DNA from: an uncultured Pseudomonadota bacterium
GTDB lineage: Bacteria > Pseudomonadota > Gammaproteobacteria > Burkholderiales > SG8-39
Direction of reading: 5' to 3'
Assembly: GCA_903834835.1 (NCBI GenBank)
Contig: CAILKO010000029.1
Coordinates: 1-64,000, forward strand
DNA: 64,000 bases
Part shown: in pieces, positions 1-64,000 of the stretch
Position numbering within the stretch: position 1 is the stretch's first letter
How the letters are laid out: each line of letters begins with the position of its first letter
Program-made: the position numbers and the translations under genes
Notes under the pieces: generated by a model
Database searches by the model: none
The model's input: the letters and a program-made list of their open reading frames with translations, nothing else
What the model was told of the DNA's origin: nothing

Positions 1-1
1 G

Positions 2-1915
2 ACGCTGACGGGGAACCCGAACTTCGAGGCGAAGCCGGCGTACACGTTCACGGTGGTGGCCGATGACGGGGTGACGACGGCGTCGCAGAAGACGGTGACG
101 CTGTCGGTGGTGAACGTGAACGAGCCGCCGACTGTGTCGATTACGCCTGTGCTGACGTCGATCGCGGAGAACAGTGCGATCGGGACGGGTGTGAAAGTTG
201 CCGACCTCCTTATCTCAGACGATGAGTTGAGCGGAGGGAATGTCCTGACGCTTGGCGGAGCGGATGCGGCAAGCTTCGAGATCCGCGGCACGGAGCTGTA
301 CTACATCGGTACGAGCCCGGATTTCGAGGTGCAGGCACGCTATGACGTGACGGTGACGGTGGAGGACACGAGCGCGACGCCGGACGTACCGGCTACGCAG
401 AGTTTCACGCTAAGCGTTACTGACGTGGACGAGTCGCAGCCAATCTTTGAGGCGCCAAGGCCGGTTACCGAGTCGCAGGGTGGTGGAGGTACTGGAGGAT
501 CGGGAATCAAGCTCACCGATATTCCTCCGACTCCGGAGCCTACGCGTGACACGCGGCTCGTCGATCTCCTGCTCCAGCAGAAACCGGTGAACATCGCGGG
601 TTCGGTCGGGGGCGGATCGGATGGCGGCGCCTCACTTATAAACAATCTGCCAGGAACGGCGGCAGGGCAGGGTGGGGAGCAGAGCGCTGACTCGACCGCA
701 AATCTTGAGTCCAATGGTGCCGACCGAGGCTTCCCTGTATTGCGGATAAGCGGGGAGAGCGCGACGGGTTCAGCTGCTGAGGATACCGATCCGAAATCCC
801 AGCACAGGCTGTTTGTCTATGAAGGTGTTACCGCAGGTCAGGGCGCGGGTGAGTTCCAGCTTCCGCAGGAGGCCTTCGCGCATACGGACCCGGCGGCCGT
901 TGTAAAGCTGGAAGCAACTCAGCTCAACGGCGAGGCATTGCCGAGCTGGGTGCAGTTTGACCCTGTAACCGGTCTCTTCTCGGGTCGCCCGCCATCTGGC
1001 GATGGTGGACCGATGGAGGTGCTGCTCACAGCCCGGGATGCCGAGGGCCGGGCTGCATCGGTCGTATTCACTCTCGATCTTGCGGCGGATCCGGCTACTG
1101 CAACCCGTCCGGCTTCCGGGGATTCCGGAGGTGCATCGGATGCGAAGCTGATTGGATCTCCGCTCGGCAGTACGAGTGCTAGGCCGGACGCAGGCTCGAA
1201 TTCTCAGGCAGGTTTCGACGCCAAGCTGACGCAGGGATTTGGAAGCTTCGGCCTTGGTGGCGGTACCGGGGACCTGGGGCTGGAGTCCTCGAATGCAGGA
1301 TTCCCGGTCGAACGTGTTGCTGCGGGTTCCGTGATTCAGACGGCTTCATTCACTCTCGATTCGGGACTCTTCGTCTACCACGGCATCCCGGTCGCCAGAG
1401 GTGACACAGAGTTCCAGGTTCCAAGAGATGCGTTTGCACACACGGATACGTCAGCGGTCGTACGGCTGGAGGCGTTTACGCAATCCGGAGAGCCGTTGCC
1501 GTCCTGGTTGTCGTTCGACCCGGTTCGTGGCGTCTTTTCTGGCAAGCCGAGTGACGGCGGCGAGACCTACGTCGATGTGATGCTGGTCGCACGGGATCAG
1601 GAAGGCCGCGAGGCAAAGATCGAGTTCCGCCTCGAAATGGGTGTCAAGGAAACCGGGGAGCGCAGCGGAGATATTCAGGATCTGGAAAGCTTCATTCTCG
1701 GCGATGGGGAACTCGCACATGAGAAGCCGGTAGAAAAAGCGGCCGATACCGGTACGGGCAAGGATCGCACTGCGGAGAAGGGTAAAGCCAAGCCGGATGC
1801 GAAGCGAGCGGCAGTGTCGTTCGGCGATCAGGTGAAAGCGGCGAAGCTGGCGCGCGATCCAGTCCTCGGAAAAATACTGGAGACGGCCGAAAGACAGACC
1901 AGACGCGCTCTGTGA
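2..1915 (+). CDS. Giant cadherin-repeat surface protein/adhesin, C-terminal part (5' end outside window)
   Basis: The reading frame is open from base 2, so this is the tail of a larger protein. The first 145 or so residues are the end of one cadherin-like repeat (NFE...YTFTVVADDG) and a second full one (NEPPTVSI...DFEVQARYDVTVTVED). A Gly/Ser-rich linker follows, then two paralogous Ig-like domains (each beginning FPV, with LFVY, FAHTD and PSW motifs), and a lysine-rich tail of about 80 residues. No RTX nonapeptides or usual type I secretion tail are visible. A TAAG tetrapeptide, the kind of site LapG proteases cut, is encoded at 656-667, between the cadherin repeats and the Ig-like pair. The genes that follow (TolC-like protein, two adaptors, LapG/LapD) suggest an exported adhesin whose retention is controlled by proteolysis. 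The family is clear; the exact function is inferred. Confidence 0.8.
   Translation, partial: TLTGNPNFEAKPAYTFTVVADDGVTTASQKTVTLSVVNVNEPPTVSITPVLTSIAENSAIGTGVKVADLLISDDELSGGNVLTLGGADAASFEIRGTELYYIGTSPDFEVQARYDVTVTVEDTSATPDVPATQSFTLSVTDVDESQPIFEAPRPVTESQGGGGTGGSGIKLTDIPPTPEPTRDTRLVDLLLQQKPVNIAGSVGGGSDGGASLINNLPGTAAGQGGEQSADSTANLESNGADRGFPVLRISGESATGSAAEDTDPKSQHRLFVYEGVTAGQGAGEFQLPQEAFAHTDPAAVVKLEATQLNGEALPSWVQFDPVTGLFSGRPPSGDGGPMEVLLTARDAEGRAASVVFTLDLAADPATATRPASGDSGGASDAKLIGSPLGSTSARPDAGSNSQAGFDAKLTQGFGSFGLGGGTGDLGLESSNAGFPVERVAAGSVIQTASFTLDSGLFVYHGIPVARGDTEFQVPRDAFAHTDTSAVVRLEAFTQSGEPLPSWLSFDPVRGVFSGKPSDGGETYVDVMLVARDQEGREAKIEFRLEMGVKETGERSGDIQDLESFILGDGELAHEKPVEKAADTGTGKDRTAEKGKAKPDAKRAAVSFGDQVKAAKLARDPVLGKILETAERQTRRAL
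731..1639 (+). repeat. Two tandem copies of an Ig-like domain inside the adhesin
   Basis: Unit 1 (731-1081) and unit 2 (1301-1639) encode related sequences of about 115 residues. Shared landmarks in the same order are FPV, LFVY(E/H)G, EFQ(L/V)P, AFAHTD, VV(K/R)LEA, LPSW, FDPV, G(L/V)FSG(R/K)P and RD(A/Q)EGR. They look like putative Ig (He_PIG-like) domains. They are separated by a Gly/Ser-rich spacer and have diverged too far for recent DNA duplication. Confidence 0.7.
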
Positions 1916-1926
1916 TTGCGTAGAAT

Positions 1927-1959
1927 ATCGGACGTTCCGATATCTTCGGGACGTCCGAT
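1927..1959 (+). promoter_or_regulatory. Stem-loop between adhesin and TolC-like gene
   Basis: A 12-bp inverted repeat (1927-1938 with 1948-1959, one G-U pair) encloses a 9-nt loop just after the adhesin stop codon. No T-tract follows, so it is not a standard intrinsic terminator. It covers the most upstream ATG of the next gene (1958) and could act as an attenuator, an mRNA processing site or a translational control. Confidence 0.45.
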
Positions 1960-4114
1960 GGTTGGATCTTGGCTGATCAGGCGTAACTGCTCTACCGGTA
2001 TTCAAATTTTGGCGAAAAGAATAAAAAAATCCTTGCTGGTCCGATTTACTGTGGGCGCTTGCGTTGCCATGGTCGCAGGCGGGTGTACAGTCGTCCCGGT
2101 TTCGCTGGACCGCGCAGCACGGGACAAGCTCGGAGCTGATCTTCAGAAGCAGTTATTTGCCGATCAGGAGGCGATTTCCGGGCCGCTCAGCCTCTCGGAG
2201 GCGACCGCGCGAGCGGTCAAGTATCAGGCGGACTATCGCGTCCGGTTGATGGAGGAGGCCGCTGCACTGGGACAGTTGAATGTGGCGCAGTTTGATCTGC
2301 TCCCGAAACTTACCGCAAATGCCGGGTATTCCACGCGCAGCAACGATTCGTTCGGCTTCGGATTCTCGCCGAGCGGGACGGTTGCGACCAATCCCTCGGC
2401 TTCCAGCGAGCGCTCGCACTCAACGGGCAGCATCGGTTTTACCTGGAGCCTGCTCGACTTCGGCCTGAGTTATTTCCGCGCACAGCAGCTCGCGGACCAG
2501 AAACTGATCGCGGACGAACGGCGCCGTAAGGCTTTGCAGAACCTCGTGCAGGACGTTCGGCTGGCGTGGTGGCGCGCCACCGCGGCGCAGAAGCTTCTAC
2601 CGATGATCGATGCCTTTTACGAGGAAATCGATCTCACTATCGAGAAGACCAGGATCATCGAGAGCCGCAAGCTTCTGCCGCCCTTGCAGACCGCGTCGCT
2701 GCGTCGCGCGCTCCTTGACCTGGCTCAGCAGATCAGCCTTCGTCGCCAGGAGCTTGCGCAGGCGCAGATCGAGTTTGCGTCGATGATCAGCGCGCCGCCC
2801 GGCTCGGAGGTTCGAGTTGCGCCGGTAGAGCGTGAGCGTATCGACAAGCTTGATCTCGCCGCCAATATCGATCTGCTCGAGGCAACCGCGCTGCGCAATC
2901 GTCCGGAACTCGCGGAAGAAGCCTATAAAGCCAGAATCAGCGAGAGCGAGGCAAAGAAGGGTCTGCTTGCGCTGGTACCGAATCTCAATTTGTCGCTGGA
3001 CAGAAGTTACGATAGCAACCGGTTCCTGGTGAATAACGCCTGGAATACGGCGGGCTTGAGCGCCGCGATGAATCTGGTGAAGATTTTTTCTCTGCCCGCG
3101 CTGCGCAGCTCGGCCGAAGCGCAGAAGCAGCTGGACGACACCCGTCGGCTTGCCACCGCAGTGGCGGTGATCACCCAGACCCGTGTTGCGGCCGTCCGGT
3201 TCGGTCTTTTATCGCACGAATACGGCGTGTGGGAGGAGGCCACGCGCGACGACGAGCAGATCGTCAAGTTCCTGTCCTCCAGCGCGGACGTCGGAATCGA
3301 TACCGAACTGGAGTTGATACGCGCCAAGGCGAGGCTGCTCGTGAGTACGATCAACCGGGATCTCGTGTACGCGAATCTCGAAGCAGCGCTCGGTCGTCTC
3401 TATACTTCGACCGGCCTGGACGTGCTGCCCGAGGCGGTAGAAGGCCATGGTGTCGCCCAACTTGCAGCATCCCTGCGCGACAAGCTTGAACCCTGGGAGA
3501 AGCAGAATTTCGTTCAGCGCAGGGTGGAGGCGGGGATTCCTGTTGCGCTGGGTGAGGTTCAGGGGGTTCCCGGAGAGGTCAGAGCGGAATTTGCAGGCGC
3601 GCTCCGACGGATTCTTGAAGGGTCCAAGCTGTCGATTGTCAACGAGGCCGATGCGGGTCTCCGGGTGCTTAGTGGAGTGCGGCTTGAACCCTTGCGTCAG
3701 GGAAGCCGGCCGGCGACCGTGCGGGTATCCGTGGTCGATACACGCAACGGGGCCGTTCGATTCTCGTCCGAGTTCAGAACTACGCTCAGCGAACCTGTTG
3801 ATCTGGAGCAGTGGCGTACCCTGGGAGAAGGCGCTGCGTACCGGGTTGCGGGGCCGATTGCGCGGATCCAGGCTGGCCGTTCGCTCCCGTCGTACCGTCC
3901 GGAGCCGAATGGCACGCTTGCGCCACGCGGAGCAGTCGAGTTCCTGCAGTTGCGATTCGCTGAAGGAATTTCAACTGTTACGCTGCCTCTCCAGGCCGAC
4001 ACCTCATTTCCCAGTCCCGAACCGGTTCAGTTACGCCTGACGAATGAAATTGCATTGCTACCCACGGAAGTCACTCCCGATGAGATTCCCGAAGACCGTC
4101 CGGCATCGCATTAG
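1958..4114 (+). CDS. TolC-family outer-membrane lipoprotein with C-terminal extension
   Basis: This is the outer-membrane channel component of an efflux or type I secretion system. Residues around 60-490 match the TolC/OEP fold: two long alpha-helical repeats (ATARAVKYQADYRV..., ALRNRPELAEEAYKAR...) with the usual N-terminal VPVSL segment. The signal region ends in a lipobox-like AGGC. At 718 residues from this start the protein is much longer than a normal TolC (about 450). The extra 200 C-terminal residues (from about VPGEVRAEFAGALRRIL) have no obvious relative; they are predicted alpha/beta and may form a periplasmic domain. The start is uncertain: the ATG at 1958 lies in a hairpin, and TTG codons at 2008 or 2033 would give a more typical signal peptide. 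It lies in an operon between the adhesin and the adaptors. Confidence 0.75.
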   Translation: MVGSWLIRRNCSTGIQILAKRIKKSLLVRFTVGACVAMVAGGCTVVPVSLDRAARDKLGADLQKQLFADQEAISGPLSLSEATARAVKYQADYRVRLMEEAAALGQLNVAQFDLLPKLTANAGYSTRSNDSFGFGFSPSGTVATNPSASSERSHSTGSIGFTWSLLDFGLSYFRAQQLADQKLIADERRRKALQNLVQDVRLAWWRATAAQKLLPMIDAFYEEIDLTIEKTRIIESRKLLPPLQTASLRRALLDLAQQISLRRQELAQAQIEFASMISAPPGSEVRVAPVERERIDKLDLAANIDLLEATALRNRPELAEEAYKARISESEAKKGLLALVPNLNLSLDRSYDSNRFLVNNAWNTAGLSAAMNLVKIFSLPALRSSAEAQKQLDDTRRLATAVAVITQTRVAAVRFGLLSHEYGVWEEATRDDEQIVKFLSSSADVGIDTELELIRAKARLLVSTINRDLVYANLEAALGRLYTSTGLDVLPEAVEGHGVAQLAASLRDKLEPWEKQNFVQRRVEAGIPVALGEVQGVPGEVRAEFAGALRRILEGSKLSIVNEADAGLRVLSGVRLEPLRQGSRPATVRVSVVDTRNGAVRFSSEFRTTLSEPVDLEQWRTLGEGAAYRVAGPIARIQAGRSLPSYRPEPNGTLAPRGAVEFLQLRFAEGISTVTLPLQADTSFPSPEPVQLRLTNEIALLPTEVTPDEIPEDRPASH

Positions 4115-4943
4115 CATTGCCGCGCTCGTATTGTCTGGGTGCCTGGGCGTGGCCGAGGCACAGGTGCCGGCTGCCCCGCCGGCGCGCACGGCTGCCCCGG
4201 CGATTCGTCCTGCGGCACCCGTCGCACCCGTAACGTCCGCCCAGACCCAGAGTCTGCTGCCGGATCTCGACAATCGCGATATTTCGGTATTGATCCAGTC
4301 GAGCGAGGAAACCACGCTATCGAGTCAGATGGCGGGGAAGGTGAAGCGGGTCGCTCAGAGCATAGGGGATAACGTGGAGCGCGGCGCGGTGCTCCTCGAA
4401 TTTGATTGTTCCGAGCAGCAGGCGCAGCTTCAGTCTGTCGAAGCCGAATACAACGGTGCCCGGGAGACCCATCTGACGAAGCTACGTCTCCAGGCTCTTG
4501 GCGCCGCGGGCGAGCTTGAGGTAACGGTGGCGGCCTCGGCGGCCGACAGGGCGCGGAGCCAGGTGACATTTCGCGAGTCGCAGCTCGCCTATTGCAAGGT
4601 TCTTGCCCCTTTCAGCGGAAGGGTGGCGAAGGTAAGGGTCAAGAACGCCGAAAGCGTGGCAGTCGGGCAGCCACTTCTGGAAATGCTGAATCCGGGTTCG
4701 CTCAAGGCGCAGCTCTTCGTGCCTGCGGCGTGGATACGATGGGTACGACCGGGGACGATGTTTACCGTCAAGACTCCGGACGATGGCCGTAGCTACCGGG
4801 CGCGAGTGAGCAAGCTCAATACGCGTATCGAAGGGGTATCGCAGGCACTCGAACTGGAGGCAAGATTCGAGGGCTCGACCCAGTGGCTGCTCCCGGGGAT
4901 GATCGGGACGGCCATATTTGACCAGCGTGCTCGCAGCAAATGA
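4080..4943 (+). CDS. Periplasmic adaptor (HlyD/RND membrane-fusion family), predicted lipoprotein
   Basis: This is a membrane-fusion protein that would bridge an inner-membrane pump to the TolC-like channel encoded upstream. The signal peptide ends in the lipobox LSGC (Cys21). The mature part has a biotinyl-lipoyl half-motif (SSQMAGKVKRVAQSIGDNVE), a helical hairpin, the second lipoyl half (VLAPFSGRVAKVRVKNAESV) and a beta-barrel domain, about 287 residues in all. The ATG at 4080 is chosen because GGAAG lies 9 nt before it and a proper signal peptide follows; it overlaps the end of the TolC-like gene by 35 nt. Its stop codon overlaps the start of the next adaptor (ATGA), so the two are probably translationally coupled. 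Confidence 0.8.
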   Translation: MRFPKTVRHRISIAALVLSGCLGVAEAQVPAAPPARTAAPAIRPAAPVAPVTSAQTQSLLPDLDNRDISVLIQSSEETTLSSQMAGKVKRVAQSIGDNVERGAVLLEFDCSEQQAQLQSVEAEYNGARETHLTKLRLQALGAAGELEVTVAASAADRARSQVTFRESQLAYCKVLAPFSGRVAKVRVKNAESVAVGQPLLEMLNPGSLKAQLFVPAAWIRWVRPGTMFTVKTPDDGRSYRARVSKLNTRIEGVSQALELEARFEGSTQWLLPGMIGTAIFDQRARSK

Positions 4944-6295
4944 GTGGCACTGGAGCGTCGGAAGCGGTGATCGCGCCTGCCAAGCTGCTGCAGTTTCAGG
5001 CGGCGCTGCAGCAATGCGGGTCTCTGCGCGATGTTTTCTTTGTCGCGGCAAATGAGTCCTTTCCGCTTCTGCAGTTTGATCAACTCGTCGTCTGGCATAT
5101 CGGAATACGCTCGGCGCCCGAGATCGGTGCCGTTTCCGGGCTGACCGAGGTGACCTCCGACAGCCCCTACGCCCAGTGGGTCTTACGTGCCGTCGATTAT
5201 CTTCGTGTCAATCATCCGGGCAAACAGGTTGCACTCGCCTATTCGGAACTTCCCGATGCACTCGCCGAGGATGGACGCGAATGGATACACGAGCACCTGC
5301 TCCATTGTCCGCTGCGTACGCCAGATGAAGGCGAAGCAGGCGGCCTGCTCTTCCACCGCAGTGAACCGTTCAGCGAGCAGGATCGCGCGGTCGCAGAATG
5401 GATCGCGCGTGCAGTCGGCTATGCGGTCTGGGCATGGCGCAGCCGGCGCAGGCAGCTCAAGCAGGTTCTGCTGTCGCGCACGACCCGATATGTTCTGATC
5501 GGCTTCCTCGCGGCGCTCGCAGTGCTCGCCTTTGTTCCGGTGCGGCAGACCTCGCTTGCCAATGCAGAGGTAACCTCGGAGCGTCCGGTTCCGATTACGT
5601 CACCGACGGACGGGGTGGTCGCGCGCGTGCTCGTTCAGCCTAACCAGGTGGTAAAGGCTGACGAAGTTCTGGTCGAGCTCGATGATACGTCGGTGCGCAA
5701 CCGCCTCACCGTGGCACACAAGGCGCTCGACATTGCCACCGCGGACCTTCAGCGCGCGACCAACAAGGCTTTTTCCGAGGATGCGAGTAAATCTGACCTG
5801 CTGGTTCTTGCGTCACGTGTCAAGGAGAAGGAGGCAGAAGTCGCCTACCTCGCGGATCTGCTTGAGCGCCTGAAGATCACGTCCCCACAGGGCGGTGTGG
5901 CGATATTCAATGACGCCGAGGACTGGCGGGGACGGCCTGTGCAGCCGGGCGAACGGATCATGGTGGTTGCCGATCCGTCACTCGTGTCCATCACCGTCTA
6001 CCTTCCTCCGGAAGACGCGGTTGAACTGAATGTCGGCGCCGAGGTGGATGTCTATCTGAACAATAACCCGCTGTCATCGCGTCGTGCGAAGATTGTCCAG
6101 ACGAGCTACGAAGCATCTTCGCAACCCGATAATACGCTCGCCTATGTGATCAAGGCGGCCCTGGACCCCAGCGACGAACGGTTGCCAAGAATCGGGCAGC
6201 GCGGGACCGCAAAAGTGCAGGGCGAGAAGGTTTCCCTCGGTGCATTCCTGCTGCGCAAGCCGATACTTTTCATCCGGAAAGGTTTTGGTTTCTAA
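4940..6295 (+). CDS. HlyD-family adaptor with cytoplasmic GAF-like domain
   Basis: The protein has 451 residues and an unusual layout. Residues 1-165 look like a GAF domain (LRDVFFVAANESFPLLQFDQLVVW..., LFHRSEPFSEQDRAVAEWIARAVG). One transmembrane helix follows at about 178-197 (YVLIGFLAALAVLAFVPV), then an HlyD-type periplasmic part with lipoyl halves (PITSPTDGVVARVLVQPNQ), a short coiled hairpin and a beta-barrel. It overlaps the preceding adaptor by 4 nt. A cytoplasmic sensory domain on a membrane-fusion protein suggests that export is gated by an internal signal, which is inference. No ABC or RND pump is encoded in the window, so the energising inner-membrane partner must lie upstream or elsewhere. 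Confidence 0.75.
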   Translation: MSGTGASEAVIAPAKLLQFQAALQQCGSLRDVFFVAANESFPLLQFDQLVVWHIGIRSAPEIGAVSGLTEVTSDSPYAQWVLRAVDYLRVNHPGKQVALAYSELPDALAEDGREWIHEHLLHCPLRTPDEGEAGGLLFHRSEPFSEQDRAVAEWIARAVGYAVWAWRSRRRQLKQVLLSRTTRYVLIGFLAALAVLAFVPVRQTSLANAEVTSERPVPITSPTDGVVARVLVQPNQVVKADEVLVELDDTSVRNRLTVAHKALDIATADLQRATNKAFSEDASKSDLLVLASRVKEKEAEVAYLADLLERLKITSPQGGVAIFNDAEDWRGRPVQPGERIMVVADPSLVSITVYLPPEDAVELNVGAEVDVYLNNNPLSSRRAKIVQTSYEASSQPDNTLAYVIKAALDPSDERLPRIGQRGTAKVQGEKVSLGAFLLRKPILFIRKGFGF

Positions 6296-6327
6296 GTACG
6301 GTCAGTGATCTCGTCCGCGGTATCCGG

Positions 6328-8313
6328 TCAATCAGTTGGAACAATGGTCGGGCGCGCAACCGCATAGCCCTGGATCCCCGAGAGCCCGAGAGACCTCAGT
6401 ACCGGGACAAGGCTTTCATCTTCCACAGATTGCGCGATAACAGGGACGCCGAGCGATTCACAGCTCCGTATGACCGCACCGATGAAGGCCTGCGCCGATG
6501 AGTTGGCCTCGATGTTTCCTGTATGGGCGGCTGCAAGCTTGACGTAGTCGGGGAGCAGCGTTGAAAGCGTGGTGAGGAAATCGCGCTGGATGCCAAAATT
6601 GTCGATCGCAAAGTGACTGCGCATCGAGCGTACCAGTTCTGAAAATCTCCGAACATCTTCGGGTGCGAGTGCGATGGCACTTTCTCCGACTTCGAAGGTG
6701 AGGCGACCGGCAAGCGCTGGATCGGTCCCAAGCAAGGTCCTGATAGCGTTCAGGAAGCTCTCATCCCGGACGGATTCGGAAGAGATATTCACCGATACAG
6801 TTCCATGATCGAAGCGGCCGGTTCGGAGCGCCTCGACTGCCGCACGCACGACCTGGACGTCGAGCCTGGCGGCGAGATGGTGCCGGACCGCCATGGGGAG
6901 GAAGAGCGCTGCAGCGATCATGCGCCCATCCTCGGTCGCAAGACGTGCGGTCAGTTCGGAAGGCAGGCGCAGTCCGGCGCCGAAAGCGCGTACCTCCTGG
7001 GAGAACAGCCGTACGCGGCCGTGGTCGAGCGCATCGGTAATCACGCGCCGCCAGTCGAGCGATCCGCTCGCGTCGGATGCGTCTTCAACAGTCTGCATTT
7101 CGAACGTGATGCCGTTTGCCCGCGCCCGCGCCAAAGCCACATCTGCGGCGGAAAGGGTGCCGCCGAGCGCAGCATTGTTCGACCCGAACACGGCACCGCC
7201 ACAATGGAAATGGTGGGTACCGGCCTCGCCGGATGTTCCGAGTTCTGCTGCGAGTTCGCGGCACAACCCGTTCGCAAAAGCTTCTGCATCCTTGCTCGAC
7301 GTGTTGATGAGGAGAACCCCGAATCCGCCACCGGCGAGGCGCGCGCAGCAGGCGGCAGTGCCTGCCGCAGCATATCTGTGAAGTACCTCTCCTATGCGCT
7401 TCAGGGTCTGATCACCCGCCTCGTGCCCGTGCGCATGGTTGATCCCGGCCAGGTCGTCCAGCTCCACGAGGAGCACCGCGCCTGAATCGGCCTCGTCGTC
7501 ATCCAGAAGCCTGGCCGAAAACTGGCGACCGAATCCCGCTCGATTCCACAGTCCGGTAAGTGGATCGAGAAATGCTTCCTGCTGAAGGCGCTCCGCGCGT
7601 CCGGTTTCGTATTCGATAGCGCTTCGAACCTTGCCGGACAGATCGTTCATCGCGGCAACGACCTGACGCAGTTCCTTCGCCTTGGGGACAATCGGAATCT
7701 CGCGAAAATCGCGTCGCCCTATCGCATCCGCGGTAGCCGTGATCATTCCCAGTGGCCGCAGGATGCTGCCAAGGAACAGCGTCATGGCGAACTGGGACAG
7801 CAAAAAGATCGCCGCCAGCCAGCCCAGAGTCTCCATGCTCGTGCGCCAGAGTTGACGATAGGCAAGTCGAGAATTGCTGGTTACGACGATACGTCCGAGC
7901 TGCGTCCAGCCGGAGGTGACCAGCGAACTTGCCGTCGGAGCGCGCAGCGGCAACAGGCGCATGAAGAATTCCGGAACCTCCGTGGCTTCTGCGCCCAGGC
8001 GTCGCTCGATGCGTACTGCGCCATCGGTTCCGATAAATGCGATCCTGTCGTAGTAACCGCGGTCGAACATCGCGTTGATGGCGGTTTCCGGCAAGGCGGC
8101 ATCCTGCCCTTGCGCGAGCCCGAATCCGACAGAGAGTCCAAGCGATGTGGCCGCGTCCTGCGCATGCGACTCCAGCTGTTCCTGCAGGTAGGCGCGTGCG
8201 TTCGCGACGTAGATCGTTCCGACGCCGGCAAGTGCGACCAGAAATATGATCGACACGCCGGAGGCAAGCTGCCGCACGAGGGTTCCGAAAAGGAATTGCG
8301 CGATTCGTGTCAT
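6328..8313 (-). CDS. lapD: LapD-like c-di-GMP receptor with degenerate GGDEF and EAL domains
   Basis: This is an inner-membrane receptor that, in the Pseudomonas Lap system, binds cytoplasmic c-di-GMP and sequesters the periplasmic protease LapG. The order is TM1 (about 18-38), a periplasmic LapD/MoxY-type domain (to about 165), TM2 (about 168-190), HAMP, GGDEF (from DPLTGLWNR, about 250) and EAL (about 415-655). Both enzymatic signatures are lost: the GGDEF loop reads AGGGF, the EAL position reads ELT and the later DDFG reads DNFG. It should therefore bind rather than make or break c-di-GMP. Its start codon directly abuts the lapG stop, and the gene order lapG-lapD on one transcript fits the known pairing. 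Confidence 0.88.
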   Translation of the reverse strand: MTRIAQFLFGTLVRQLASGVSIIFLVALAGVGTIYVANARAYLQEQLESHAQDAATSLGLSVGFGLAQGQDAALPETAINAMFDRGYYDRIAFIGTDGAVRIERRLGAEATEVPEFFMRLLPLRAPTASSLVTSGWTQLGRIVVTSNSRLAYRQLWRTSMETLGWLAAIFLLSQFAMTLFLGSILRPLGMITATADAIGRRDFREIPIVPKAKELRQVVAAMNDLSGKVRSAIEYETGRAERLQQEAFLDPLTGLWNRAGFGRQFSARLLDDDEADSGAVLLVELDDLAGINHAHGHEAGDQTLKRIGEVLHRYAAAGTAACCARLAGGGFGVLLINTSSKDAEAFANGLCRELAAELGTSGEAGTHHFHCGGAVFGSNNAALGGTLSAADVALARARANGITFEMQTVEDASDASGSLDWRRVITDALDHGRVRLFSQEVRAFGAGLRLPSELTARLATEDGRMIAAALFLPMAVRHHLAARLDVQVVRAAVEALRTGRFDHGTVSVNISSESVRDESFLNAIRTLLGTDPALAGRLTFEVGESAIALAPEDVRRFSELVRSMRSHFAIDNFGIQRDFLTTLSTLLPDYVKLAAAHTGNIEANSSAQAFIGAVIRSCESLGVPVIAQSVEDESLVPVLRSLGLSGIQGYAVARPTIVPTD

Positions 8314-9021
8314 CTAGATTCGTGCCTCCGCTTCAAGCGTTTCGAGGAGGGCTCGCCACCGGCGGATCTGGGTGGGGTTGCCCACCGATCCGCGCTGCGC
8401 AACCCAGGCCTCGTCGTCATTGAAACTGTATACCGGCGTCAGATCACGCCGCTGCGATGCAGGAAGAATGCGATTCTCAAGGTTGTCCAGAATGAGCGGC
8501 TCTGCATCCGGTGTCCGGTAGTAGGCAAGCACCATATGCGGCTGTCTGAGCCGGCTCGATGTTACATAGGTAATGCGCAAGCGTTCCGAGGGAATTCCAA
8601 GCTCTTTGAGCATGAAGAACTTTGCGATCGAATAGTCTTCGCAATCCCCGCCATTGCTTGCGAGAAACTCTCCTGGCGTGGCCCAGTAATCATCCTGTTT
8701 CCAGTGGATGATGTCTTCCACATAGGGGAGTTTGTTGAAGAACGCGTTGATAGCCGGGATCGAAGCGTCTGGCGCATGCTCCTGCCCGCGCAAAGTGGAA
8801 AGCATCGCCTTCCAGTCCCCGATCCGGCCGCGTGCGCCGCCATCAAATCGATCGACATATCTGCTGACCAGTCGTTCGGAAACGCGGTCGGTATATCCGA
8901 GACGCTCGCTCCATGCATAAGCCACACCGCATACCATGAACAGGACAGCCAGCATCCCGGGCATCATGGCAGCCACGCCTCGGATTCCGCGAACAGGGAG
9001 GATAGGGGTTCGTTCCGGCAT
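8314..9021 (-). CDS. lapG: LapG-like periplasmic cysteine protease (bacterial transglutaminase-like)
   Basis: This is a calcium-dependent periplasmic protease family that cuts the retention module of large adhesins at Ala-Ala sites when LapD releases it. The catalytic triad is visible: Cys127 (GGDCEDY), His162 (PHMVL) and Asp179 (LILDN). An N-terminal hydrophobic segment at about 19-36 serves as signal or anchor. The length of 235 residues is normal. The gene is followed with no gap by lapD on the minus strand and converges on the adhesin export genes. Its likely substrate is the cadherin-repeat protein encoded at the start of the window. A palindromic AT-rich element lies about 30-60 bp upstream of the start. 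Confidence 0.9.
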   Translation of the reverse strand: MPERTPILPVRGIRGVAAMMPGMLAVLFMVCGVAYAWSERLGYTDRVSERLVSRYVDRFDGGARGRIGDWKAMLSTLRGQEHAPDASIPAINAFFNKLPYVEDIIHWKQDDYWATPGEFLASNGGDCEDYSIAKFFMLKELGIPSERLRITYVTSSRLRQPHMVLAYYRTPDAEPLILDNLENRILPASQRRDLTPVYSFNDDEAWVAQRGSVGNPTQIRRWRALLETLEAEARI

Positions 9022-9047
9022 ATGGAGGGAGATGCCCGCGTTCCACA

Positions 9048-9079
9048 GATAGATAGTAACAAAAATTTTACTATCTATC
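9048..9079. promoter_or_regulatory. Palindromic element, copy A (upstream of lapG)
   Basis: Perfect 12-bp arms (GATAGATAGTAA at 9048-9059 and its complement at 9068-9079) flank an 8-nt AT spacer. The inner 20 bp (9054-9073) aligns with the motif repeated at 21292, 33560, 53712 and 57476. It sits in the lapG promoter region and about 130 bp beyond the end of the Bug receptor gene. It is an operator candidate for an unknown dimeric regulator. Confidence 0.6.
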
Positions 9080-9208
9080 CCGGGATGCTCGTATTTCCTC
9101 CCTGGAACCCCAGCTTAGTGCAGTCGGACGCGTGCCGAAGCACTCAATAGAGCCGTCAGAACCGCCTTACTTGCAGTTCCGCGCGAAGCTCCAAGTGTGG
9201 TGCCTTCT

Positions 9209-10195
9209 TCAGCGCTTGCCCGCCGGACTGAGTCCGGCCAGTTTCACGGCCTGGCCATAGCGGCGTATGTCTGCGCGGATTGTTTCGGTCAGTTCTTCCG
9301 GAGTGGTCGGATCGATGCTGAGCCCGCCCTTGAAGGCCCTGGCAACAAGATCAGGTTGCGCTGAAGCCTTGCGGAAGGCAGCGCCTATCTTCTCCAGTGT
9401 GGCCCTGGATGTGCCGGCGCGTGCGAACAAGCCCAATTCTCCGGCGAAATTGAAATCGGGCTGTCCGACGATCTCGGCGACGGTCGGAATATCCGGGGTT
9501 TGTTTCGTGCGCCGCGAGGCGCTCACCGCGAGGATGCGAATGCGGCCTGCCTGAACCGAGGGGAGTACGTTGTTCAGACCCGCGCAGGCTATCGGGACGT
9601 CCCCCGCAAGCAAGCCCGCGATCGCCTGGCTGCCGCCCTTGTAGGGAATGTGTTGAAGGTCGATCGAAGCCGCAGCCTTGAAACTTTCCATGATGAGCTG
9701 GTGCACCGAACCGCCGCCGAGCGCGCCGTACTGGATGCTGCCCGGCTTGGCCTTCGCCATCGCGATCAGTTCGCGCAGGTCCTTCGCGGGAAAATTCGAA
9801 TTTGCAACGACTACCTGAACAGACTTGTACACCGAGCCGATCGGCGCAAGGTCACGCAGCGTATCGTAGGGAAGGTCGGGACTCATCGCCGGCCCGATCG
9901 CCCAGTGCTGGGAGTCCAGTACGATCAGCGTGTGGCCGTCCGCGGGGGCATTCAGTGACTCCATGATGCCGGGCACGCCGCCACCGCCCGCGCGATGGTC
10001 CACCACCATCGATTGGCCCAGCATGGGGCCCATCTGTTCGGAAAGCAGCGTGGCCGCCAGACTGGGTCCGCCGCCCGGGGACACGGTCACGATCATGCGC
10101 ATCGGACGGGTCGGAAATTCCTGAGCCTCGGCGCTGCTTGCCACCAGCGGCGCAACGAGGGCCGCCGTAAAAGTCGCGAGCTTGTAAAGTTTCAT
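9209..10195 (-). CDS. Bug/TctC-family tripartite tricarboxylate transporter substrate receptor
   Basis: This is a periplasmic solute-binding protein of the Bug family, which is greatly expanded in Burkholderiales and binds carboxylates or related acids. It has 328 residues with a signal peptide (MKLYKLATFTAALVAPLVASSAEA). Family landmarks include FPTRPMRMIVTVSPGG, the RAGGGGVPGIME segment, VNN-like HIPYKGGSQAIAGLLAGDVP and the late PTVAEI region. No TctA/TctB membrane partners are adjacent, which is common for orphan Bug receptors. It lies downstream of the iclR-type gene on the same strand and may bind an aromatic acid used by the divergent operon. The ligand is unknown. Confidence 0.88.
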   Translation of the reverse strand: MKLYKLATFTAALVAPLVASSAEAQEFPTRPMRMIVTVSPGGGPSLAATLLSEQMGPMLGQSMVVDHRAGGGGVPGIMESLNAPADGHTLIVLDSQHWAIGPAMSPDLPYDTLRDLAPIGSVYKSVQVVVANSNFPAKDLRELIAMAKAKPGSIQYGALGGGSVHQLIMESFKAAASIDLQHIPYKGGSQAIAGLLAGDVPIACAGLNNVLPSVQAGRIRILAVSASRRTKQTPDIPTVAEIVGQPDFNFAGELGLFARAGTSRATLEKIGAAFRKASAQPDLVARAFKGGLSIDPTTPEELTETIRADIRRYGQAVKLAGLSPAGKR

Positions 10196-10305
10196 GTGTC
10201 CTCCTGACGTGATGGGCGAGTCGCCGGACCATGCCTGGCCGACGCGCGGGCTGCAGACGCAATCCTACATGCGATCCTTGATTCGGCGAAACCTGCCAGC
10301 CGCTC

Positions 10306-11151
10306 TCAGAGATCGCGAGGGTCGGAAGACGTACGCGCGAGTTCGTGGAGACGCTGTTCGATCCTGCGGATCATCGCAAGGAGTTTCGGTCCGATCTCAG
10401 CCGGAAGATCCGGGGCCCCGCCCGGAACGGAAGGCACGGTGCAGGTGAACGACACGAACTCCTCGCCTACCACGCAGCGCAATGGTGCGCCCACCGCCGG
10501 CATACCGCGCCGCATCAGTGTGGAACTGCAATAGCCGCGCTCCTGTATGTCGTGCAACGCCCTTTCAACGTGTGCGACGTTGCCGGCATACAGCTTCGGT
10601 TGCTTGATTCTGATCTGATTCAGGACGGATTCGCGCCCGCTGGCCGAACAGGCCGCGAGAAAGGCGTGTCCCGCGACGCTGCTGGCAATCGGCATGCTGG
10701 TGCCTATGTCCGGAACCATGGAAAACCGCGCCGCACTGCGGCAGGACTCCAGGTAAACCATGTTCAGGCGGTCGCGGATCGCCATGGACACGGCGCCTTG
10801 GCACTGCCGGCTGAGCTCGTCCATCAGGGGACGCGCAACCACACGCGCATCCATCGAGGTGAGGAGCGGGTAGCCAAACGCGATCGTCGCAGGACCCAGA
10901 CGATACTTCCCTCCGCGCGAGTGCTGCCGCAGGTATCCCAGCCGGACCAGCGTGTAGGTCATGCGAGACACCGTGGACGGTGAGAGGCCCGTGCGGGCTG
11001 CGATCTCGCGATTTCCGAGTTCGGGATCAGCGGGCGTGAAGCTGCGCAGAACGGTCAGTCCACGGGCAAGCGTCCGCGCAAAGTGGCGGTCCACGGCACC
11101 ATCCTCGGCGCGGTCTGTGACGGTTCGGTTTCCGGATTCTGATCTCGACAT
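10306..11151 (-). CDS. IclR-family transcriptional regulator
   Basis: The N-terminal winged helix-turn-helix (LARGLTVLRSF, NREIAARTGLSPSTVSRMTYTLVRLGYL) precedes a GAF-like effector domain (ARPLMDELSRQCQGAVSMAIR... to the C-terminus). It has 281 residues from the ATG at 11151; longer in-frame starts reach 11232. It is transcribed away from the extradiol/Rieske operon, whose first gene starts 220 bp to the right. This is the usual position for a local IclR-type regulator of aromatic catabolism such as PcaR or PobR. Regulation of that operon and of the Bug receptor downstream is inferred. Confidence 0.87.
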   Translation of the reverse strand: MSRSESGNRTVTDRAEDGAVDRHFARTLARGLTVLRSFTPADPELGNREIAARTGLSPSTVSRMTYTLVRLGYLRQHSRGGKYRLGPATIAFGYPLLTSMDARVVARPLMDELSRQCQGAVSMAIRDRLNMVYLESCRSAARFSMVPDIGTSMPIASSVAGHAFLAACSASGRESVLNQIRIKQPKLYAGNVAHVERALHDIQERGYCSSTLMRRGMPAVGAPLRCVVGEEFVSFTCTVPSVPGGAPDLPAEIGPKLLAMIRRIEQRLHELARTSSDPRDL

Positions 11152-11371
11152 GGGGCGGGCAATGCGTTTGCGCAAGCTTAGTGCCGGGCCTTGACAGCTT
11201 GCGAGGCTGTTTCGCATGGCGGCAGTCGGCAAAGGCCTGATTGACGCACTATGGTGCAGCTCCTATGATGAATCGGTCCCTGCCGGGGGTGGCCGCGAGA
11301 ATGCAGCTCCGACACTTCTGTCCCGTTATCTACTGCCGGTCGGCCGGTACATCAGAGAACCTGGAGGGAAT

Positions 11372-12205
11372 ATGGCGAAGCTCGTGAGCATCATCGGGGT
11401 CACGCACAACCCCATGCTGGCAGGCATGGCGAATGCGGGCAGCAATCCGGAACTGGCCCGCGTGCGCGACCGTTTCGGCGAGTTTCGGGAGAGTCTGCGC
11501 GCCGCGCGTCCGGATGTCCTGTTGTGTGTCGGCAACGATCACTTCAACCATCTCTTCATGGACAACATGCCGGCCTTTCTCGTCGGAAAATCTCCGATGG
11601 CGAAGGGAACCTCGGCCTGGGAGCGCCGCATCGGCCTGCCTGACTATACGGCGAAGGTGGACGTCGAGCTCGCGAAGAAGATCATCCGCGACGGATTCGA
11701 GCGCCGCACCGATTTCGCGTTCTCGGACGAGTTCATCATGGATCATGCGTTCACGTTTCCGCTCGCGAATCTGCGTCCCGAATGTGATCTGCCCATCATT
11801 CCTATTTTCTGCAATGTCATGGCGCCGCCGATCCCGAGCACGCGGCGCTTCTTTCAGGTGGGCGAAACCTTGCGACAGATCATCGAGGACGTGCCCGGCG
11901 ATGTGCGGGTCGCCGCGCTGTGCAGCGGTCATCTGTCGGTCGAGATCGGCGGTCCACGCCCTGCGAACCCTGACCGGGAATTCGATCATTGGGCCTGCGA
12001 TCTCATCGGGACCGGAAAGGTTCAGGAGGCAATCGACGGCTTGACCTTCGAGCGCTTTTCACGAGCCGGCAACTACACCGCCGGATTTCTTACTTTCGTA
12101 ATGCTGATGGGCATGGCCGGTGGCGCACCTGCAGCGTTCTGGGAATGCATGGAACTCGAGAAAATGCAGACCCGGGTGCCATTCTTCCACTGGGATCTCG
12201 GCTGA
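11372..12205 (+). CDS. LigB-type class III extradiol ring-cleavage dioxygenase
   Basis: This is a catalytic beta-type subunit of the protocatechuate 4,5-dioxygenase superfamily, which opens catechols with Fe(II) and O2. It has 277 residues. Likely metal or catalytic residues are in GVTHNPML (His near 10), VGNDHFNHLFMDNMPAF and DHAFTFPL; a later CSGHLSVE segment matches the LigB pattern. The ATG at 11372 has a good GGAGG upstream; upstream in-frame sequence is not conserved. It is the first gene of the operon, followed 44 bp later by a LigA-type subunit, so the two probably form one alpha-beta enzyme. The substrate is not evident. Confidence 0.85.
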   Translation: MAKLVSIIGVTHNPMLAGMANAGSNPELARVRDRFGEFRESLRAARPDVLLCVGNDHFNHLFMDNMPAFLVGKSPMAKGTSAWERRIGLPDYTAKVDVELAKKIIRDGFERRTDFAFSDEFIMDHAFTFPLANLRPECDLPIIPIFCNVMAPPIPSTRRFFQVGETLRQIIEDVPGDVRVAALCSGHLSVEIGGPRPANPDREFDHWACDLIGTGKVQEAIDGLTFERFSRAGNYTAGFLTFVMLMGMAGGAPAAFWECMELEKMQTRVPFFHWDLG

Positions 12206-12249
12206 GTGACGGGTTGTGAGGGTATCGTGACGCGGATGAGGAGGATCGC

Positions 12250-12561
12250 ATGAGCCGTTACCAACTGAACAAGGCGATGCGGCAGGTGGGCATGAGCGAT
12301 GACGCTGCGCCGCGCCAGCGCTATCTGGATGATCCTGCAGGCTTTGCAAACGATTTCGAATTCACCGATGAAGAACGCGATGCGTTCGTCGGCGGCGAGA
12401 TCGGCCGGTTGTACGCGCTCGGTGTCCAGCCCTTTGTTCTGTTGTTCTTTGCACAGGTCGCGCATCGCGCAAACGTGCAGGGTGCGGATGGTCTGGTCGA
12501 GTTCATGAAGCGCTACCGTCAGGACGTCGCGCCCTACGGCAACCCCGATTTCGAGACCTAG
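12250..12561 (+). CDS. LigA-type small subunit of extradiol dioxygenase
   Basis: A 103-residue helical protein matching the LigA (alpha) subunit of protocatechuate 4,5-dioxygenase-type enzymes: YQLNKAMRQVG near the start, DPAGFANDFEFTDEERDAF in the middle, and LYALGVQPFVLLFFAQ. These subunits cap the active site of the LigB partner. It stands between a LigB-like gene and the Rieske oxygenase genes. AGGAGG precedes the ATG by 5-6 nt. Confidence 0.85.
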   Translation: MSRYQLNKAMRQVGMSDDAAPRQRYLDDPAGFANDFEFTDEERDAFVGGEIGRLYALGVQPFVLLFFAQVAHRANVQGADGLVEFMKRYRQDVAPYGNPDFET

Positions 12562-12586
12562 CCGGTCAAGTCCGAGAGGCGATCGC

Positions 12587-13768
12587 ATGGAGAATCTCGA
12601 GACGGGTATCTGCCCTTCGACCCTGGTCGAGGACGGGCGGGTCCACAGATCGGTCTATACCTCGGCTGCCGTGTTCGAGGCAGAACTCGACAGGATCTGG
12701 TACCGGGACTGGCTGCTGGTCGGCCATGTTGCGGAACTGCCTGAACCCGGGAGCTACGTCACCCGCCGCATGGGGCGGCAGCCTGTCATTGTCTGCCGCG
12801 ATCGAGACGGCCGCGTGCGCGTGCTGCTCAATTCATGCACCCATCGCGGTGCCACCGTACTCAGGCCCGGCTACGGGCGTGCTCGCGCCTTCGTTTGCAT
12901 GTATCACGGGTGGACGTTCGGGCTCGACGGCCGGCTCGCAAGTGTGCCGATGCGTGATCACTATGGGCCGGAATTTCGCGAGGAGGCGCTGGGTCTCAAG
13001 GAAGTCGCGCGCGTGGCGCTCTACCGCGGCCTCATCTTCGCGAGTTTTTCGGACGATGCACCGCCCATCGAAGCGCATCTGGGCGAGGCCCGGCGCTTCG
13101 TCGACATGGCCCTGACCGACGACATCGAGGTGCTCGGGACCATGGAGTACGAGTACCGGGGCAACTGGAAGTTCCACATGGAAAACACGATAGATGGCCT
13201 GCACGGGATCTATCTGCACCGCCTGTTTGGAAATTCGGGTCTGCTGTCCAGCGGTAATTCGCTTGACCTCGGAAACGGACATGCGGGGCTGATGTGGCGT
13301 GCTGAAAAGGCGAAAGGAGAAAGCGGCCGGCTGATGGGGCTGGATACGACGGATACCTCTCCGGACACGAGCCGCACGATCGTGCTGTTTCCCAATACGG
13401 GCCTCGTGCATATCCAGGACCTTATCAATCTGCGAATAGTGATGCCGATTGCAGCAGACCGGACCCGGGTTTTCACCGCGGCGCTCGGGCGGCGCAGTGA
13501 TACGCCGGAGCTGCGTGCGCGGCGCGCGTCGCAGCTGTCGGCCGTGCAAGGCCCCGCCGGCGCGGCTGGCGCGGACGATATCGAGGTGTTCGAGGCGCTG
13601 CAGGAAGGCTGCGCCGCACGGGCGCCCGAGATCGACTGGCTCGATTTCTCGCGTGGCGAGCGCGGGTCATCGGGTGATCTCACGGATGAAACCGGCGTGC
13701 GCGGCTGCTACCGCCGCTGGAAGGCCATGATGGCGGTCTCTCAGGCAGACCGAGGCAGGTCGATATGA
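12587..13768 (+). CDS. Rieske non-heme iron oxygenase, alpha (catalytic) subunit
   Basis: This is the large subunit of an aromatic ring-hydroxylating oxygenase. The Rieske [2Fe-2S] ligands are C84-x-H86 and C104-x2-H107 (NSCTHRG...CMYHGW). The mononuclear iron site is D203-x2-H206-x4-H211 (DGLHGIYLH), with Asp203 the electron-bridging residue. The length of 393 residues is slightly short for benzoate/anthranilate-type enzymes (about 420-460). Its stop overlaps the beta-subunit start (ATGA). Lying between extradiol dioxygenase genes, it probably makes the catechol that they cleave. No ferredoxin or reductase is encoded nearby, so electrons must come from a shared reductase elsewhere. Confidence 0.9.
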   Translation: MENLETGICPSTLVEDGRVHRSVYTSAAVFEAELDRIWYRDWLLVGHVAELPEPGSYVTRRMGRQPVIVCRDRDGRVRVLLNSCTHRGATVLRPGYGRARAFVCMYHGWTFGLDGRLASVPMRDHYGPEFREEALGLKEVARVALYRGLIFASFSDDAPPIEAHLGEARRFVDMALTDDIEVLGTMEYEYRGNWKFHMENTIDGLHGIYLHRLFGNSGLLSSGNSLDLGNGHAGLMWRAEKAKGESGRLMGLDTTDTSPDTSRTIVLFPNTGLVHIQDLINLRIVMPIAADRTRVFTAALGRRSDTPELRARRASQLSAVQGPAGAAGADDIEVFEALQEGCAARAPEIDWLDFSRGERGSSGDLTDETGVRGCYRRWKAMMAVSQADRGRSI

Positions 13769-14232
13769 TCGACACGGGCAAAGCCGTCGAGCAGTTCCTG
13801 TATTCGGCATTCCGACTTCTGGATGGCGGCGAGTTCGGAAAGTGGATGGAAACCTGGGCATCCGAGCTCGTCTACGTCGTTCAGACTGCGGGCAATCTCG
13901 AGCGCGGGTCGACGGCTGCGCTGATCAACGACAACCGGGACCGGCTGATTGGACGGATCGCTTCAATCGAGCAGTACTGGCATGCGGAAGTACCGCGTAC
14001 GCGCACTTCGCACCTGGTAGGTAATATCGAGGTCGAGCCGATGGCGGACGGCACCCTGGTCGCACGCTCGCGGTTCATTGTGTCCGCGACGCGACTGGGT
14101 ACGCAGGTCATGCTGGCTGGCCGCTACGAGGATGTGATTCTGCGCCAGGGCCAGGCGCTGCGACTTCGCTCGAGACTCGCGGTGCTGGACAACGATCTCC
14201 TCGTCGCCGGTCGCGTCACCTACATCGTCTGA
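13765..14232 (+). CDS. Ring-hydroxylating dioxygenase beta (small) subunit
   Basis: A 155-residue NTF2/SnoaL-like protein in the position of the beta subunit of Rieske dioxygenases. Features are an N-terminal helix (VEQFLYSAFRLLDGGEFGKWMETW), a central SIEQYWHAEVPRTRTSHLVGNIEV segment typical of the family, and a C-terminal DNDLLVAGRVTYIV. It overlaps the alpha-subunit gene by 4 nt, indicating translational coupling. It is structural, helping to assemble the alpha3-beta3 hexamer. Confidence 0.87.
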   Translation: MIDTGKAVEQFLYSAFRLLDGGEFGKWMETWASELVYVVQTAGNLERGSTAALINDNRDRLIGRIASIEQYWHAEVPRTRTSHLVGNIEVEPMADGTLVARSRFIVSATRLGTQVMLAGRYEDVILRQGQALRLRSRLAVLDNDLLVAGRVTYIV

Positions 14233-14249
14233 TCCCGGAGCGGATCGAT

Positions 14250-15191
14250 ATGGCCAGTATTGTCTTCGCGGCGGCGGTGCCGCACCTGAGCTACATGATC
14301 CGCGGACGTGATCTCATCGAGGCCCGGCAACGCGATGCGATCGATGCGGCGCTCGGGCAGCTCGCAGCGGATCTTCGCGCCAGCCGTGCCGATGCATTGA
14401 TCGTGTTCGGGCCGGACCACTACAACAGTTTCTTTCTGTCGCACATGCCGGCATTCTGCATCGGCACCGGAACGCTCAGCACCAGCTGCGGCGATGCGGG
14501 GCTTCCGGTCCTCCGTATTCCGGTGCATGCCGAAGTTTCGCGCGCGCTGGTCGAGGGTCTGCACGAAGCCGGGCATGACGTGTCCTTCGCATACAACATG
14601 CCGGTCGATCACGCCTTCGCGTGTCCCCTGAGTCTGCTGCATCCGGAACTGTCGATCCCGATCGTGCCGATATTCGTGAATTGCGGCGCGCCGCCCCTGG
14701 CTCCTGCGCGCCGCGCGCACGCATTGGGAGCTGCCATCGCACGCGTCTGTGCGCGCATGCCGGTCGGACTCAGGATTGCGGTGCTTGCGACGGGCGGTCT
14801 TTCGCATACGGTGCCGATACCGAAGCCCGATGCGCCCGCGGACGCGCTCGAAGCGCAGATGGTAGGGCTGATGCATGGCGGAGCGCCTGGAGCGTTCGAG
14901 GCGCTGTTGCGCCAGCGTGCGGCGGAGTGGATACGGGACGTGCGTGCGCGTGTGAACGAAGATTTCGATCGCGCAGTCATCGGGCATCTCGCGGCGGGCG
15001 AGGGCGCGCTGCTCGCCGCACAGTCAACGGACTGGATCGAGGCCGAAGGCGGCAATGGCGGGCAGGAAATCCGTACATGGCTCGCCGCCGCCGGTGCTGC
15101 GGGTGACCCGCGAGGCGAGGCGCTGTTCTACGAACCCATGCCGCGCTGGCTGACCGGGATCTGCGTGTTTCGCTGGCAGACGGCGGGCTGA
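14250..15191 (+). CDS. Second LigB-type extradiol dioxygenase
   Basis: A 313-residue class III extradiol dioxygenase paralogous to the one at 11372. Conserved blocks are FAAAVPHLSYMI, FGPDHYNSFFLSHMPAFCIG, DHAFACPLSLLHPE and ATGGLSHTVP. It is the last catabolic gene before the ABC importer and has no LigA partner of its own. It may share the upstream LigA subunit, act alone as DesZ/MhpB-like enzymes do, or act on a different ring. Having two LigB genes in one operon suggests two ring-opening steps or two substrates. Confidence 0.82.
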   Translation: MASIVFAAAVPHLSYMIRGRDLIEARQRDAIDAALGQLAADLRASRADALIVFGPDHYNSFFLSHMPAFCIGTGTLSTSCGDAGLPVLRIPVHAEVSRALVEGLHEAGHDVSFAYNMPVDHAFACPLSLLHPELSIPIVPIFVNCGAPPLAPARRAHALGAAIARVCARMPVGLRIAVLATGGLSHTVPIPKPDAPADALEAQMVGLMHGGAPGAFEALLRQRAAEWIRDVRARVNEDFDRAVIGHLAAGEGALLAAQSTDWIEAEGGNGGQEIRTWLAAAGAAGDPRGEALFYEPMPRWLTGICVFRWQTAG

Positions 15192-15295
15192 GTCCGGACG
15201 CTCTTTCCCGAGGTTTCCGGGCATCTGGAATAGTTGGCTATACTTCCTGCGCTTGCCTGTAAGTGTTGATAGATAAACCTCGGAGGAGGATGAAG

Positions 15296-16432
15296 ATGGA
15301 TTCGACCAGCAAGATCCGCAGATCACTCTGTGCCTTTGGCCTCGCCGCCGCTGCGGCGCTCCCCGTCTTCTCTGTGCAGGCGCAGTCCGGCCCGATCAAA
15401 TTCGGTGTGACCTATCCGCTTACGGGGGCGTTCGCAGGCTTCGCCAAAGAACAGATCCTGGGCATGGAAATGGCTGTCGCCGACATCAACGCCAAGGGCG
15501 GTGTGAAGGGGCGTCAGATTCAGCTGGTCTATGAGGACACGCGCGGCACGCCGGAGGGCGGCGTGGCAGCGTTCCGCAAGGTCACCGAGATCGACAAGGT
15601 TCCGGTGGTGCTGAGCATTTTCACCAACGTGGTGACTGCGCAGCTTCCGCTTGCGGACCAGCTCAAGATACCGATGATCTCGGGTGTCGAGGCGCCCGGG
15701 TTGAGCGCGCGGGCCCAGTATGCTTTCGCGCACTCCAATCGCTCCGCGCGTGCGCTGAACATGCTTTCGCAGCACCTGAAGTCGCTGGGGGTGAAGAAGG
15801 CGTTCACGTTCATGCCGGACAATGCTTTCGGCGAAGACATTTCCAAGTCAGCTCAGGAAGCGGTAGGCGCCGCGGGCGCGCAGTACGCAGAGGCGCGCTT
15901 CCGTCTCGGGCAACCCGAATACCGCGGCATCGTCGCGCGCGCCAAGGAATTCAATCCGGATGTGATTCTGATCGCAACTCAGGGTACCGCGGATGATGGC
16001 AACGTCGTCAAGCAGTTGCGCGAAATCGGCGTGAACGCACCGATCTTCATCTCGGCCAACTTGTTCGATGTGAAGGCCTGGCGCGACTCGGTCGGCACCT
16101 ACGTGGAGGGCATGACCATGGTCGGCCCGAACGTCGATGTGACCGACCCGAAGGGCAAGGATTTTTCGACGCGCTTCAAGGCCAAGCACGGCCGCAATCC
16201 CAACTACCTGCAGGGCACGCTGTACGACATGGTCGCCATGTATGCGGCAGCAATCGAGAAGGTGGGTACGGACGGCACGGCAATCCGGGACTATCTGGTC
16301 GGCCTGAAGGATTTCCCGTCGGCCATGGGGGGGCGTTTCGGCATGGGGCCGGATCGGCAGACGGTCATGGCCATCAATCTGTGGCGGGTGAAGGGCGGGG
16401 AGTTGATGAAGATACTCCCGGGACAGAAGTAG
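15296..16432 (+). CDS. Branched-chain amino acid-type ABC transporter substrate-binding protein
   Basis: This is a periplasmic type I solute-binding protein (LivK/HbaE-like) of about 378 residues. It has a signal peptide (RRSLCAFGLAAAAALPVFSVQAQ) and the family opening PIKFGVTYPLTGAFAGFAKEQ. The ATG at 15296 is preferred because GGAGGAGGA ends 6 nt before it; an ATG at 15290 overlaps that Shine-Dalgarno sequence. It is the first gene of a complete importer set. Linkage to ring-hydroxylating and ring-cleaving genes suggests that it binds an aromatic acid rather than leucine, which is inference from context. Confidence 0.9.
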   Translation: MDSTSKIRRSLCAFGLAAAAALPVFSVQAQSGPIKFGVTYPLTGAFAGFAKEQILGMEMAVADINAKGGVKGRQIQLVYEDTRGTPEGGVAAFRKVTEIDKVPVVLSIFTNVVTAQLPLADQLKIPMISGVEAPGLSARAQYAFAHSNRSARALNMLSQHLKSLGVKKAFTFMPDNAFGEDISKSAQEAVGAAGAQYAEARFRLGQPEYRGIVARAKEFNPDVILIATQGTADDGNVVKQLREIGVNAPIFISANLFDVKAWRDSVGTYVEGMTMVGPNVDVTDPKGKDFSTRFKAKHGRNPNYLQGTLYDMVAMYAAAIEKVGTDGTAIRDYLVGLKDFPSAMGGRFGMGPDRQTVMAINLWRVKGGELMKILPGQK

Positions 16433-16455
16433 ATTCGGTGCTCGGATAGGGGGGG

Positions 16456-16510
16456 CGGCGGGCCGGCATGACCGGCAAGCCGCCGGACCGGGCTCGGCCG
16501 CATGGCCGAG
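16456..16510 (+). promoter_or_regulatory. Two consecutive stem-loops between binding-protein and permease genes
   Basis: Hairpin 1 pairs 16456-16466 with 16472-16485 (11 bp, a 3-nt bulge, loop CATGA). Hairpin 2 pairs CTCGGCC at 16493-16499 with GGCCGAG at 16504-16510. No T-tract follows. GC-rich hairpins here commonly protect the abundant binding-protein message and reduce read-through to the permease genes. That role is inferred from position. Confidence 0.5.
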
Positions 16511-16535
16511 ACTCGCAGGGATGGGGGCAAGTGTC

Positions 16536-17390
16536 ATGATCTGGTTCCAGGTGCTGGCCAGCGGGCTCAGTCTGAGCGGCTATTACGCGCTGCTGTCGCT
16601 CGGCTTTGCGCTCATCTTTTCGACTTTCAATATTTTTCATATCGCGCATGCGGCCGTGTTTGGCGCTGCGGGCTACATATTCTTTGGTCTGACGCGCAGC
16701 CTCGCATGGAATCCCTGGGCCGCAGGCACCGTTGCGGTGCTCGGTGCCGCCGTCTTCGGCTGGTTCATCGATCTGCTGCTCTATCGACCCATCCTGCGCC
16801 GGGGCGGTGGCATGTTCAGCGTGTTCATCGCTTCGCTCGGGCTGACCTTGATCTTCGAGGCGGTCGTGCTAGCCCTGACCGGAGGATCGCTTAGCGTGGC
16901 GCGTGAAGGCGCGCTGCAGCTGGTCGAATTCGGGTCGGTAGCGATCCGGCTTTACGATATCGCCATCGTGCTCATCGTGGGGGTGCTGTACGGGCTGGCC
17001 TATCTCTGGGTGATGCGCACGCGCACGGGGATGGCCATCCGTGCGCTGTCAAACAACGAAGGCCTTGCGAGGGTGGTCGGGGTGAACACGATGCGCACCC
17101 GGCACTCGGTATTCCTGGTGGCTTCCGCGCTTGCGGGTGTTGCCGGCGTATTCACCGCCTTCGACTCCGGCATCACGCCGACCGCCGGAACCCAGGTGCT
17201 CTTCATCATTTTCGTCGCCGTCCTCGTGGGGGGATCGGTCAATATCTTCCTTGGGGCACTGGTCGGAAGCCTCCTGATGGGTATCGTCACGGCGGTCGCC
17301 GGGTTCATCAATCCGCAGTGGGTCAGTGTCTGCGTGTTCGGGATCCTGATCCTGCTGCTGATCTTCCGCCCGCGCGGGCTGCTGGCCTAG
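16536..17390 (+). CDS. Branched-chain-type ABC transporter permease (LivH-like)
   Basis: An inner-membrane permease of about 284 residues with eight or so hydrophobic helices, opening with the LivH pattern GLSLSGYYALLSLGFALIFSTF. A conserved cytoplasmic loop (MAIRALSNNEGLARVVGVN) contacts the ATPases. An in-frame ATG at 16521 is the alternative start. It follows the binding protein after a hairpin-containing 100-bp gap and is closely followed by the livM-like gene. Confidence 0.88.
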   Translation: MIWFQVLASGLSLSGYYALLSLGFALIFSTFNIFHIAHAAVFGAAGYIFFGLTRSLAWNPWAAGTVAVLGAAVFGWFIDLLLYRPILRRGGGMFSVFIASLGLTLIFEAVVLALTGGSLSVAREGALQLVEFGSVAIRLYDIAIVLIVGVLYGLAYLWVMRTRTGMAIRALSNNEGLARVVGVNTMRTRHSVFLVASALAGVAGVFTAFDSGITPTAGTQVLFIIFVAVLVGGSVNIFLGALVGSLLMGIVTAVAGFINPQWVSVCVFGILILLLIFRPRGLLA

Positions 17391-17401
17391 GGGCGCGAAC
17401 G

Positions 17402-18262
17402 ATGGACTACTACTTCTTCGTGATGACGGTGATCTGCATCTGGATCATGGTCAGTCTCGCCACCAACATGGTGATCGGCTACGCGGGGCTGTTCAGCATG
17501 GGTCATGTGACCTACATGGCGGTCGGTGCCTATACCTCGGCAGTTCTGAATATCCTGTACGGCGTCAACTATATGGTCACGATCCCGATTGCCATCCTGG
17601 CGACGGCGGTCTTCGCATTCCTGACCTATCTGCCGCTGATGCGACTGGCCGCTTTCCCGTTCGGTCTGGCGACACTGGGGATGAACGTCGTGATCGTCGA
17701 TCTGATACACATTGCCGCGCCGCGTGTGCCGGGGTCCGAGGGTCTGTTCGGCATGAAGACGCCGGAATTCATGGCGAGCGGGCCGTGGCGTTTCGTGTTT
17801 GTCGCGGTGTTGACCGTTCTGTGCGTCGCACTTGTTCGCCATGTCCTCAACTCGCCTTTCGGGCGGACACTCAGGGCGATTCGCGACAAGCCCGAAGCAG
17901 CCGAGGCGGCGGGCAAGGATCCGCGCTGGTACCGGACGGTGATCTGGACACTGTCCGGCGCGGTCGCAGGACTTGCGGGCGCGCTGTACGCGACGACGCT
18001 GTTCTATATCGACCCGACCGTGTTCGTGGTCGCGTTCTCCTTCAACGTTCTCGTGTATATCGGCGTGGGCGGACTGGCGAGCATACTCGGGTCGGTCCTC
18101 GGGCCGCTGCTGCTCATCACGTTTTCCGAGTCCCTGCGCTTTGCGGGTTTGCCGAGCGACATCTCCGGACCGGTGCAGCAGATCGTATATGGCGCGCTGC
18201 TGATCGTGCTGATGATGTTCAGGCGCCGGGGCCTGGTGGGCAACTATGAGTTCAAGGATTGA
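17402..18262 (+). CDS. Branched-chain-type ABC transporter permease (LivM-like)
   Basis: The second permease, 286 residues and strongly hydrophobic. The LivM-type motif GYAGLFSMGHVTYMAVGAYTSA is near residue 25, and the coupling loop GRTLRAIRDKPEAAEAAGKD appears at about residue 160. The ATG at 17402 lies 9 bp after the livH-like stop. It forms the heterodimeric channel with LivH. Confidence 0.88.
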   Translation: MDYYFFVMTVICIWIMVSLATNMVIGYAGLFSMGHVTYMAVGAYTSAVLNILYGVNYMVTIPIAILATAVFAFLTYLPLMRLAAFPFGLATLGMNVVIVDLIHIAAPRVPGSEGLFGMKTPEFMASGPWRFVFVAVLTVLCVALVRHVLNSPFGRTLRAIRDKPEAAEAAGKDPRWYRTVIWTLSGAVAGLAGALYATTLFYIDPTVFVVAFSFNVLVYIGVGGLASILGSVLGPLLLITFSESLRFAGLPSDISGPVQQIVYGALLIVLMMFRRRGLVGNYEFKD

Positions 18263-18279
18263 CGTGCCGCGGGGACGAC

Positions 18280-19032
18280 ATGCTGAAAGTTGAAGGACTG
18301 GCGAAGCACTTCGGCGGCGTCACGGTGTTTACCGGCGTCAGCTTCGAGGCTGCGACCGGACAGGTGACCGCACTGATCGGCCCGAACGGCGCCGGGAAGT
18401 CGACGATGGTCAACATCATCTGCGGGGTGTTTCCCGGCGATGCGGGCACGATCGAGAAGGACGGACGCAACCTCAAGGACATCACACCCGCTCGCGCGGT
18501 CGAGGCGGGGATCGCACGCACCTACCAGGACGTGCGCCTGTTCCCCACGCTGACGCTGGCGGAGAACGTGCTGGTTGCATTTCCAGGCCAGGCGGGGGAT
18601 CAGGTGCACAGACTGTTCATGCCGGGATGGAAGGCTCAGGAACGGCGCAATCGAGAACAGGCGCTCGCGCTGCTTTCCGAACTCGGCATCGCCGACTACG
18701 CGGACACTGAGGCCGAACAGGTGCCCTTCGGGGTCCAGCGTCTCGCGACCGTGGCGCGCGCAGCGGCGACCGGAGCGGACACCCTGCTGCTGGACGAACC
18801 GGCAGCCGGCATCGAGACCGCGCACATCCCGCGCCTCACAGGATGCGTGAAGCGTCTGCGTGACGAAGGCAGAACCGTGGTGTTCATCGATCACAACGTC
18901 GATGTCGTCGCCGAAGTGGCCGACCAGGTCGTGGTGCTGCAGGGCACGGTCATCGCCTCTGGCGACACGGAGAGCGTCCTGCGGAACGAACAGGTCATCA
19001 AGGAATATCTGGGCAGGATCTATGATGCTTGA
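18280..19032 (+). CDS. ABC transporter ATP-binding protein (LivG-like)
   Basis: A 250-residue ATPase. Walker A is GPNGAGKST, Walker B TLLLDEPAAG, and the H-loop IDHN. The signature region reads VPFGVQRLATVARA in place of LSGGQ, as is usual in LivG proteins. The ATG at 18280 follows the livM-like stop by 17 nt with GGGGAC in front. Its 3' end overlaps the livF-like start. Confidence 0.88.
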   Translation: MLKVEGLAKHFGGVTVFTGVSFEAATGQVTALIGPNGAGKSTMVNIICGVFPGDAGTIEKDGRNLKDITPARAVEAGIARTYQDVRLFPTLTLAENVLVAFPGQAGDQVHRLFMPGWKAQERRNREQALALLSELGIADYADTEAEQVPFGVQRLATVARAAATGADTLLLDEPAAGIETAHIPRLTGCVKRLRDEGRTVVFIDHNVDVVAEVADQVVVLQGTVIASGDTESVLRNEQVIKEYLGRIYDA

Positions 19033-19747
19033 GGTCGAAGGGCTGGTCAGCGGGTACGGAAAATTTCAGGTCCTGCGCGACCTGAGCCTGCACGTGCCGC
19101 AGGGTCAGGTCGTCGCGCTCCTGGGTCACAACGGTGCGGGGAAATCGACGACGCTCAAGTCGCTCTTCGGCGTCCTGCCGCGATGGTCGGGCAGCGTGCG
19201 CTACAAGGGGCAGGCGCACGACGTCACGGATAGTGCGACCAATGCGCGCATGGGCTTGCGTTATGTGCCTCAGGAGCGGAATACCTTCCCCGGATTGCCG
19301 GTCGAGGTCAACCTGAAACTCGGCATCCATGGTGTGGCCGCCGATATCGCGCTGACCGAGAAGCGTATTGCGGAGGTCTATGAGCTCTTTCCCGTACTTT
19401 ACGAACGTCGGGGGAGCCTCGCGCAGGTGCTTAGCGGCGGGGAGCGGCAGATGCTTGCGATCTCGCTGGCGCTGATGACCGCGCCGGAACTGCTGCTGCT
19501 TGACGAGCCATCGCTGGGCCTCGCGCCGGTCGCGGTTCAGCGGCTGTTCGATGCGCTGGGCAAGATGCAGCGCGAGCGCGGCCTGTCGATCCTGCTCGTG
19601 GAGCAGAACATGAACGAGGCCCTGCGACTGGCGCACAGCGTGTACGTGATGCAGGAGGGCAGCATCGTGTTCCATGGTCCGGCGACCGAGCGGGAGGAGA
19701 TCATCCGCCATCTCTGGGGTCTGCATCAGGAAGGGAAACCATCCTGA
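19022..19747 (+). CDS. ABC transporter ATP-binding protein (LivF-like)
   Basis: A 241-residue ATPase. Walker A is GHNGAGKST, the signature LSGGERQ, Walker B LLLLDEPSLGLAP, and the H-loop VEQN. It starts at tandem ATG codons (19022/19025) inside the end of the livG-like gene, so it is translationally coupled. It completes the five-gene importer attached to the aromatic operon. Confidence 0.9.
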   Translation: MMLEVEGLVSGYGKFQVLRDLSLHVPQGQVVALLGHNGAGKSTTLKSLFGVLPRWSGSVRYKGQAHDVTDSATNARMGLRYVPQERNTFPGLPVEVNLKLGIHGVAADIALTEKRIAEVYELFPVLYERRGSLAQVLSGGERQMLAISLALMTAPELLLLDEPSLGLAPVAVQRLFDALGKMQRERGLSILLVEQNMNEALRLAHSVYVMQEGSIVFHGPATEREEIIRHLWGLHQEGKPS

Positions 19748-20069
19748 TGCATGGGGTGGCCGCCGGAGTTGTACTCCGCGCTTGATTCGAGCGCCTACTG
19801 CGCAGGACGGACCCCGTCCCTGGCAACTTGAATCCGCACGACGCTCAGCCCGCCCTCGCTCTGGCGAGCAGTCAGGAGTTTGCCGTCGAAGTCAGCGATC
19901 GTGGCGCGGGTCTGTCTCGGTGAACAGGAACTGTCCCCGGGGAGTTCCACATGTTCTGGAATTCCGCTAGCAGGGGCGCCTGGCACCCGGCGCGGTATGC
20001 TGGAATCGCCTACCATCTGCCCCCGTCACAGGTCAGTCATTCTCCGAACAACCCGAACACGAGAAAGCC
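19748..20069. other. 322-bp gap between livF-like gene and CoA-transferase
   Basis: No convincing gene is present. A short minus-strand open frame (19795-20016) ends in sequence such as ATIADFDGKLLTARQ that faintly resembles the C-terminus of a carbon-nitrogen hydrolase. It could be a decayed remnant, but the support is weak. A modest Shine-Dalgarno sequence and the promoter for the downstream gene should lie near 20000-20060. Confidence 0.25.
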
Positions 20070-21254
20070 ATGAAGCCGCTGCAGGGTGTGAAAGTCATCG
20101 AGATGGGGCAGTTGATCGCTGGCCCGTTTGCCGGCAAGTTCTTCGCCGATTTCGGCGCCGAAGTCATCAAGATCGAACCGCCGGAAGGCGATCCGCTGCG
20201 ACGCTGGCGCAAGCTGCATGAAGGTACCTCGCTCTGGTGGCATGTCCAGAACCGCGGCAAACAGTCCGTGACGCTCAACCTGCGCAGCGAGGCCGGCCAG
20301 CAGGTCGCGCGGCGCCTGATACGCGAGGCCGACGTTCTGATCGAGAATTTCCGCCCCGGTGCGCTGGAGAAATGGGGCCTCGGCTATGACCGGCTTGCGG
20401 CCGAGAATCCGGGGCTCGTCATGCTGAGGCTTTCAGGATTCGGCCAGGACGGCCCCTACCGTGACCAGACCGGGTTCGGATCGGTCGGTGAGTCGATGGG
20501 TGGCCTGCGCTATGTCACGGGCACGCCGGGCGAGGCGCCGGTCCGGCCGAATATCTCGATCGGCGACGCGCTCGCATCGCTGCATGGCGTCATTGGCACC
20601 ATGATGGCGCTGCATCACCGCAACATGAACCAGGGCAAGGGGCAGGTAGTCGATGTCGCACTGTACGAAGCGGTATTCAACATGATGGAGGGCGCGCTGC
20701 CTGAATACGCGATGTATGGCGAAAACCGGGAGCGCGAGGGCACGGCGATGAGCGGCATCGCGCCGACCAATACCTATCTCACGCGCGACAGGCAGTACAT
20801 CGTCATCGGCGGGAACGGGGACAGTATCTTCAAGCGGTTGATGAGCCTGATCGGTCGGGATGATCTCGGCAATGATCCGTCGCTTGCCGACAATGCGGGC
20901 AGGGTTGTGCGGGTCAAGGAGCTCGACCTCGCGATCGGCGAGTGGACCGCGCGGCACAGCGTGGACGAAGCGGTCGCCCTGCTGACCGGCGCGCAGGTGC
21001 CGAACGGCAAGATCTTCAGCATGGCCGACATCGCGCGCGACCCGCAGTATGTCGCGCGCGGCATGATTCGCGACATTCTCCTGAAGGACGGCACCGCCTT
21101 GAAGGTCCCGGGGGTCATTCCGAAGCTATCGGGGACGCCGGGGGACGTGGATGCGATCGGTCCGGATCTGGGGGAGCATACGGACGCTGTGCTCGGTCGG
21201 CACGGGTTTGACGCCGAGGAGATCGCCCGGTTTCGGGCAGAGAAGGTGGTCTGA
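20070..21254 (+). CDS. CaiB/BaiF family (family III) CoA-transferase
   Basis: This moves coenzyme A between organic acids. The family start LQGVKVIEMGQLIAGPFAGKFFADFGAEVIKIEPP is complete, and the catalytic Asp is expected in the SIGDALASLHG segment near residue 170. The length of 394 residues is typical. It follows the aromatic transport and degradation cluster on the same strand after a 320-bp gap, so it may activate a ring-cleavage product or be an independent unit. The substrate is unknown. Confidence 0.9.
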   Translation: MKPLQGVKVIEMGQLIAGPFAGKFFADFGAEVIKIEPPEGDPLRRWRKLHEGTSLWWHVQNRGKQSVTLNLRSEAGQQVARRLIREADVLIENFRPGALEKWGLGYDRLAAENPGLVMLRLSGFGQDGPYRDQTGFGSVGESMGGLRYVTGTPGEAPVRPNISIGDALASLHGVIGTMMALHHRNMNQGKGQVVDVALYEAVFNMMEGALPEYAMYGENREREGTAMSGIAPTNTYLTRDRQYIVIGGNGDSIFKRLMSLIGRDDLGNDPSLADNAGRVVRVKELDLAIGEWTARHSVDEAVALLTGAQVPNGKIFSMADIARDPQYVARGMIRDILLKDGTALKVPGVIPKLSGTPGDVDAIGPDLGEHTDAVLGRHGFDAEEIARFRAEKVV

Positions 21255-21291
21255 GCGGTGGACGGGCGGAATCCGCTTGAATTCTGTGATA

Positions 21292-21311
21292 TAGTAACAA
21301 ATATGTTACTA
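21292..21311. promoter_or_regulatory. Palindromic element, copy B (upstream of creatininase-family gene)
   Basis: TAGTAACAAATATGTTACTA has perfect 8-bp half-sites around a 4-nt AT centre. It ends 3 nt before the preferred ATG at 21315 and starts 37 bp after the CoA-transferase stop. It is the same motif as copies A, C, D and E. A protein bound here would block translation-initiation-region transcription of the downstream gene. Confidence 0.6.
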
Positions 21312-21314
21312 CCT

Positions 21315-22148
21315 ATGGCGCGCAGGGCGATTCTTCTTCCCCTTTGCGGGATCCTGGCGTTATGTGTGTCCGTCTCCGGGTTGCAGGCGGCGAGCACCCC
21401 TGCAAAGGCGCCCGTTCAGCCGCTCCAGGCGCGGGTCCACACCGAGGAAATGACCTGGGTCGAGGTGCGCGATGCGATCGCCGCGGGCAAGACCACCGCG
21501 ATCATCTATTTCGGCAGCACCGAGCAAAGCGGCCCGCACATGGTGCTCGGCCGGCACACGATCATCGCGCGCTACCTGGCAGGGGAAGTCGCGCGTCGTC
21601 TCGGGAACGCGCTGGTCTACCCGGTGCTGCCGGTGGCGCCGACCGGTCCTTTCTCGACCTCGGGCGGACATCTTGCTTTCCCGGGGACCGTGAGCCTGTT
21701 CGACGAAACCTATGCGCGTCTCGCCTCCGACGTCGCGCGCAGCGCGTTGATCGCGGGATTTCGTCTGGTGGTCGTCATGGGCGATCACGGCGGGGGGCAG
21801 TACACGCTGAAACGAGCAACCGAGGCGCTCGATCTGGAAGCAAGGACGCATGGCGCGAAGGTTCGCTACGTGCCGGATGTCTACTTCAAGGCGCGGGAAC
21901 TCGCCAGGGCCGAACTGCTGCGCCTCAAGCTGCCTGTCGGGACGCACGCGGACATCGTGGATACCTCGGAGCTTATGTATCTGGATACCGCGGGTACGCT
22001 GGTCCGCCGTAACCGGATGGAACTCGGCAATGAACGCAACGGCGTCGAGGGCGACCCGCGTCGCGCAACGGCCGAGCTCGGGCGGCGTTTTCTCGAATAC
22101 AAGGTATCGATCGCGGTAGACCGCATCCTGGCTGCCGCGCAGGAATGA
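21315..22148 (+). CDS. Creatininase-family amidohydrolase, exported
   Basis: A 277-residue protein with a signal peptide (ARRAILLPLCGILALCVSVSGLQA split around the hydrophobic core) followed by a creatininase fold. The usual metal motif EQHGPH is altered to EQSGPH, and the later NGHGGN appears as GDHGGGQ, so metal binding may differ from creatinine amidohydrolase. Periplasmic members of this family are common in proteobacteria but poorly characterised. The ATG at 21315 is preferred because the signal peptide begins there; ATG 21303 lies inside palindrome copy B. There is no clear Shine-Dalgarno sequence. Confidence 0.78.
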   Translation: MARRAILLPLCGILALCVSVSGLQAASTPAKAPVQPLQARVHTEEMTWVEVRDAIAAGKTTAIIYFGSTEQSGPHMVLGRHTIIARYLAGEVARRLGNALVYPVLPVAPTGPFSTSGGHLAFPGTVSLFDETYARLASDVARSALIAGFRLVVVMGDHGGGQYTLKRATEALDLEARTHGAKVRYVPDVYFKARELARAELLRLKLPVGTHADIVDTSELMYLDTAGTLVRRNRMELGNERNGVEGDPRRATAELGRRFLEYKVSIAVDRILAAAQE

Positions 22149-22187
22149 CCCCCGGGCGGCTCGAGCCCGGAGATCGTTCCACAGGCA

Positions 22188-22652
22188 CTAGCCGAGGCTG
22201 CGCAGGACTTCCAGCAGTTCGGCGCTCTCGGGGATGGTTCCCGGCGCGTAGGCCTTCGCGTACCGGATGACGCCTTCCCGGTCGATGACAAAGGCCGAGC
22301 GCCCGTCAATGCCGCGTTCCTCGTTGAATATCCCGTAGGCCCGGCCTGTCGCGCCGTGCGGCCAGTAGTCGGACAGCAGCGGGAAGGGCAGATGGCCCAG
22401 CTGTTCGTCCCAGACCTTCAGGCTCGGCAGCGTATCGGCGCTGATCTGGAGAATTTCAACGTTCAGCTGTTTGAAAGATTCGTAGTTCGCACGGAACCCG
22501 GTGACCTGATTCTTTCATCCACCCGTGAAGGCGAACGGCAGGAAGGATACGACCGTTGCACGGCCGCGGAAATCCGCAAGCGCGAGCTTCTTGTCGGTAT
22601 GGCTGTTGAGGCTGAGTTCCGGAGCTTTGCTACCTGGCTGCACTATGCTCAT
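22188..22652 (-). CDS. ahpE: AhpE-like 1-Cys peroxiredoxin with in-frame UGA at the catalytic position (probable selenoprotein)
   Basis: This is a thiol peroxidase family that reduces peroxides. Translation from the ATG at 22652 (GGAG upstream) gives 45 residues ending PFAFTGG, then TGA (22515-22517), then a further 108 residues in the same frame. These continue the peroxiredoxin fold without interruption (NQVTGF, FPLLSDYWPHGA, AYGIFNEERGIDGRSAFV) to a TAG at 22188. The UGA falls exactly where the peroxidatic Cys of FTGxC stands in AhpE-like enzymes. The protein has no Cys codon anywhere, so selenocysteine-46 would be the only redox residue. A hairpin follows the UGA directly. The alternative is a nonsense mutation, but the intact downstream frame and the exact position argue against it. 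Sec-containing peroxiredoxins are known in other bacteria. Confidence 0.82.
22473..22516 (-). promoter_or_regulatory. Candidate bacterial SECIS hairpin after the UGA codon
   Basis: On the coding (minus) strand the lower stem pairs GAAAGAATC, beginning inside the UGA, with GAATCTTTC (8 of 9 pairs). An upper stem GGTTC/GAACT at 22484-22498 closes a CGTGC loop that starts 22 nt after the UGA and has G at loop position 2. Size (about 44 nt), distance and loop G agree with bacterial SECIS elements read by SelB. Folding was done by eye. Confidence 0.6.
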
Positions 22653-22826
22653 GGCGGTCTCCTCGTGCTGCTGTGGTCCGCGGGCGGATGCGCGCGGCGG
22701 CGCAACGGCGCCTTCCCGGAGCATAGCGGCGGGCTCGCGACTCTGCAATGTGCGCATCGGGCGGGGCGGCGGTGGTCACGGGTAAACTCGGGTGCTGCGA
22801 TACCCCACTCAATCAGAGGATTTCAA

Positions 22827-23318
22827 ATGGCCGGACAGGAAAAGAAGGTCGCTGGCAGCGACGAACAGCAACTCGCGAAACTCGGTCAGGGCTATTACTG
22901 GCAGGATCTCAAGGTCGGACAGAAGTTCCGCACCTATCGCAGAACGATTACCGAAACCGACCTCGTCAGTTTCATCAACGTGACCGGGATGCTCGAGGCG
23001 ATCTTCATCGATGCAAACTACGAGGGCGCGGCGATACCCGGGCGCCTCGTGCCGGCGGCGCTGACCTACTCGTTGATCGAAGGCTTCGTGCTCCAGTCGA
23101 TGATTCAGGGCACAGGCCTCGCGATGCTGGAAATGGCGCAGAAAATACATGGCCCCGTGAAGGTCGGCGACAGCATCTGGGCCGTGGTCGAGGTGACCGA
23201 ACTGCGCCCGACCTCGAAGAACAATCGCGCGATCATTGCTTCGCAGACGGAAATCTTCAATCAGGATAACGAGCTGGTTCTTTCCTACACCTGCAAGCGG
23301 ATGCTTGCTGGCCGTTGA
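22827..23318 (+). CDS. MaoC-like / hot-dog fold hydratase
   Basis: A 163-residue protein. The MaoC-type opening is GYYWQDLKVGQKFRTYRRTITETDLVSFIN, followed by AIPGRLVPAALTYSLIEGF and a late hot-dog strand (VKVGDSIWAVVEVTEL). These proteins hydrate enoyl-CoA or act as acyl-CoA thioesterase-like dehydratases. AGAGGA precedes the ATG by 6 nt. It is transcribed away from the peroxiredoxin gene, 174 bp apart, and followed by the DUF4337 gene. Its acyl-CoA substrate cannot be told from sequence. Confidence 0.8.
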   Translation: MAGQEKKVAGSDEQQLAKLGQGYYWQDLKVGQKFRTYRRTITETDLVSFINVTGMLEAIFIDANYEGAAIPGRLVPAALTYSLIEGFVLQSMIQGTGLAMLEMAQKIHGPVKVGDSIWAVVEVTELRPTSKNNRAIIASQTEIFNQDNELVLSYTCKRMLAGR

Positions 23319-23378
23319 TCGAAGGCAGGGCGGATTGCCTGGGGGCAGCCTGCCCGATACCGAGGAGGAGTTCACACA

Positions 23379-23939
23379 GTGTCCGGCGGTGCTCACGTAG
23401 ATCATTCGAACAAACCGGTTGCGTTGCTGATTTCGGTGCTGGCGCTGGTGCTTGCCTTCTCCGAGACGCTGGGCAAGGCTGCCCAGACCAGCGCGCTGAA
23501 CGACAATATCGAGGCGGCGAACCTGTGGTCGTTCTACCAGGCCAAGACGATACGCATGACTGCGGTCAGGACCGCATCGGAATCGGCCGAGACGATGCTG
23601 GGAAGTCTCCCGGAAAAGCTGAGGCCTGCCGTCGAAAAGCGTATCGAGGACTGGCGCAAGACGGCCGCGCGTTACGACAGCGAACCGGACACCCAGGAAG
23701 GGCGCAAGGAACTCGCGGCCCGCGCCAAGGCTGCGGAGACCCGGCGCAATCATTCGATGGCCGCCTATCACTACTACGAGCTGTCGTCAGCCGCGGTGCA
23801 GATCGCGATAGTGCTTGCATCTGCGTCGATCATCACCGCGATTCCGGCTTTGTTATGGGTTGCGGCGTCGCTCGGCGTGCTGGGTGCGTTCGGTTGCGTG
23901 ATCGGCTACTTCTGGCCGACGGCGATACACCTGTCCTAG
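23379..23939 (+). CDS. DUF4337 membrane protein
   Basis: A 186-residue protein of the DUF4337 family. One N-terminal helix (LLISVLALVLAFSETLGKAAQ) is followed by the family segment LNDNIEAANLWSFYQAKTIRMT, a charged helical middle, and two C-terminal membrane helices (about 128-180). It starts at GTG 23379, with GAGGAGGAG ending 8 nt upstream. The function of the family is unknown. Confidence 0.85.
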   Translation: MSGGAHVDHSNKPVALLISVLALVLAFSETLGKAAQTSALNDNIEAANLWSFYQAKTIRMTAVRTASESAETMLGSLPEKLRPAVEKRIEDWRKTAARYDSEPDTQEGRKELAARAKAAETRRNHSMAAYHYYELSSAAVQIAIVLASASIITAIPALLWVAASLGVLGAFGCVIGYFWPTAIHLS

Positions 23940-23948
23940 AGGCGGGAT

Positions 23949-24914
23949 CTACTCCGCTTCGATGCCGGCCTCGGCCATTGCGCGCGTCCACTTGGCGGAT
24001 TCCGTTTTGACGCGCGCGGCGAGCTGTTCTGGTGTGCCGGGGGCGAGTTCCAGGCCGATGGGTGCGAAGCGCTCGCGTACCTCTTTCGCTTCGGCGCTGC
24101 GGCGTACCGCATCGTTCAGGCGGGCCACGACATCCCTGGGCGTCGCGGCAGGCGCGAAGAGCGCGAACCAGGCGATCAACTCATAGGACTTCAGGTCGGC
24201 TGCTTCGTTCACGGTCGGCACGTCGGGTGCCAGGGAGGAGCGCTGGGTACTCGTCACCGCGAGCGCGCGCACCTTGCCGGATTTCACGTGGGTAAGCGTG
24301 ACGGCGAGATCCGCCGTGAACATCTGCACCTGACCGCTGATGAGGTCGGTGACCGCGTTGGGCGAACTCTTGTAGGGCACGTGCACGAGCTTGATGCCGG
24401 TCATGGAGGCAAGCATTTCCGAGGACACGCGTTGCGAGGCGCTCGCGGTCGCAAAGGAGAGTGTGCCGGGTTTTGCCTTCGCAAGCGCGATGAACTCCTT
24501 CAGCGTTCTGGCGGGCACGTCGTTGTTGACGCAGACGAGCAGCGGGATCGAACCGATGAAGGACACGGGGGCGAAGTCCTTCTCGAAGTCGTAGGGAACT
24601 TTCTTCTGCAGGCTGTTGATGGCGGCGTTGGTGGTGTTCGTGCCGACCAGCAAGGTGTAGCCGTCCGGGGTTGCCTTGGCGACTGCGTCGGCGCCGATCG
24701 AGCCATTGGCGCCGGCGCGGTTGTCGACCAGCACCGGCTGACCCAGAATCTCCTGCAGCTTCTGGGCAATGATTCGTCCGACGGTATCGGTCGCGCTCGC
24801 CGGCGCGAATGGCACTATCATCCGGACCGGCCTGGACGGGAAGGACTGTGCGCTGGCGATGACCGGCATCAGGGACAGGGCGAGTGCGATGAGGGATCTG
24901 GCAGAGATATCCAT
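23949..24914 (-). CDS. Bug/TctC-family substrate receptor
   Basis: A second Bug-type periplasmic receptor of 321 residues. The signal peptide is SLIALALSLMPVIASA, then FPSRPVRMIVPFAPASATDTVGR, NRAGANGSIGADAVAKATPDGYTLL and VPYKSSPNAVTDLISGQVQ. It stands alone between a DUF4337 gene and purU, with no TctAB partner. The ligand is unknown. Confidence 0.88.
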   Translation of the reverse strand: MDISARSLIALALSLMPVIASAQSFPSRPVRMIVPFAPASATDTVGRIIAQKLQEILGQPVLVDNRAGANGSIGADAVAKATPDGYTLLVGTNTTNAAINSLQKKVPYDFEKDFAPVSFIGSIPLLVCVNNDVPARTLKEFIALAKAKPGTLSFATASASQRVSSEMLASMTGIKLVHVPYKSSPNAVTDLISGQVQMFTADLAVTLTHVKSGKVRALAVTSTQRSSLAPDVPTVNEAADLKSYELIAWFALFAPAATPRDVVARLNDAVRRSAEAKEVRERFAPIGLELAPGTPEQLAARVKTESAKWTRAMAEAGIEAE

Positions 24915-25010
24915 GAGGGTCACCGTGACTGAGAAATTGAAGGGGTATGGGGCCGTATGCGGCCGGGTCAGCCATTCTATCGGCCGAAGCCGGGGCCACG
25001 AGGGTGCGGT

Positions 25011-25889
25011 ATGAGCGGGACCGGCGTATCGGGCGGCCGCTTCGTGCTGCGGCTGTCCTGTCCGAACCGGCCGGGCATCGTGGCGGCCGTGTCGACGTTC
25101 CTGTTCGAGCGCGGCTACAACATTCTGGACGCGCACCAGTTCGACGACGTCGCAGGCGGACGTTTCTTCATGCGGATGGTATTCGACCGGGCGGGTGCGA
25201 CCGAGCCTCTGGAGGCGCTGCGTGCGGGCTATGCGGTGCTCGCCGCACGCTTCGACATGGACTGGACCCTGCGCGATCTGGACAGGCGGATGCGGGTGCT
25301 GGTGCTCGTGTCGAAGGAGGATCACTGTCTGGCGGACCTCGTCTATCGCTGGCGGATCGGCGAACTCGCAATGGATCTGTGCGGTGTGGTGTCCAACCAC
25401 CCGCGCGCCACGCTCGCGCATGTCGACCTGGACGGCATTCCCTTCCATCACCTGCCGGTGACGGCTGCGACGCGCGATGCGCAGGAGGGGGCGATCCTGT
25501 CTCTGATCGATTCCACCGGCGCCGAGCTCGTGGTGCTCGCGCGTTACATGCAGATCCTGTCGCCGCAACTGGTCGAACGCCTGCGCGGGCGCTGCGTGAA
25601 CATCCACCATTCCTTCCTGCCCGGATTCAAGGGGGCGCGCCCCTACCATCAGGCCTTCGAGCGCGGCGTGAAGCTGATCGGCGCGACTGCGCACTACGTG
25701 ACCAGCGATCTCGACGAGGGACCGATCATCGAGCAGGACGTCGAGCGCGTCAGTCATCGTGACACGCCAAACGACCTGGTACGGATCGGGCGCGACATCG
25801 AGCGCCGTGTGCTCGCGCGCGCGGTCAGGAATCTGCTGGAAGACCGGGTGCTGCTGAACGGCTCCCGGACCGTGGTGTTCGCCGGCTAG
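25011..25889 (+). CDS. purU: Formyltetrahydrofolate deformylase
   Basis: This hydrolyses 10-formyl-tetrahydrofolate to formate and tetrahydrofolate, balancing one-carbon pools. It has an N-terminal ACT domain ([32 protein letters not shown] broken over the motif) and a formyltransferase-fold catalytic domain. The active-site segment is [20 protein letters not shown], and the conserved Asp is in [15 protein letters not shown]. It has 292 residues, as expected. Its stop codon overlaps by 3 nt the stop of the convergent hemerythrin gene. Confidence 0.93.
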
Positions 25890-26359
25890 GCCCTGTCGCT
25901 CGCAGCGTCGTCGCGCGACAGGATATTCCGGCGCAGCACGACGGGAACCCCGCCCATGCGCCGCTTGGCCATCCACTGGCCGAGCGATGCGTCCATGTAG
26001 TCCGCATGCCCCGGGAACCAGTCCTTCAGTGCGTGGGCAAGCGGGAGTGCATTGGATATGTCGCCCTTCGCGATCTGCTCGAGCACGCCCTTCACCGAAG
26101 CCATGACCTTGTCATGCTCGTCCGCATGGCAGCCGGCAGCGGGAAACTCGGTGCTCTCCATCCATTCGCGCTCCTGCGTGAAATGCCGCTCGGCATGCTC
26201 CGAGAAGCGCTGCATGAGGGCCGCCGCCTGCTTGTCGGACTTCAGCATTTCATCAACGATGTCGACGAACTCCCGGTGCGTGTCGTCCATCGGCGGATAA
26301 CCGAGCAGGTAGCTGTCCGTCCAGGGGAAAGGGGAATTGCCGGAGGCTTGAGAGGACAT
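25886..26359 (-). CDS. Bacteriohemerythrin-like protein
   Basis: A 157-residue hemerythrin-domain protein that would bind O2 or NO at a diiron centre. Probable ligands follow the family pattern: [14 protein letters not shown] (H, E region), [17 protein letters not shown] (H-x3-H-x3-E), HADEHDKV (H-x3-H) and the late HADYMD (H-x3-D). The ATG at 26359 is preferred; longer in-frame starts extend to 26482. It may store O2 or sense redox state. No partner domain is attached. Confidence 0.85.
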
Positions 26360-26469
26360 GGTCGTGGCGCGTTGAATGTTGTTCAGGGTGTCGCCGATGC
26401 GGGTGGCGGTCTTCCCGATTGTAGACGGCCGAAGCGTATCACCCAGCCAGGCGAGAAGTTTGCGTGAAA

Positions 26470-28089
26470 TCATGAACTGCACGATAGCATGGAGCAGCCG
26501 GCCTTCTGACGCGCCCAGTCCGGGCGCAGACCGGCATAGCGCTCGTTACCGGGCTGGTCGTCGTAGGGCCGGCGCATGATCCCGAGCAGGCGCTCGATCT
26601 CGCCCGTGTCGCCCGCCTCGGCTTGCTCGATAGCCTGCTGCGCCAGGTAGTTGCGCAGCACATAGCGCGGGTTCGCGGCGTTCATTCCGCGACGCCTGAC
26701 AACCGGATCGGACCCGTCCTCGCGAACCCGGGCGCCATAGCGCGCAAGCCAGGCTTCGAAGCGCGGGGCCTGCCTGTCACGCAAGGCCGGATCGTAGAAC
26801 GCGTGGGCGAGCGGCGCGAGGCCAGGGGCGGCAGGATTCACATCCGACAGGCTGCGGAAGAACACGGTCATGTCGGTTTCGGATTCCTGCATCAGACCAT
26901 AGAGCTCGTACTCGAGGTCCAGATCCCGGTCGCCGCATGCAAGCAGTCCGAGTTTGGCCGCCACATGTTCGCGTTCGGCTGCATCGTAGGCCGCCGCATA
27001 GCGTTCGAGTCCTTCCACGAGCGGGGCTTCGGAAGAGAATACTGGGAGCAACGCATTTGCGAGCCGGGTGAGGTTCCAGTGCGCGATCTGCGGCTGATGT
27101 CCGTAGCGATAGCGCCGGCCTTCGGCGTCGGTGGTGTTGGGGGTCCAGTCCGCATCGAAGTTGTCGATCCAGCCATAGGGGCCGTAGTCGATGGTCAGAC
27201 CGAGGATGGACATGTTGTCGGTGTTCATCACGCCGTGCACGAAGCCGACGCGCATCCAGTGGGCGATCATCCGGGCAGTGCGCTCGCAGACCTCGGCAAA
27301 CCATCGTGCGCGCAGCCCTTCGTCCGCGACTTCGCCTTGGGCCGCGATATCTGCGAAGTCTCTTCGGATCGTGAAGTCGATAAGCCGGTTCAGCACAGCC
27401 AGGTCGCCGCGCGACGCGGGCAGTTCGAAATGGCCGAAGCGCAGGAAGGAGGGTGCCACGCGGCAGACCACGGCCCCGGGTTCGGGACGCGCACGACCGT
27501 CGTAGAACATGTCGCGCACCACGTCTTCGCCGGTGCCGACGAGGCTCAGGGCGCGCGTGGTCGGGACGCCCAGATGGTGCATCGCTTCGCTGCAGAGAAA
27601 TTCACGGATCGAGGAGCGCAGTACGGCGCGTCCATCGGCGGTTCGGGAGTAGGGGGTGGGGCCCGCCCCCTTCAATTGCAGCTCCCAGCGTTCGCCGGCG
27701 GCGTTGACGACTTCCCCCAGGCTGATCGCGCGACCGTCGCCGAGTTGACCCGCCCAGTGTCCGAATTGATGGCCGCCGTAGTTTGCGGCATACGGTTGCA
27801 TGCCCTCGATCAGCTGATTCCCGCCGAATACGCTGGCAAAGTCCGGCGAGGCGATATCGTCGGGAGTCAATCCCAGCAGTGTCGCGACCTCAGGCGAGTG
27901 TGCGAGTAGTCGCGGTGCGCGCACGGGCGTCGGTTCGATGCGTGAGAAAAGCGCGCCCGATACCTGTCGGCGCCGCAGCCCGGATTCGGCGTCTGCGGGC
28001 AGTTCGCGCACGTAGCGGTTGTCGAACCGGAGGCCGGACAGCGGCCGTTCCGTAGTTCTGGATGTATCGGGTCTAGGATCACGCAGCAT
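26470..28089 (-). CDS. selO: SelO-family protein adenylyltransferase (YdiU/UPF0061)
   Basis: A pseudokinase-fold enzyme that transfers AMP to protein Ser/Thr/Tyr residues during redox stress. It has 539 residues, full length. Landmarks are [57 protein letters not shown] and [13 protein letters not shown]. The C-terminus ends CSMLSCSS, giving the conserved cysteine pair where eukaryotic SelO has selenocysteine; here both are ordinary Cys. It is followed at some distance by the hemerythrin gene on the same strand. Confidence 0.93.
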
Positions 28090-28119
28090 GGCGTGATGGT
28101 AAGGCTTCCGGAGCGTCCA

Positions 28120-28142
28120 AGCCCCTGTTCAACGCAGGGGCT
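28120..28142. terminator. Stem-loop between hypothetical gene and selO
   Basis: AGCCCCTG (28120-28127) and CAGGGGCT (28135-28142) form a perfect 8-bp stem with a 7-nt loop. A short T run follows on the plus strand (CGTTTT). It lies just beyond the end of the minus-strand gene at 28162, where a terminator is expected, though the T run is on the other strand. Confidence 0.4.
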
Positions 28143-28161
28143 CGTTTTCCGGGACGACGCG

Positions 28162-28818
28162 TCAGACGGGCGGCAGGGCACCCACTTCGGCGGGCTGGCT
28201 GCGATTCCAGGTGCCCCAGAACTCCTCGGCACGTCGCTCGACGCGAACCGCAAGCACGGTATCCTGGTCCACGCCGTCTACGGCCTGTGCACGGTCTTCC
28301 GGCAGATGGCCTTCCAGCGCGACGCCATAGGCGAGCAAAGCCTCGGCGCGGCCATTCTTTTCGGCGACCAGACACTGCTCAAGGCGTTCTTTGCCGCCTG
28401 GCAGGTCCGACCAGGGTCGGCTGCCGCCGGTATTCGGGGCCCAGAGGAGGTAACTGCAGTTTGCGCCGTCCACCTGGATGGCATCGTTCCACAGACAGAA
28501 AATCACTGTGTTGTCCGCTTTGCGCACGCTGCCCCAGCTGGAGCGCGCGTTCGCGAGCAGCGCGCCACGCAACTCGAAACCCTTGCTGCGCGAGACGAGA
28601 TTGCGATTTACCTTCCGGCGCCGCTTCGTCGGCGGCTTCAGGATGCCGCGTGGCCGTGATCCGAGTATCTGCTCGCAGAGGCTGGCAATCTCCTCCTGTC
28701 CGAGGCGATCGGCATTCGAGCGCAGCTGGCGGATCTCAGACGTGCTGAGCAGGCTGATTCTTTCCATGTCCCAGTTCACATTCATGGACCGTGTGATCGG
28801 TGCGGGCTGCTTGGCCAT
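28162..28818 (-). CDS. Conserved hypothetical protein
   Basis: I do not recognise a characterised family. The protein has 218 residues and is soluble, with no signal or membrane helix. It has a helical N-terminus (LLSTSEIRQLRSNADRLGQEEIASLCEQ), a basic stretch (KRRRKVNR) and a beta-rich C-terminal half (VIFCLWNDAIQVDG, SYLLWAPNTGGSRPW). The ATG at 28818 has AGGAG upstream. It may bind nucleic acid because of the basic centre, but that is a guess. Confidence 0.6.
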   Translation of the reverse strand: MAKQPAPITRSMNVNWDMERISLLSTSEIRQLRSNADRLGQEEIASLCEQILGSRPRGILKPPTKRRRKVNRNLVSRSKGFELRGALLANARSSWGSVRKADNTVIFCLWNDAIQVDGANCSYLLWAPNTGGSRPWSDLPGGKERLEQCLVAEKNGRAEALLAYGVALEGHLPEDRAQAVDGVDQDTVLAVRVERRAEEFWGTWNRSQPAEVGALPPV

Positions 28819-28933
28819 GGCTCTCCTGGCGTCGGTGAAGGTGTGCAGGTATTGGCGCACGCGGCCCACAGGGCTTGCCCGGCAGGCCGCGGGTCCGGCT
28901 CCGGCACGCGCGATGCGCGCCGGCGGATAACGC

Positions 28934-29137
28934 TCAGATCGGCTTGATATTTGCTGCGTGCGGACCCTTGGGGCCGGACTGAACTTCGAACTCGACCTGC
29001 TGGTCGTCTTTCAGCGTCTTGAAGCCGTCCATCTGGATCGCGCTGTGATGCGCGAAAAGATCCTTGCCGCCGTCATCCGGCGTGATGAACCCGAAACCCT
29101 TCTGGTCGCTGAACCACTTCACTTTTCCTGTAGCCAC
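28934..29137 (-). CDS. Cold-shock domain protein (CspA family)
   Basis: A 67-residue OB-fold RNA/DNA chaperone. It has the RNP1-like KGFGFI and RNP2-like DLFAHHSAI motifs, with KVKWF at the start. It starts at GTG (29137). The 200-bp region upstream is long for this genome and probably holds the structured 5' leader typical of csp mRNAs. Whether it is cold-induced or constitutive is not visible. Confidence 0.93.
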
Positions 29138-29351
29138 GTCATTTCCTTTTTCTTGGACGAGACAAACCGAGCCCCGATGCGGGCACGACGATCAAGAAGT
29201 GGAAATGAGGGGCCACGTCGGACGCGGGAGACCGGACCAGAGATTCCTGATGCGGCCCGGGCGAGGGAAAGCGACTGAACAGTTCGCTGCCTGAACATCC
29301 TGCACCCCCAGTTTACACGTTTGCTCCGTGCGTCGCCGGCATTCTTCGGCG

Positions 29352-29426
29352 ATGAAAGTCGCAACGTGGAACGTGAACGGGATCCGCGCACGCCAGGCGC
29401 AGGTGGCCGAGTTTTCCGCAGACTAG
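29352..29426 (+). pseudogene. xthA: Remnant of the 5' end of an exonuclease III gene
   Basis: Twenty-four codons read MKVATWNVNGIRARQAQVAEF and then run into TAG. This matches the highly conserved start of exodeoxyribonuclease III. The remaining 230 or so codons are absent: after codon 21 the sequence is the 3' end of an unrelated minus-strand SDR gene. It is a deletion or insertion scar. Confidence 0.75.
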
Positions 29427-30253
29427 TAGTTCGCCGCCCTGCCGAGACCTGGCCAGGCGCAGGCTGCGCCTGCGGTCGCAAGGTTCTCCGCATCGCTGCG
29501 ATTGGCGTCCCACAGGCTGCCATTGAAGCGCCTGCCGTTCACGCCGTTGGCAGCGTCGCTCGTGAGCCACAGCACCGGGTCGATCATCACGTCGGGCTGT
29601 ATCAGCTTGGCCCGCTTGTCGCCGGTGAACATGTCGAGCGCAAGGCGGGTCGCCACCGCGCCCCCCGGGATCAGCACGTTGGCCGTGACGCCGCTCCCCT
29701 CGAGTTCCGCGGCCAGCATGGCGGTGTTCGCCTCGCAGGCGGCCTTGGTGCCCCCGTAGGGGAAGAGGCGCATCATCGTGTCGAGACTCGTGGTGACATT
29801 GATCACACGGCCCCAGTTGCGCGCGCGCATGCCGGGCAGTACCGCAAGGCTCATCAGGAAGAAGCCGATCGTGTTGATCTCGTACATGCGGCGGAATTCG
29901 GTCGGCGTCACTTCCAGGTAGGGGGAGAGCACGGGCGCGCCGGCGGGACGTACCTGTTGCAGGCCGACGCCCGCATTGTTGATCAGGATGTCTACCTTGC
30001 CGAATCGCTGTGTGGCTGCGGCGACGATGGCAGCGCCCGCCTCGTCGCGCGAGACATCGGCATTGACCTTCAGCACGCGATCGGCAGCACCCAGATCGCG
30101 CGCCGCCGCTTCGGCCTCCGCGAGCACCGCGTCATCGACATCGACCAGGACGACGTTCGCGCCGGCGCCGAGCAGCGCGAGTCCCATGGTTCGTCCCAGT
30201 CCGCGACCGCCACCCGTGATGACTGCGACCTTGCCTGCGTGCGTAGTGTTCAT
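29423..30253 (-). CDS. Short-chain dehydrogenase/reductase
   Basis: An NAD(P)-dependent oxidoreductase of 276 residues. The cofactor motif is TGGGRGLG (about 13-20), then NNAG, and the active site is Ser in VTTSLDTM with Tyr-x3-Lys in YGGTK. The Asp at the end of strand 2 (LVDVDD) suggests NAD preference. The ATG at 30253 has GGAGGAGAG upstream. It is divergent from the class III alcohol dehydrogenase. Its 3' end abuts the exonuclease III remnant, so this gene may have arrived by recombination there. The substrate is unknown. Confidence 0.87.
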   Translation of the reverse strand: MNTTHAGKVAVITGGGRGLGRTMGLALLGAGANVVLVDVDDAVLAEAEAAARDLGAADRVLKVNADVSRDEAGAAIVAAATQRFGKVDILINNAGVGLQQVRPAGAPVLSPYLEVTPTEFRRMYEINTIGFFLMSLAVLPGMRARNWGRVINVTTSLDTMMRLFPYGGTKAACEANTAMLAAELEGSGVTANVLIPGGAVATRLALDMFTGDKRAKLIQPDVMIDPVLWLTSDAANGVNGRRFNGSLWDANRSDAENLATAGAACAWPGLGRAANY

Positions 30254-30413
30254 CTTCTCTCCTCCAGAGTTCGCCGGCCTGCAGATACCGCAGCCGGGCA
30301 GGGCCGGAGTATGAAAGATGGCGCGCAAAAGTCCAGCGCTCCTGAAGCCGGCGGGTGCCGGAACATGGGTTACCCTTCAGTCCGATCGAGTCCAATTCGA
30401 ACCGGAGCAAGCA

Positions 30414-31523
30414 ATGAAAGTGAAAGCAGCCGTGGCCTTCGAGGCCGGCAAGCCCCTCGAAATCGAGATGGTGGACCTGGAAGGTCCGAGGGCGGGGGAA
30501 GTCCTGGTCGAGATCAAGGCGAGCGGGGTCTGCCATACCGACGAGTTCACGCGCTCGGGCGCCGATCCCGAGGGACTCTTCCCCGTCATCTTCGGTCACG
30601 AGGGTGCGGGTGTGGTGGTGGATGTCGGCGCGGGCGTGGGCACGCTGAAGCCGGGCGATCATGTCATTCCGCTCTACACGCCGGAATGCCGGCAGTGCAA
30701 GTCCTGCCTCTCGCGCAAGACCAACCTGTGCACTGCGATCCGCGGGACGCAGGGGCGCGGGGTCATGCCGGACGGCAGCAGCCGTTTCTCGCTGAAGGGC
30801 CGGCCGATTCATCACTACATGGGCTGCTCGACCTTCGCGCAGTACACCGTGCTGCCGGAGATCGCACTCGCGAAGATCCGGCCGGATGCACCGTTCGACA
30901 AGGTCTGCTACATCGGTTGCGGCGTGACCACCGGCATCGGCGCGGTCATCAACACCGCGAAGGTCGAGCCGGGCGCGAACGTCGTCGTATTCGGTCTGGG
31001 GGGCATCGGGCTGAACGTGGTGCAGGGGGCGCGCATGGCGGGCGCGGACCGCATCATCGGTGTCGATCTGAACCCGGCGCGGGAAGCGCTCGCGCGCAAG
31101 TTCGGCCTTACGCACTTCGTGAATCCGAAAACCGTGACGGGCGATCTCGTCGCACATCTGGTGGACCTTACCGACGGCGGCGCGGACTACAGCTTCGAGT
31201 GCGTCGGCAATGTGGACCTCATGCGTCAGGCCCTGGAGTGCTGCCATCGCGGCTGGGGTGTGTCGGTGATCATCGGTGTCGCGGGCTCGGGGCAGGAAAT
31301 CAGCACGCGTCCGTTCCAGCTCGTGACCGGCCGTACCTGGAAGGGCACGGCCTTCGGTGGCGCGAGAGGTCGCACCGACGTACCCCGCATCGTCGACTGG
31401 TACATGGACGGGAAGCTGAATATCGACGATCTCATCACGCACCAGATGCCGATCGAGGACATCAACCGCGCCTTCGACCTGATGCACGCAGGGACGTCGA
31501 TCCGGAGCGTGGTGACGTTCTGA
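30414..31523 (+). CDS. frmA: S-(hydroxymethyl)glutathione dehydrogenase / class III alcohol dehydrogenase
   Basis: A zinc medium-chain dehydrogenase that oxidises the glutathione adduct of formaldehyde. It has 369 residues. Catalytic zinc ligands are Cys40 (SGVCHTD), His62 (GHEGAG) and the later Cys in YIGCGVTTG; structural zinc ligands are Cys92, 95, 98 and 106. The Rossmann motif is GLGGIGLN. The usual partner frmB (S-formylglutathione hydrolase) is not adjacent. The start at 30414 matches the family N-terminus ([15 protein letters not shown]). PurU elsewhere in the window also handles formate. Confidence 0.9.
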
Positions 31524-31634
31524 AGACAGCAGACCCGCCCGGGGGCACGCGGTAGATGACGTGGGGCGCACAAGGCGTAAAGGTGGCACACAACTTGCGC
31601 ACTCTATGGGGAGTTTCCATAACAAGAAGAGTCC

Positions 31635-33521
31635 ATGCGCTCCCCGATCCAGACCTACCTAGACGATCTCTACGCGCAGCTCCTGCCCCTCGATAGCGGC
31701 GAGCTCGCGAGCTACATCCCCGAACTCGCGAAGGCGGACCCCGGCGCGTTCGGCATCTGCCTCATGACGGCGGACGGCGCCTCCTACCGCGTCGGCGATG
31801 CCGACCGGCGATTTACCATCCAGTCCATTTCCAAGACCTTCGTCTATGCGGCAGCGCTGACCGATCTGGGCAATGGCGTGGCGGAGAAGGTGGGGGTCGA
31901 GCCGAGCGGCGATGCCTTCCATTCGATCAGCGTCGATCCCCAGACTGGTGCACCGCTGAATCCGATGATTAACGCTGGTGCAATCACCTCCACCAGCCTG
32001 ATCCGCGGCGAGACGCCGCAGGCGCAGTGGGCGCGCATGGAAAAGGCCTTCGAGGCCTTCATGGCGCGCCCGATCAGCGTGGACGAATCGGTCTATCGTT
32101 CGGAGAGCGAGACCGGGCACCGGAACCGGGCGATCGCCTGGATGCTGAAGAACTCCGGCATCATCGAAGGCGATCCGATGGCGGTGCTGGAGAACTACTT
32201 TCGCCAGTGCTCGATACTCGTGAGCTGTCACGACCTCGCCTGCATGGCGGCGACGCTTGCGAACAACGGGATAAACCCGGTCACCGGTCGTCGCGTGCTC
32301 GAACAGGAGAACGTCGAGCGCGTGATGAGCGTGATGCTGACTTGCGGCATGTACAACTACGCGGGCAGCTGGATGTACGAGGTGGGTCTGCCGGCCAAGA
32401 GCGGCGTGAGCGGTGGCATTCTCGCCGTGCTGCCCGGGCGTTTCGGCATCGGCGTCTACTCGCCGAAGCTGGACGAGAAGGGCAACAGCGTGCGCGCGAT
32501 CGCGGTGTGCAAGGCCCTGTCGCAGACCTTCAAGCTGCATGTGCTCGCGACCGGCAGCCATCCGGGTGCCGTGCTGGGACGCGTATACACGGGTGCGCAG
32601 GCGCCTTCGCGCCGCGCACCGTCGCCCGCGCTGCGCGCCTGTCTGGCGGCGAACGCACACCGGATCAAGTACCTCTGCCTGCACGGGTTCATTGCGGTCG
32701 ACGGCATCGAATACGTGATTCGCCGCATGCAGGAGCTTGCGCCGTCGACGCACAGTTTTATCCTGGACATGCACGAGGTGTCGGGCATCTCGGAGAGCGC
32801 CGCGCTGCTGCTGAACCAGGCGATACGCGGATTCATCGACGATGGCATTGCCACGGTGTTTTCACGCATACGCGGTCGCGCGCCGATACTCGACCCGATG
32901 CGCTCGTCCGCGCGGCGCGCGGAGCGCATCGGCACCAGCGCTTCGCGCGACGCCGACCAGATCGGGCGCCAGCCATCGCGGCGCAGCGACCGGGGCATCC
33001 TGAGTTTCGAGGACAACGATCTCGCGGCCGAATGGTGCGAGAACCGCCTCTATGGCAGGCCGGAAGGCGGGGGCGAGGACGAAGCGGTATTCGCGGATTC
33101 GCCGCTGCTCGGGGGCGTGAACGATGCCATCGTGCGCGAAGTCGAGGCTGCGACCGGGTCCGTTCGCCATGCAGCGGGCGACCGGATCCTGCAGGCGGGC
33201 ACCGAGGGCGATGGCCGTGTGTTCTTCATCGAAGCCGGGCATGTGAGCATCCTGGTGCCCCTCGATGCGCGCGGTCACCTGCGTATTGCTTCGCTCGGGC
33301 CGGGCATGCATTTCGGCGAAATGGTGCTGCTCGGCCAGAGCCGGCGCAGCGCTTCGGTCTATGCGGAAACCGACGTGCGCTGCCGCGTGCTGAAGGTGGC
33401 GGATTTCGAGCGCCTGTCTTCGGCGCATCCGGAACTCAAGATCGGACTGCTCGAGAACCTCGCCCGCGACATGGCCGGAAAACTGCAGGGGGCGAACCAG
33501 TGGATCGCCGCCCTGGCCTGA
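31635..33521 (+). CDS. glsA: Glutaminase fused to STAS and cyclic-nucleotide-binding domains
   Basis: A 628-residue multidomain protein. Residues 1-310 are a serine-dependent beta-lactamase-fold glutaminase (FTIQSISKTF with the catalytic Ser-x2-Lys, NAGAI, GSWMYEVGLPAKSGVSGGI). Residues about 340-430 form a STAS domain (FIAVDGIEYVI, FILDMHEVSGIS). Residues about 480-628 form a cNMP-binding domain (AGDRILQAGTEGD, GMHFGEMVLLG...RSASVYA). The catalytic domain hydrolyses glutamine to glutamate and ammonia. The added domains suggest allosteric control by a cyclic nucleotide and by a protein partner, which is inference. The plain enzyme is about 310 residues, so this is twice normal length. Confidence 0.88.
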   Translation: MRSPIQTYLDDLYAQLLPLDSGELASYIPELAKADPGAFGICLMTADGASYRVGDADRRFTIQSISKTFVYAAALTDLGNGVAEKVGVEPSGDAFHSISVDPQTGAPLNPMINAGAITSTSLIRGETPQAQWARMEKAFEAFMARPISVDESVYRSESETGHRNRAIAWMLKNSGIIEGDPMAVLENYFRQCSILVSCHDLACMAATLANNGINPVTGRRVLEQENVERVMSVMLTCGMYNYAGSWMYEVGLPAKSGVSGGILAVLPGRFGIGVYSPKLDEKGNSVRAIAVCKALSQTFKLHVLATGSHPGAVLGRVYTGAQAPSRRAPSPALRACLAANAHRIKYLCLHGFIAVDGIEYVIRRMQELAPSTHSFILDMHEVSGISESAALLLNQAIRGFIDDGIATVFSRIRGRAPILDPMRSSARRAERIGTSASRDADQIGRQPSRRSDRGILSFEDNDLAAEWCENRLYGRPEGGGEDEAVFADSPLLGGVNDAIVREVEAATGSVRHAAGDRILQAGTEGDGRVFFIEAGHVSILVPLDARGHLRIASLGPGMHFGEMVLLGQSRRSASVYAETDVRCRVLKVADFERLSSAHPELKIGLLENLARDMAGKLQGANQWIAALA

Positions 33522-33551
33522 GAGGGAATGGGGAGGAATCCAGGCTGGTTT

Positions 33552-33587
33552 GCGCTAGTTAGTAACATATATGTTACTAACTAGCGC
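33552..33587. promoter_or_regulatory. Palindromic element, copy C (36-bp perfect palindrome)
   Basis: The sequence from 33552 to 33587 equals its own reverse complement; the half is GCGCTAGTTAGTAACATA. The core matches copies A, B, D and E. It lies between the convergent glutaminase-fusion and uvrA genes and includes the uvrA stop codon and last codons. It is therefore not in a promoter, unlike the others, and could be a shared terminator or a chromosome-organising site. Confidence 0.65.
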
Positions 33588-36500
33588 TCCTTGCCGGCTT
33601 TTTGCTGCTCACGGCGGAGCTCATGCTGCGCTCGGCGAGGAAGGGCGTCAGGACCTCGGCGGTATGCGACACCGCCGACTTCAGCACGAGCTTGTCCGGT
33701 GAGCCCTCGGCGGCGATGCGTCCGCCTCCCGTGCCGCCCTCCGGCCCGAGATCGATGATCCAGTCCGCTTCGGCCATGACATCCAGGTTGTGCTCGATCA
33801 CCACCACGCTGTTGCCTGCATCCACCAGCCGGTGCAGCACGCGGATCAGCTTTTCCACATCCGCCATGTGCAGGCCCACGGTCGGCTCGTCCAGCACGTA
33901 GAGCGTCGGCATCATGGCGGGGCCGCGCGGCCGGCCGATGGACCGGACCTTGGAGAGTTCAGTGACGAGTTTCAGCCGCTGCGCTTCGCCGCCCGAGAGC
34001 GTCGGGCTCTGCTGGCCGAGCGTGAGATAGCCCAGACCGACGTCCTGCAGCAGCAGCAGACAGTGGTGGATGGACGGATGCGCGCTGAAGAACTCCACCG
34101 CTTCGTCGACGCTCATCGCGAGGATGTCGCCGATGGATTTGTCGCGCCAGTGCACCGCGAGCGTTTCGGTATTGAAGCGCTTCCCGCCGCAGACCTCGCA
34201 GGCCACTTTCACGTCCGGCAGGAAACTCATCTCCACCTTCTTGATGCCCTGTCCTTCGCAGCCTTCGCAGCGTCCGCCCGCGGTATTGAAGGAGAAACGT
34301 CCCGGGCCCCAGCCGCGCATCTTCGATTCCGTGGCCTCGGCATAGATGCGGCGGATCGCATCCCAGAAACCGACATAGGTGGCCGGGCAGGAGCGCGGCG
34401 TCTTGCCGACCGGCGTCTGGTCCACCTCCAGCACGCGCCCGACGAGATCGAGGCCGCGGATCTCGCGACAGCCCGCAAAGGAGGGCGTCTCGCGCAGTTT
34501 CGCCTTCTTGCGGGTGTCGCCGAGCAGGGCGGCGAGATTGTCGTGCAGCACGTCGCGCGCGAGCGACGACTTGCCCGAACCGGATACGCCGGTTACCACC
34601 ACCAGCCGGCCGAGCGGGATGCGCACGCTCACGTCCTGCAGGTTGTGCAGGTTCGCGCCGAGTATCTCGAGGGCCGGCGTCTTGCGATTCACTTCGCGCC
34701 GCGGCTGCAGCGGGTGGCGCAGCGGCTCGCGCAGGAAACGGCCGGTGAGGGAGTCCGGGGATGCCATGAGTTCCTCGGCGGTGCCTTCCGCGGTGATCAT
34801 GCCGCCCAGCCTGCCTGCGCCCGGTCCGAGGTCGATCACGTGGCCGGCGCGGCGGATGGTGTCCTCGTCATGTTCCACGACCACCAGCGTGTTGCCCTTG
34901 TGCTCGAGCTTCTCGAGCACGTCCAGCAGAATCCGGTTGTCGCGCGGATGCAGTCCGATGGTCGGCTCGTCCAGGATGTAGCACACGCCGCGCAGATTGG
35001 AGCCCAGCTGGGACGCGAGCCGGATACGCTGCGCTTCGCCGCCGGAGAGTGTGGGCGCGGAGCGGTCGAGCGTCAGATAGGCGAGGCCGACTTCCTGCAG
35101 GAAGCCGAGGCGGCTGTTCAGTTCGGCGACCAGATCGCGCGCGATCTCCGCGTCGCGCCCGCGCAGTGCGAGGTGGGAGAACGTCTGCTGCAATGCCTCG
35201 ACGGAGCTGCCGCTGTAGTCGGAGATCGAGCGGTCCTGCCAGCGCACCGCGAGCGCCTCGCGGTTCAGGCGCCGGCCGTCACAGGCGGGACAGGCCTCTT
35301 CGATCTCGAGCCAGTCGATCCAGGAATCGAGCACCTGATCCTCGGTGCCGTTGCGCGCGCGCTCGTCGTTCCAGTCCACGTCCTTCAGTTGCAGCCCCGT
35401 GCCGTAGCAGGTCCCGCACCAGCCGTGCTTGGAGTTGTAGGAGAAGAGGCGCGGATCGAGTTCCAGAAAGCTCTTGCCGCAGCCGCGGCAGGCGCGCTGG
35501 GTGGAGAACACCGCCTGATGCAGCATCATCTCGATCGGGCCGTTCGCTTTCGCGGCGGCTTTCACGAGCTCGTCCAGGTCCGAGAGCACGTGCACCGTGC
35601 CCTTGCCCAGCTCAAGGGCCTTCGACAGCGAGGCGCGCAGCGCGGCCTCGTTCGCCGGCGTGATCTTCAGATCGGCCACGGGCAGTTCGATGGTGTGTTC
35701 CTTGAAGCGGTCGATGCGCGGGAAGGGTTCGGTGAGCATGAACTCGCCGTCCACCCGGAGGTGGGTATAGCCCTTGGAGGCGGCCCACTTGCCGAGTTCC
35801 GTGTACACGCCCTTGCGGTTCAGCACGAGCGGCGCGAGCAGCCCGATGCGCTGGCCGCGATAGTCGCGCATCAGCCGGGCGGCGATCGCATCCTCGCTCT
35901 GCGGTGCGATCGGCAGCTGGCAGTCGGGGCAGTGCTGGATGCCCAGCTTGACGAACAGCAGACGCAGGAAGTGATGCACCTCGGTCAGCGTGCCGACCGT
36001 GCTCTTGCGGCCGCCGCGGCTCGTGCGCTGCTCGATCGCCACCGTCGGCGGGATGCCGTAGATCGCATCCACATCCGGGCGCGACTGGGGTTGCACGAAC
36101 TGGCGCGCGTAGGCGTTCAGCGATTCGAGATAGCGGCGCTGACCCTCCGCGAACAGGATGTCGAAGGCGAGCGTCGATTTGCCCGATCCGGAGACCCCGG
36201 TGATCACCGTGAAACGGTTGCGCGGAATGCGGACGTCGATGTTCTTCAGATTGTGTTCACGCGCGTGGTGGATCTCGATCGCTTCCGCAAAGTAGCGGCC
36301 CGCCGTAGCGTCGGCCGCAACCGGGAGTGCGGGAAAGGTCTGGCTGGTCTTGAAGGCAAGGAAGGCGGCGTCGTAATCCAGCAGCGCCTTGCCCGTATGC
36401 GAGCGTGCGTGCTTCGTGAGATCGGCAGGCGTGCCGGCAAACAGCAGTTCGCCGCCCGCGTCGCCGCCTTCGGGGCCGAGGTCGATCACCCAGTGGGCGG

Positions 36501-39222
36501 CGCGGATCACATCCAGATTGTGTTCGATCACGACAAGAGAATGGCCCGCGGCGATGAGCTTGCCGAAGGCACCGAGCAGTCGGGCGATGTCCTCGAAATG
36601 CAGGCCGGTGGTGGGCTCGTCGAACAGGAAGAGTTTGCCGGCTTCGGGCCGCACGCCGTTCTTGCGCGCGGCAGCGTCGGCCAGATGGCCCGCGAGCTTC
36701 AGGCGCTGGGCTTCGCCGCCGGACAGCGTGGGCACCGGCTGGCCGAGGCGCAGGTATTCCAGGCCGACATCGGACAGCGGTCGCAGGCGCGCCAGCACCT
36801 CGCGCGAGTCGGCGAAGAAATGCAGCGCCTCGCTTACCGTCATGTCGAGAATCTCGGCCACGCTGCGCTCGACCTTGCGGCTGTCCTTGCCGCGTCCGCC
36901 TACAGTGACTTCCAGCACTTCGGGGCGATAGCGCTTGCCGTCGCATTCCGGGCAGCGCAGGTAGACATCCGACAGGAACTGCATCTCCACGTGTTCGAAG
37001 CCGTTGCCGCCGCAGGCCGGGCAGCGCCCGTTGCCCGAGTTGAAACTGAAGGTTCCTGCGGTGTAACTGCGTTCACGCGCGAGCGGCGCGCGCATGAAGA
37101 TCTGGCGGATCGCATCCCAGGCGCCCACATAGCTCGCGGGGTTGGAGCGCGTGGTCTTGCCGATCGGGGTCTGGTCGACCATGACGACCTCCTCGATCAG
37201 GGCCATGCCCCGGAGTTCACGGAACGCACCGGGCGCCTCCACCGGCTTGCCCTTCGCCTTCGCGAGCGCAGGGTAGAGGATGTCCTGAACGAGTGTGGAT
37301 TTGCCCGATCCGGACACGCCGGTAACGCAGATCAGGCGCTCGAGCGGGAACTCGACGTCGATGTTCTTCAGGTTGTTGCCGGACGCGCCGTAGAGCCGGA
37401 TGCGCGGCGTCGTCTCCGCGACCGGGCGCGCCGAGATGGCGCTGCCCGCATGCTTGCGCCCGGAAAGGTAATCGGCCGTCAGCGTGGTCTGGGCGGCGAG
37501 ACCGGAGGGCGGACCGAAGTACATGATGTTGCCGCCGCGCTCGCCCGGGCCCGGGCCCATGTCGATGATGCGATCCGCCGCGAACATGATCTGCGGGTCG
37601 TGCTCCACGACCACGAGCGAGTTGCCCGCGTCGCGCAGCCGGTGCATCACGTCGATCACGCGCCCCATGTCGCGCGGATGCAGGCCGATGGAAGGCTCGT
37701 CCAGCACGAACAGCGTCTGCACGAGCGAGGTGCCGAGCGCAGTCGTGAGGTTGATGCGCTGTACCTCACCGCCCGAGAGCGTGCGCGACTGGCGATCGAG
37801 CGTGAGATAGCCGAGGCCCACCTGGCACAGATAGCCGAGCCTTGCGCGCACTTCGCCAAGCAGCAGGTCGGTCGCCTCGTCGAGCGGCTGGGGCAGGCGC
37901 AAGCTTCCGAACAGTTCGCGCACCCGGTCCACGGGCAGCAGCATGAGTTCGCGGATGGACAGCCCCGGTCCAACGCCGGTGTCCAGACGCCAGAGCAGGG
38001 AATCCGGTTTAAGCCGCGCGCCGTGGCAGGCCGGGCAGTCGGTGTAGGCGCGATATTTCGACAGCAGCACCCGGATGTGCATCTTGTAGGCCTTGGTCTC
38101 CAGCCAGGCGAAGAAGCGGCGCACGCCGTACCAGACCCCCGGCCAGGATTTCTTCCAGGTCTTCCACTCGGGTTCGCCCTCGAGCACCCAGTGGCGCTGC
38201 GTCTCGGTGAGCTCGCGCCAGGGCGTGTCGATCGGGATGCCGCGCTTCACCGCGTACTTGTGCAGGTCGTCCTGGCATTCGGAGAAGCTCGGCGTCTGCC
38301 AGGGCCGCACCGCGCCCTGGCGCAGCGTCTTGGCTTCATCCGGCACCACGAGGCCGAAGTCCACGCCGATCACGCGTCCGAAGCCGCGGCAGGTCTCGCA
38401 GGCGCCGATCGGCGAATTGAAGGAGAAGGCGGCGGGCGAGGGATCGGCGTACTGGATGTCGCACTGCGCGCAGTGCAGGCTCGAGGAATAGCGCCAGACT
38501 TCCTGCGTCTGCTCGTCGATCTGCGCGTGGACGCTCACCTTGCCGTGTCCGACGCGCAGCGCGGCCTCGAGCGCCTCGATGACCCGGGCGCGCTCCGCAT
38601 TCGCCATGCGCAGGCGATCCTGCACGACTTCGAGCAGGCCGTCCTGGCGCGCGTGGATGCGCGTATAGCCCTGGCGTTCCAGCAGCTGCTGGACTTCCGC
38701 CTCGGTGAAATTCTTCGGCACCGGCACCGGGAAGGTAAGCGTGAGGCGCGGGTCGCCGCGCTCGGCGGCGCGCGTCGCGAGCGCGTTGCATATGCTGTCC
38801 GGCGTGTCGCGCGTGACCCGCTGGCCGCAGCCGCGGCAATAGAGCAGCGCCGCGCGCGCGTACAGCAGCTTCAGGTGATCGTTCAGCTCGGTCATCGTGC
38901 CGACCGTTGAGCGCGAGGTGCGCACCGGGTTGGTCTGGTCGATGGCGATCGCGGGCGGGATGCCTTCGATCGCGTCCACCTGCGGCTTGTCCATGCGGTC
39001 GAGGAACTGGCGCGCATAGGGGCTGAAGGTTTCGACGTAGCGGCGCTGGCCCTCGGCATAGAGGGTGTCGAACACGAGCGAGGACTTGCCCGAGCCCGAG
39101 ACCCCGGTCACGACGATCAGCTCGCCGTTCGGGATCGTCAGCGTGAGGTTCTTCAGATTGTTCTGGCGCGCACCGCGGATCACGATGCCGGGGTCTGCGG
39201 GGGGAAGGTCTTCCTGCTTCAC
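33577..39222 (-). CDS. uvrA: Double-length UvrA (tandem fusion of two UvrA proteins)
   Basis: UvrA is the DNA-damage-recognition ABC ATPase of nucleotide excision repair, normally about 940 residues. This protein has 1881 residues and holds two complete UvrA units, so four ATPase domains. Unit 1 (1-950) has GVSGSGKSS, CETCRGFG, CPACHG, LSGGE, then GVSGSGKST, CPACGGNG...CPECDG and DEPTTGLH. Unit 2 (about 980-1881) repeats the set with GVSGSGKST, CRGCGKS, CGTCYGTG, DEPTIGLH and DEPTVGLH. The natural UvrA dimer is thus encoded as one chain. Such long UvrA forms occur in some proteobacteria, often beside a standard copy. No uvrB or ssb is adjacent. Confidence 0.93.
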   Translation of the reverse strand: MKQEDLPPADPGIVIRGARQNNLKNLTLTIPNGELIVVTGVSGSGKSSLVFDTLYAEGQRRYVETFSPYARQFLDRMDKPQVDAIEGIPPAIAIDQTNPVRTSRSTVGTMTELNDHLKLLYARAALLYCRGCGQRVTRDTPDSICNALATRAAERGDPRLTLTFPVPVPKNFTEAEVQQLLERQGYTRIHARQDGLLEVVQDRLRMANAERARVIEALEAALRVGHGKVSVHAQIDEQTQEVWRYSSSLHCAQCDIQYADPSPAAFSFNSPIGACETCRGFGRVIGVDFGLVVPDEAKTLRQGAVRPWQTPSFSECQDDLHKYAVKRGIPIDTPWRELTETQRHWVLEGEPEWKTWKKSWPGVWYGVRRFFAWLETKAYKMHIRVLLSKYRAYTDCPACHGARLKPDSLLWRLDTGVGPGLSIRELMLLPVDRVRELFGSLRLPQPLDEATDLLLGEVRARLGYLCQVGLGYLTLDRQSRTLSGGEVQRINLTTALGTSLVQTLFVLDEPSIGLHPRDMGRVIDVMHRLRDAGNSLVVVEHDPQIMFAADRIIDMGPGPGERGGNIMYFGPPSGLAAQTTLTADYLSGRKHAGSAISARPVAETTPRIRLYGASGNNLKNIDVEFPLERLICVTGVSGSGKSTLVQDILYPALAKAKGKPVEAPGAFRELRGMALIEEVVMVDQTPIGKTTRSNPASYVGAWDAIRQIFMRAPLARERSYTAGTFSFNSGNGRCPACGGNGFEHVEMQFLSDVYLRCPECDGKRYRPEVLEVTVGGRGKDSRKVERSVAEILDMTVSEALHFFADSREVLARLRPLSDVGLEYLRLGQPVPTLSGGEAQRLKLAGHLADAAARKNGVRPEAGKLFLFDEPTTGLHFEDIARLLGAFGKLIAAGHSLVVIEHNLDVIRAAHWVIDLGPEGGDAGGELLFAGTPADLTKHARSHTGKALLDYDAAFLAFKTSQTFPALPVAADATAGRYFAEAIEIHHAREHNLKNIDVRIPRNRFTVITGVSGSGKSTLAFDILFAEGQRRYLESLNAYARQFVQPQSRPDVDAIYGIPPTVAIEQRTSRGGRKSTVGTLTEVHHFLRLLFVKLGIQHCPDCQLPIAPQSEDAIAARLMRDYRGQRIGLLAPLVLNRKGVYTELGKWAASKGYTHLRVDGEFMLTEPFPRIDRFKEHTIELPVADLKITPANEAALRASLSKALELGKGTVHVLSDLDELVKAAAKANGPIEMMLHQAVFSTQRACRGCGKSFLELDPRLFSYNSKHGWCGTCYGTGLQLKDVDWNDERARNGTEDQVLDSWIDWLEIEEACPACDGRRLNREALAVRWQDRSISDYSGSSVEALQQTFSHLALRGRDAEIARDLVAELNSRLGFLQEVGLAYLTLDRSAPTLSGGEAQRIRLASQLGSNLRGVCYILDEPTIGLHPRDNRILLDVLEKLEHKGNTLVVVEHDEDTIRRAGHVIDLGPGAGRLGGMITAEGTAEELMASPDSLTGRFLREPLRHPLQPRREVNRKTPALEILGANLHNLQDVSVRIPLGRLVVVTGVSGSGKSSLARDVLHDNLAALLGDTRKKAKLRETPSFAGCREIRGLDLVGRVLEVDQTPVGKTPRSCPATYVGFWDAIRRIYAEATESKMRGWGPGRFSFNTAGGRCEGCEGQGIKKVEMSFLPDVKVACEVCGGKRFNTETLAVHWRDKSIGDILAMSVDEAVEFFSAHPSIHHCLLLLQDVGLGYLTLGQQSPTLSGGEAQRLKLVTELSKVRSIGRPRGPAMMPTLYVLDEPTVGLHMADVEKLIRVLHRLVDAGNSVVVIEHNLDVMAEADWIIDLGPEGGTGGGRIAAEGSPDKLVLKSAVSHTAEVLTPFLAERSMSSAVSSKKPARSAS

Positions 39223-39368
39223 GGGGATACGCCTAGCCGGTGAGTGGGGTGCAACCCGCCATTCTAGCGGTCATGAGGCTCCGCACGATGCTGGTCCCAT
39301 CGCCGAGATGCGCTGCCGGCAGGCGAATTTGTTGATAGGCTCCGGCCCACTTCATATCCGGTCGAGAC

Positions 39369-40256
39369 ATGGTCGCCACCTACAACCAGCGTACGGGCAT
39401 CCTGCTGCTGCTCGCCATATCCGTTCTCTTCGGCGCGAACCATGTCTGTGCGCGGCTCGCTTTCGATGCTGGGACCTCCGTGGCGACGGCGGTGTCCGTG
39501 CGCTCGTCGTTCACCGCTCTGTTTCTCGTCCTGCTGCTTCGTGTGCAGGTTGTCGCGTTGCTGCCGCGGCCCGGGCTGCGGCTACGCGCGCTGGGCGTCG
39601 GATTGCTGGTGTCGCTGCAGAGCTACTGTCTTTATTCGGCGGTGAAGCTGATTCCGGTCGGGATTGCGCTGCTGGTGTTCCAGACGGTACCGCTCATCTA
39701 TGTTGTGCTGAACGCAGTAACCGGCCGGGAGCGGATCCGGTCTTCCGCGCTGGTGGCGATGCCGGTCGCGCTGGTGGGCCTTGCGCTCGCCCTGAATCTT
39801 CGTCCGGACGATCTTGCGAGCACAGGCAGGGAACTGGGCCCCGGTATCGCCTGGGCATTCTCGGCGGCGCTGTGCTTCACCGTGGTCATGTACGCCAATG
39901 CGTACTGGGTGAAGGATGTGGATGGCCGGGTGCGGACGCTGAGTGCGATGACCGTGGCGGCGGTAGTGCTGTCGATCGCCGGTGCGGCGACCGGCGGCCA
40001 CGCGCTGCCGCAGGGTGCCGCAGGATATGCGGGCCTCATCCTGCTCACGCTGCTCTACGGGACGGCCATCACCTCGCTCTTCATGCTGCTGCCGCGCCTC
40101 GCCGGCGGCGCGGCGGCGACCATCGCGCTCAACACCGAACCTCTTGCGGCCCTTGCGCTTGCGTGGGTCGTGCTGGGGCAGGCCATCGCACCGATCCAGA
40201 TGCTGGGATCGCTCGTCGTGGTGTCGGCGATCGTATACATGGCGGTGCGCAGGTAG
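39369..40256 (+). CDS. EamA/DMT-family transporter
   Basis: A 295-residue inner-membrane protein with ten predicted helices arranged as two EamA repeats (GILLLLAISVLFGANHVCARLAF..., GPGIAWAFSAALCFTVVMYANAYW...). DMT carriers export amino acids, nucleosides or other metabolites. It stands alone, 147 bp from the uvrA start and divergent from it. The substrate cannot be predicted. Confidence 0.88.
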   Translation: MVATYNQRTGILLLLAISVLFGANHVCARLAFDAGTSVATAVSVRSSFTALFLVLLLRVQVVALLPRPGLRLRALGVGLLVSLQSYCLYSAVKLIPVGIALLVFQTVPLIYVVLNAVTGRERIRSSALVAMPVALVGLALALNLRPDDLASTGRELGPGIAWAFSAALCFTVVMYANAYWVKDVDGRVRTLSAMTVAAVVLSIAGAATGGHALPQGAAGYAGLILLTLLYGTAITSLFMLLPRLAGGAAATIALNTEPLAALALAWVVLGQAIAPIQMLGSLVVVSAIVYMAVRR

Positions 40257-40374
40257 CGGAGCACGCTGCCGCCGGGCGAAACGGCCGTTGACTTCCCCTG
40301 GTGCCTCGCGCATCGTGCGGCACACAGCATCGGCAGGCATCGTCCGCGCGCCTGAAATTCGAGGAGGAGGCATC

Positions 40375-41490
40375 ATGGCAAAGCAAGGTTTCAAGGTGAT
40401 CGACTGCGACATGCATATCCACGAGCCGCACGATCTCTGGCAGCGTTACATGGATCCGAAGTTCAAGGACGAGGGCCCGGTGGGATCGAACCGGCATTTC
40501 CGCGATATCGGTCTTTCGTTCCGGGGCAAGCCGGTGGCGGCGGGCGCGGACATGACTTTCGTGGCGGGCTGGAAAGAGATCCGCGACGAGATCAACGTCC
40601 GTCGCTACAGCGAGGAAATGGCGCAGGGCTTCGACGCGAAAAGCCAGTTGAAGGCGATGGACAAGGAGGGGCTCGACTGCGCGATCATGTTCCCGACGCG
40701 CGGGCTGCTCGTGATGCTGATCGACGGGCTGGAGGCGCCGCTCGCGGATGCGATCGCGCGCGCCTACAACGACTGGCTCGCCGAGTTCTGCTCGCTAGCA
40801 CCGCAGCGCATGTACGGCTCGGCGATGATCTCGCCGCATGACGTGAACTACGCGGTGCGGGAGGTGAAACGCGCGGCGCAGGAGCTGAAGTTCAAGGGCA
40901 TCTTCCTGCCGAACTACCATTTAAACGGCCGGCGCTGGAACGATCCAGTCTACGAACCGCTGTGGGCGGAATGCCAGCGCCAGGGACTCGCGGTCGGCTT
41001 TCACGGCGGCGGCATGGTGGATGCAGTGCTGAAGCCCTACGGTTCGCGCTTCACGGAGTTCCAGACGCTGAACCACCCGATGACGATGATGCCGGTGATC
41101 GTGGACGTCATTGCGGGCGGTATCGCGGCGCGCTACCCGGAGCTGAAGTTCGGCTTCTTCGAATCGAACTGCTCCTGGGTGCCCTGGTTCCTAAACCGCA
41201 TGCACGAATACGCCGAACTTTTCGGCGTCGTCGAGTGCCCGGACATGAAGCTTGACCCGGCGGATTACTTCAAGCGCCAGTGCTACGCGTCGGTGGAGTG
41301 CGACGAGTTCACGGCGAAGTACATCCCGGATTTCGGCTACGAGGACAACATCGTGTTCTCCACCGACTATCCGCATACGGACGCAAAATTTCCGGACGCC
41401 GTGGACGCCTTCCTGAAGCTGCCCTTCACCGACCAGTCGCGGCGCAAGTACCTGTGGGACAACTGCGCGCGGCTGTACGGTATTGCCTGA
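40375..41490 (+). CDS. Amidohydrolase-family (ACMSD-like) metal-dependent hydrolase/decarboxylase
   Basis: A 371-residue TIM-barrel protein of the amidohydrolase-2 group. The metal motif DCDMHIHEP stands at the N-terminus (DxHxH), with a later His in GFHGGG and an Asp in FSTDYPHTDAKFP. Relatives decarboxylate or hydrolyse aromatic and ring-cleavage acids. A strong GAGGAGGAGG precedes the ATG at 40375. Its TGA is immediately followed by the stop of the convergent acyl-CoA dehydrogenase gene, with no bases between. Confidence 0.87.
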   Translation: MAKQGFKVIDCDMHIHEPHDLWQRYMDPKFKDEGPVGSNRHFRDIGLSFRGKPVAAGADMTFVAGWKEIRDEINVRRYSEEMAQGFDAKSQLKAMDKEGLDCAIMFPTRGLLVMLIDGLEAPLADAIARAYNDWLAEFCSLAPQRMYGSAMISPHDVNYAVREVKRAAQELKFKGIFLPNYHLNGRRWNDPVYEPLWAECQRQGLAVGFHGGGMVDAVLKPYGSRFTEFQTLNHPMTMMPVIVDVIAGGIAARYPELKFGFFESNCSWVPWFLNRMHEYAELFGVVECPDMKLDPADYFKRQCYASVECDEFTAKYIPDFGYEDNIVFSTDYPHTDAKFPDAVDAFLKLPFTDQSRRKYLWDNCARLYGIA

Positions 41491-43155
41491 TCAGCGTTCG
41501 GTGACCAGCAGCGCGGAGACGGCCGGGTCGAAATCCTCCAGGGCGTTCAGGCCCCCGGCAGCGAAGCGGTTGAGCGCGGCATAGGCACGCAGATCGTTCT
41601 GCTGCATCGACCACTGCGCCTGGACGGCGAGCAGGGCGGCGGCTGTACTGCGCGCAAGGGTCATCGCAAAGCGCCGCGCGCCCGCTTCCAGCACTCCGCC
41701 GTTCCCTCCCGCATGCTTTCTGAGCCAGGCGTCCGCGGACTCGATGGCGCGCTGGATGCGTGCCGAGATCGCGACGAGCCGAGTGTCCTTCAGCGCGCCG
41801 AGCAGATAGCTCACCTCGCGTGCAAGCGGCGCGAGTCCGGTCGGGCCGACGGCGCGCAGGCAGTCGAGCGCGAGTACGTTGGTCGTGCCCTCCCAGATCG
41901 GAAATACCTGGGCGTCGCGCAGCAGCATGGCGAGTCCGGTGTCCTCCATATAGCCGGCGCCGCCGAAGCATTCCAGCGCCTCGGAGACGCCAGCCACGGC
42001 CTGTTTGCCGGTGAAGAGCTTGGCGACGGGGGTGAGCAGGCGCAGCAGGGCTTCCTGTTGTTCGCTCGTTTCACCGGTCTCGGAACGGCCGAGCAGCTCG
42101 GCGACGAAGAAACTCAGATGGAAAGCGCCTTCGAACTCCGCCTGGATGCCGGCGAGCGTGTCGGCATGCAGGGGCTTCTGCGCAAGACGCGCGCCGAAGG
42201 CGAGGCGCAGGCCGGCGTAGGAGCGAGCGAGCGCAAGCGCGCGTCGCATATAGGCCACCGCGGCGATCGAGTTCCAGACCCGGGTGACGTTCAGCAGGGT
42301 GCTGATGGCGCGCACGCCGTTCGCCGCTTCGCCCACGAGCTCGGCCGGGGTGCCGGCGAGCGTGAGTTCCGCCGTGGGCAGCTTGCGTGTGCCGAGCTTG
42401 TCCTTGAGCCGGTCGACGGTCAGCCTGTTCGGCCGGCCGAGCGCATCGCGCGTCTCCACATAGAACAGCGCGAGGCCGCGTCCGCCCGCGGGATTGCCGT
42501 CCGGCCGGGCGAGTGTCAGCGCCATCTGGGAGGCGATCGCGGAGGCGAACCATTTGCGTCCCTGCAGCCGCCAGGCCCCGTTCTCCAGGCGGGCGCGGGT
42601 CTCGCTCAGGCCCACGTCCGAGCCGCCCGGGGTTTCGGTCATCCACTGTCCGCTGGTCCAGAACCGCGCCGGGTCGCGGCTGGTCAGGTGCGGCAGGGCG
42701 CGGTCGATCAGGATCCGGTTGCCCGAGGCGAGCAGGGTGCGCGCCGCGCCGTCGCTCATCGCCAGCGGACAGGCGTAAAGGTCGGTCGAGGCGGCATACA
42801 GATAGACCAGCGCGAACTGTGCGATCCGCGTGTGCCTGCCGTAGGGCGCCTCGGCGGGCAGCGCGACCAGGCCCTCGCGCGCGGCGACTTCCTCGGCGCG
42901 CTGCCAGAGCGGCGTGAGTTCGATGCGGTCCACGCGATTGCCCCAGGCATCCCATTGCACCAGCCGGGGTTCCTGCAGCCGTTCGGCGAGTTGCTGGGTA
43001 TAGAGCTCGCCGCCTGCCAGATTCCCCATCCGGTCCAGGGCGGGCGTGAGATCCGCCAGCACATCGTCCGGGAGCGCGCGGCCCAGGTATTGCTGCAGCA
43101 CGCGGTCGTCGCGAAACTGGTTACCCAGGCTGGGCGGGTTCTGGATGAAGCTCAT
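41491..43155 (-). CDS. AidB-like acyl-CoA dehydrogenase
   Basis: A flavoprotein of 554 residues. Its layout follows AidB rather than ordinary acyl-CoA dehydrogenases: a long N-terminal part (NPPSLGNQFRDDRVLQQYL), the FAD-binding MTETPGGSDVG, the C-terminal helical bundle, and CFGGAGYMEDTGLAMLLRDAQVFPIWEGTTNV. In E. coli AidB is induced by alkylation damage and binds DNA; many homologues may instead oxidise acyl-CoA esters. No Ada regulon genes are adjacent, so the role is open. Confidence 0.88.
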   Translation of the reverse strand: MSFIQNPPSLGNQFRDDRVLQQYLGRALPDDVLADLTPALDRMGNLAGGELYTQQLAERLQEPRLVQWDAWGNRVDRIELTPLWQRAEEVAAREGLVALPAEAPYGRHTRIAQFALVYLYAASTDLYACPLAMSDGAARTLLASGNRILIDRALPHLTSRDPARFWTSGQWMTETPGGSDVGLSETRARLENGAWRLQGRKWFASAIASQMALTLARPDGNPAGGRGLALFYVETRDALGRPNRLTVDRLKDKLGTRKLPTAELTLAGTPAELVGEAANGVRAISTLLNVTRVWNSIAAVAYMRRALALARSYAGLRLAFGARLAQKPLHADTLAGIQAEFEGAFHLSFFVAELLGRSETGETSEQQEALLRLLTPVAKLFTGKQAVAGVSEALECFGGAGYMEDTGLAMLLRDAQVFPIWEGTTNVLALDCLRAVGPTGLAPLAREVSYLLGALKDTRLVAISARIQRAIESADAWLRKHAGGNGGVLEAGARRFAMTLARSTAAALLAVQAQWSMQQNDLRAYAALNRFAAGGLNALEDFDPAVSALLVTER

Positions 43156-43390
43156 GCGTTAGCCGGTGGTGGAGGGCGGCGGCAAGGATACCGCGTCCGC
43201 GCCTGACGGCTGACGTAAACCTGACGAAATATTTCCTGAACCGGCGCATCTCTGAAATGTTATATGAGTATTAAAATATATATAAAACAATTAAATATAA
43301 TTTATATTTAAAGTTAGAAATAACATTAGATATCGTGCATATCTATACAGGTTAGAATATTGTTTCCCCAGCCACTCCGACGGAACTTCC
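43156..43390 (+). promoter_or_regulatory. AT-rich control region upstream of the Gdt1-type transporter, with a 21-bp palindrome at 43291-43311
   Basis: The span from about 43225 to 43365 is markedly AT-rich in an otherwise GC-rich window. TTAAATATAA at 43291-43300 and its complement at 43302-43311 form a palindrome around one T. It is an operator candidate for a metal-responsive repressor or an H-NS-type silencing site. I looked for a yybP-ykoY manganese riboswitch, often found before such genes, and did not see its conserved pieces. Confidence 0.45.
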
Positions 43391-43960
43391 TTGGAAGCCT
43401 TTCTTGCATCAGTCGGTCTCGTCGCACTCGCGGAGGTCGGCGACAAGACCCAATTGCTGTCGCTCGCGCTGGCAAGCCGCTTTCGCCGGCCCGTACCGAT
43501 CATCCTCGGAATCCTGTTCGCGACGTTGCTCAACCACGCGCTCGCGAGCGCGGTCGGCGCATGGCTCACCGGCTTCCTGGGTCCGCGCCTGCTGCAGTGG
43601 ATACTTGCCGCTTCCTTCCTCGCGATGGCGATCTGGATGCTGATTCCGGACAAGCTGGACGACACCCAGGGCCCCGGCCGGCTGGGGGTGTTCGGTACGA
43701 CATTCATCGCCTTCTTCATCGCCGAGATGGGCGACAAGACCCAGCTCGCGACCGTCGCGCTGGCGGCGCGCTATGCGGAGTTCTACGGCGTGGTGGCCGG
43801 GACAACCGTCGGCATGCTGCTTGCCAACGTGCCGGTAGTGATCTTCGGCGAGCGCATCTCGAAGCGCCTGCCCGTGGTCTGGGTGCACCGCATCGCCGCC
43901 GTCCTGTTTGCGGCGATGGGGCTTTGGGCGGCCTATGCCGCACTGGCTATCGCGGGCTGA
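43391..43960 (+). CDS. Gdt1/TMEM165 (UPF0016) family cation transporter
   Basis: A 189-residue membrane protein with six helices in two repeats, each with the family signature E-x-G-D-K-[TS] (AEVGDKTQLLSLALA near residue 15 and AEMGDKTQLATVALA near 112). Bacterial members such as MneA export Mn2+; eukaryotic ones exchange Ca2+/Mn2+ for H+. It starts at TTG 43391, since no in-frame ATG fits the conserved N-terminus. The AT-rich palindromic region upstream suggests metal-dependent control. Confidence 0.87.
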   Translation: MEAFLASVGLVALAEVGDKTQLLSLALASRFRRPVPIILGILFATLLNHALASAVGAWLTGFLGPRLLQWILAASFLAMAIWMLIPDKLDDTQGPGRLGVFGTTFIAFFIAEMGDKTQLATVALAARYAEFYGVVAGTTVGMLLANVPVVIFGERISKRLPVVWVHRIAAVLFAAMGLWAAYAALAIAG

Positions 43961-43979
43961 CAGGGCCGCGGACCGGCCT

Positions 43980-44063
43980 TTGGCCGACACCGCACGGGTG
44001 CGCGTATGGGATCCGCTCGTGCGGGTCTGTCACTGGATGCTGGTCGCGGCGATGCTGCATGGC
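43980..44063 (+). pseudogene. Remnant of the 5' end of a cytochrome b561-type gene
   Basis: Twenty-eight codons read ARVRVWDPLVRVCHWMLVAA, the typical start of the prokaryotic b561 family (VWDPLVRLFHW with the first heme His). After this the similarity stops and the promoter of the cupin gene begins. The rest of the gene, about 150 codons, is missing. There is no convincing start codon or Shine-Dalgarno sequence. Confidence 0.55.
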
Positions 44064-44153
44064 AGGATGCGGGCACCCTGGGGTTCGGCGCGGGAAGTTC
44101 GTTTCCCATCGTCTATCATTGCCCACGATGAAACGCGGGACCGAGGAGCAAGC

Positions 44154-44489
44154 GTGAGCGATCAGGCCTGGGAAGTCTTCACCACCGACGAACTGGCGAA
44201 ACGTGTCGCCGGCAGCGAGGCGCGGCTGCATGAATTCATCCGCACGCCCGCACTGCAGTGCATGGTCTATCGCCTCCGGAAGGGCTCGCGCGACATGCAG
44301 GCTCCCCATCTCGAGGATGAGGTCTACTTCGTACTGGAGGGCAAGGCGCGGCTGAGGCTAGGCGGACAGGAACACCGCGTTGCGCCGGGAAACATCCTGC
44401 TCGTGCGCGCGACGCTGGAGCATTCCTTCTTCGATATCGAAGAAGACCTCACGCTGATCGCGGTATTCGGCGGTCTTACCCAGGGTTGA
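44154..44489 (+). CDS. Small cupin-domain protein
   Basis: A 111-residue single-domain cupin: motif 1 [22 protein letters not shown], motif 2 [17 protein letters not shown]. Conserved metal ligands are His (PHLEDEV), Glu and the late His (LEHSF). It starts at GTG 44154 with GAGGAG upstream. The 3' end overlaps the convergent histidine-kinase gene by 14 nt. The role is unknown; it may be a sugar- or metal-binding sensor or a dioxygenase. Confidence 0.78.
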
Positions 44490-46149
44490 CGGGGGTGGTG
44501 CTGGCGGCCTCCGCGAGCAGCACTTCCATTTCCTCGGCGAGGCGGTAAGCAAGCCCTGCGGCCGACGCGTCGCGGCCGGTGGCCGCGAGCTCCAGTTTCA
44601 CCGCGATCGAATGAACTGCGGTCGCCGAGAGATTGCCGGCCAGGCCTTTCAGGGCGTGGGCGAGAAATGCAAGCTCTTCCCAGTTCCTGCGTTCCGCGGC
44701 CTCGCGCAGCTTGATCGGCATTTCGGAGTTGGACAGGCGCAGCGTCGCGAAGAGATCGTTCACGACCGCAGTATCTCCGGCGAATCGTTCGTGCAGTTGG
44801 TTCCAGTCCACCACCGGTGCCCGGGTGCGGCGTTCAGGCGCGCGCACGGTCGGAGCAGGCACATGCGGCCGGTCCTCCTCGACCGCTGTGCCTGCCACTT
44901 CAGCCTGTGTACGCACGTGCCTCAGAATCGTGGCGACGAGCTGCTCCGGATCGATCGGTTTGGTGACGTGGTCAACCATGCCGGCCTCCAGGCACTTCGC
45001 CTGTTCATCGGTCAGCGCATAGGCGCTTACCCCGATGACCGGAAGCGCGGGATACACGCGACGGATGATGCGGGTGGCTTCATAGCCGTCCATTTCCGGC
45101 ATCTGGACATCCATCAGCACGGCGTCGAAGGCATCAGGATCGGATTCCGCCAGCCGTTCGAGCGCCCGCCGGCCATTGGCCGCGAAACTGACGAGCGCAC
45201 CCTCGTAGTTGAGCAGGTGGGACAGCACGACACGATTCACTTCGAGATCCTCCGCAGCCAGCACGCGCAGACCCGCGAGTCGCTGGCGCGCAGGACGAAC
45301 CAGGCCGGCTCGCGGCGAAGCGACCGGAACGGCCACGCGCAGCGGAAGCCGCAAGGTGAAAATGCTTCCCTGGCCGGGGGTGCTGGAGACGGTGATGTCG
45401 CCATCCAGAAGCCGGGCGAGTTTGCGGCTGATCGCCAGACCGAGCCCGGTGCCGCCGTGACGCCGGCTGGCGGAGGAATCGCCCTGCTCGAAGGGCGCGA
45501 ACAGGCGCGCAGCCTGATCAGCCGTCATGCCGATGCCGGTGTCCGACACATGAAATTCCAGCGACCCCTGACTCGCGCGGGCGCGCAGCCTGACCACACC
45601 GTGCTCGGTGAACTTGACGGCGTTGGATAGCAGATTGATCAGAATCTGCTTCAGGCGCATCGCGTCGCCCGTTACCCATGCGGGAAGGTCGACGGCAAGT
45701 TCCGATTCGCAGCGCAGATTCTTGTTGCGCGCCGCCGCAGACACGAAATCCAGCGCGCCGGAGACGACCGGCGCGAGCGGGAAGGGCTGGGTCTCGACGC
45801 CGAGCTTGCCGGCCTCGATCTTGGAAAAATCCAGCACCTCGTTCACGATGCCGAGCAGGTGTTCACCCGCATCCATGATCTGCGCGAAGGTCTGGTCGAT
45901 CGCGCGGCCGCTGCTTTCCCTGGCCCCGATACGCGCGAGGCCCAGCACCGCGTTGAGGGGCGTGCGGATCTCATGGCTCATGTTCGCCAGGAATTCGCTC
46001 TTCGCCATGCTGGCGGACTCGGCGGCCTGCTTCGCGCGCGCGAGTTCCCGGGTGCGACTGGCGACCAGTTCCTCCAGGTGGAAGCGATGCTGTTCAAGTT
46101 CCTCGTTTGCGCGCCGCAGTTCCGTCACATCCTGCAGCGTGCCGACCAC
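44476..46149 (-). CDS. Hybrid histidine kinase, catalytic part: HisKA-HATPase-receiver-HPt (downstream of frameshift)
   Basis: Domains in order are the end of a PAS/PAC unit ([13 protein letters not shown]), a coiled coil, HisKA with phospho-acceptor His in [10 protein letters not shown], HATPase with DTGIGM and GGTGLGL, a receiver domain (AAEDLEVNR, phospho-acceptor Asp in [15 protein letters not shown]), and a C-terminal HPt with His in [10 protein letters not shown]. It is 557 residues as an open frame. The missing N-terminal sensor half lies in another frame just upstream on the minus strand (46125-47195), and joining them needs one extra base near 46160. Together they form one BarA-like phosphorelay kinase. 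The break may be a real mutation or a sequencing error. Confidence 0.85.
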
Positions 46150-47195
46150 CCGCAGGGACCGTCAGCCCCCCGCTCGTTGTTCAGGACCTCGATCTGGGAA
46201 CGGACCCAGCGCGTCTGACCGTCGAGAAATATCCGGTAATCGAGTTCGTGCCGGCCACCGGTATCGAGCGCATCGCGCCATGCGGACTCGACGACGGATC
46301 GATCGTCCGTGTGCACGAGGGAGAAGAAGAGTTCCGTCGTGACGCTCGTGGTATGCGCCATGCGCAGTATGTTGTAGGCCTCCGCCGAGAGGACCATCGC
46401 CTCCGCATTCCGGTCGAGTTCGAAGCTCCCCGTGCGAGAGATCGCCTGCGCGCGCGCGAGCAGGTCTTCATTGCGCTTCAGCATGCGGTTGTTCGCGGCC
46501 GTGGTGATACGCGCGCGATGGGCCGCTTCGATCGACGCGCGAAAGATCGCCGCGTAACGCACCGACAGCCAGCACGCGATGGTGAACAGCAGGATCAGCA
46601 CCAGACCGTGGATGAGCGGAACCTGGAGCCGCGTCAGGTCCAGCATGGGCATCTTGTTGAAGTGCTGAAGCAGGGTCAGGATGCCGACTGAAGTGACGTA
46701 CAGCAAGGTCACGCCGATCACGACGTGCTTGCTCCAGACAAGGCCGGCAAGCACGATGATGACGGACCAGAGAACGATGCCGACGGTATAGATGCCGACG
46801 CCTGAGACCACCGCGCTCGCCATCATGGCGCCGTAGAGCATGGTCCCCAGCACGCATATGGCCAGTTTCAGGTGGCCGCGGTTCAACAGCATCAGTGCCC
46901 CGAATGCGGTGGCTGGCACAACCGACCCGATGAGAAATCGGAGGGCGAGAATCTCGGGGGCGACAGTCGAGGGCGGGAAGAAGTAAAAGTAAACGAGGCC
47001 GCTCGTCGTGAGGATCAGGGAGATCCAGAGCGCCGCGCGGGTGACTTCGGTCGCGATGCGCCGGGAGTCATTCCAGGACAGCGACTCGACCGCATCATGC
47101 GGGGTCTGCCAGGACGTTGCGGCCCCGCCTCCCGGTTGGAACGGCGAACCTGCAGGCGGACTGTTTGGAGCGGCGGCGTGGTCCGTGAATTTCAT
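46125..47195 (-). CDS. Membrane sensor and PAS part of the same hybrid kinase (upstream of frameshift)
   Basis: A 356-residue open frame. It has about six membrane helices between residues 50 and 215 ([19 protein letters not shown]..., [17 protein letters not shown]), a coiled segment, and a PAS/PAC domain ([10 protein letters not shown]..., [23 protein letters not shown]). It ends out of frame in about 12 unrelated residues after NNERG. The next frame resumes exactly with the missing PAC end ([13 protein letters not shown]), showing that one base has been lost near 46160. The helices resemble a MASE-type sensor. If the frameshift is real, this half would be a membrane protein without kinase activity. 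Confidence 0.8.
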
Positions 47196-47319
47196 GACCG
47201 CAAAGGGGCGGATAGGGTTTCGAGACGCCCGGAGCCTGACACCGACTTACGGGCACGCTGTATGCAGCTTAACCCAGCGATTGTTTCAATTTCAAGTAAG
47301 GGTGCTGACGCGCGCGGTG

Positions 47320-47697
47320 TCAGGCGCCCGCGTTCGGGCTGGCCTCGGCGAGGATTTGGTTCACCATCGCCAGCAGGCGGTTGGATGACACGGGCTTGGC
47401 GAGGAAATACGCCCCGAGCTCGCGCGCGCGGTCGTAGCCGGATTCTTCGGAAGTGAGGAAGATGGTCGGAATCGGGCCGATGCTGGGGTCGCTCTTCACC
47501 GCGCTCACAAACTCGAACCCCGTCATGTACGGCATGTTCACGTCCACGATCATCAGTTCGGGGTGCGCGGCGAGGAGCAGGTGGCACGCGACCATCGCGT
47601 CCTCGGCGACCTGAACGCCATGCCCGGCCGATGCAAGGTGCATGGCCAGCAGCTGGCGCATGTTTTCGTCGTCGTCTACGATCAGAATTCGAGCCAT
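47320..47697 (-). CDS. Single-domain response regulator (CheY-like receiver)
   Basis: A 125-residue receiver domain. The acidic pocket is DDD (residues 8-10), the phospho-acceptor Asp is in IVDVNMPYMTG (about 52), the Thr is in FLTSE, and the Lys is in AKPVSS. There is no output domain. It is the first gene of a minus-strand unit leading into the hybrid kinase 125 bp downstream, so it may receive phosphate from the kinase HPt domain or be part of its relay. Confidence 0.88.
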   Translation of the reverse strand: MARILIVDDDENMRQLLAMHLASAGHGVQVAEDAMVACHLLLAAHPELMIVDVNMPYMTGFEFVSAVKSDPSIGPIPTIFLTSEESGYDRARELGAYFLAKPVSSNRLLAMVNQILAEASPNAGA

Positions 47698-48017
47698 GAG
47701 ATCCGTTTGCCGACGAACTCCGTCGGAACCGCTTGTCGTTCAGCTTTATTTGCCAAGGCGCATTTTGCACCAATTCAGCTGCCGCAATATCGAATGTTTC
47801 GCGTGGTCATAGGGCTCGACTCATGTGATACGGGGGATCCAGGCAAGCTTCGTCGGACAAATTGCAAAACGCGCTACAAGGCGCCGCGATCGATCTGACG
47901 CGCTCAAACGCTGTCCTCTTCGCTCCGGTATGATCAACTGAACCGTCGCAACAATTCGCGGTTCTCGCTTTAGACGTCGTCATGGGCAGTTCAGTTGTGT
48001 TCGGCAAGGAGCTTCGG
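47698..48017. other. 320-bp divergent intergenic region
   Basis: This lies between the response regulator (leftward) and the cupredoxin gene (rightward), so it must hold both promoters. I see no conserved small frame, repeat or copy of the window's palindrome. A good AAGGAG (ribosome site of the cupredoxin gene) ends about 6 nt before 48018. Confidence 0.35.
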
Positions 48018-48536
48018 ATGGTCGGTGCACGCATTGCAATTTTCGTGGCAGCGATCGCATTGCTGCCGGCGTTCGCCGCGGCCGGGGAGATCGCGCAGAC
48101 GCATGAACATTCGTCGGCGAGCGCTGCGACGGATTCCGGGACCGGTTTCGGCAGGAAGGGCGAACGCCGCGAGGTGACGCGCACCGTGCGTCTGACGATG
48201 GGCGATGACTTCCGGTTTTCTCCTGCCGTGGTGAAGGTGACGCGCGGGGAGACCATCCGCTTCCAGATCCGCAATGCGGGCAAGCTGCCCCACGAGTTCG
48301 TGCTCGGCACCGCAGAAAGCCTGGGCAAGCACGCGCAGACCATGCGATCGCACCCGGGCATGACGCACAATGAATCCCACCTCGCACATGTGGCACCCGG
48401 GCGCACAGGCACCGTCATCTGGCAATTCACGCGCACCGGGGAGTTTCTCTACGGCTGCCTCGTCGCCGGCCACTTCGAAGCGGGCATGACCGGCAGACTT
48501 GTCGTCGCGCCACAGTCCGCAAAGGCACGGGACTGA
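48018..48536 (+). CDS. Exported cupredoxin-domain copper protein
   Basis: A 172-residue periplasmic protein with a signal peptide ending AFAAAGE. The plastocyanin-like domain has type I copper ligands in order: His (KLPHEFVLG), Cys (YGCLVAGH), His (GHFEAGM) and Met (GM). A His/Met-rich insert (HAQTMRSHPGMTHNESHLAH) may bind extra copper. The ATG at 48018 is chosen for AAGGAG and the signal peptide. It lies 54 bp before the copper ATPase gene, so the two probably work together in copper handling. Confidence 0.87.
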   Translation: MVGARIAIFVAAIALLPAFAAAGEIAQTHEHSSASAATDSGTGFGRKGERREVTRTVRLTMGDDFRFSPAVVKVTRGETIRFQIRNAGKLPHEFVLGTAESLGKHAQTMRSHPGMTHNESHLAHVAPGRTGTVIWQFTRTGEFLYGCLVAGHFEAGMTGRLVVAPQSAKARD

Positions 48537-48590
48537 GGTGCTCTTTGCTCTGCGGCGGTCTGAAATGACCGGATTGCTCCGGGCCTCGAG

Positions 48591-50906
48591 ATGACGGAAA
48601 TCGCGGAACTCGATCCGGTCTGCGGCATGTCCGTGCTGCCCGCGAGCGCGGCCGCGCGGGCCGAGTATCTCGGGAAGGCTTACTTTTTCTGTTCGAAGCA
48701 CTGTCACGCGAAGTTCACCGCAAATCCTGCCGGCTATATCCACCCGGAGGGAGCGCCGGTTGCGCGCATGGCGCCTGCGGCGCCCGCCGGTGCGATCTTC
48801 ACCTGCCCGATGCATCCCGAAGTCCGCCAGAAGGGCGCGGGCAGCTGTCCGATCTGTGGCATGGCGCTCGAGCCGCTCATGGTGAGCGCCGACGCGCCAC
48901 CAAATGCCGAGCTGCGCGACATGACGCGCAGGCTCGCGATCGGCTTCGCGCTGACGCTGCCGGTGTTCGTGCTCGCGATGGGAGAGCACCTGCCGGGCCT
49001 TCATCTTGGCCACTACGTCGATCCGGGCGTCTCGGCCTGGACCCAGTTGCTGCTGTCCACGCCGGTCGTGTTGTGGGCGGCATGGCCGTTCTTCGTGCGC
49101 GGCTGGAACTCGCTCGTATCCCGCAATCTCAACATGTACACGCTGGTGGCGCTCGGCGTGGGCGTTGCCTTTTCCTACAGCGCGGTCGCGCTGCTCGCGC
49201 CGCACTGGTTTCCGCCGGCCTTCCGCGACGCGGACGGACGCGTGGGACTTTACTTCGAGGCTGCCGCGGTGATTGCGGTGCTGGTGCTGCTCGGTGAAGT
49301 GCTCCAGTTGCGCGCGCGCGAGAACACCGGCAGCGCGATCCGGGCGCTGCTCAAGCTCGCGCCGGCGACCGCGTTGCGCATCGGCGCGGCGGGCGCGGAC
49401 GAAGAAGTCCCGCTCGAAGCGGTGCAGCCCGGCGACCGGTTGCGCGTGCGGCCCGGCGAGAAGGTGCCGGTCGACGGGAAAGTGGAGGAAGGCCATTCCA
49501 GCGTGGACGAATCCCTGGTCACCGGCGAAGCCCTGCCGGTGGAGAAGGTCCCGGGCGAGTCGGTGACCGGAGGAACGATCAACGGTACCGGCAGCTTCGT
49601 GATGCGCGCCGAGCGCGTGGGATCGGAGACGCTCCTTGCACGCATCGTGCAGATGGTGTCGGAGGCGCAACGTTCGCGCGCCCCGATCCAGAAGCTGGCG
49701 GACCGGGTGTCGGCCTGGTTCGTGCCCGCCGTGGTCGGCGTCGCGCTCGTTGCCTTCCTTGCCTGGTCGCTGTTCGGGCCGCCGCCCGCGCTGGGATTCG
49801 CGCTGGTCAGCGCGATCTCCGTGCTGATCATCGCCTGCCCCTGCGCGCTGGGACTTGCGACGCCGATGTCCATCATGGTCGGTGTCGGGCGCGGCGCCCA
49901 GGCGGGCGTCCTGGTGCGCAATGCCGAGGCGCTGGAGCGCATGGCGCATATCGACACGCTGGTCGTCGACAAGACGGGCACGCTCACGCTCGGTCGGCCG
50001 GAACTGGTCGCGATACGCCCGGCGGGCGGACTCTCCGAGGAGCGCGTGCTGCAGCTTGCCGCGAGCCTCGAGCAGCGCAGTGAACATCCGCTTGCCGGCG
50101 CGATCCTGCGCGCCGCCGCGGCGCGCGGCGTGAAGCGGGTGATGGTGAAGGAATTCAACTCGCTGACGGGGCAGGGGGTGGAGGGCCGGATAGCGGGTCA
50201 GAAGATCGCGCTCGGCAATCTCGACTGGGCCGCGACGCTCACGTCCATCTCCGCTGCCGAACGGGAACAGGCCGAGGCCCTGCGCCGCGAAGGCCAGACA
50301 GTGGTCTTCCTGGTCGCAGGCGAGCGTTATGCGGGCCTGCTCGGCGTCGCCGATCCCGTGAAAGACAGCGCGCGTGAGGCGCTGGCTGAACTTGCGCAGG
50401 AGGGCATCCGCGTGATCATGCTGACCGGCGACACCCTCACGACCGCGCGCGCGGTGGCCGCCAGGCTCGGTATCGAGGACGTACGCGCCGGGGTGCGGCC
50501 GGAGCAGAAGGGCGAGGTGGTGAAGCAGTTGCGCGCCGAGGGCAGGTCGGTGGCCATGGCGGGGGACGGCGTGAACGACGCGCCGGCGCTCGCGGCGGCC
50601 GAGGTCGGGATCGCGATGGGCACGGGCGCCGACGTCGCCATCCAGAGCGCGGGCATCACGCTGGTGCGCGGCGATCTGCGCGGCATCCTGCGCGCGCGCA
50701 GGCTGTCGCGCGCGACGGTCCGCAATATCCGTCAGAACCTGTTTCTCGCCTTCGTCTACAACGCGCTCGGCGTGCCGATCGCCGCGGGCGTGCTGTTCCC
50801 GCTGACCGGCCTGCTGCTCAACCCGATGTTTGCGGCGCTCGCGATGAGCGTGAGTTCGGTGTCGGTCGTGGCAAACGCGCTGCGCCTGCGCGCTGCACGT
50901 ATCTGA
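48591..50906 (+). CDS. copA: Copper-exporting P1B-type ATPase with YHS and heavy-metal-binding domains
   Basis: A 771-residue inner-membrane pump. Residues 1-50 are a YHS domain ([17 protein letters not shown]). Residues about 65-100 are a heavy-metal-binding domain (FTCPMHPEV...[12 protein letters not shown]). The ATPase core follows: TGEALPVEK, the transmembrane metal site CPC near residue 415, DKTGT near 460, the HP motif in SEHPLAG, and [10 protein letters not shown]. This N-terminal layout replaces the usual ferredoxin-like CxxC domains and is common in SilP/CopF-type pumps. It exports Cu(I)/Ag(I) to the periplasm, where the adjacent cupredoxin could accept it. Confidence 0.92.
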
Positions 50907-50929
50907 AGTCTGAACCCGATGGCTGCGCG

Positions 50930-53665
50930 CTACTGCGGCGCGTAGCGGTGAAAGCGCGGCGACAGCGGCTTCACGAGGGTGACATCGGAGCTGGACCGCC
51001 GGGCGACTTCGAAGCCGAGGTGCAGCGCGAGGTCGACCATGCCGTGATTCGCGTTCAGCACCATGCCCACCAGGGCGTCATAGCCCGCGTCGCGCGCGCA
51101 ATCGGCGAGCTGCGCGAGCAGCGCGGCCCCCAGGCCGCGTCCCTGCCAGGCGTCGGCTACCGCGAGCGCAAACTCGGCATTCATGCCGTCCGGCATCGGC
51201 ACGTAGCGTCCCACGGCGATGAACTCGTCGCCGCCGGGCTCGATCGCGACGAGCGCCAGCTCGCGGTCGTAGTCGAGCTGGGTGAAACGCTCGAGCATGC
51301 GCGCCGACAGCGCCGGCAGGTGGTGCTGGAAGCGCAGATAGCGCGACTGTTCCGACAGCCCGCCGAAGAATCGCTGTTCACGTCCGGGGTCTTCGGGCCG
51401 CATCGGTCGCACCTCGAGCGCGGTGCCGTCGCGCAGCGTCAGCCGGTGTTCGAGTTCGGCGGGATAGGGGTGGATCGCCATGTGCCCGTAGCGTGGCGGC
51501 GCGGCAACCCGCGCCGGATCAAGCACGACGCGCGCGTCGAGCACGGCCGCACCGCCGGGATGCGCGAGCACGGGGTTCAGATCGAGTTCGCGTATCCACG
51601 GGAGCTTGCAGACCATGTTGGAGACGACGAGCAGGATACTCGCGAGCGCTTCCAGATCCGCCGCCGGCACATCGCGGTAGGTCGCAAGCAGACGATGGAT
51701 GCGGCTGCGCGACATCAGGTCGCGCGCGAGCATGCGGTTCAGCGGCGGCAGCGATAGCGCCATGTCGCCGACCGCTTCGACCGCGACGCCGCCCGTGCCG
51801 AAGGAAATCACCGGGCCGAACACCGGATCGGTCGCGACACCGACCAGCACTTCACGGCTGTGCGGAAAGCGCAGCATCGGGTGCACGGTTACACCGGCAA
51901 TGCGCGCATCGGGCCGGCGCACGCGCGCATCGCGCAGCATGGCCTCGAAGGCGTCCGCGACCTGCCTTGCATTGCGCACATCGAGGCGCACACCGCCGAC
52001 GTCCGTCTTGTGCGTGATGTCGGGTGAATGGAGCTTCAGTACCACCGGATAGCCGATGCGCTCGGCCGCGGCGACTGCGGCCGCCGCGTTCTCCACCGCG
52101 ACCGGCACGGTCACCGGCATGCCGCAGGCGGCGAGCAGTGCCTTCGCCTCGACTTCGGTCAGCACCGTGCGCCGGTCCGCCAGCACGCGGTCGCGCAGGG
52201 CTTCCGCGGCGCTCATGTCGAAGCGCAGGTCAGCCTTGTCGCCCGCAAGGGCGGCGGGCGCCTCCAGCAACTGAGCCTGGTTGCGGTGATAGGTGCATAG
52301 CAGGGACCAGGCCTCGACGGCATTCTCCGGCGTATAGAAATCGGGGATGCCGCCGGCCTCGAGGATCTCGCGAGCGGGATTGCGATTCACGTCGCCCAGC
52401 CACGCGGTGAACACGGGTTTGGTGCTGCCGGCCGCGCCCTCCACCAGGGCGCGTGCGGCGTCTTCCGGACGAGTGATGGCCACGGGGCAGTACATCGCGA
52501 GCAGCGCGTCCACGCCGGGGTCGGCGAGCGCCGCACGGGTGGCCGCGGCATAGCGCGCGGCGTCGGCATCCCCGATGAGGTCGATCGGATTGCCGTGCGA
52601 CCACTGGGCGGGCAGGGCGGTGTTCAGAGACGCGAGCGTCGCCGGGGCGAGTTCCGCGACAGGCACGCGATTTTCGGCCGCACTGTCCGCGGCGATGACT
52701 CCCGGTCCGCCGCCGTTGGTGAGGATCGCGAGGCGCTCCCCGACAAACTGGTGCCCGGTTGCAAGCATGCGCGCGGCTGCAAACAGCTGGGTGTAGGTCT
52801 TTACGCGCACGGTGCCGGCGCGGCGCAGTGCAGCCTCGAAGACTGCGTCGCTGCCGACCAGCGAACCGGTATGGCTCGAGGCCGCGCGCGAGCCGCTCGC
52901 ATAACGTCCGACCTTGAGCGCGATGACGGGTTTCACGCGCGCTGCCGCGCGCAGCGCGGAGAGGAAGCGCCGCGCATCGCGCACGCCTTCGATATAGAGC
53001 AGGATCGCGCGGGTCTCCGGGTCGCCGGTCAGATAGTCGAGCACCTCGCCGAAATCCACGTCCGCTGCGCCACCGAGCGACACCATGCTGCTGAAGCCGA
53101 CCGCGGCGTGCTCCGCCCAGTCGAGGATGGCGCTGAACACGGCGCCCGACTGCGAGACCAGCGCGAGCTTGCCCGGACGTGCCGCATTGCGCGCGAAGGT
53201 CGCGTTCAGGCCGGTGCCGGTGCGGATGAGGCCCAGACAATTCGGACCGATGAAGCGCAGACCGTGCCGCCGGGCGGCAGCAAGTGCTTCGGCCTGGAGG
53301 GCTTTGCCGGCCTCGCCCGTCTCGGCGAAGCCGCTCGTCACCACCAACGCGCCGCGGATGCCGGCCCTTCCTGCCTGATCAAGCAGGCCGGGCACGGTAT
53401 GCGCGGGGGTCGCGATGATGGTGAGGTCAGGCGGGGAGGGAAGCTCCGCGAACGAGCGGTAGGCCTTTTCCCCGAAGACGCTGCGATGCTTCGGGTTCAC
53501 CGCATAGAGCGGGCCCTTGAGGCCGCCCTGGCGCAGGTTCTCCCATAGAAAGCGGCCGAGCGCGCCGGCACGCTCGGTCGCCCCGACCAGCGCGACCGAG
53601 CGCGGGGCGAGCAGCGACGCGAGGTAGTGGGTGTCGGTGGGGGTCAATCCGGCGCGCTGTGACAT
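50930..53665 (-). CDS. ADP-forming acyl-CoA synthetase fused to GNAT acetyltransferase (Pat/AcuA-like)
   Basis: A 911-residue protein with N-terminal CoA-binding (LLAPRSVALVGATERAG...) and ligase-CoA domains, then an ATP-grasp domain (AAERIGYPVVLKLHSPDITHKTDVGGV), and a C-terminal GNAT domain from about residue 745 (LRDGTALEVRPMRPEDPGRE... to WQGRGLGAALLAQLADCA with the acetyl-CoA loop). Relatives in Salmonella (Pat) acetylate acetyl-CoA synthetase and have a non-catalytic synthetase part. The phospho-His expected at the synthetase active site was not confirmed here. It probably controls metabolic enzymes by lysine acetylation. Palindrome copy D lies 42 bp upstream of its start. Confidence 0.88.
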   Translation of the reverse strand: MSQRAGLTPTDTHYLASLLAPRSVALVGATERAGALGRFLWENLRQGGLKGPLYAVNPKHRSVFGEKAYRSFAELPSPPDLTIIATPAHTVPGLLDQAGRAGIRGALVVTSGFAETGEAGKALQAEALAAARRHGLRFIGPNCLGLIRTGTGLNATFARNAARPGKLALVSQSGAVFSAILDWAEHAAVGFSSMVSLGGAADVDFGEVLDYLTGDPETRAILLYIEGVRDARRFLSALRAAARVKPVIALKVGRYASGSRAASSHTGSLVGSDAVFEAALRRAGTVRVKTYTQLFAAARMLATGHQFVGERLAILTNGGGPGVIAADSAAENRVPVAELAPATLASLNTALPAQWSHGNPIDLIGDADAARYAAATRAALADPGVDALLAMYCPVAITRPEDAARALVEGAAGSTKPVFTAWLGDVNRNPAREILEAGGIPDFYTPENAVEAWSLLCTYHRNQAQLLEAPAALAGDKADLRFDMSAAEALRDRVLADRRTVLTEVEAKALLAACGMPVTVPVAVENAAAAVAAAERIGYPVVLKLHSPDITHKTDVGGVRLDVRNARQVADAFEAMLRDARVRRPDARIAGVTVHPMLRFPHSREVLVGVATDPVFGPVISFGTGGVAVEAVGDMALSLPPLNRMLARDLMSRSRIHRLLATYRDVPAADLEALASILLVVSNMVCKLPWIRELDLNPVLAHPGGAAVLDARVVLDPARVAAPPRYGHMAIHPYPAELEHRLTLRDGTALEVRPMRPEDPGREQRFFGGLSEQSRYLRFQHHLPALSARMLERFTQLDYDRELALVAIEPGGDEFIAVGRYVPMPDGMNAEFALAVADAWQGRGLGAALLAQLADCARDAGYDALVGMVLNANHGMVDLALHLGFEVARRSSSDVTLVKPLSPRFHRYAPQ

Positions 53666-53706
53666 GTCCGTTGTGCAGTCAACGAGGAAACAGACGGGAT
53701 GCTGTG

Positions 53707-53736
53707 ACAGATAGTAACATTAATGTTACTATCTGT
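53707..53736. promoter_or_regulatory. Palindromic element, copy D (30-bp perfect palindrome)
   Basis: The half sequence ACAGATAGTAACATT is mirrored exactly, giving a 30-bp self-complementary stretch with core TAGTAACATTAATGTTACTA at 53712-53731. It lies 42 bp upstream of the acyl-CoA synthetase-GNAT start and 45 bp beyond the nikR stop. It may regulate the former or insulate the two genes. Confidence 0.65.
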
Positions 53737-53781
53737 TTGGCCGCCGCCGCAGGGACTGCCCTGCCGGTGCCGGATGGCGGC

Positions 53782-54204
53782 TCATTTCCGGCCTGCGTGC
53801 CGCAGCGAGACCGGCAGGGCCACGACCGTGCCGTGCTGGACGCCGCGCTCCGCCGTGATGTGTTCTGCGAAATGCTGCACATCCCGGCCGCGCCCGCGCA
53901 GCACAGAAACCTCCACGCAGCTCTCTTCGGTGAGATGCACGTGGAGTGTCGCAAGGGAAATATCGTGATGATCGTGAAAACTGTCCGCAAGCCGCTTGGA
54001 AAGTTCCCGCACACGGTGGTCGTAGACATAGATCACCGCCGCGACGGATTCGGCATTCTGATCGATACCATGACCAGTTTCCTTCAGCCCGGCACGTGTG
54101 AGATCACGGATCGCTTCCGAACGATTCTGATAGCCGCGCTGTTTCGCATGGCGATCCAGTTGCGCCAGCAACTCGTCGTCCAGGGTGATGGTTACTCGCT
54201 GCAT
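53782..54204 (-). CDS. nikR: Nickel-responsive regulator NikR
   Basis: A 140-residue ribbon-helix-helix repressor: RHH domain at 1-45 (QRVTITLDDELLAQLDRHAK) and an ACT-like nickel domain. High-affinity nickel ligands align with E. coli NikR shifted by one residue: His77, His88, His90 and Cys96 (TLHVHLTEESC). A NikR-type operator lies 21 bp before its start, between it and the divergent TonB receptor, so it probably represses both when nickel is sufficient. No nikABCDE or urease genes are in the window. Confidence 0.93.
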   Translation of the reverse strand: MQRVTITLDDELLAQLDRHAKQRGYQNRSEAIRDLTRAGLKETGHGIDQNAESVAAVIYVYDHRVRELSKRLADSFHDHHDISLATLHVHLTEESCVEVSVLRGRGRDVQHFAEHITAERGVQHGTVVALPVSLRHAGRK

Positions 54205-54224
54205 GGTTTGCTCCTTCGCCGCAA

Positions 54225-54252
54225 GTATGCTATTTCTTTAGAAACTGCTTAC
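54225..54252. promoter_or_regulatory. NikR operator
   Basis: GTATGC (54225-54230), 16 bases, then GCTTAC (54247-54252). The half-sites match the E. coli NikR dyad GTATGA-N16-TCATAC in spacing and, apart from one base in the right arm, in symmetry. It is located in the 186-bp region between divergent nikR and the TonB receptor gene, as expected for joint control. Confidence 0.7.
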
Positions 54253-54390
54253 CAAGTTCGGCTGCTTCGTGCGTTCTTTCGTTCCGGCATCAGTTTAGGC
54301 AAGTCGGGCGGTCGCTGGCGCACGTTCGCGTGTCGGGTGGGGGAAGCTGCAGCGTTTGCTTTGAACAGGAAACATGGGAGACGGTGAGCG

Positions 54391-56490
54391 ATGCGCGTGC
54401 ATGACGAGAACGGGAGGGGATGCAGGGCAGGCTGGCACAAGGTCTGGCCGGCACTTGCGCTGGCGGTCTGCGGGCCATGCGGACCGATGGCGGCCCGCGC
54501 GGCGGAGCCCGCTGTCTATGTCGACGCCCGCAACGAGGAAGAGGACGTGACCGGCCGCGCGGCCGCAGCTTCCGAGGGGACGGTCAGCAACCTGCGGCTC
54601 GAGCGTCGTCCGATGGAGCGACCGGGCGAGGTGCTCGAGACCATTCCCGGGGTCATCGTCACCCAGCACAGCGGAGGCGGCAAGGCGAACCAGTTCTTCC
54701 TGCGGGGATTCAATCTGGATCACGGCACGGATTTCGCGACCTCGCTCTCCGGCATCCCGCTGAATCTCCCCAGCCATGCGCACGGGCACGGCTATCTGGA
54801 TCTCAATTTCCTCATTCCGGAGCTCATCGACCGCATCAACTACCGCAAGGGGCCCTACCGTGCGCAGGACGGTGATTTCGGCTCGGCGGGTGCCGCATCC
54901 ATCGAGTACGCGCGCACGCTGCCGAATGCCTTTGCGTCGGCGTCCTGGGGTCAGGACGGCTACCGGCGCGGTCTGCTTGCCGGATCGCCGAAGCTGGGGG
55001 AGGGGAATCTTCTCTATGCGCTCGAAGCCTATGGCAATAACGGACCCTGGGACATGCCGGAGAATCTCGGCAGGCTGAACGGGGTGCTCAGGTGGAGCAC
55101 CGGCACGGCGAACGATGGCTGGTCCGTCGGCGCGATGAGCTATCGCGCGAAATGGGCCTCCACCGACCAGGTGCCGCAGCGCGCGCTGGATGCCGGCCTG
55201 ATCTCGCGTTTCGGCAATCTGGATCCGAGCGACGGCGGTTCGACCGCGCGGAGCCTGCTCTCCGCGGACTGGGCAGCACGCGGCACGAACACGCAGACGC
55301 GCGCCCTCGTCTGGCATCAGCGCTACCGGCTGAACCTCTACTCGAATTTCACGTTCTTCACCGACCCTGTGAATGGCGACCAGTTCGAGCAGGCGGAGCG
55401 ACGCAATGCGACGGGCTTCTCCGGCAGCCATGCGATCACGCACTACGTGAACGACCTGCCCTCGGTGACGACCTTCGGCGTGCAGCTGCGCCAGGACCGC
55501 GTCGATCCGCTCGGGCTCTACCTCACCACTGCGCGCGTACGCCACACCACGGTACGGGAGGACGCGGTGCGGCAGACGAGTTTCGGGTTGTACGCCGAGA
55601 ACAGCTACCCGTGGACGCGCCAGCTGCGCAGCATCGTCGGCTTGCGGCTGGACCAGTACCGCTTCAGGGTGTCGAGCGACACGGCCGCGAATTCCGGATC
55701 GATGCGCGATCGCGTCGCGAGTCCGAAGTTCGCGCTGATCTATGCGCCGAACGATCGACTGGAACTGTATGGCAATCTCGGCCGCGGGTTTCACAGCAAC
55801 GATGCGCGCGGTACCACCGCGCGCATCAACCCGGATCCGCGCGACCCGGGGTTCCTCGGGCCCGTGGATCCGGTGACCCCGCTCGTGCGCACCACCGGGC
55901 AGGAGATCGGACTGCGCGTCGAGCCCGTGTCCGGCTGGCGCAGCACGCTGGCATTGTGGAAACTGCGGGCCGATTCCGAACTGCTGTTCGTCGGCGATGC
56001 CGGGACCACCGAACCGAGCCGCCCGACCATCCGCCGCGGCATCGAGTGGTCGAACATGTGGACCCCGGCACGCAACTGGGTGGTGGACTTTGATCTCGAC
56101 CTGTCGCGCGCGCGATTCCGTGACTTCGACCCGGCCGGCGATCAGGTTCCCGGGGCGATCGAGCGTACCGCATCGATCGGGGTGGGCTATCACGGCGTCG
56201 ACCGGTTCGCCGAGATGCGCGTGCGTTACTTCGGCTCGCGCGCGCTGATCGAGGACAACTCGGAGCGCTCGCCGGTTTCGACGATCGTCAATCTGCGCAT
56301 GGGTCTGAAGCCGGAAAAGCGCCTTACCGTGGCGCTCGACGTATTGAACCTGTTCAACCGGAAGGTGAGCGACGTCGACTACTTCTACGAGTCGCAGCTC
56401 GCGTCGGAGGTGGCGCCGGTGGCAGACAGGCATACCCATCCGGCGGTGCCGCGCACGCTGCGGCTGACGCTGGTCTACGCCTTCGACTGA
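54391..56490 (+). CDS. TonB-dependent outer-membrane receptor, probable nickel-complex uptake
   Basis: A 699-residue protein with a signal peptide (ALALAVCGPCGPMAARA), a plug domain (GEVLETIPGVIVTQHSGGGKANQFFLRGFNLDHGT), a 22-strand barrel and an aromatic C-terminal end (LTLVYAFD). It transports a chelate across the outer membrane using TonB energy. The His-rich loop PSHAHGHGYLD early in the plug and the upstream NikR operator point to nickel or a nickel-chelate, like FecA3/FrpB4 of Helicobacter. Substrate by inference. It overlaps the convergent rnhB gene by 16 bp. Confidence 0.87.
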   Translation: MRVHDENGRGCRAGWHKVWPALALAVCGPCGPMAARAAEPAVYVDARNEEEDVTGRAAAASEGTVSNLRLERRPMERPGEVLETIPGVIVTQHSGGGKANQFFLRGFNLDHGTDFATSLSGIPLNLPSHAHGHGYLDLNFLIPELIDRINYRKGPYRAQDGDFGSAGAASIEYARTLPNAFASASWGQDGYRRGLLAGSPKLGEGNLLYALEAYGNNGPWDMPENLGRLNGVLRWSTGTANDGWSVGAMSYRAKWASTDQVPQRALDAGLISRFGNLDPSDGGSTARSLLSADWAARGTNTQTRALVWHQRYRLNLYSNFTFFTDPVNGDQFEQAERRNATGFSGSHAITHYVNDLPSVTTFGVQLRQDRVDPLGLYLTTARVRHTTVREDAVRQTSFGLYAENSYPWTRQLRSIVGLRLDQYRFRVSSDTAANSGSMRDRVASPKFALIYAPNDRLELYGNLGRGFHSNDARGTTARINPDPRDPGFLGPVDPVTPLVRTTGQEIGLRVEPVSGWRSTLALWKLRADSELLFVGDAGTTEPSRPTIRRGIEWSNMWTPARNWVVDFDLDLSRARFRDFDPAGDQVPGAIERTASIGVGYHGVDRFAEMRVRYFGSRALIEDNSERSPVSTIVNLRMGLKPEKRLTVALDVLNLFNRKVSDVDYFYESQLASEVAPVADRHTHPAVPRTLRLTLVYAFD

Positions 56491-57464
56491 GCGCCCGCCA
56501 GCCGTCCTCGCAGGCGGCTGCGGACAAGCGTGAGCTTGCGGCGCTCGTGCGCCGCAAGCCCGGAGCTGCGCAATTCAGCCTCCCAGGCCGCCAGTTCGAT
56601 TCCGTCGGCGAGCGTATCCGCCTTCTCGCGCAGGGCATAGAAAGCCGCGCTGTATTCGCCCATCAGCTCGCGGATGAAATCGAAGGAGCGCCGGTGCAGC
56701 ACCGAGGGCCCGAGCCGGCGGATCGCCGCCTGGTGCGCGGGCGTAGGGTAGCCCTTGTGCACGGCAAGGCCGTAACCGGGATACTGCGCGTCGAGTTCGG
56801 TCATCAGCCGGTCCCGCCAGACCTTGGCGACGATGGATGCGGCGGCAATCGAGAGGCTCTTGGCGTCGCCCTTCACATGTGCGTCCTGCGGCATCTCCAT
56901 GTCGGGAATGCTGCGCGCGTCGACAAGCAGATGCTCGGGTCGGAGCGGCAGGGCGCGCACCGCGCGCTGCATGGCCAGCAGACCCGCGTGATAGATATTG
57001 ATCCGGTCGATCTCCTCGACCTCGACCACGCCGATCGCCACCGTCGCACGCGCGCGGATTTCGCGCTCCAGACGTCCACGGGCCTCCTCGCCGACCTGCT
57101 TCGAATCGTTCAGGAAGTCGATTCGCGTCTCACGCGGCAGGATGACCGCTGCGGCGACCACCGGACCTGCGAGCGGACCGATGCCGACTTCATCCACGCC
57201 CGCGATCCGGCTCACGCCGCGTGCCCAGATGGGGCGTTCCAGCCTGAGCATTTGCTCCAGACGCGCCGCCTCGGCCGCGCGTCGCGTGTACAGCCGGTGC
57301 AGCCGCCGCGCGCCGGCGCGCGGGTCCGCTGCGAGGTCCGCCAGCAGCGCATCGGGCACGGGGCGGGCGGGGTCGGAATACTCGGCTTCAATCTGCTTCA
57401 GGTTCATCGCGGATGACGCAGGCATCGGGGGAAGTCGTCGCGCAGGAGGGGCAGGATTCTTCAT
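56475..57464 (-). CDS. rnhB: Ribonuclease HII with altered GRG motif
   Basis: RNase HII cuts RNA in RNA-DNA hybrids and starts removal of single ribonucleotides. Acidic active-site residues are in GVDEVGIGPLAG (Asp, Glu), LLVDARSIP (Asp) and IVAKVWRD (Asp). The Arg of the family's GRG motif, which reads the RNA-DNA junction, is Ile here (GIG). The protein is also longer than usual: 329 residues from 57464 or 310 from the ATG at 57407, against about 200. The extra N-terminal (EYSDPARPVPDALLADLAAD) and C-terminal parts are helical. Palindrome copy E lies 12 bp upstream of the outer start. Confidence 0.85.
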   Translation of the reverse strand: MKNPAPPARRLPPMPASSAMNLKQIEAEYSDPARPVPDALLADLAADPRAGARRLHRLYTRRAAEAARLEQMLRLERPIWARGVSRIAGVDEVGIGPLAGPVVAAAVILPRETRIDFLNDSKQVGEEARGRLEREIRARATVAIGVVEVEEIDRINIYHAGLLAMQRAVRALPLRPEHLLVDARSIPDMEMPQDAHVKGDAKSLSIAAASIVAKVWRDRLMTELDAQYPGYGLAVHKGYPTPAHQAAIRRLGPSVLHRRSFDFIRELMGEYSAAFYALREKADTLADGIELAAWEAELRSSGLAAHERRKLTLVRSRLRGRLAGAQSKA

Positions 57465-57475
57465 TTCAGGATATA

Positions 57476-57495
57476 TGGTAACGTATATGTTACTA
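57476..57495. promoter_or_regulatory. Palindromic element, copy E (upstream of rnhB)
   Basis: TGGTAACGTATATGTTACTA differs from the consensus by two bases in the left arm. It lies between divergent rnhB and the DUF2946 gene, 12 bp from the outer rnhB start. It is the weakest of the five copies. Confidence 0.5.
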
Positions 57496-57647
57496 TGTTA
57501 TCGTCAAGCGCCTGCAGGCCTGCCCTGGTGCGACTTCGACAGGCAGCGGGGCCGGGATGGTAGCCGAAGGCGTGGGCGCTCTGCGGTCCCGGGTCCGCGC
57601 AGCGTCTAGAATCCGGCCACGATGAGTCGCTTACCTGCAGGACTGCA

Positions 57648-58025
57648 ATGGGCATGATCGGCACGCCCGCCGCGCGCTGGCGCGTCTGGCTCGCCTGCCT
57701 TGCGGCGACGCTCGGCCTCGCCGCGCCGGGAAGCGGTGTGGCAGGTCATGCGCATGCCGGCAACTGGCAGGAGATCTGCAGTACAGGCGGCTCGCGATTC
57801 GTCCTGATTGCGGACCACGGTCTCCCCGCCGGTTCAGCCCAGGCGGAGGACGATTGCGCCTGCTGTGTCGCCGGCGCACCGGCAATGCTGCCGGTAGGCA
57901 TGCGGCATACGCCGCCTGCGCATCGGGGCCGCGACCTCCTGCCCGCTACGGGTCGGGTGCAGGCCTCGCGTGCGCAACTGTGGGCGCGCGGACGGCCTCG
58001 CGCACCGCCTCCGGCTTCAGTCTAG
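57648..58025 (+). CDS. DUF2946-like exported protein
   Basis: A 125-residue small protein with a signal segment (VWLACLAATLGLAAPGSGVAGHAHA), the family segment EICSTGGSRFVLIADHG, and a C-x-C-C pair (DDCACCV) that could bind metal. DUF2946 genes often stand beside copper proteins, as here (YcnI and CopC-CopD follow). The C-terminus is Arg/Pro-rich and low-complexity. The function is unknown; a copper role is inferred from context. Confidence 0.65.
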   Translation: MGMIGTPAARWRVWLACLAATLGLAAPGSGVAGHAHAGNWQEICSTGGSRFVLIADHGLPAGSAQAEDDCACCVAGAPAMLPVGMRHTPPAHRGRDLLPATGRVQASRAQLWARGRPRAPPPASV

Positions 58026-58171
58026 CGCAGCACTGCCGGCTCCGGCCAAGGCCTTCGGAACTGGCCGGACCACTGCTTCAGATATCGGGACGGATGCACG
58101 CCCGCGCTGCGAGCGCGTGAGCGGCGGGCCGTACCCGGCTCGGACGACAGAACATCAAGGGAAGGAACAAC

Positions 58172-58711
58172 ATGATTCGAAAATTCGCATTCTTCGCCGC
58201 TGCGATGGCGGCCACACTCGCACTGTTCGGCCCGGCAGGGCGCGCGCAGGCGCACGCCACGCTCGATCTGCGCGAGGCGCCCGCAGGCAGCTATCAGAAA
58301 CTCGCGGTCCGCATCGGCCATGGCTGCGAGGGCACGCCGACCCGTGTGGTCAGGGTGCGTATCCCCGAAGGGGTGAGCAGCGTGAAGCTGCAGCCCAAAC
58401 CGGGCTGGAAGGCCGGTGTCGTGCGCGAGAAGCTCGCCACGCCGCAGACCGACGCCCACGGAAAAACGATCACCGAGGTGGTCCGGGAAGCGTACTGGCG
58501 CGGCGGCAGGCTCGAAGACAATGCATTCGACGAGTTCGCCATGCAGGTGAAGCTGCCGGATTCACCCGAAACGACGCTTTACTTTCCGGTCGTGCAGGAG
58601 TGCGACAAGGGCGTGCATCGCTGGATCCAGATCCCGGAGGCGGGCCGGTCTGCGCGCGAACTGAAGGAACCCGCGCCGGCGCTGCGGCTCGGCGCACCAC
58701 AGAAGCACTGA
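58172..58711 (+). CDS. YcnI-family copper-binding protein (DUF1775)
   Basis: A 179-residue periplasmic protein with a signal peptide ending GRAQA, so that the mature protein begins His-Ala-Thr (HATLDL). Family members bind Cu(II) through this N-terminal histidine in a mono-histidine brace. The core has the YcnI pattern (VRIGHGCEGTPTRVVRVRIPEGV, KPGWKAGV). Its stop overlaps the CopC-CopD start by one base. It is probably a periplasmic copper chaperone for that protein. Confidence 0.9.
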   Translation: MIRKFAFFAAAMAATLALFGPAGRAQAHATLDLREAPAGSYQKLAVRIGHGCEGTPTRVVRVRIPEGVSSVKLQPKPGWKAGVVREKLATPQTDAHGKTITEVVREAYWRGGRLEDNAFDEFAMQVKLPDSPETTLYFPVVQECDKGVHRWIQIPEAGRSARELKEPAPALRLGAPQKH

Positions 58712-60468
58712 TGCGGCGCGATCCGGCGTTGCTGCGCGTGCGCAGGCTGCACCGCGGGGCTCGGGCGCTTGTCGCCGCCATGCTGGCGGCGCTGGGCGTG
58801 CTGCTGTCCGGTGTCGCGCAGGCGCACGCGGTCCTCGCCGGATCCTCGCCGGAGGCGGGTGCGCGTCTGGCGCACGCGCCCGCGCAACTGCGACTCGAGT
58901 TCAACGAGCCGGTAAGCGTGGTCGCGCTGCGCGTGCTGGACGGCGCGGGCGCCAACCTTGCAGGACCGGCGCAGGTCGAGGGGGGCAAGGTGCATGCGCC
59001 CCTCGCGATTCCTCTGGCAGGGACGGGCCGATACATCGTGTCGTATCGCGTGCTATCCGCGGATTCCCATCCGGTTGCCGCCTCCTTCGAGTTCGCGGTC
59101 GCTGCCGAACCGGCGTCGCAAGGCGCGGCGCCCGTCGCCTCGCCGCTGGAGTCTCCGATTGTCCGGGACGGGCAGTCAGCGGCGCTCGGGGCGGCAGTTG
59201 CCGTGCGCGCGCTGTTCCTCGCGACACTAGCGATCGTCGTCGGCGCGACGCTGTTCCGGTTCGTGGCGGGGACGAACGCAGGCACGACCACCGGTGGGGG
59301 ACGCGGCCTGATCGTCGCGTGCGGCGTCGGGGTCGCGGCCTCGCTCCTGTCGATCGGCCTGGAAGGCGCGCTTGCGCTGGGGGAGGGCGCGGCTGCGCTT
59401 GCCGATGCGCAGGCCTGGCATCTGGGCTACGCGAGCACGCGCGGCACGGCCGCACTCGCAAGCGCCGCCGGATTCGTCTGCCTCGGCCTTGCTGCTGCGG
59501 CTACGCTCGTACGCTGGCGCGGATTCCTGAACGTCTTCGGCATCGTGGCGGCGCTTTCCGCCTTCGTGCTCTCCGGTCATGGCGCGACAGCCGAGCCGCG
59601 GGGTCTCGCACAGGTGCTCTGGATGCTGCATGTGCTGTGTGCGCTGGGCTGGATCGGATCCCTGCCGCCCCTTGTCGCCGCGCTCGGCCGCGGAACGGCG
59701 GCGGCGAGAATCGCGCGCCGATTCTCCGGTCGGGCGCTGGTAGCCGTCCCCTTGCTGCTCGGAGCGGGTCTGGTGATGGCCGCGATCGAAGGTGGGGCGG
59801 CGATGTTCCGCGGCGGCTTCAGCTTCGATTACTTCGAAGTGCTCGGCATCAAGCTGTGCCTGGTCACGGTGATGCTTGCGCTCGCGCTCTGGAACCGGCT
59901 TGCGCTGCTGCCCCGGTTCGAGGCGGGCGAGGCAGCGGCGGCCCGTCCGCTCGCGTGGAGCATCCGGGCGGAATTGCTGCTCGGATTCGCAATCCTCGCA
60001 GCGGCGGCGCTGCTCTCCCACCAGTTGCCGCCGCGTAGCCTGGGCGCCGTTTCTTCGGAACCGGAAGCGGCGATCCTCGAATTGACGACGGCCAGCGGAT
60101 CGACGCGGCTGCGCCTGCGTGCTGCGGCCGGCGGCGAAGCATTGCTCGTTGAACTGCGCGATGCGGACGATCGTCCGCTGCGGGTGCAGTCGCTCGAGAT
60201 GGCACTCGCAAGCGCTGCCGCAGGCATCGAGTCGCTGCCGCGCGAGCTGACGCCGGACGCCGGAGGCGGGTGGCGCCTCCCGGCGCAAAGCGTGCCCGGT
60301 GCGGGTCGCTGGCGGGTCGAGATCGAGGTGCTGGTGTCAGATTTCGAGCGGCACACGTTCCGTGCCTTGCTCGACAAGGGCGCGGACGGCCGGCTCGCGC
60401 TGCGTGGCGCGGATGCGCAGCCCGTCGACGCAGACGTCTCCGGTTCTCAGAGCAAGTCCAGCAGATAG
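58711..60468 (+). CDS. CopC-CopD fusion, copper import/resistance membrane protein, with C-terminal domain
   Basis: A 585-residue protein. After a signal peptide the mature N-terminus is HAVLAGSSPEAGA, the CopC copper-binding domain (to about 125) with its starting His and a late SADSHPV. A CopD membrane domain of about eight helices spans roughly 155-450. A final 130 residues form a periplasmic beta-rich domain (ILELTTASGSTRLRLRAA..., GAGRWRVEIEVLV) like FixH/YtkA. CopC-CopD fusions carry copper across the inner membrane. It is co-transcribed with ycnI and DUF2946, giving a periplasm-to-cytoplasm copper route opposite to the CopA exporter. Confidence 0.9.
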   Translation: MRRDPALLRVRRLHRGARALVAAMLAALGVLLSGVAQAHAVLAGSSPEAGARLAHAPAQLRLEFNEPVSVVALRVLDGAGANLAGPAQVEGGKVHAPLAIPLAGTGRYIVSYRVLSADSHPVAASFEFAVAAEPASQGAAPVASPLESPIVRDGQSAALGAAVAVRALFLATLAIVVGATLFRFVAGTNAGTTTGGGRGLIVACGVGVAASLLSIGLEGALALGEGAAALADAQAWHLGYASTRGTAALASAAGFVCLGLAAAATLVRWRGFLNVFGIVAALSAFVLSGHGATAEPRGLAQVLWMLHVLCALGWIGSLPPLVAALGRGTAAARIARRFSGRALVAVPLLLGAGLVMAAIEGGAAMFRGGFSFDYFEVLGIKLCLVTVMLALALWNRLALLPRFEAGEAAAARPLAWSIRAELLLGFAILAAAALLSHQLPPRSLGAVSSEPEAAILELTTASGSTRLRLRAAAGGEALLVELRDADDRPLRVQSLEMALASAAAGIESLPRELTPDAGGGWRLPAQSVPGAGRWRVEIEVLVSDFERHTFRALLDKGADGRLALRGADAQPVDADVSGSQSKSSR

Positions 60469-60677
60469 TGTGCGAGCACGGTGGCAAGTGCACACGCAGC
60501 AACTGCTAACAGGCAGGCGATGAAGACCATACCGATGCGCGGCGTGCTGCGGTAGCGCTCGGCCTGCTCGACACGCTGGCGCAGCAGCGCCTCGTCGGGG
60601 TATTCGGCCGGGTCGATGCCGAGCGCGCGCGCATGCTCGGCGAGCGGCAGGGCCCTGCGCTGGCGTCGGGTGCTCAT
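60447..60677 (-). CDS. Small single-helix membrane protein
   Basis: A 76-residue protein with a basic, helical N-terminal half (RRQRRALPLAEHARALGIDPAEYPDEALLRQR split over the helix) and one C-terminal membrane helix (MVFIACLLAVAACALATVLAHYLL). It lies 5 bp downstream of the pit gene on the same strand and overlaps the convergent CopC-CopD gene by 22 bp. I do not recognise a named family. It may be an accessory of the phosphate transporter. Confidence 0.6.
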   Translation of the reverse strand: MSTRRQRRALPLAEHARALGIDPAEYPDEALLRQRVEQAERYRSTPRIGMVFIACLLAVAACALATVLAHYLLDLL

Positions 60678-60682
60678 CGTGC

Positions 60683-61705
60683 TCAGCCCGCGCTTGCCAG
60701 ATGCGCGAGCCACCATGCGATGCCCGCGATGAAGGCGGAGCAGGGGATGGTCAGCACCCAGGCCCAGACGATGTTGCCGGCGATGCCCCAGCGGACTGCC
60801 GACACATTCTGAGACGCCCCGACACCGATGATCGCTCCCGTGATGGTGTGCGTGGTCGAAACCGGTATGCCGAGAAAGCCCGTGGTGAAGAGCGTGATCG
60901 CGCCGCCGGTCTCGGCGCAGAATCCGCCCACCGGACGCAGCTTGGTGATTTTCTGGCCCATGGTCTTCACGATGCGCCAGCCGCCGAAGGCGGTGCCGAC
61001 GCCGATCGTCACGTAGCAGGCGATGACGACCCAGGATGGCACCGAATCGCCCTTGCCGATGTGGCCGGAGGCGATGAGCAACATCCAGATGATGCCGATG
61101 GTCTTCTGGGCATCGTTACCACCGTGGCCCAGGCTGTAAAGCGAGGCGGAGACGAGCTGCAGACGTCGGAACCAGCGGTCCACCTTGCTCGGGGCGCTGC
61201 GCCGGAACAGCCACGCGACGATGAGCGAGAGCAGGGTTCCGAGCAGCATGCCGAGGAGCGGAGAGATCAGAATGAAGGCCACCGTCTTCAGGATGCCAGC
61301 GGGCACGAGGGCCCAGGTGCCTGCCTTTGCGACTGCCGCGCCCACCAGTCCGCCGACCAGGGCGTGCGAGGACGAAGACGGAATGCCGTAGTACCAGGTG
61401 AGCAGGCTCCAGACGATGGCGCCCGTAAGCGCGCCGAACACGAGCAGGTGGTCGATGATGCTCGGATCCACGATGCCCTTGCCTACGGTGGCCGCCACGC
61501 TCAGGTGGAAGATCAGCAGGGCGCCGAAGTTGCAGACCGCGGCGAGCAGCACCGCCTGGTAGGGTTTCAGGACGCGCGTCGATACGACGGTTGCGATCGA
61601 GTTTGCCGCATCGTGGAAGCCGTTCAGGAAATCGAAGGCGAGCGCGAGGAGGATGAGGCCGACCAGGATCCCGAGACCGATCGACGAGGTTCCGGCGGCA
61701 TCCAT
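60683..61705 (-). CDS. pit: Pit-family inorganic phosphate transporter
   Basis: A 340-residue inner-membrane carrier with about ten helices, importing phosphate as a metal-phosphate complex with H+. The family signature GFHDAANSIATVVSTRVL is near residue 30, and its repeat form PVSTTHTITGAIIGVGAS is near 280. It overlaps the DUF47 gene start-to-stop by one base (ATGA), a standard DUF47-pit pair. Confidence 0.92.
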   Translation of the reverse strand: MDAAGTSSIGLGILVGLILLALAFDFLNGFHDAANSIATVVSTRVLKPYQAVLLAAVCNFGALLIFHLSVAATVGKGIVDPSIIDHLLVFGALTGAIVWSLLTWYYGIPSSSSHALVGGLVGAAVAKAGTWALVPAGILKTVAFILISPLLGMLLGTLLSLIVAWLFRRSAPSKVDRWFRRLQLVSASLYSLGHGGNDAQKTIGIIWMLLIASGHIGKGDSVPSWVVIACYVTIGVGTAFGGWRIVKTMGQKITKLRPVGGFCAETGGAITLFTTGFLGIPVSTTHTITGAIIGVGASQNVSAVRWGIAGNIVWAWVLTIPCSAFIAGIAWWLAHLASAG

Positions 61706-62331
61706 CAGGAATTCTCGAGGACGATGCCCTCGACCACGTTCGCGACGTCCTCGCAGCGGTCGGTGATGGTTTCCAGCAGATCGTAGATGAGCCGCATCTT
61801 CATCACCTGCTTGATGTCGTTCTCCTCGCGAAACAGGCGCGAGATCGCGGCGCGCATGACGCGGTCGGCGTCGGATTCCAGGCGGTCGATCTCATGCGAA
61901 TACTTCAGTATCGCTTCCGAGGCCTTGATGTTGTGCAGCAGCGAGATCATCGAGCGCACGCGTTCGCAGGACATCTGGCAGATGCTCGCGAGCTGCTTTG
62001 CTTCCGGCGTGACGCTGCGCAGGTCGTAGAGGGCGACGGATTCGGCAACATCCTGGATGAGATCGAGGATGTCGTCCATCTTGGTGATCAGCTGATGAAT
62101 CTGGTCGCGGTCGAAGGGCGTGATGAAGGTCTTGTGCAGGAGTGTGATCGTTTCATGCGTAATGCGGTCTGCTGCGCGCTCCGCGACGTCGATCCGCTCG
62201 GCATGCTGGGCAAGCGATTCGAAGGTGTCGATCATTATCGCGAGTTCGCGGCTGCCCTCGACGATGCGCTCGGCGTGTGCGTTGAACAGGTCGAAAAACT
62301 TCCCCTCGCGGGGCATGAAACGTCCTAGCAT
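61705..62331 (-). CDS. DUF47 (PhoU-like) Pit accessory protein
   Basis: A 208-residue all-helical protein: FMPREGKFFDLFNAHAERIVEGS at the start, ITHETITLLHKTFITPFDRDQIHQL in the middle. This is the typical TIGR00153/DUF47 pattern. It binds or regulates the Pit carrier made from the same message. The ATG at 62331 is chosen by family alignment. Confidence 0.92.
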   Translation of the reverse strand: MLGRFMPREGKFFDLFNAHAERIVEGSRELAIMIDTFESLAQHAERIDVAERAADRITHETITLLHKTFITPFDRDQIHQLITKMDDILDLIQDVAESVALYDLRSVTPEAKQLASICQMSCERVRSMISLLHNIKASEAILKYSHEIDRLESDADRVMRAAISRLFREENDIKQVMKMRLIYDLLETITDRCEDVANVVEGIVLENS

Positions 62332-62437
62332 CGGAATCTCCGTTGGTGTTCTTGCGGTACGCAGGTGAGCCGTTCGTCTCGCGACTGGACCCGCGTATCG
62401 ATCCCTGATTGCGAGCCTGCTTCGGTCCGGGGTCAGG

Positions 62438-63481
62438 TCAATAGCCGTACTTCTCCCGTGAGCGCTCCGCCGCCTCCCGGGCCGCGCGCAGCTCCGGTCT
62501 GGCGGACAGGTCGCGAAAGGCTTCACTCACCAGACTGTCCTGCAGCACATTGTCCACGGCGAGTCCCGCTGGCAGCTTCCCTGCGGCGGTCATCGTCGCG
62601 ATGATCGCCGCAAGCTGGTCATGTGACACCGCACCGTCCAGCGGTATCGGCCAGCTTTCGATGACTTCCACGCGCGTGACGAGCTGCTTGCAGTGCTCGA
62701 AGTCGTTATGACTCTCCACGCGCAGCCTGCGGTCGAGATCGGTCAGGTAGGGAAAATTCGCGGCAGTCCTCACGAACCAGAAGGCACGCAGATTGCCGCG
62801 CAGGAAGGCCGACAGTTCCGCGCCGCGCTCGCGCAGCGCGCGTCCCGTGGCGACGATCACCTTCCCGGGCCTGCCTTTCGGATATCGCTCGCTGGTATCA
62901 AGGATCAGCTTGAAGCCGCGCGCCTCTGCTTCGGCCCAGCGCCCGGGGCGGACCGGAATCAGATCCACCTTGCCTGCTTCGACGGCATCGAACTGCTTCG
63001 GGGTGTCCTCGTAGAACACCGGGTCGAAGCGCCAGCGGACATCGCGCTCGGGATCGAGACCGGCCTCGAGAAAGGCTTCCATCAGGAAGCCCTCGTCCAT
63101 GGAGCCGCGTTCGCGTATGCCGACGGTCGCGCCCTTCATGTCGGCGAGGCTGCGTACCCGCGGGCTGCCGTAGAAGCGCGTGCCGGCCGGGCCGTCGTAG
63201 CGCCAGCCGCCGACGATGTGTACATCGGCGCCAAGTGCTCGCTGGTAGAGCGCGGCACCTACCGCGGCGCCGGCCGCGATATCCACGCCGTGTTCTTCCA
63301 TGGCGAGCGCGAGCCCGTCGCGCTCGAGCGTACCGGGCAGCAGCCCGCGACTGTCGTAGACATGCCGCGTGAGGCCTTCCTCCCGAAAGTAGCCCTGCTC
63401 CTCCGCGACGCGGATCGTGATGGTGTGGCCGACGTGGTAGTTGACCGTCGCGATCAGCAGCGGCTGCTCGGCAGCGCTCAG
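62438..63481 (-). CDS. NMT1/ABC-type periplasmic solute-binding protein without clear signal peptide
   Basis: About 347 residues with the NMT1/SsuA-like fold: LLIATVNYHVGHTITIRVAEEQGYFREEGL at the start, FYGSPRVRSLADMKGATVGIRERGSMDEGF and PVFYEDTPKQFDAVEAGKVDLIPV later. No ATG lies near the N-terminus. The fold begins right after the overlapping stop of the beta-keto acid cleavage gene, so a CTG at 63481 (AAGGTGG upstream) or another non-ATG start is likely. Lack of a signal peptide suggests a cytoplasmic sensor or an enzyme partner rather than a transporter part. The start is uncertain. Confidence 0.65.
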   Translation of the reverse strand: MSAAEQPLLIATVNYHVGHTITIRVAEEQGYFREEGLTRHVYDSRGLLPGTLERDGLALAMEEHGVDIAAGAAVGAALYQRALGADVHIVGGWRYDGPAGTRFYGSPRVRSLADMKGATVGIRERGSMDEGFLMEAFLEAGLDPERDVRWRFDPVFYEDTPKQFDAVEAGKVDLIPVRPGRWAEAEARGFKLILDTSERYPKGRPGKVIVATGRALRERGAELSAFLRGNLRAFWFVRTAANFPYLTDLDRRLRVESHNDFEHCKQLVTRVEVIESWPIPLDGAVSHDQLAAIIATMTAAGKLPAGLAVDNVLQDSLVSEAFRDLSARPELRAAREAAERSREKYGY

Positions 63482-64000
63482 AACGCCACCTTGTCGCCGC
63501 CCTTCAGCGCAAGGATCTGGCGCGCCTCGTCGGGCGTCGCGATCTCGAGGCCGAGGCTCTCGATCACCTGGCGCGCGAGTACGACCTGCTGCGCATTGGT
63601 CTCGGCCAGCTTGCCCGGCGCGCGCCAGAGCGAATCCTCCAGCCCCACGCGCACATGGCCGCCCATGGCCGCCGCCTGGGTGATGACCGGCAGCTGATTG
63701 CGGCCTGCGCCGAGCACGGACCATTCGTAGTCCTTGCCGAACAGCCGGTCCGCGGTGCGGCGCAGGTGCATCACGTCCTCGGGGTGGGCGCCGATGCCGC
63801 CCATGATGCCGAACACGGTCTGGATGAAGAACGGCGGCTTGACGATGCCTTCATCCGCGAAATAGGCGAGCGTATACAGGTGGCTCGTGTCATAGCACTC
63901 GATCTCGAAGCGCGTGCCGTTATTCGCACAGGTGGTGAGGATGTACTCGATGTCGGCATAGGTGTTCTTGAAGATGCTCGAGCGCGAGCCCTCGAGATAG
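63478..64000 (-). CDS. Beta-keto acid cleavage enzyme (BKACE/DUF849), 3' part
   Basis: The C-terminal 174 residues of a BKACE-family zinc enzyme, which splits beta-keto acids with acetyl-CoA; the 5' end is beyond the window. Family features are FEIECYDTSHLYTLAYF, FIQTVFGIMGGIGAHPEDV, YEWSVLGAGRNQLP and GGHVRVGLEDSLW. It overlaps the start of the solute-binding-type gene, indicating one operon. Confidence 0.87.
   Translation of the reverse strand, partial: YLEGSRSSIFKNTYADIEYILTTCANNGTRFEIECYDTSHLYTLAYFADEGIVKPPFFIQTVFGIMGGIGAHPEDVMHLRRTADRLFGKDYEWSVLGAGRNQLPVITQAAAMGGHVRVGLEDSLWRAPGKLAETNAQQVVLARQVIESLGLEIATPDEARQILALKGGDKVAF

Follow-up and report, generated by a model that had tools for sequence, protein, structure and literature searches.

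The window analysed here is a stretch of 64,000 nucleotides (positions 1 to 64,000 of contig CAILKO010000029.1) from an uncultured bacterium of the order Burkholderiales. On its minus strand it carries a gene for an AhpE-like peroxiredoxin that is interrupted by one in-frame UGA codon and is probably a selenoprotein gene. The features of the gene are the following:

22188..22652, minus strand: candidate AhpE-like Sec-peroxiredoxin gene, 154 codons from ATG to TAG, with a PF00578 match and AhpE as best solved relative
22515..22517, minus strand: UGA codon 46, at the peroxidatic position (from the translation and a column shared with homologues), putatively read as Sec
22515..22538, minus strand: active-site motif PxxxTxxU (PFAFTGGU, residues 39-46), in which P39, T43 and residue 46 do not vary across the 33 sequences aligned
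22299..22301, minus strand: Arg118, invariant in the same alignment, which we take to be the catalytic Arg from the role of the AhpE Arg
22659..22664, minus strand: Shine-Dalgarno-like GAGGAG, 6 nt 5' of the ATG, read from the sequence

Retranslation of 22188-22652 gave 154 residues followed by the TAG stop, with exactly one in-frame UGA, as residue 46; the TGA was also read directly at 22517-22515 of the minus strand. The frame read through the UGA codes for zero cysteines, so that both the single interruption of an otherwise intact 154-codon frame and the lack of cysteine proposed in the initial annotation were borne out. Under translation table 11, an 80-aa ORF (22515-22757, minus strand) terminates at the UGA and the 3' part of the gene yields no ORF of at least 80 aa in the gene's frame; standard annotation does truncate the gene, as had been foreseen. 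A domain search with C substituted for U placed PF00578 (AhpC-TSA) over residues 6-131 with an E-value of 3.9e-32. This match crosses the UGA and conservation persists 3' of it, in agreement with the family similarity claimed for both sides of the codon. The seven top solved relatives are all M. tuberculosis AhpE entries, with E-values from 5e-31 to 4e-30, the next family following at 6e-17. The peroxidatic Cys of these entries aligns with the UGA, and the comparison with AhpE structures and Cys homologues confirms its assignment to the catalytic position. About 4 kb from the peroxiredoxin, the window also holds a gene for SelO, a protein adenylyltransferase (26470-28089, minus strand), with an open frame without UGA; its closeness is probably due to chance.

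Across the 33 aligned sequences, in which U is printed as C, P39, T43, residue 46 and R118 are invariant and no conserved Cys is present outside column 46. Between residues 4 and 150, 26 of the 35 in-group proteins have no Cys and the other 9 have one. The predicted fold, modelled with Cys in place of Sec, has a pLDDT of 96, and M. tuberculosis AhpE fills the first 12 places among its PDB matches, with TM-scores of 0.93-0.95 by query length. An R116A mutant of the latter enzyme is named in the title of entry 4xih. With regard to the AhpE signature, PxxxTxxC plus Arg, the P, T and R are present and the Cys position is occupied by UGA, from which we infer a Sec form working like AhpE. A peroxidase function is suggested by the modelled fold and these residues. 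The protein could alternatively be a selenoprotein with a main job other than peroxide removal, e.g. a redox sensor or a selenium-dependent reductase. This reading gains from the genomic context, as a comparison of the eight window neighbours with 38 loci revealed no conserved neighbourhood, only the multi-copy TctC type being matched outside its own locus. The AhpE fold and the invariance of P39, T43 and R118 in 33 sequences argue against it, and we consider it unlikely.

The phylogeny started from 77 rows and, once 11 near-copies had been removed, was built on 66; it leaves out six loci that gave no BLAST hit, together with roughly a dozen others that were fragmentary, duplicated or not relevant. 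All 31 rows of the window type group together in one clade (99/98). Actinobacterial Cys AhpE (98/91) and probably secreted Sec peroxiredoxins of the same order (100/99) make up two separate clades, and the three have no supported joining order. The nearest join of the window clade is with Anaerococcus and a second AhpE-like UGA subfamily (L064, L065, L128-L134; 35-42% identity to the window protein), with a support of 89/80 and long branches. The Cys/Sec changes on the tree number 3 at fewest, a count that is unsafe because of long branches (L066, L107, and Anaerococcus with L064/L065). The AhpE likeness put forward by the initial annotation is supported by the best solved relatives and by the predicted fold, while the tree gives no supported tie to Actinobacterial AhpE.

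Several further observations were made on these rows. Ten genomes of the order (L096-L105) encode a further, probably secreted, UGA peroxiredoxin with TDTUTTE, TKTUTQE and similar sites. Two of them, L103 and L104, have a thioredoxin-like frame (WASWU or WATWU) directly upstream of the UGA peroxiredoxin, so that these loci probably carry two UGA genes in tandem. Two record labels look doubtful: the protein of L032, titled Bordetella parapertussis, falls among Burkholderiales drafts in the tree, and that of L037, titled Bifidobacterium breve, beside the uncultured actinobacterium L038.

The conservation of the UGA was then followed among relatives, using as query the peroxiredoxin with Cys in place of the UGA residue. 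With such a query Cys homologues would score at least as well, and the searches are therefore not biased against them. A search of the contig collection returned 26 loci with relatives, 16 of them betaproteobacterial. TGA stands at the same column in all 16 betaproteobacterial loci, which are 63-72% identical; the remaining loci, five from Actinobacteria and five from Anaerococcus, reach no more than 47% identity and have Cys at this column. Aligning the gene to Cys homologues of AhpE, a check proposed in the initial annotation, places the UGA in their Cys column. At the order level (300 genomes), 23 places above 100 bits were found in 22 genomes, and 22 of the 23 hold one TGA, whose column was verified too; the remaining place lies on a contig fragment starting immediately 3' of the UGA, and the TGA is found in the first half of the gene, which sits on another contig. 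Within the window's own family (98 genomes, E <= 1e-25), one TGA was likewise present at each of the 18 places, which are spread over 16 genomes; 17 of them were re-read and show it at the same column, in an FTGG-stop context, the 18th being the window gene itself. The UGA peroxiredoxin is patchy in this family (16 of 98 genomes), and in a phylum-wide draw of 398 genomes (E <= 1e-15) 12 genomes were matched, with TGA only in the window's own match.

These counts bear on the reading of the UGA as a genuine stop, or as the result of a nonsense mutation, leaving a pseudogene or a 45-residue peptide, which is how table 11 interprets the codon. In 16/16, 22/23 and 18/18 cases the UGA recurs and the 3' half of the gene is intact, the conservation of the protein extends 3' of the UGA, and sel genes are present in the genome, which makes a stop or pseudogene very improbable.

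The source genome, a draft assembly, comprises 3.37 Mb in 74 contigs; its completeness is 88.9% and its contamination 3.7%. Its sel genes, none of which lies on contig C29, are the following:

C49:154348-156240, minus strand: selB, 394 bits, over cut-off
C49:156294-157637, minus strand: selA, 580 bits, over cut-off
C49:157724-157814, minus strand: selC (tRNA-Sec), 72 bits against a gathering score of 47; called tRNA-SeC with anticodon TCA (UCA) by ARAGORN
contig C54: selD, 429 bits, over cut-off

The genes selC, selA and selB form one cluster on contig C49. Matches below cut-off to the selB, selD and tRNA-Sec models occurred in 14 of 14 control genomes (over cut-off, selB in 2, selD in 2 and tRNA-Sec in 5 of the 14), and only over-cut-off matches were counted because the weak ones also ring in the controls. 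The initial annotation had supposed that the organism decodes UGA as Sec and had named the absence of selB or selC as grounds for giving this up; both are present in the genome, and with selA, selB, selC and selD all over cut-off the supposition is supported.

A search of the same genome with AhpC-TSA gave 12 matches, two of them with one TGA, the window gene and C74:22716-23054. The latter (L111:985-2127, minus strand), with UGA taken as Sec, gives a 380-aa frame containing TWASWUGC; it is barely over the NF041054 cut-off (302.4 vs 300 bits) and is ResA-like (WAxxUGC), an established selenoprotein family. With TIGR01553, 7 matches were obtained in this genome, all below cut-off and free of inner stops, and with TIGR01591, 4 matches, one of them over cut-off (C57:99991-102015) and none with an inner stop; therefore FdhA of the UGA type was not seen in this 89%-complete draft. 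The match at C57:99991-102015 is a formate dehydrogenase alpha gene without inner stop and hence not of the UGA type.

The presence of selA was also compared with that of the UGA gene. At the order level, all 22 genomes that have the UGA gene also have selA over cut-off, vs 87 of the 300 genomes overall; the hypergeometric probability of 1.8e-13 for this is overstated because it treats the genomes as independent, which they are not. At the family level the figures are 15 of 16 vs 41 of 98; one 89% complete draft (G702, locus L127) gave no selA match although its UGA peroxiredoxin shows the frozen letters of the hairpin described below. The converse is loose, as 65 of the 87 selA genomes of the order and 26 of the 41 of the family are without the UGA gene at these thresholds. 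Suppression or reassignment of the UGA to another residue, e.g. Trp via near-cognate read-through, found no supporting point; the position is that of the peroxidatic Cys of Cys homologues, the genome has the full sel gene set and selA co-occurs with the gene, so that this reading is more improbable still than a stop.

Directly 3' of the UGA, a putative bSECIS element was delineated:

22484..22498, minus strand: putative bSECIS core GGUUC-CGUGC-GAACU, loop at 22493-22489 with GU at 22492-22491; frozen codons, and a compensated stem in the second subfamily
22472..22517, minus strand: extended stem in the window from RNA folding, UGAAAGA (22517-22511) pairing with UCUUUCA (22478-22472) and enclosing the core

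Codon use was examined in the 30 less redundant of 35 homologues. Codons +6 to +13 past the UGA use one codon each wherever the commonest residue is present. Two of the frozen codons are rare, GGG being found in 30/30 vs a usage of 11% and CGT in 30/30 vs 21%; the others are TTC (30/30), GAG (17/17), AAC (30/30), TAC (29/29) and GAA (21/21 and 16/16). Synonymous choice varies anew from about codon 15, except at five later single positions (<0.001). The string GGGTTCCGTG[AC]GAAC is present in 35/35 in-group sequences, in L106 and in 10/10 further family members; among these 46 sequences a few are copies of a single gene. The frozen letters are able to pair as GGUUC/GAACU around a loop CGUG[A/C]. 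The second subfamily has, one codon further on, a UUCAAC/GUUGAA stem with the loop CGUGC (2/2 and 7/7). When the stems of the two subfamilies are compared, all cells pair and 4 of the 5 core pairs are changed on both sides, in a comparison of four distinct rows only with the loops put in register by hand.

The bSECIS model, in the relevant parts of PMC13188914, has a G at loop position 1 or 2, with G or U commonly coming next, a spacing of 16-37 nt, a loop of 3-9 nt, a stem of 4-16 bp and an energy <= -7.5 kcal/mol. The window hairpin falls within these limits with its 5-nt loop CGUGC, in which the G is second and followed by U, its 5-bp stem (one G-U), a spacing of 21 nt and an energy of -9.4 kcal/mol with the core enforced, vs a free minimum of -11.8 kcal/mol with a different inner pairing. 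With the core enforced, 11 of 37 sequences, window included, reach <= -7.5 kcal/mol and 26 miss it. Of 54 sequences (41 distinct 48-mers), only 28 have the inner four pairs of the conserved hairpin in their free-energy minimum, and the window sequence is not one of these. The fold of the window is modestly better than that of shuffled sequences (z -1.85; 8 of 200 as good). The inner hairpin obtained from folding the window alone, which differs from the conserved one, was not retained; the conserved hairpin rests on the comparison between sequences. The frozen hairpin would be the SelB site. As for a sequencing or assembly error hiding a real TGC or TGT, for which the draft state of the assembly speaks, the same TGA in tens of separately assembled genomes and the frozen synonymous codons that adjoin it leave a negligible chance.

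Taken together, these data support, with a probability of roughly 0.87, the hypothesis of a selenoprotein gene encoding a 1-Sec AhpE-type peroxiredoxin, with hairpin-directed insertion of Sec46 and a peroxide-reducing activity. The insertion of Sec at UGA 46, considered by itself, appears highly probable. SelB-dependent Sec insertion, the attack of a selenolate on peroxide and the reduction of selenenic acid by thiols are established in Sec decoding and in peroxiredoxins. In the proposed mechanism, the hairpin directly 3' of the UGA would recruit SelB with Sec-tRNA-Sec, and UGA 46 would be decoded as selenocysteine, giving the full 154-residue protein. The selenol of Sec46, aided by Thr43 and Arg118, would then attack the peroxide and be converted to selenenic acid. 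As the window protein has no cysteine to resolve the selenenic acid, an outside reductant would be needed, and a thiol or redoxin would restore Sec46, with glutathione/glutaredoxin or thioredoxin as a guess.

More broadly, we tentatively propose, at somewhat less than even odds, that Betaproteobacteria have a Sec-only AhpE-like branch of cysteine-poor single-selenol peroxidases, with no Cys form there, in two subfamilies with a shared SECIS loop and mostly different stems, and that this branch, with the ResA-like selenoprotein, may keep the Sec system where formate dehydrogenase uses no Sec. Where the UGA is taken for a stop the gene is truncated, so that annotations of many genomes may overlook an enzyme of peroxide defence. 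Natural 1-Sec AhpE-like enzymes, that of the window being cysteine-free, would offer a clean measure of the benefit of Sec over Cys.

Among known systems, the window protein resembles M. tuberculosis AhpE (Rv2238c) in its length, its fold, the FTGxC/U site and the WPHGA and AYGxFNE motifs. It differs from it, with 36-37% identity in the fold alignment, by a UGA in place of the Cys. The thiol partner is probably different from that of the M. tuberculosis enzyme; mycothiol is not known from betaproteobacteria. Mycothiol is named in the title of AhpE structure 5id2, and AhpE is called a 1-Cys peroxiredoxin in those of 1xvw and 1xxu. The relevant parts of one review (PMC6155587) place AhpE in aerobic Gram-positive Actinomycetales, whereas the window clade is betaproteobacterial. 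The AhpE treatments in the consulted parts of PMC6155587 and PMC12697902 mention no Sec AhpE, and a term search of the accessible text of PMC12013277 returned no Prx, AhpE or Burkholderiales. No Sec AhpE-like clade is named in the accessible papers covered here, among them the relevant parts of PMC13188914, PMC9312934, PMC1088965, PMC1794560, PMC5029168 and PMC2398784.

The PrxU type (NCBIfam NF040737) shares peroxiredoxin similarity with the window protein, which at 82.8 bits is far under the cut-off of 270; PrxU identity was rejected. For Sec-decoding Betaproteobacteria, the part of a 2006 survey that bears on them (PMC1794560) gives one selenoprotein family, FdhA; the present gene indicates a use of Sec in this group beyond formate dehydrogenase. 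Sec peroxiredoxins with TxxU, of PF00578/COG1225, are a known Prx selenoprotein family in the relevant parts of PMC13188914, PMC1088965, PMC1794560, PMC9312934 and PMC2398784, where AhpE is not named; the remark of the initial annotation that Sec peroxiredoxins are known elsewhere agrees with this. The window protein has both the PF00578 domain and TxxU. Judged from domain and motif, it shares with this family Sec at the peroxidatic position, the AhpC/TSA fold and the TxxU site. The window gene would then encode a further TxxU-type Sec peroxiredoxin, closest to AhpE, whose status as a selenoprotein is well supported by comparative sequence analysis.
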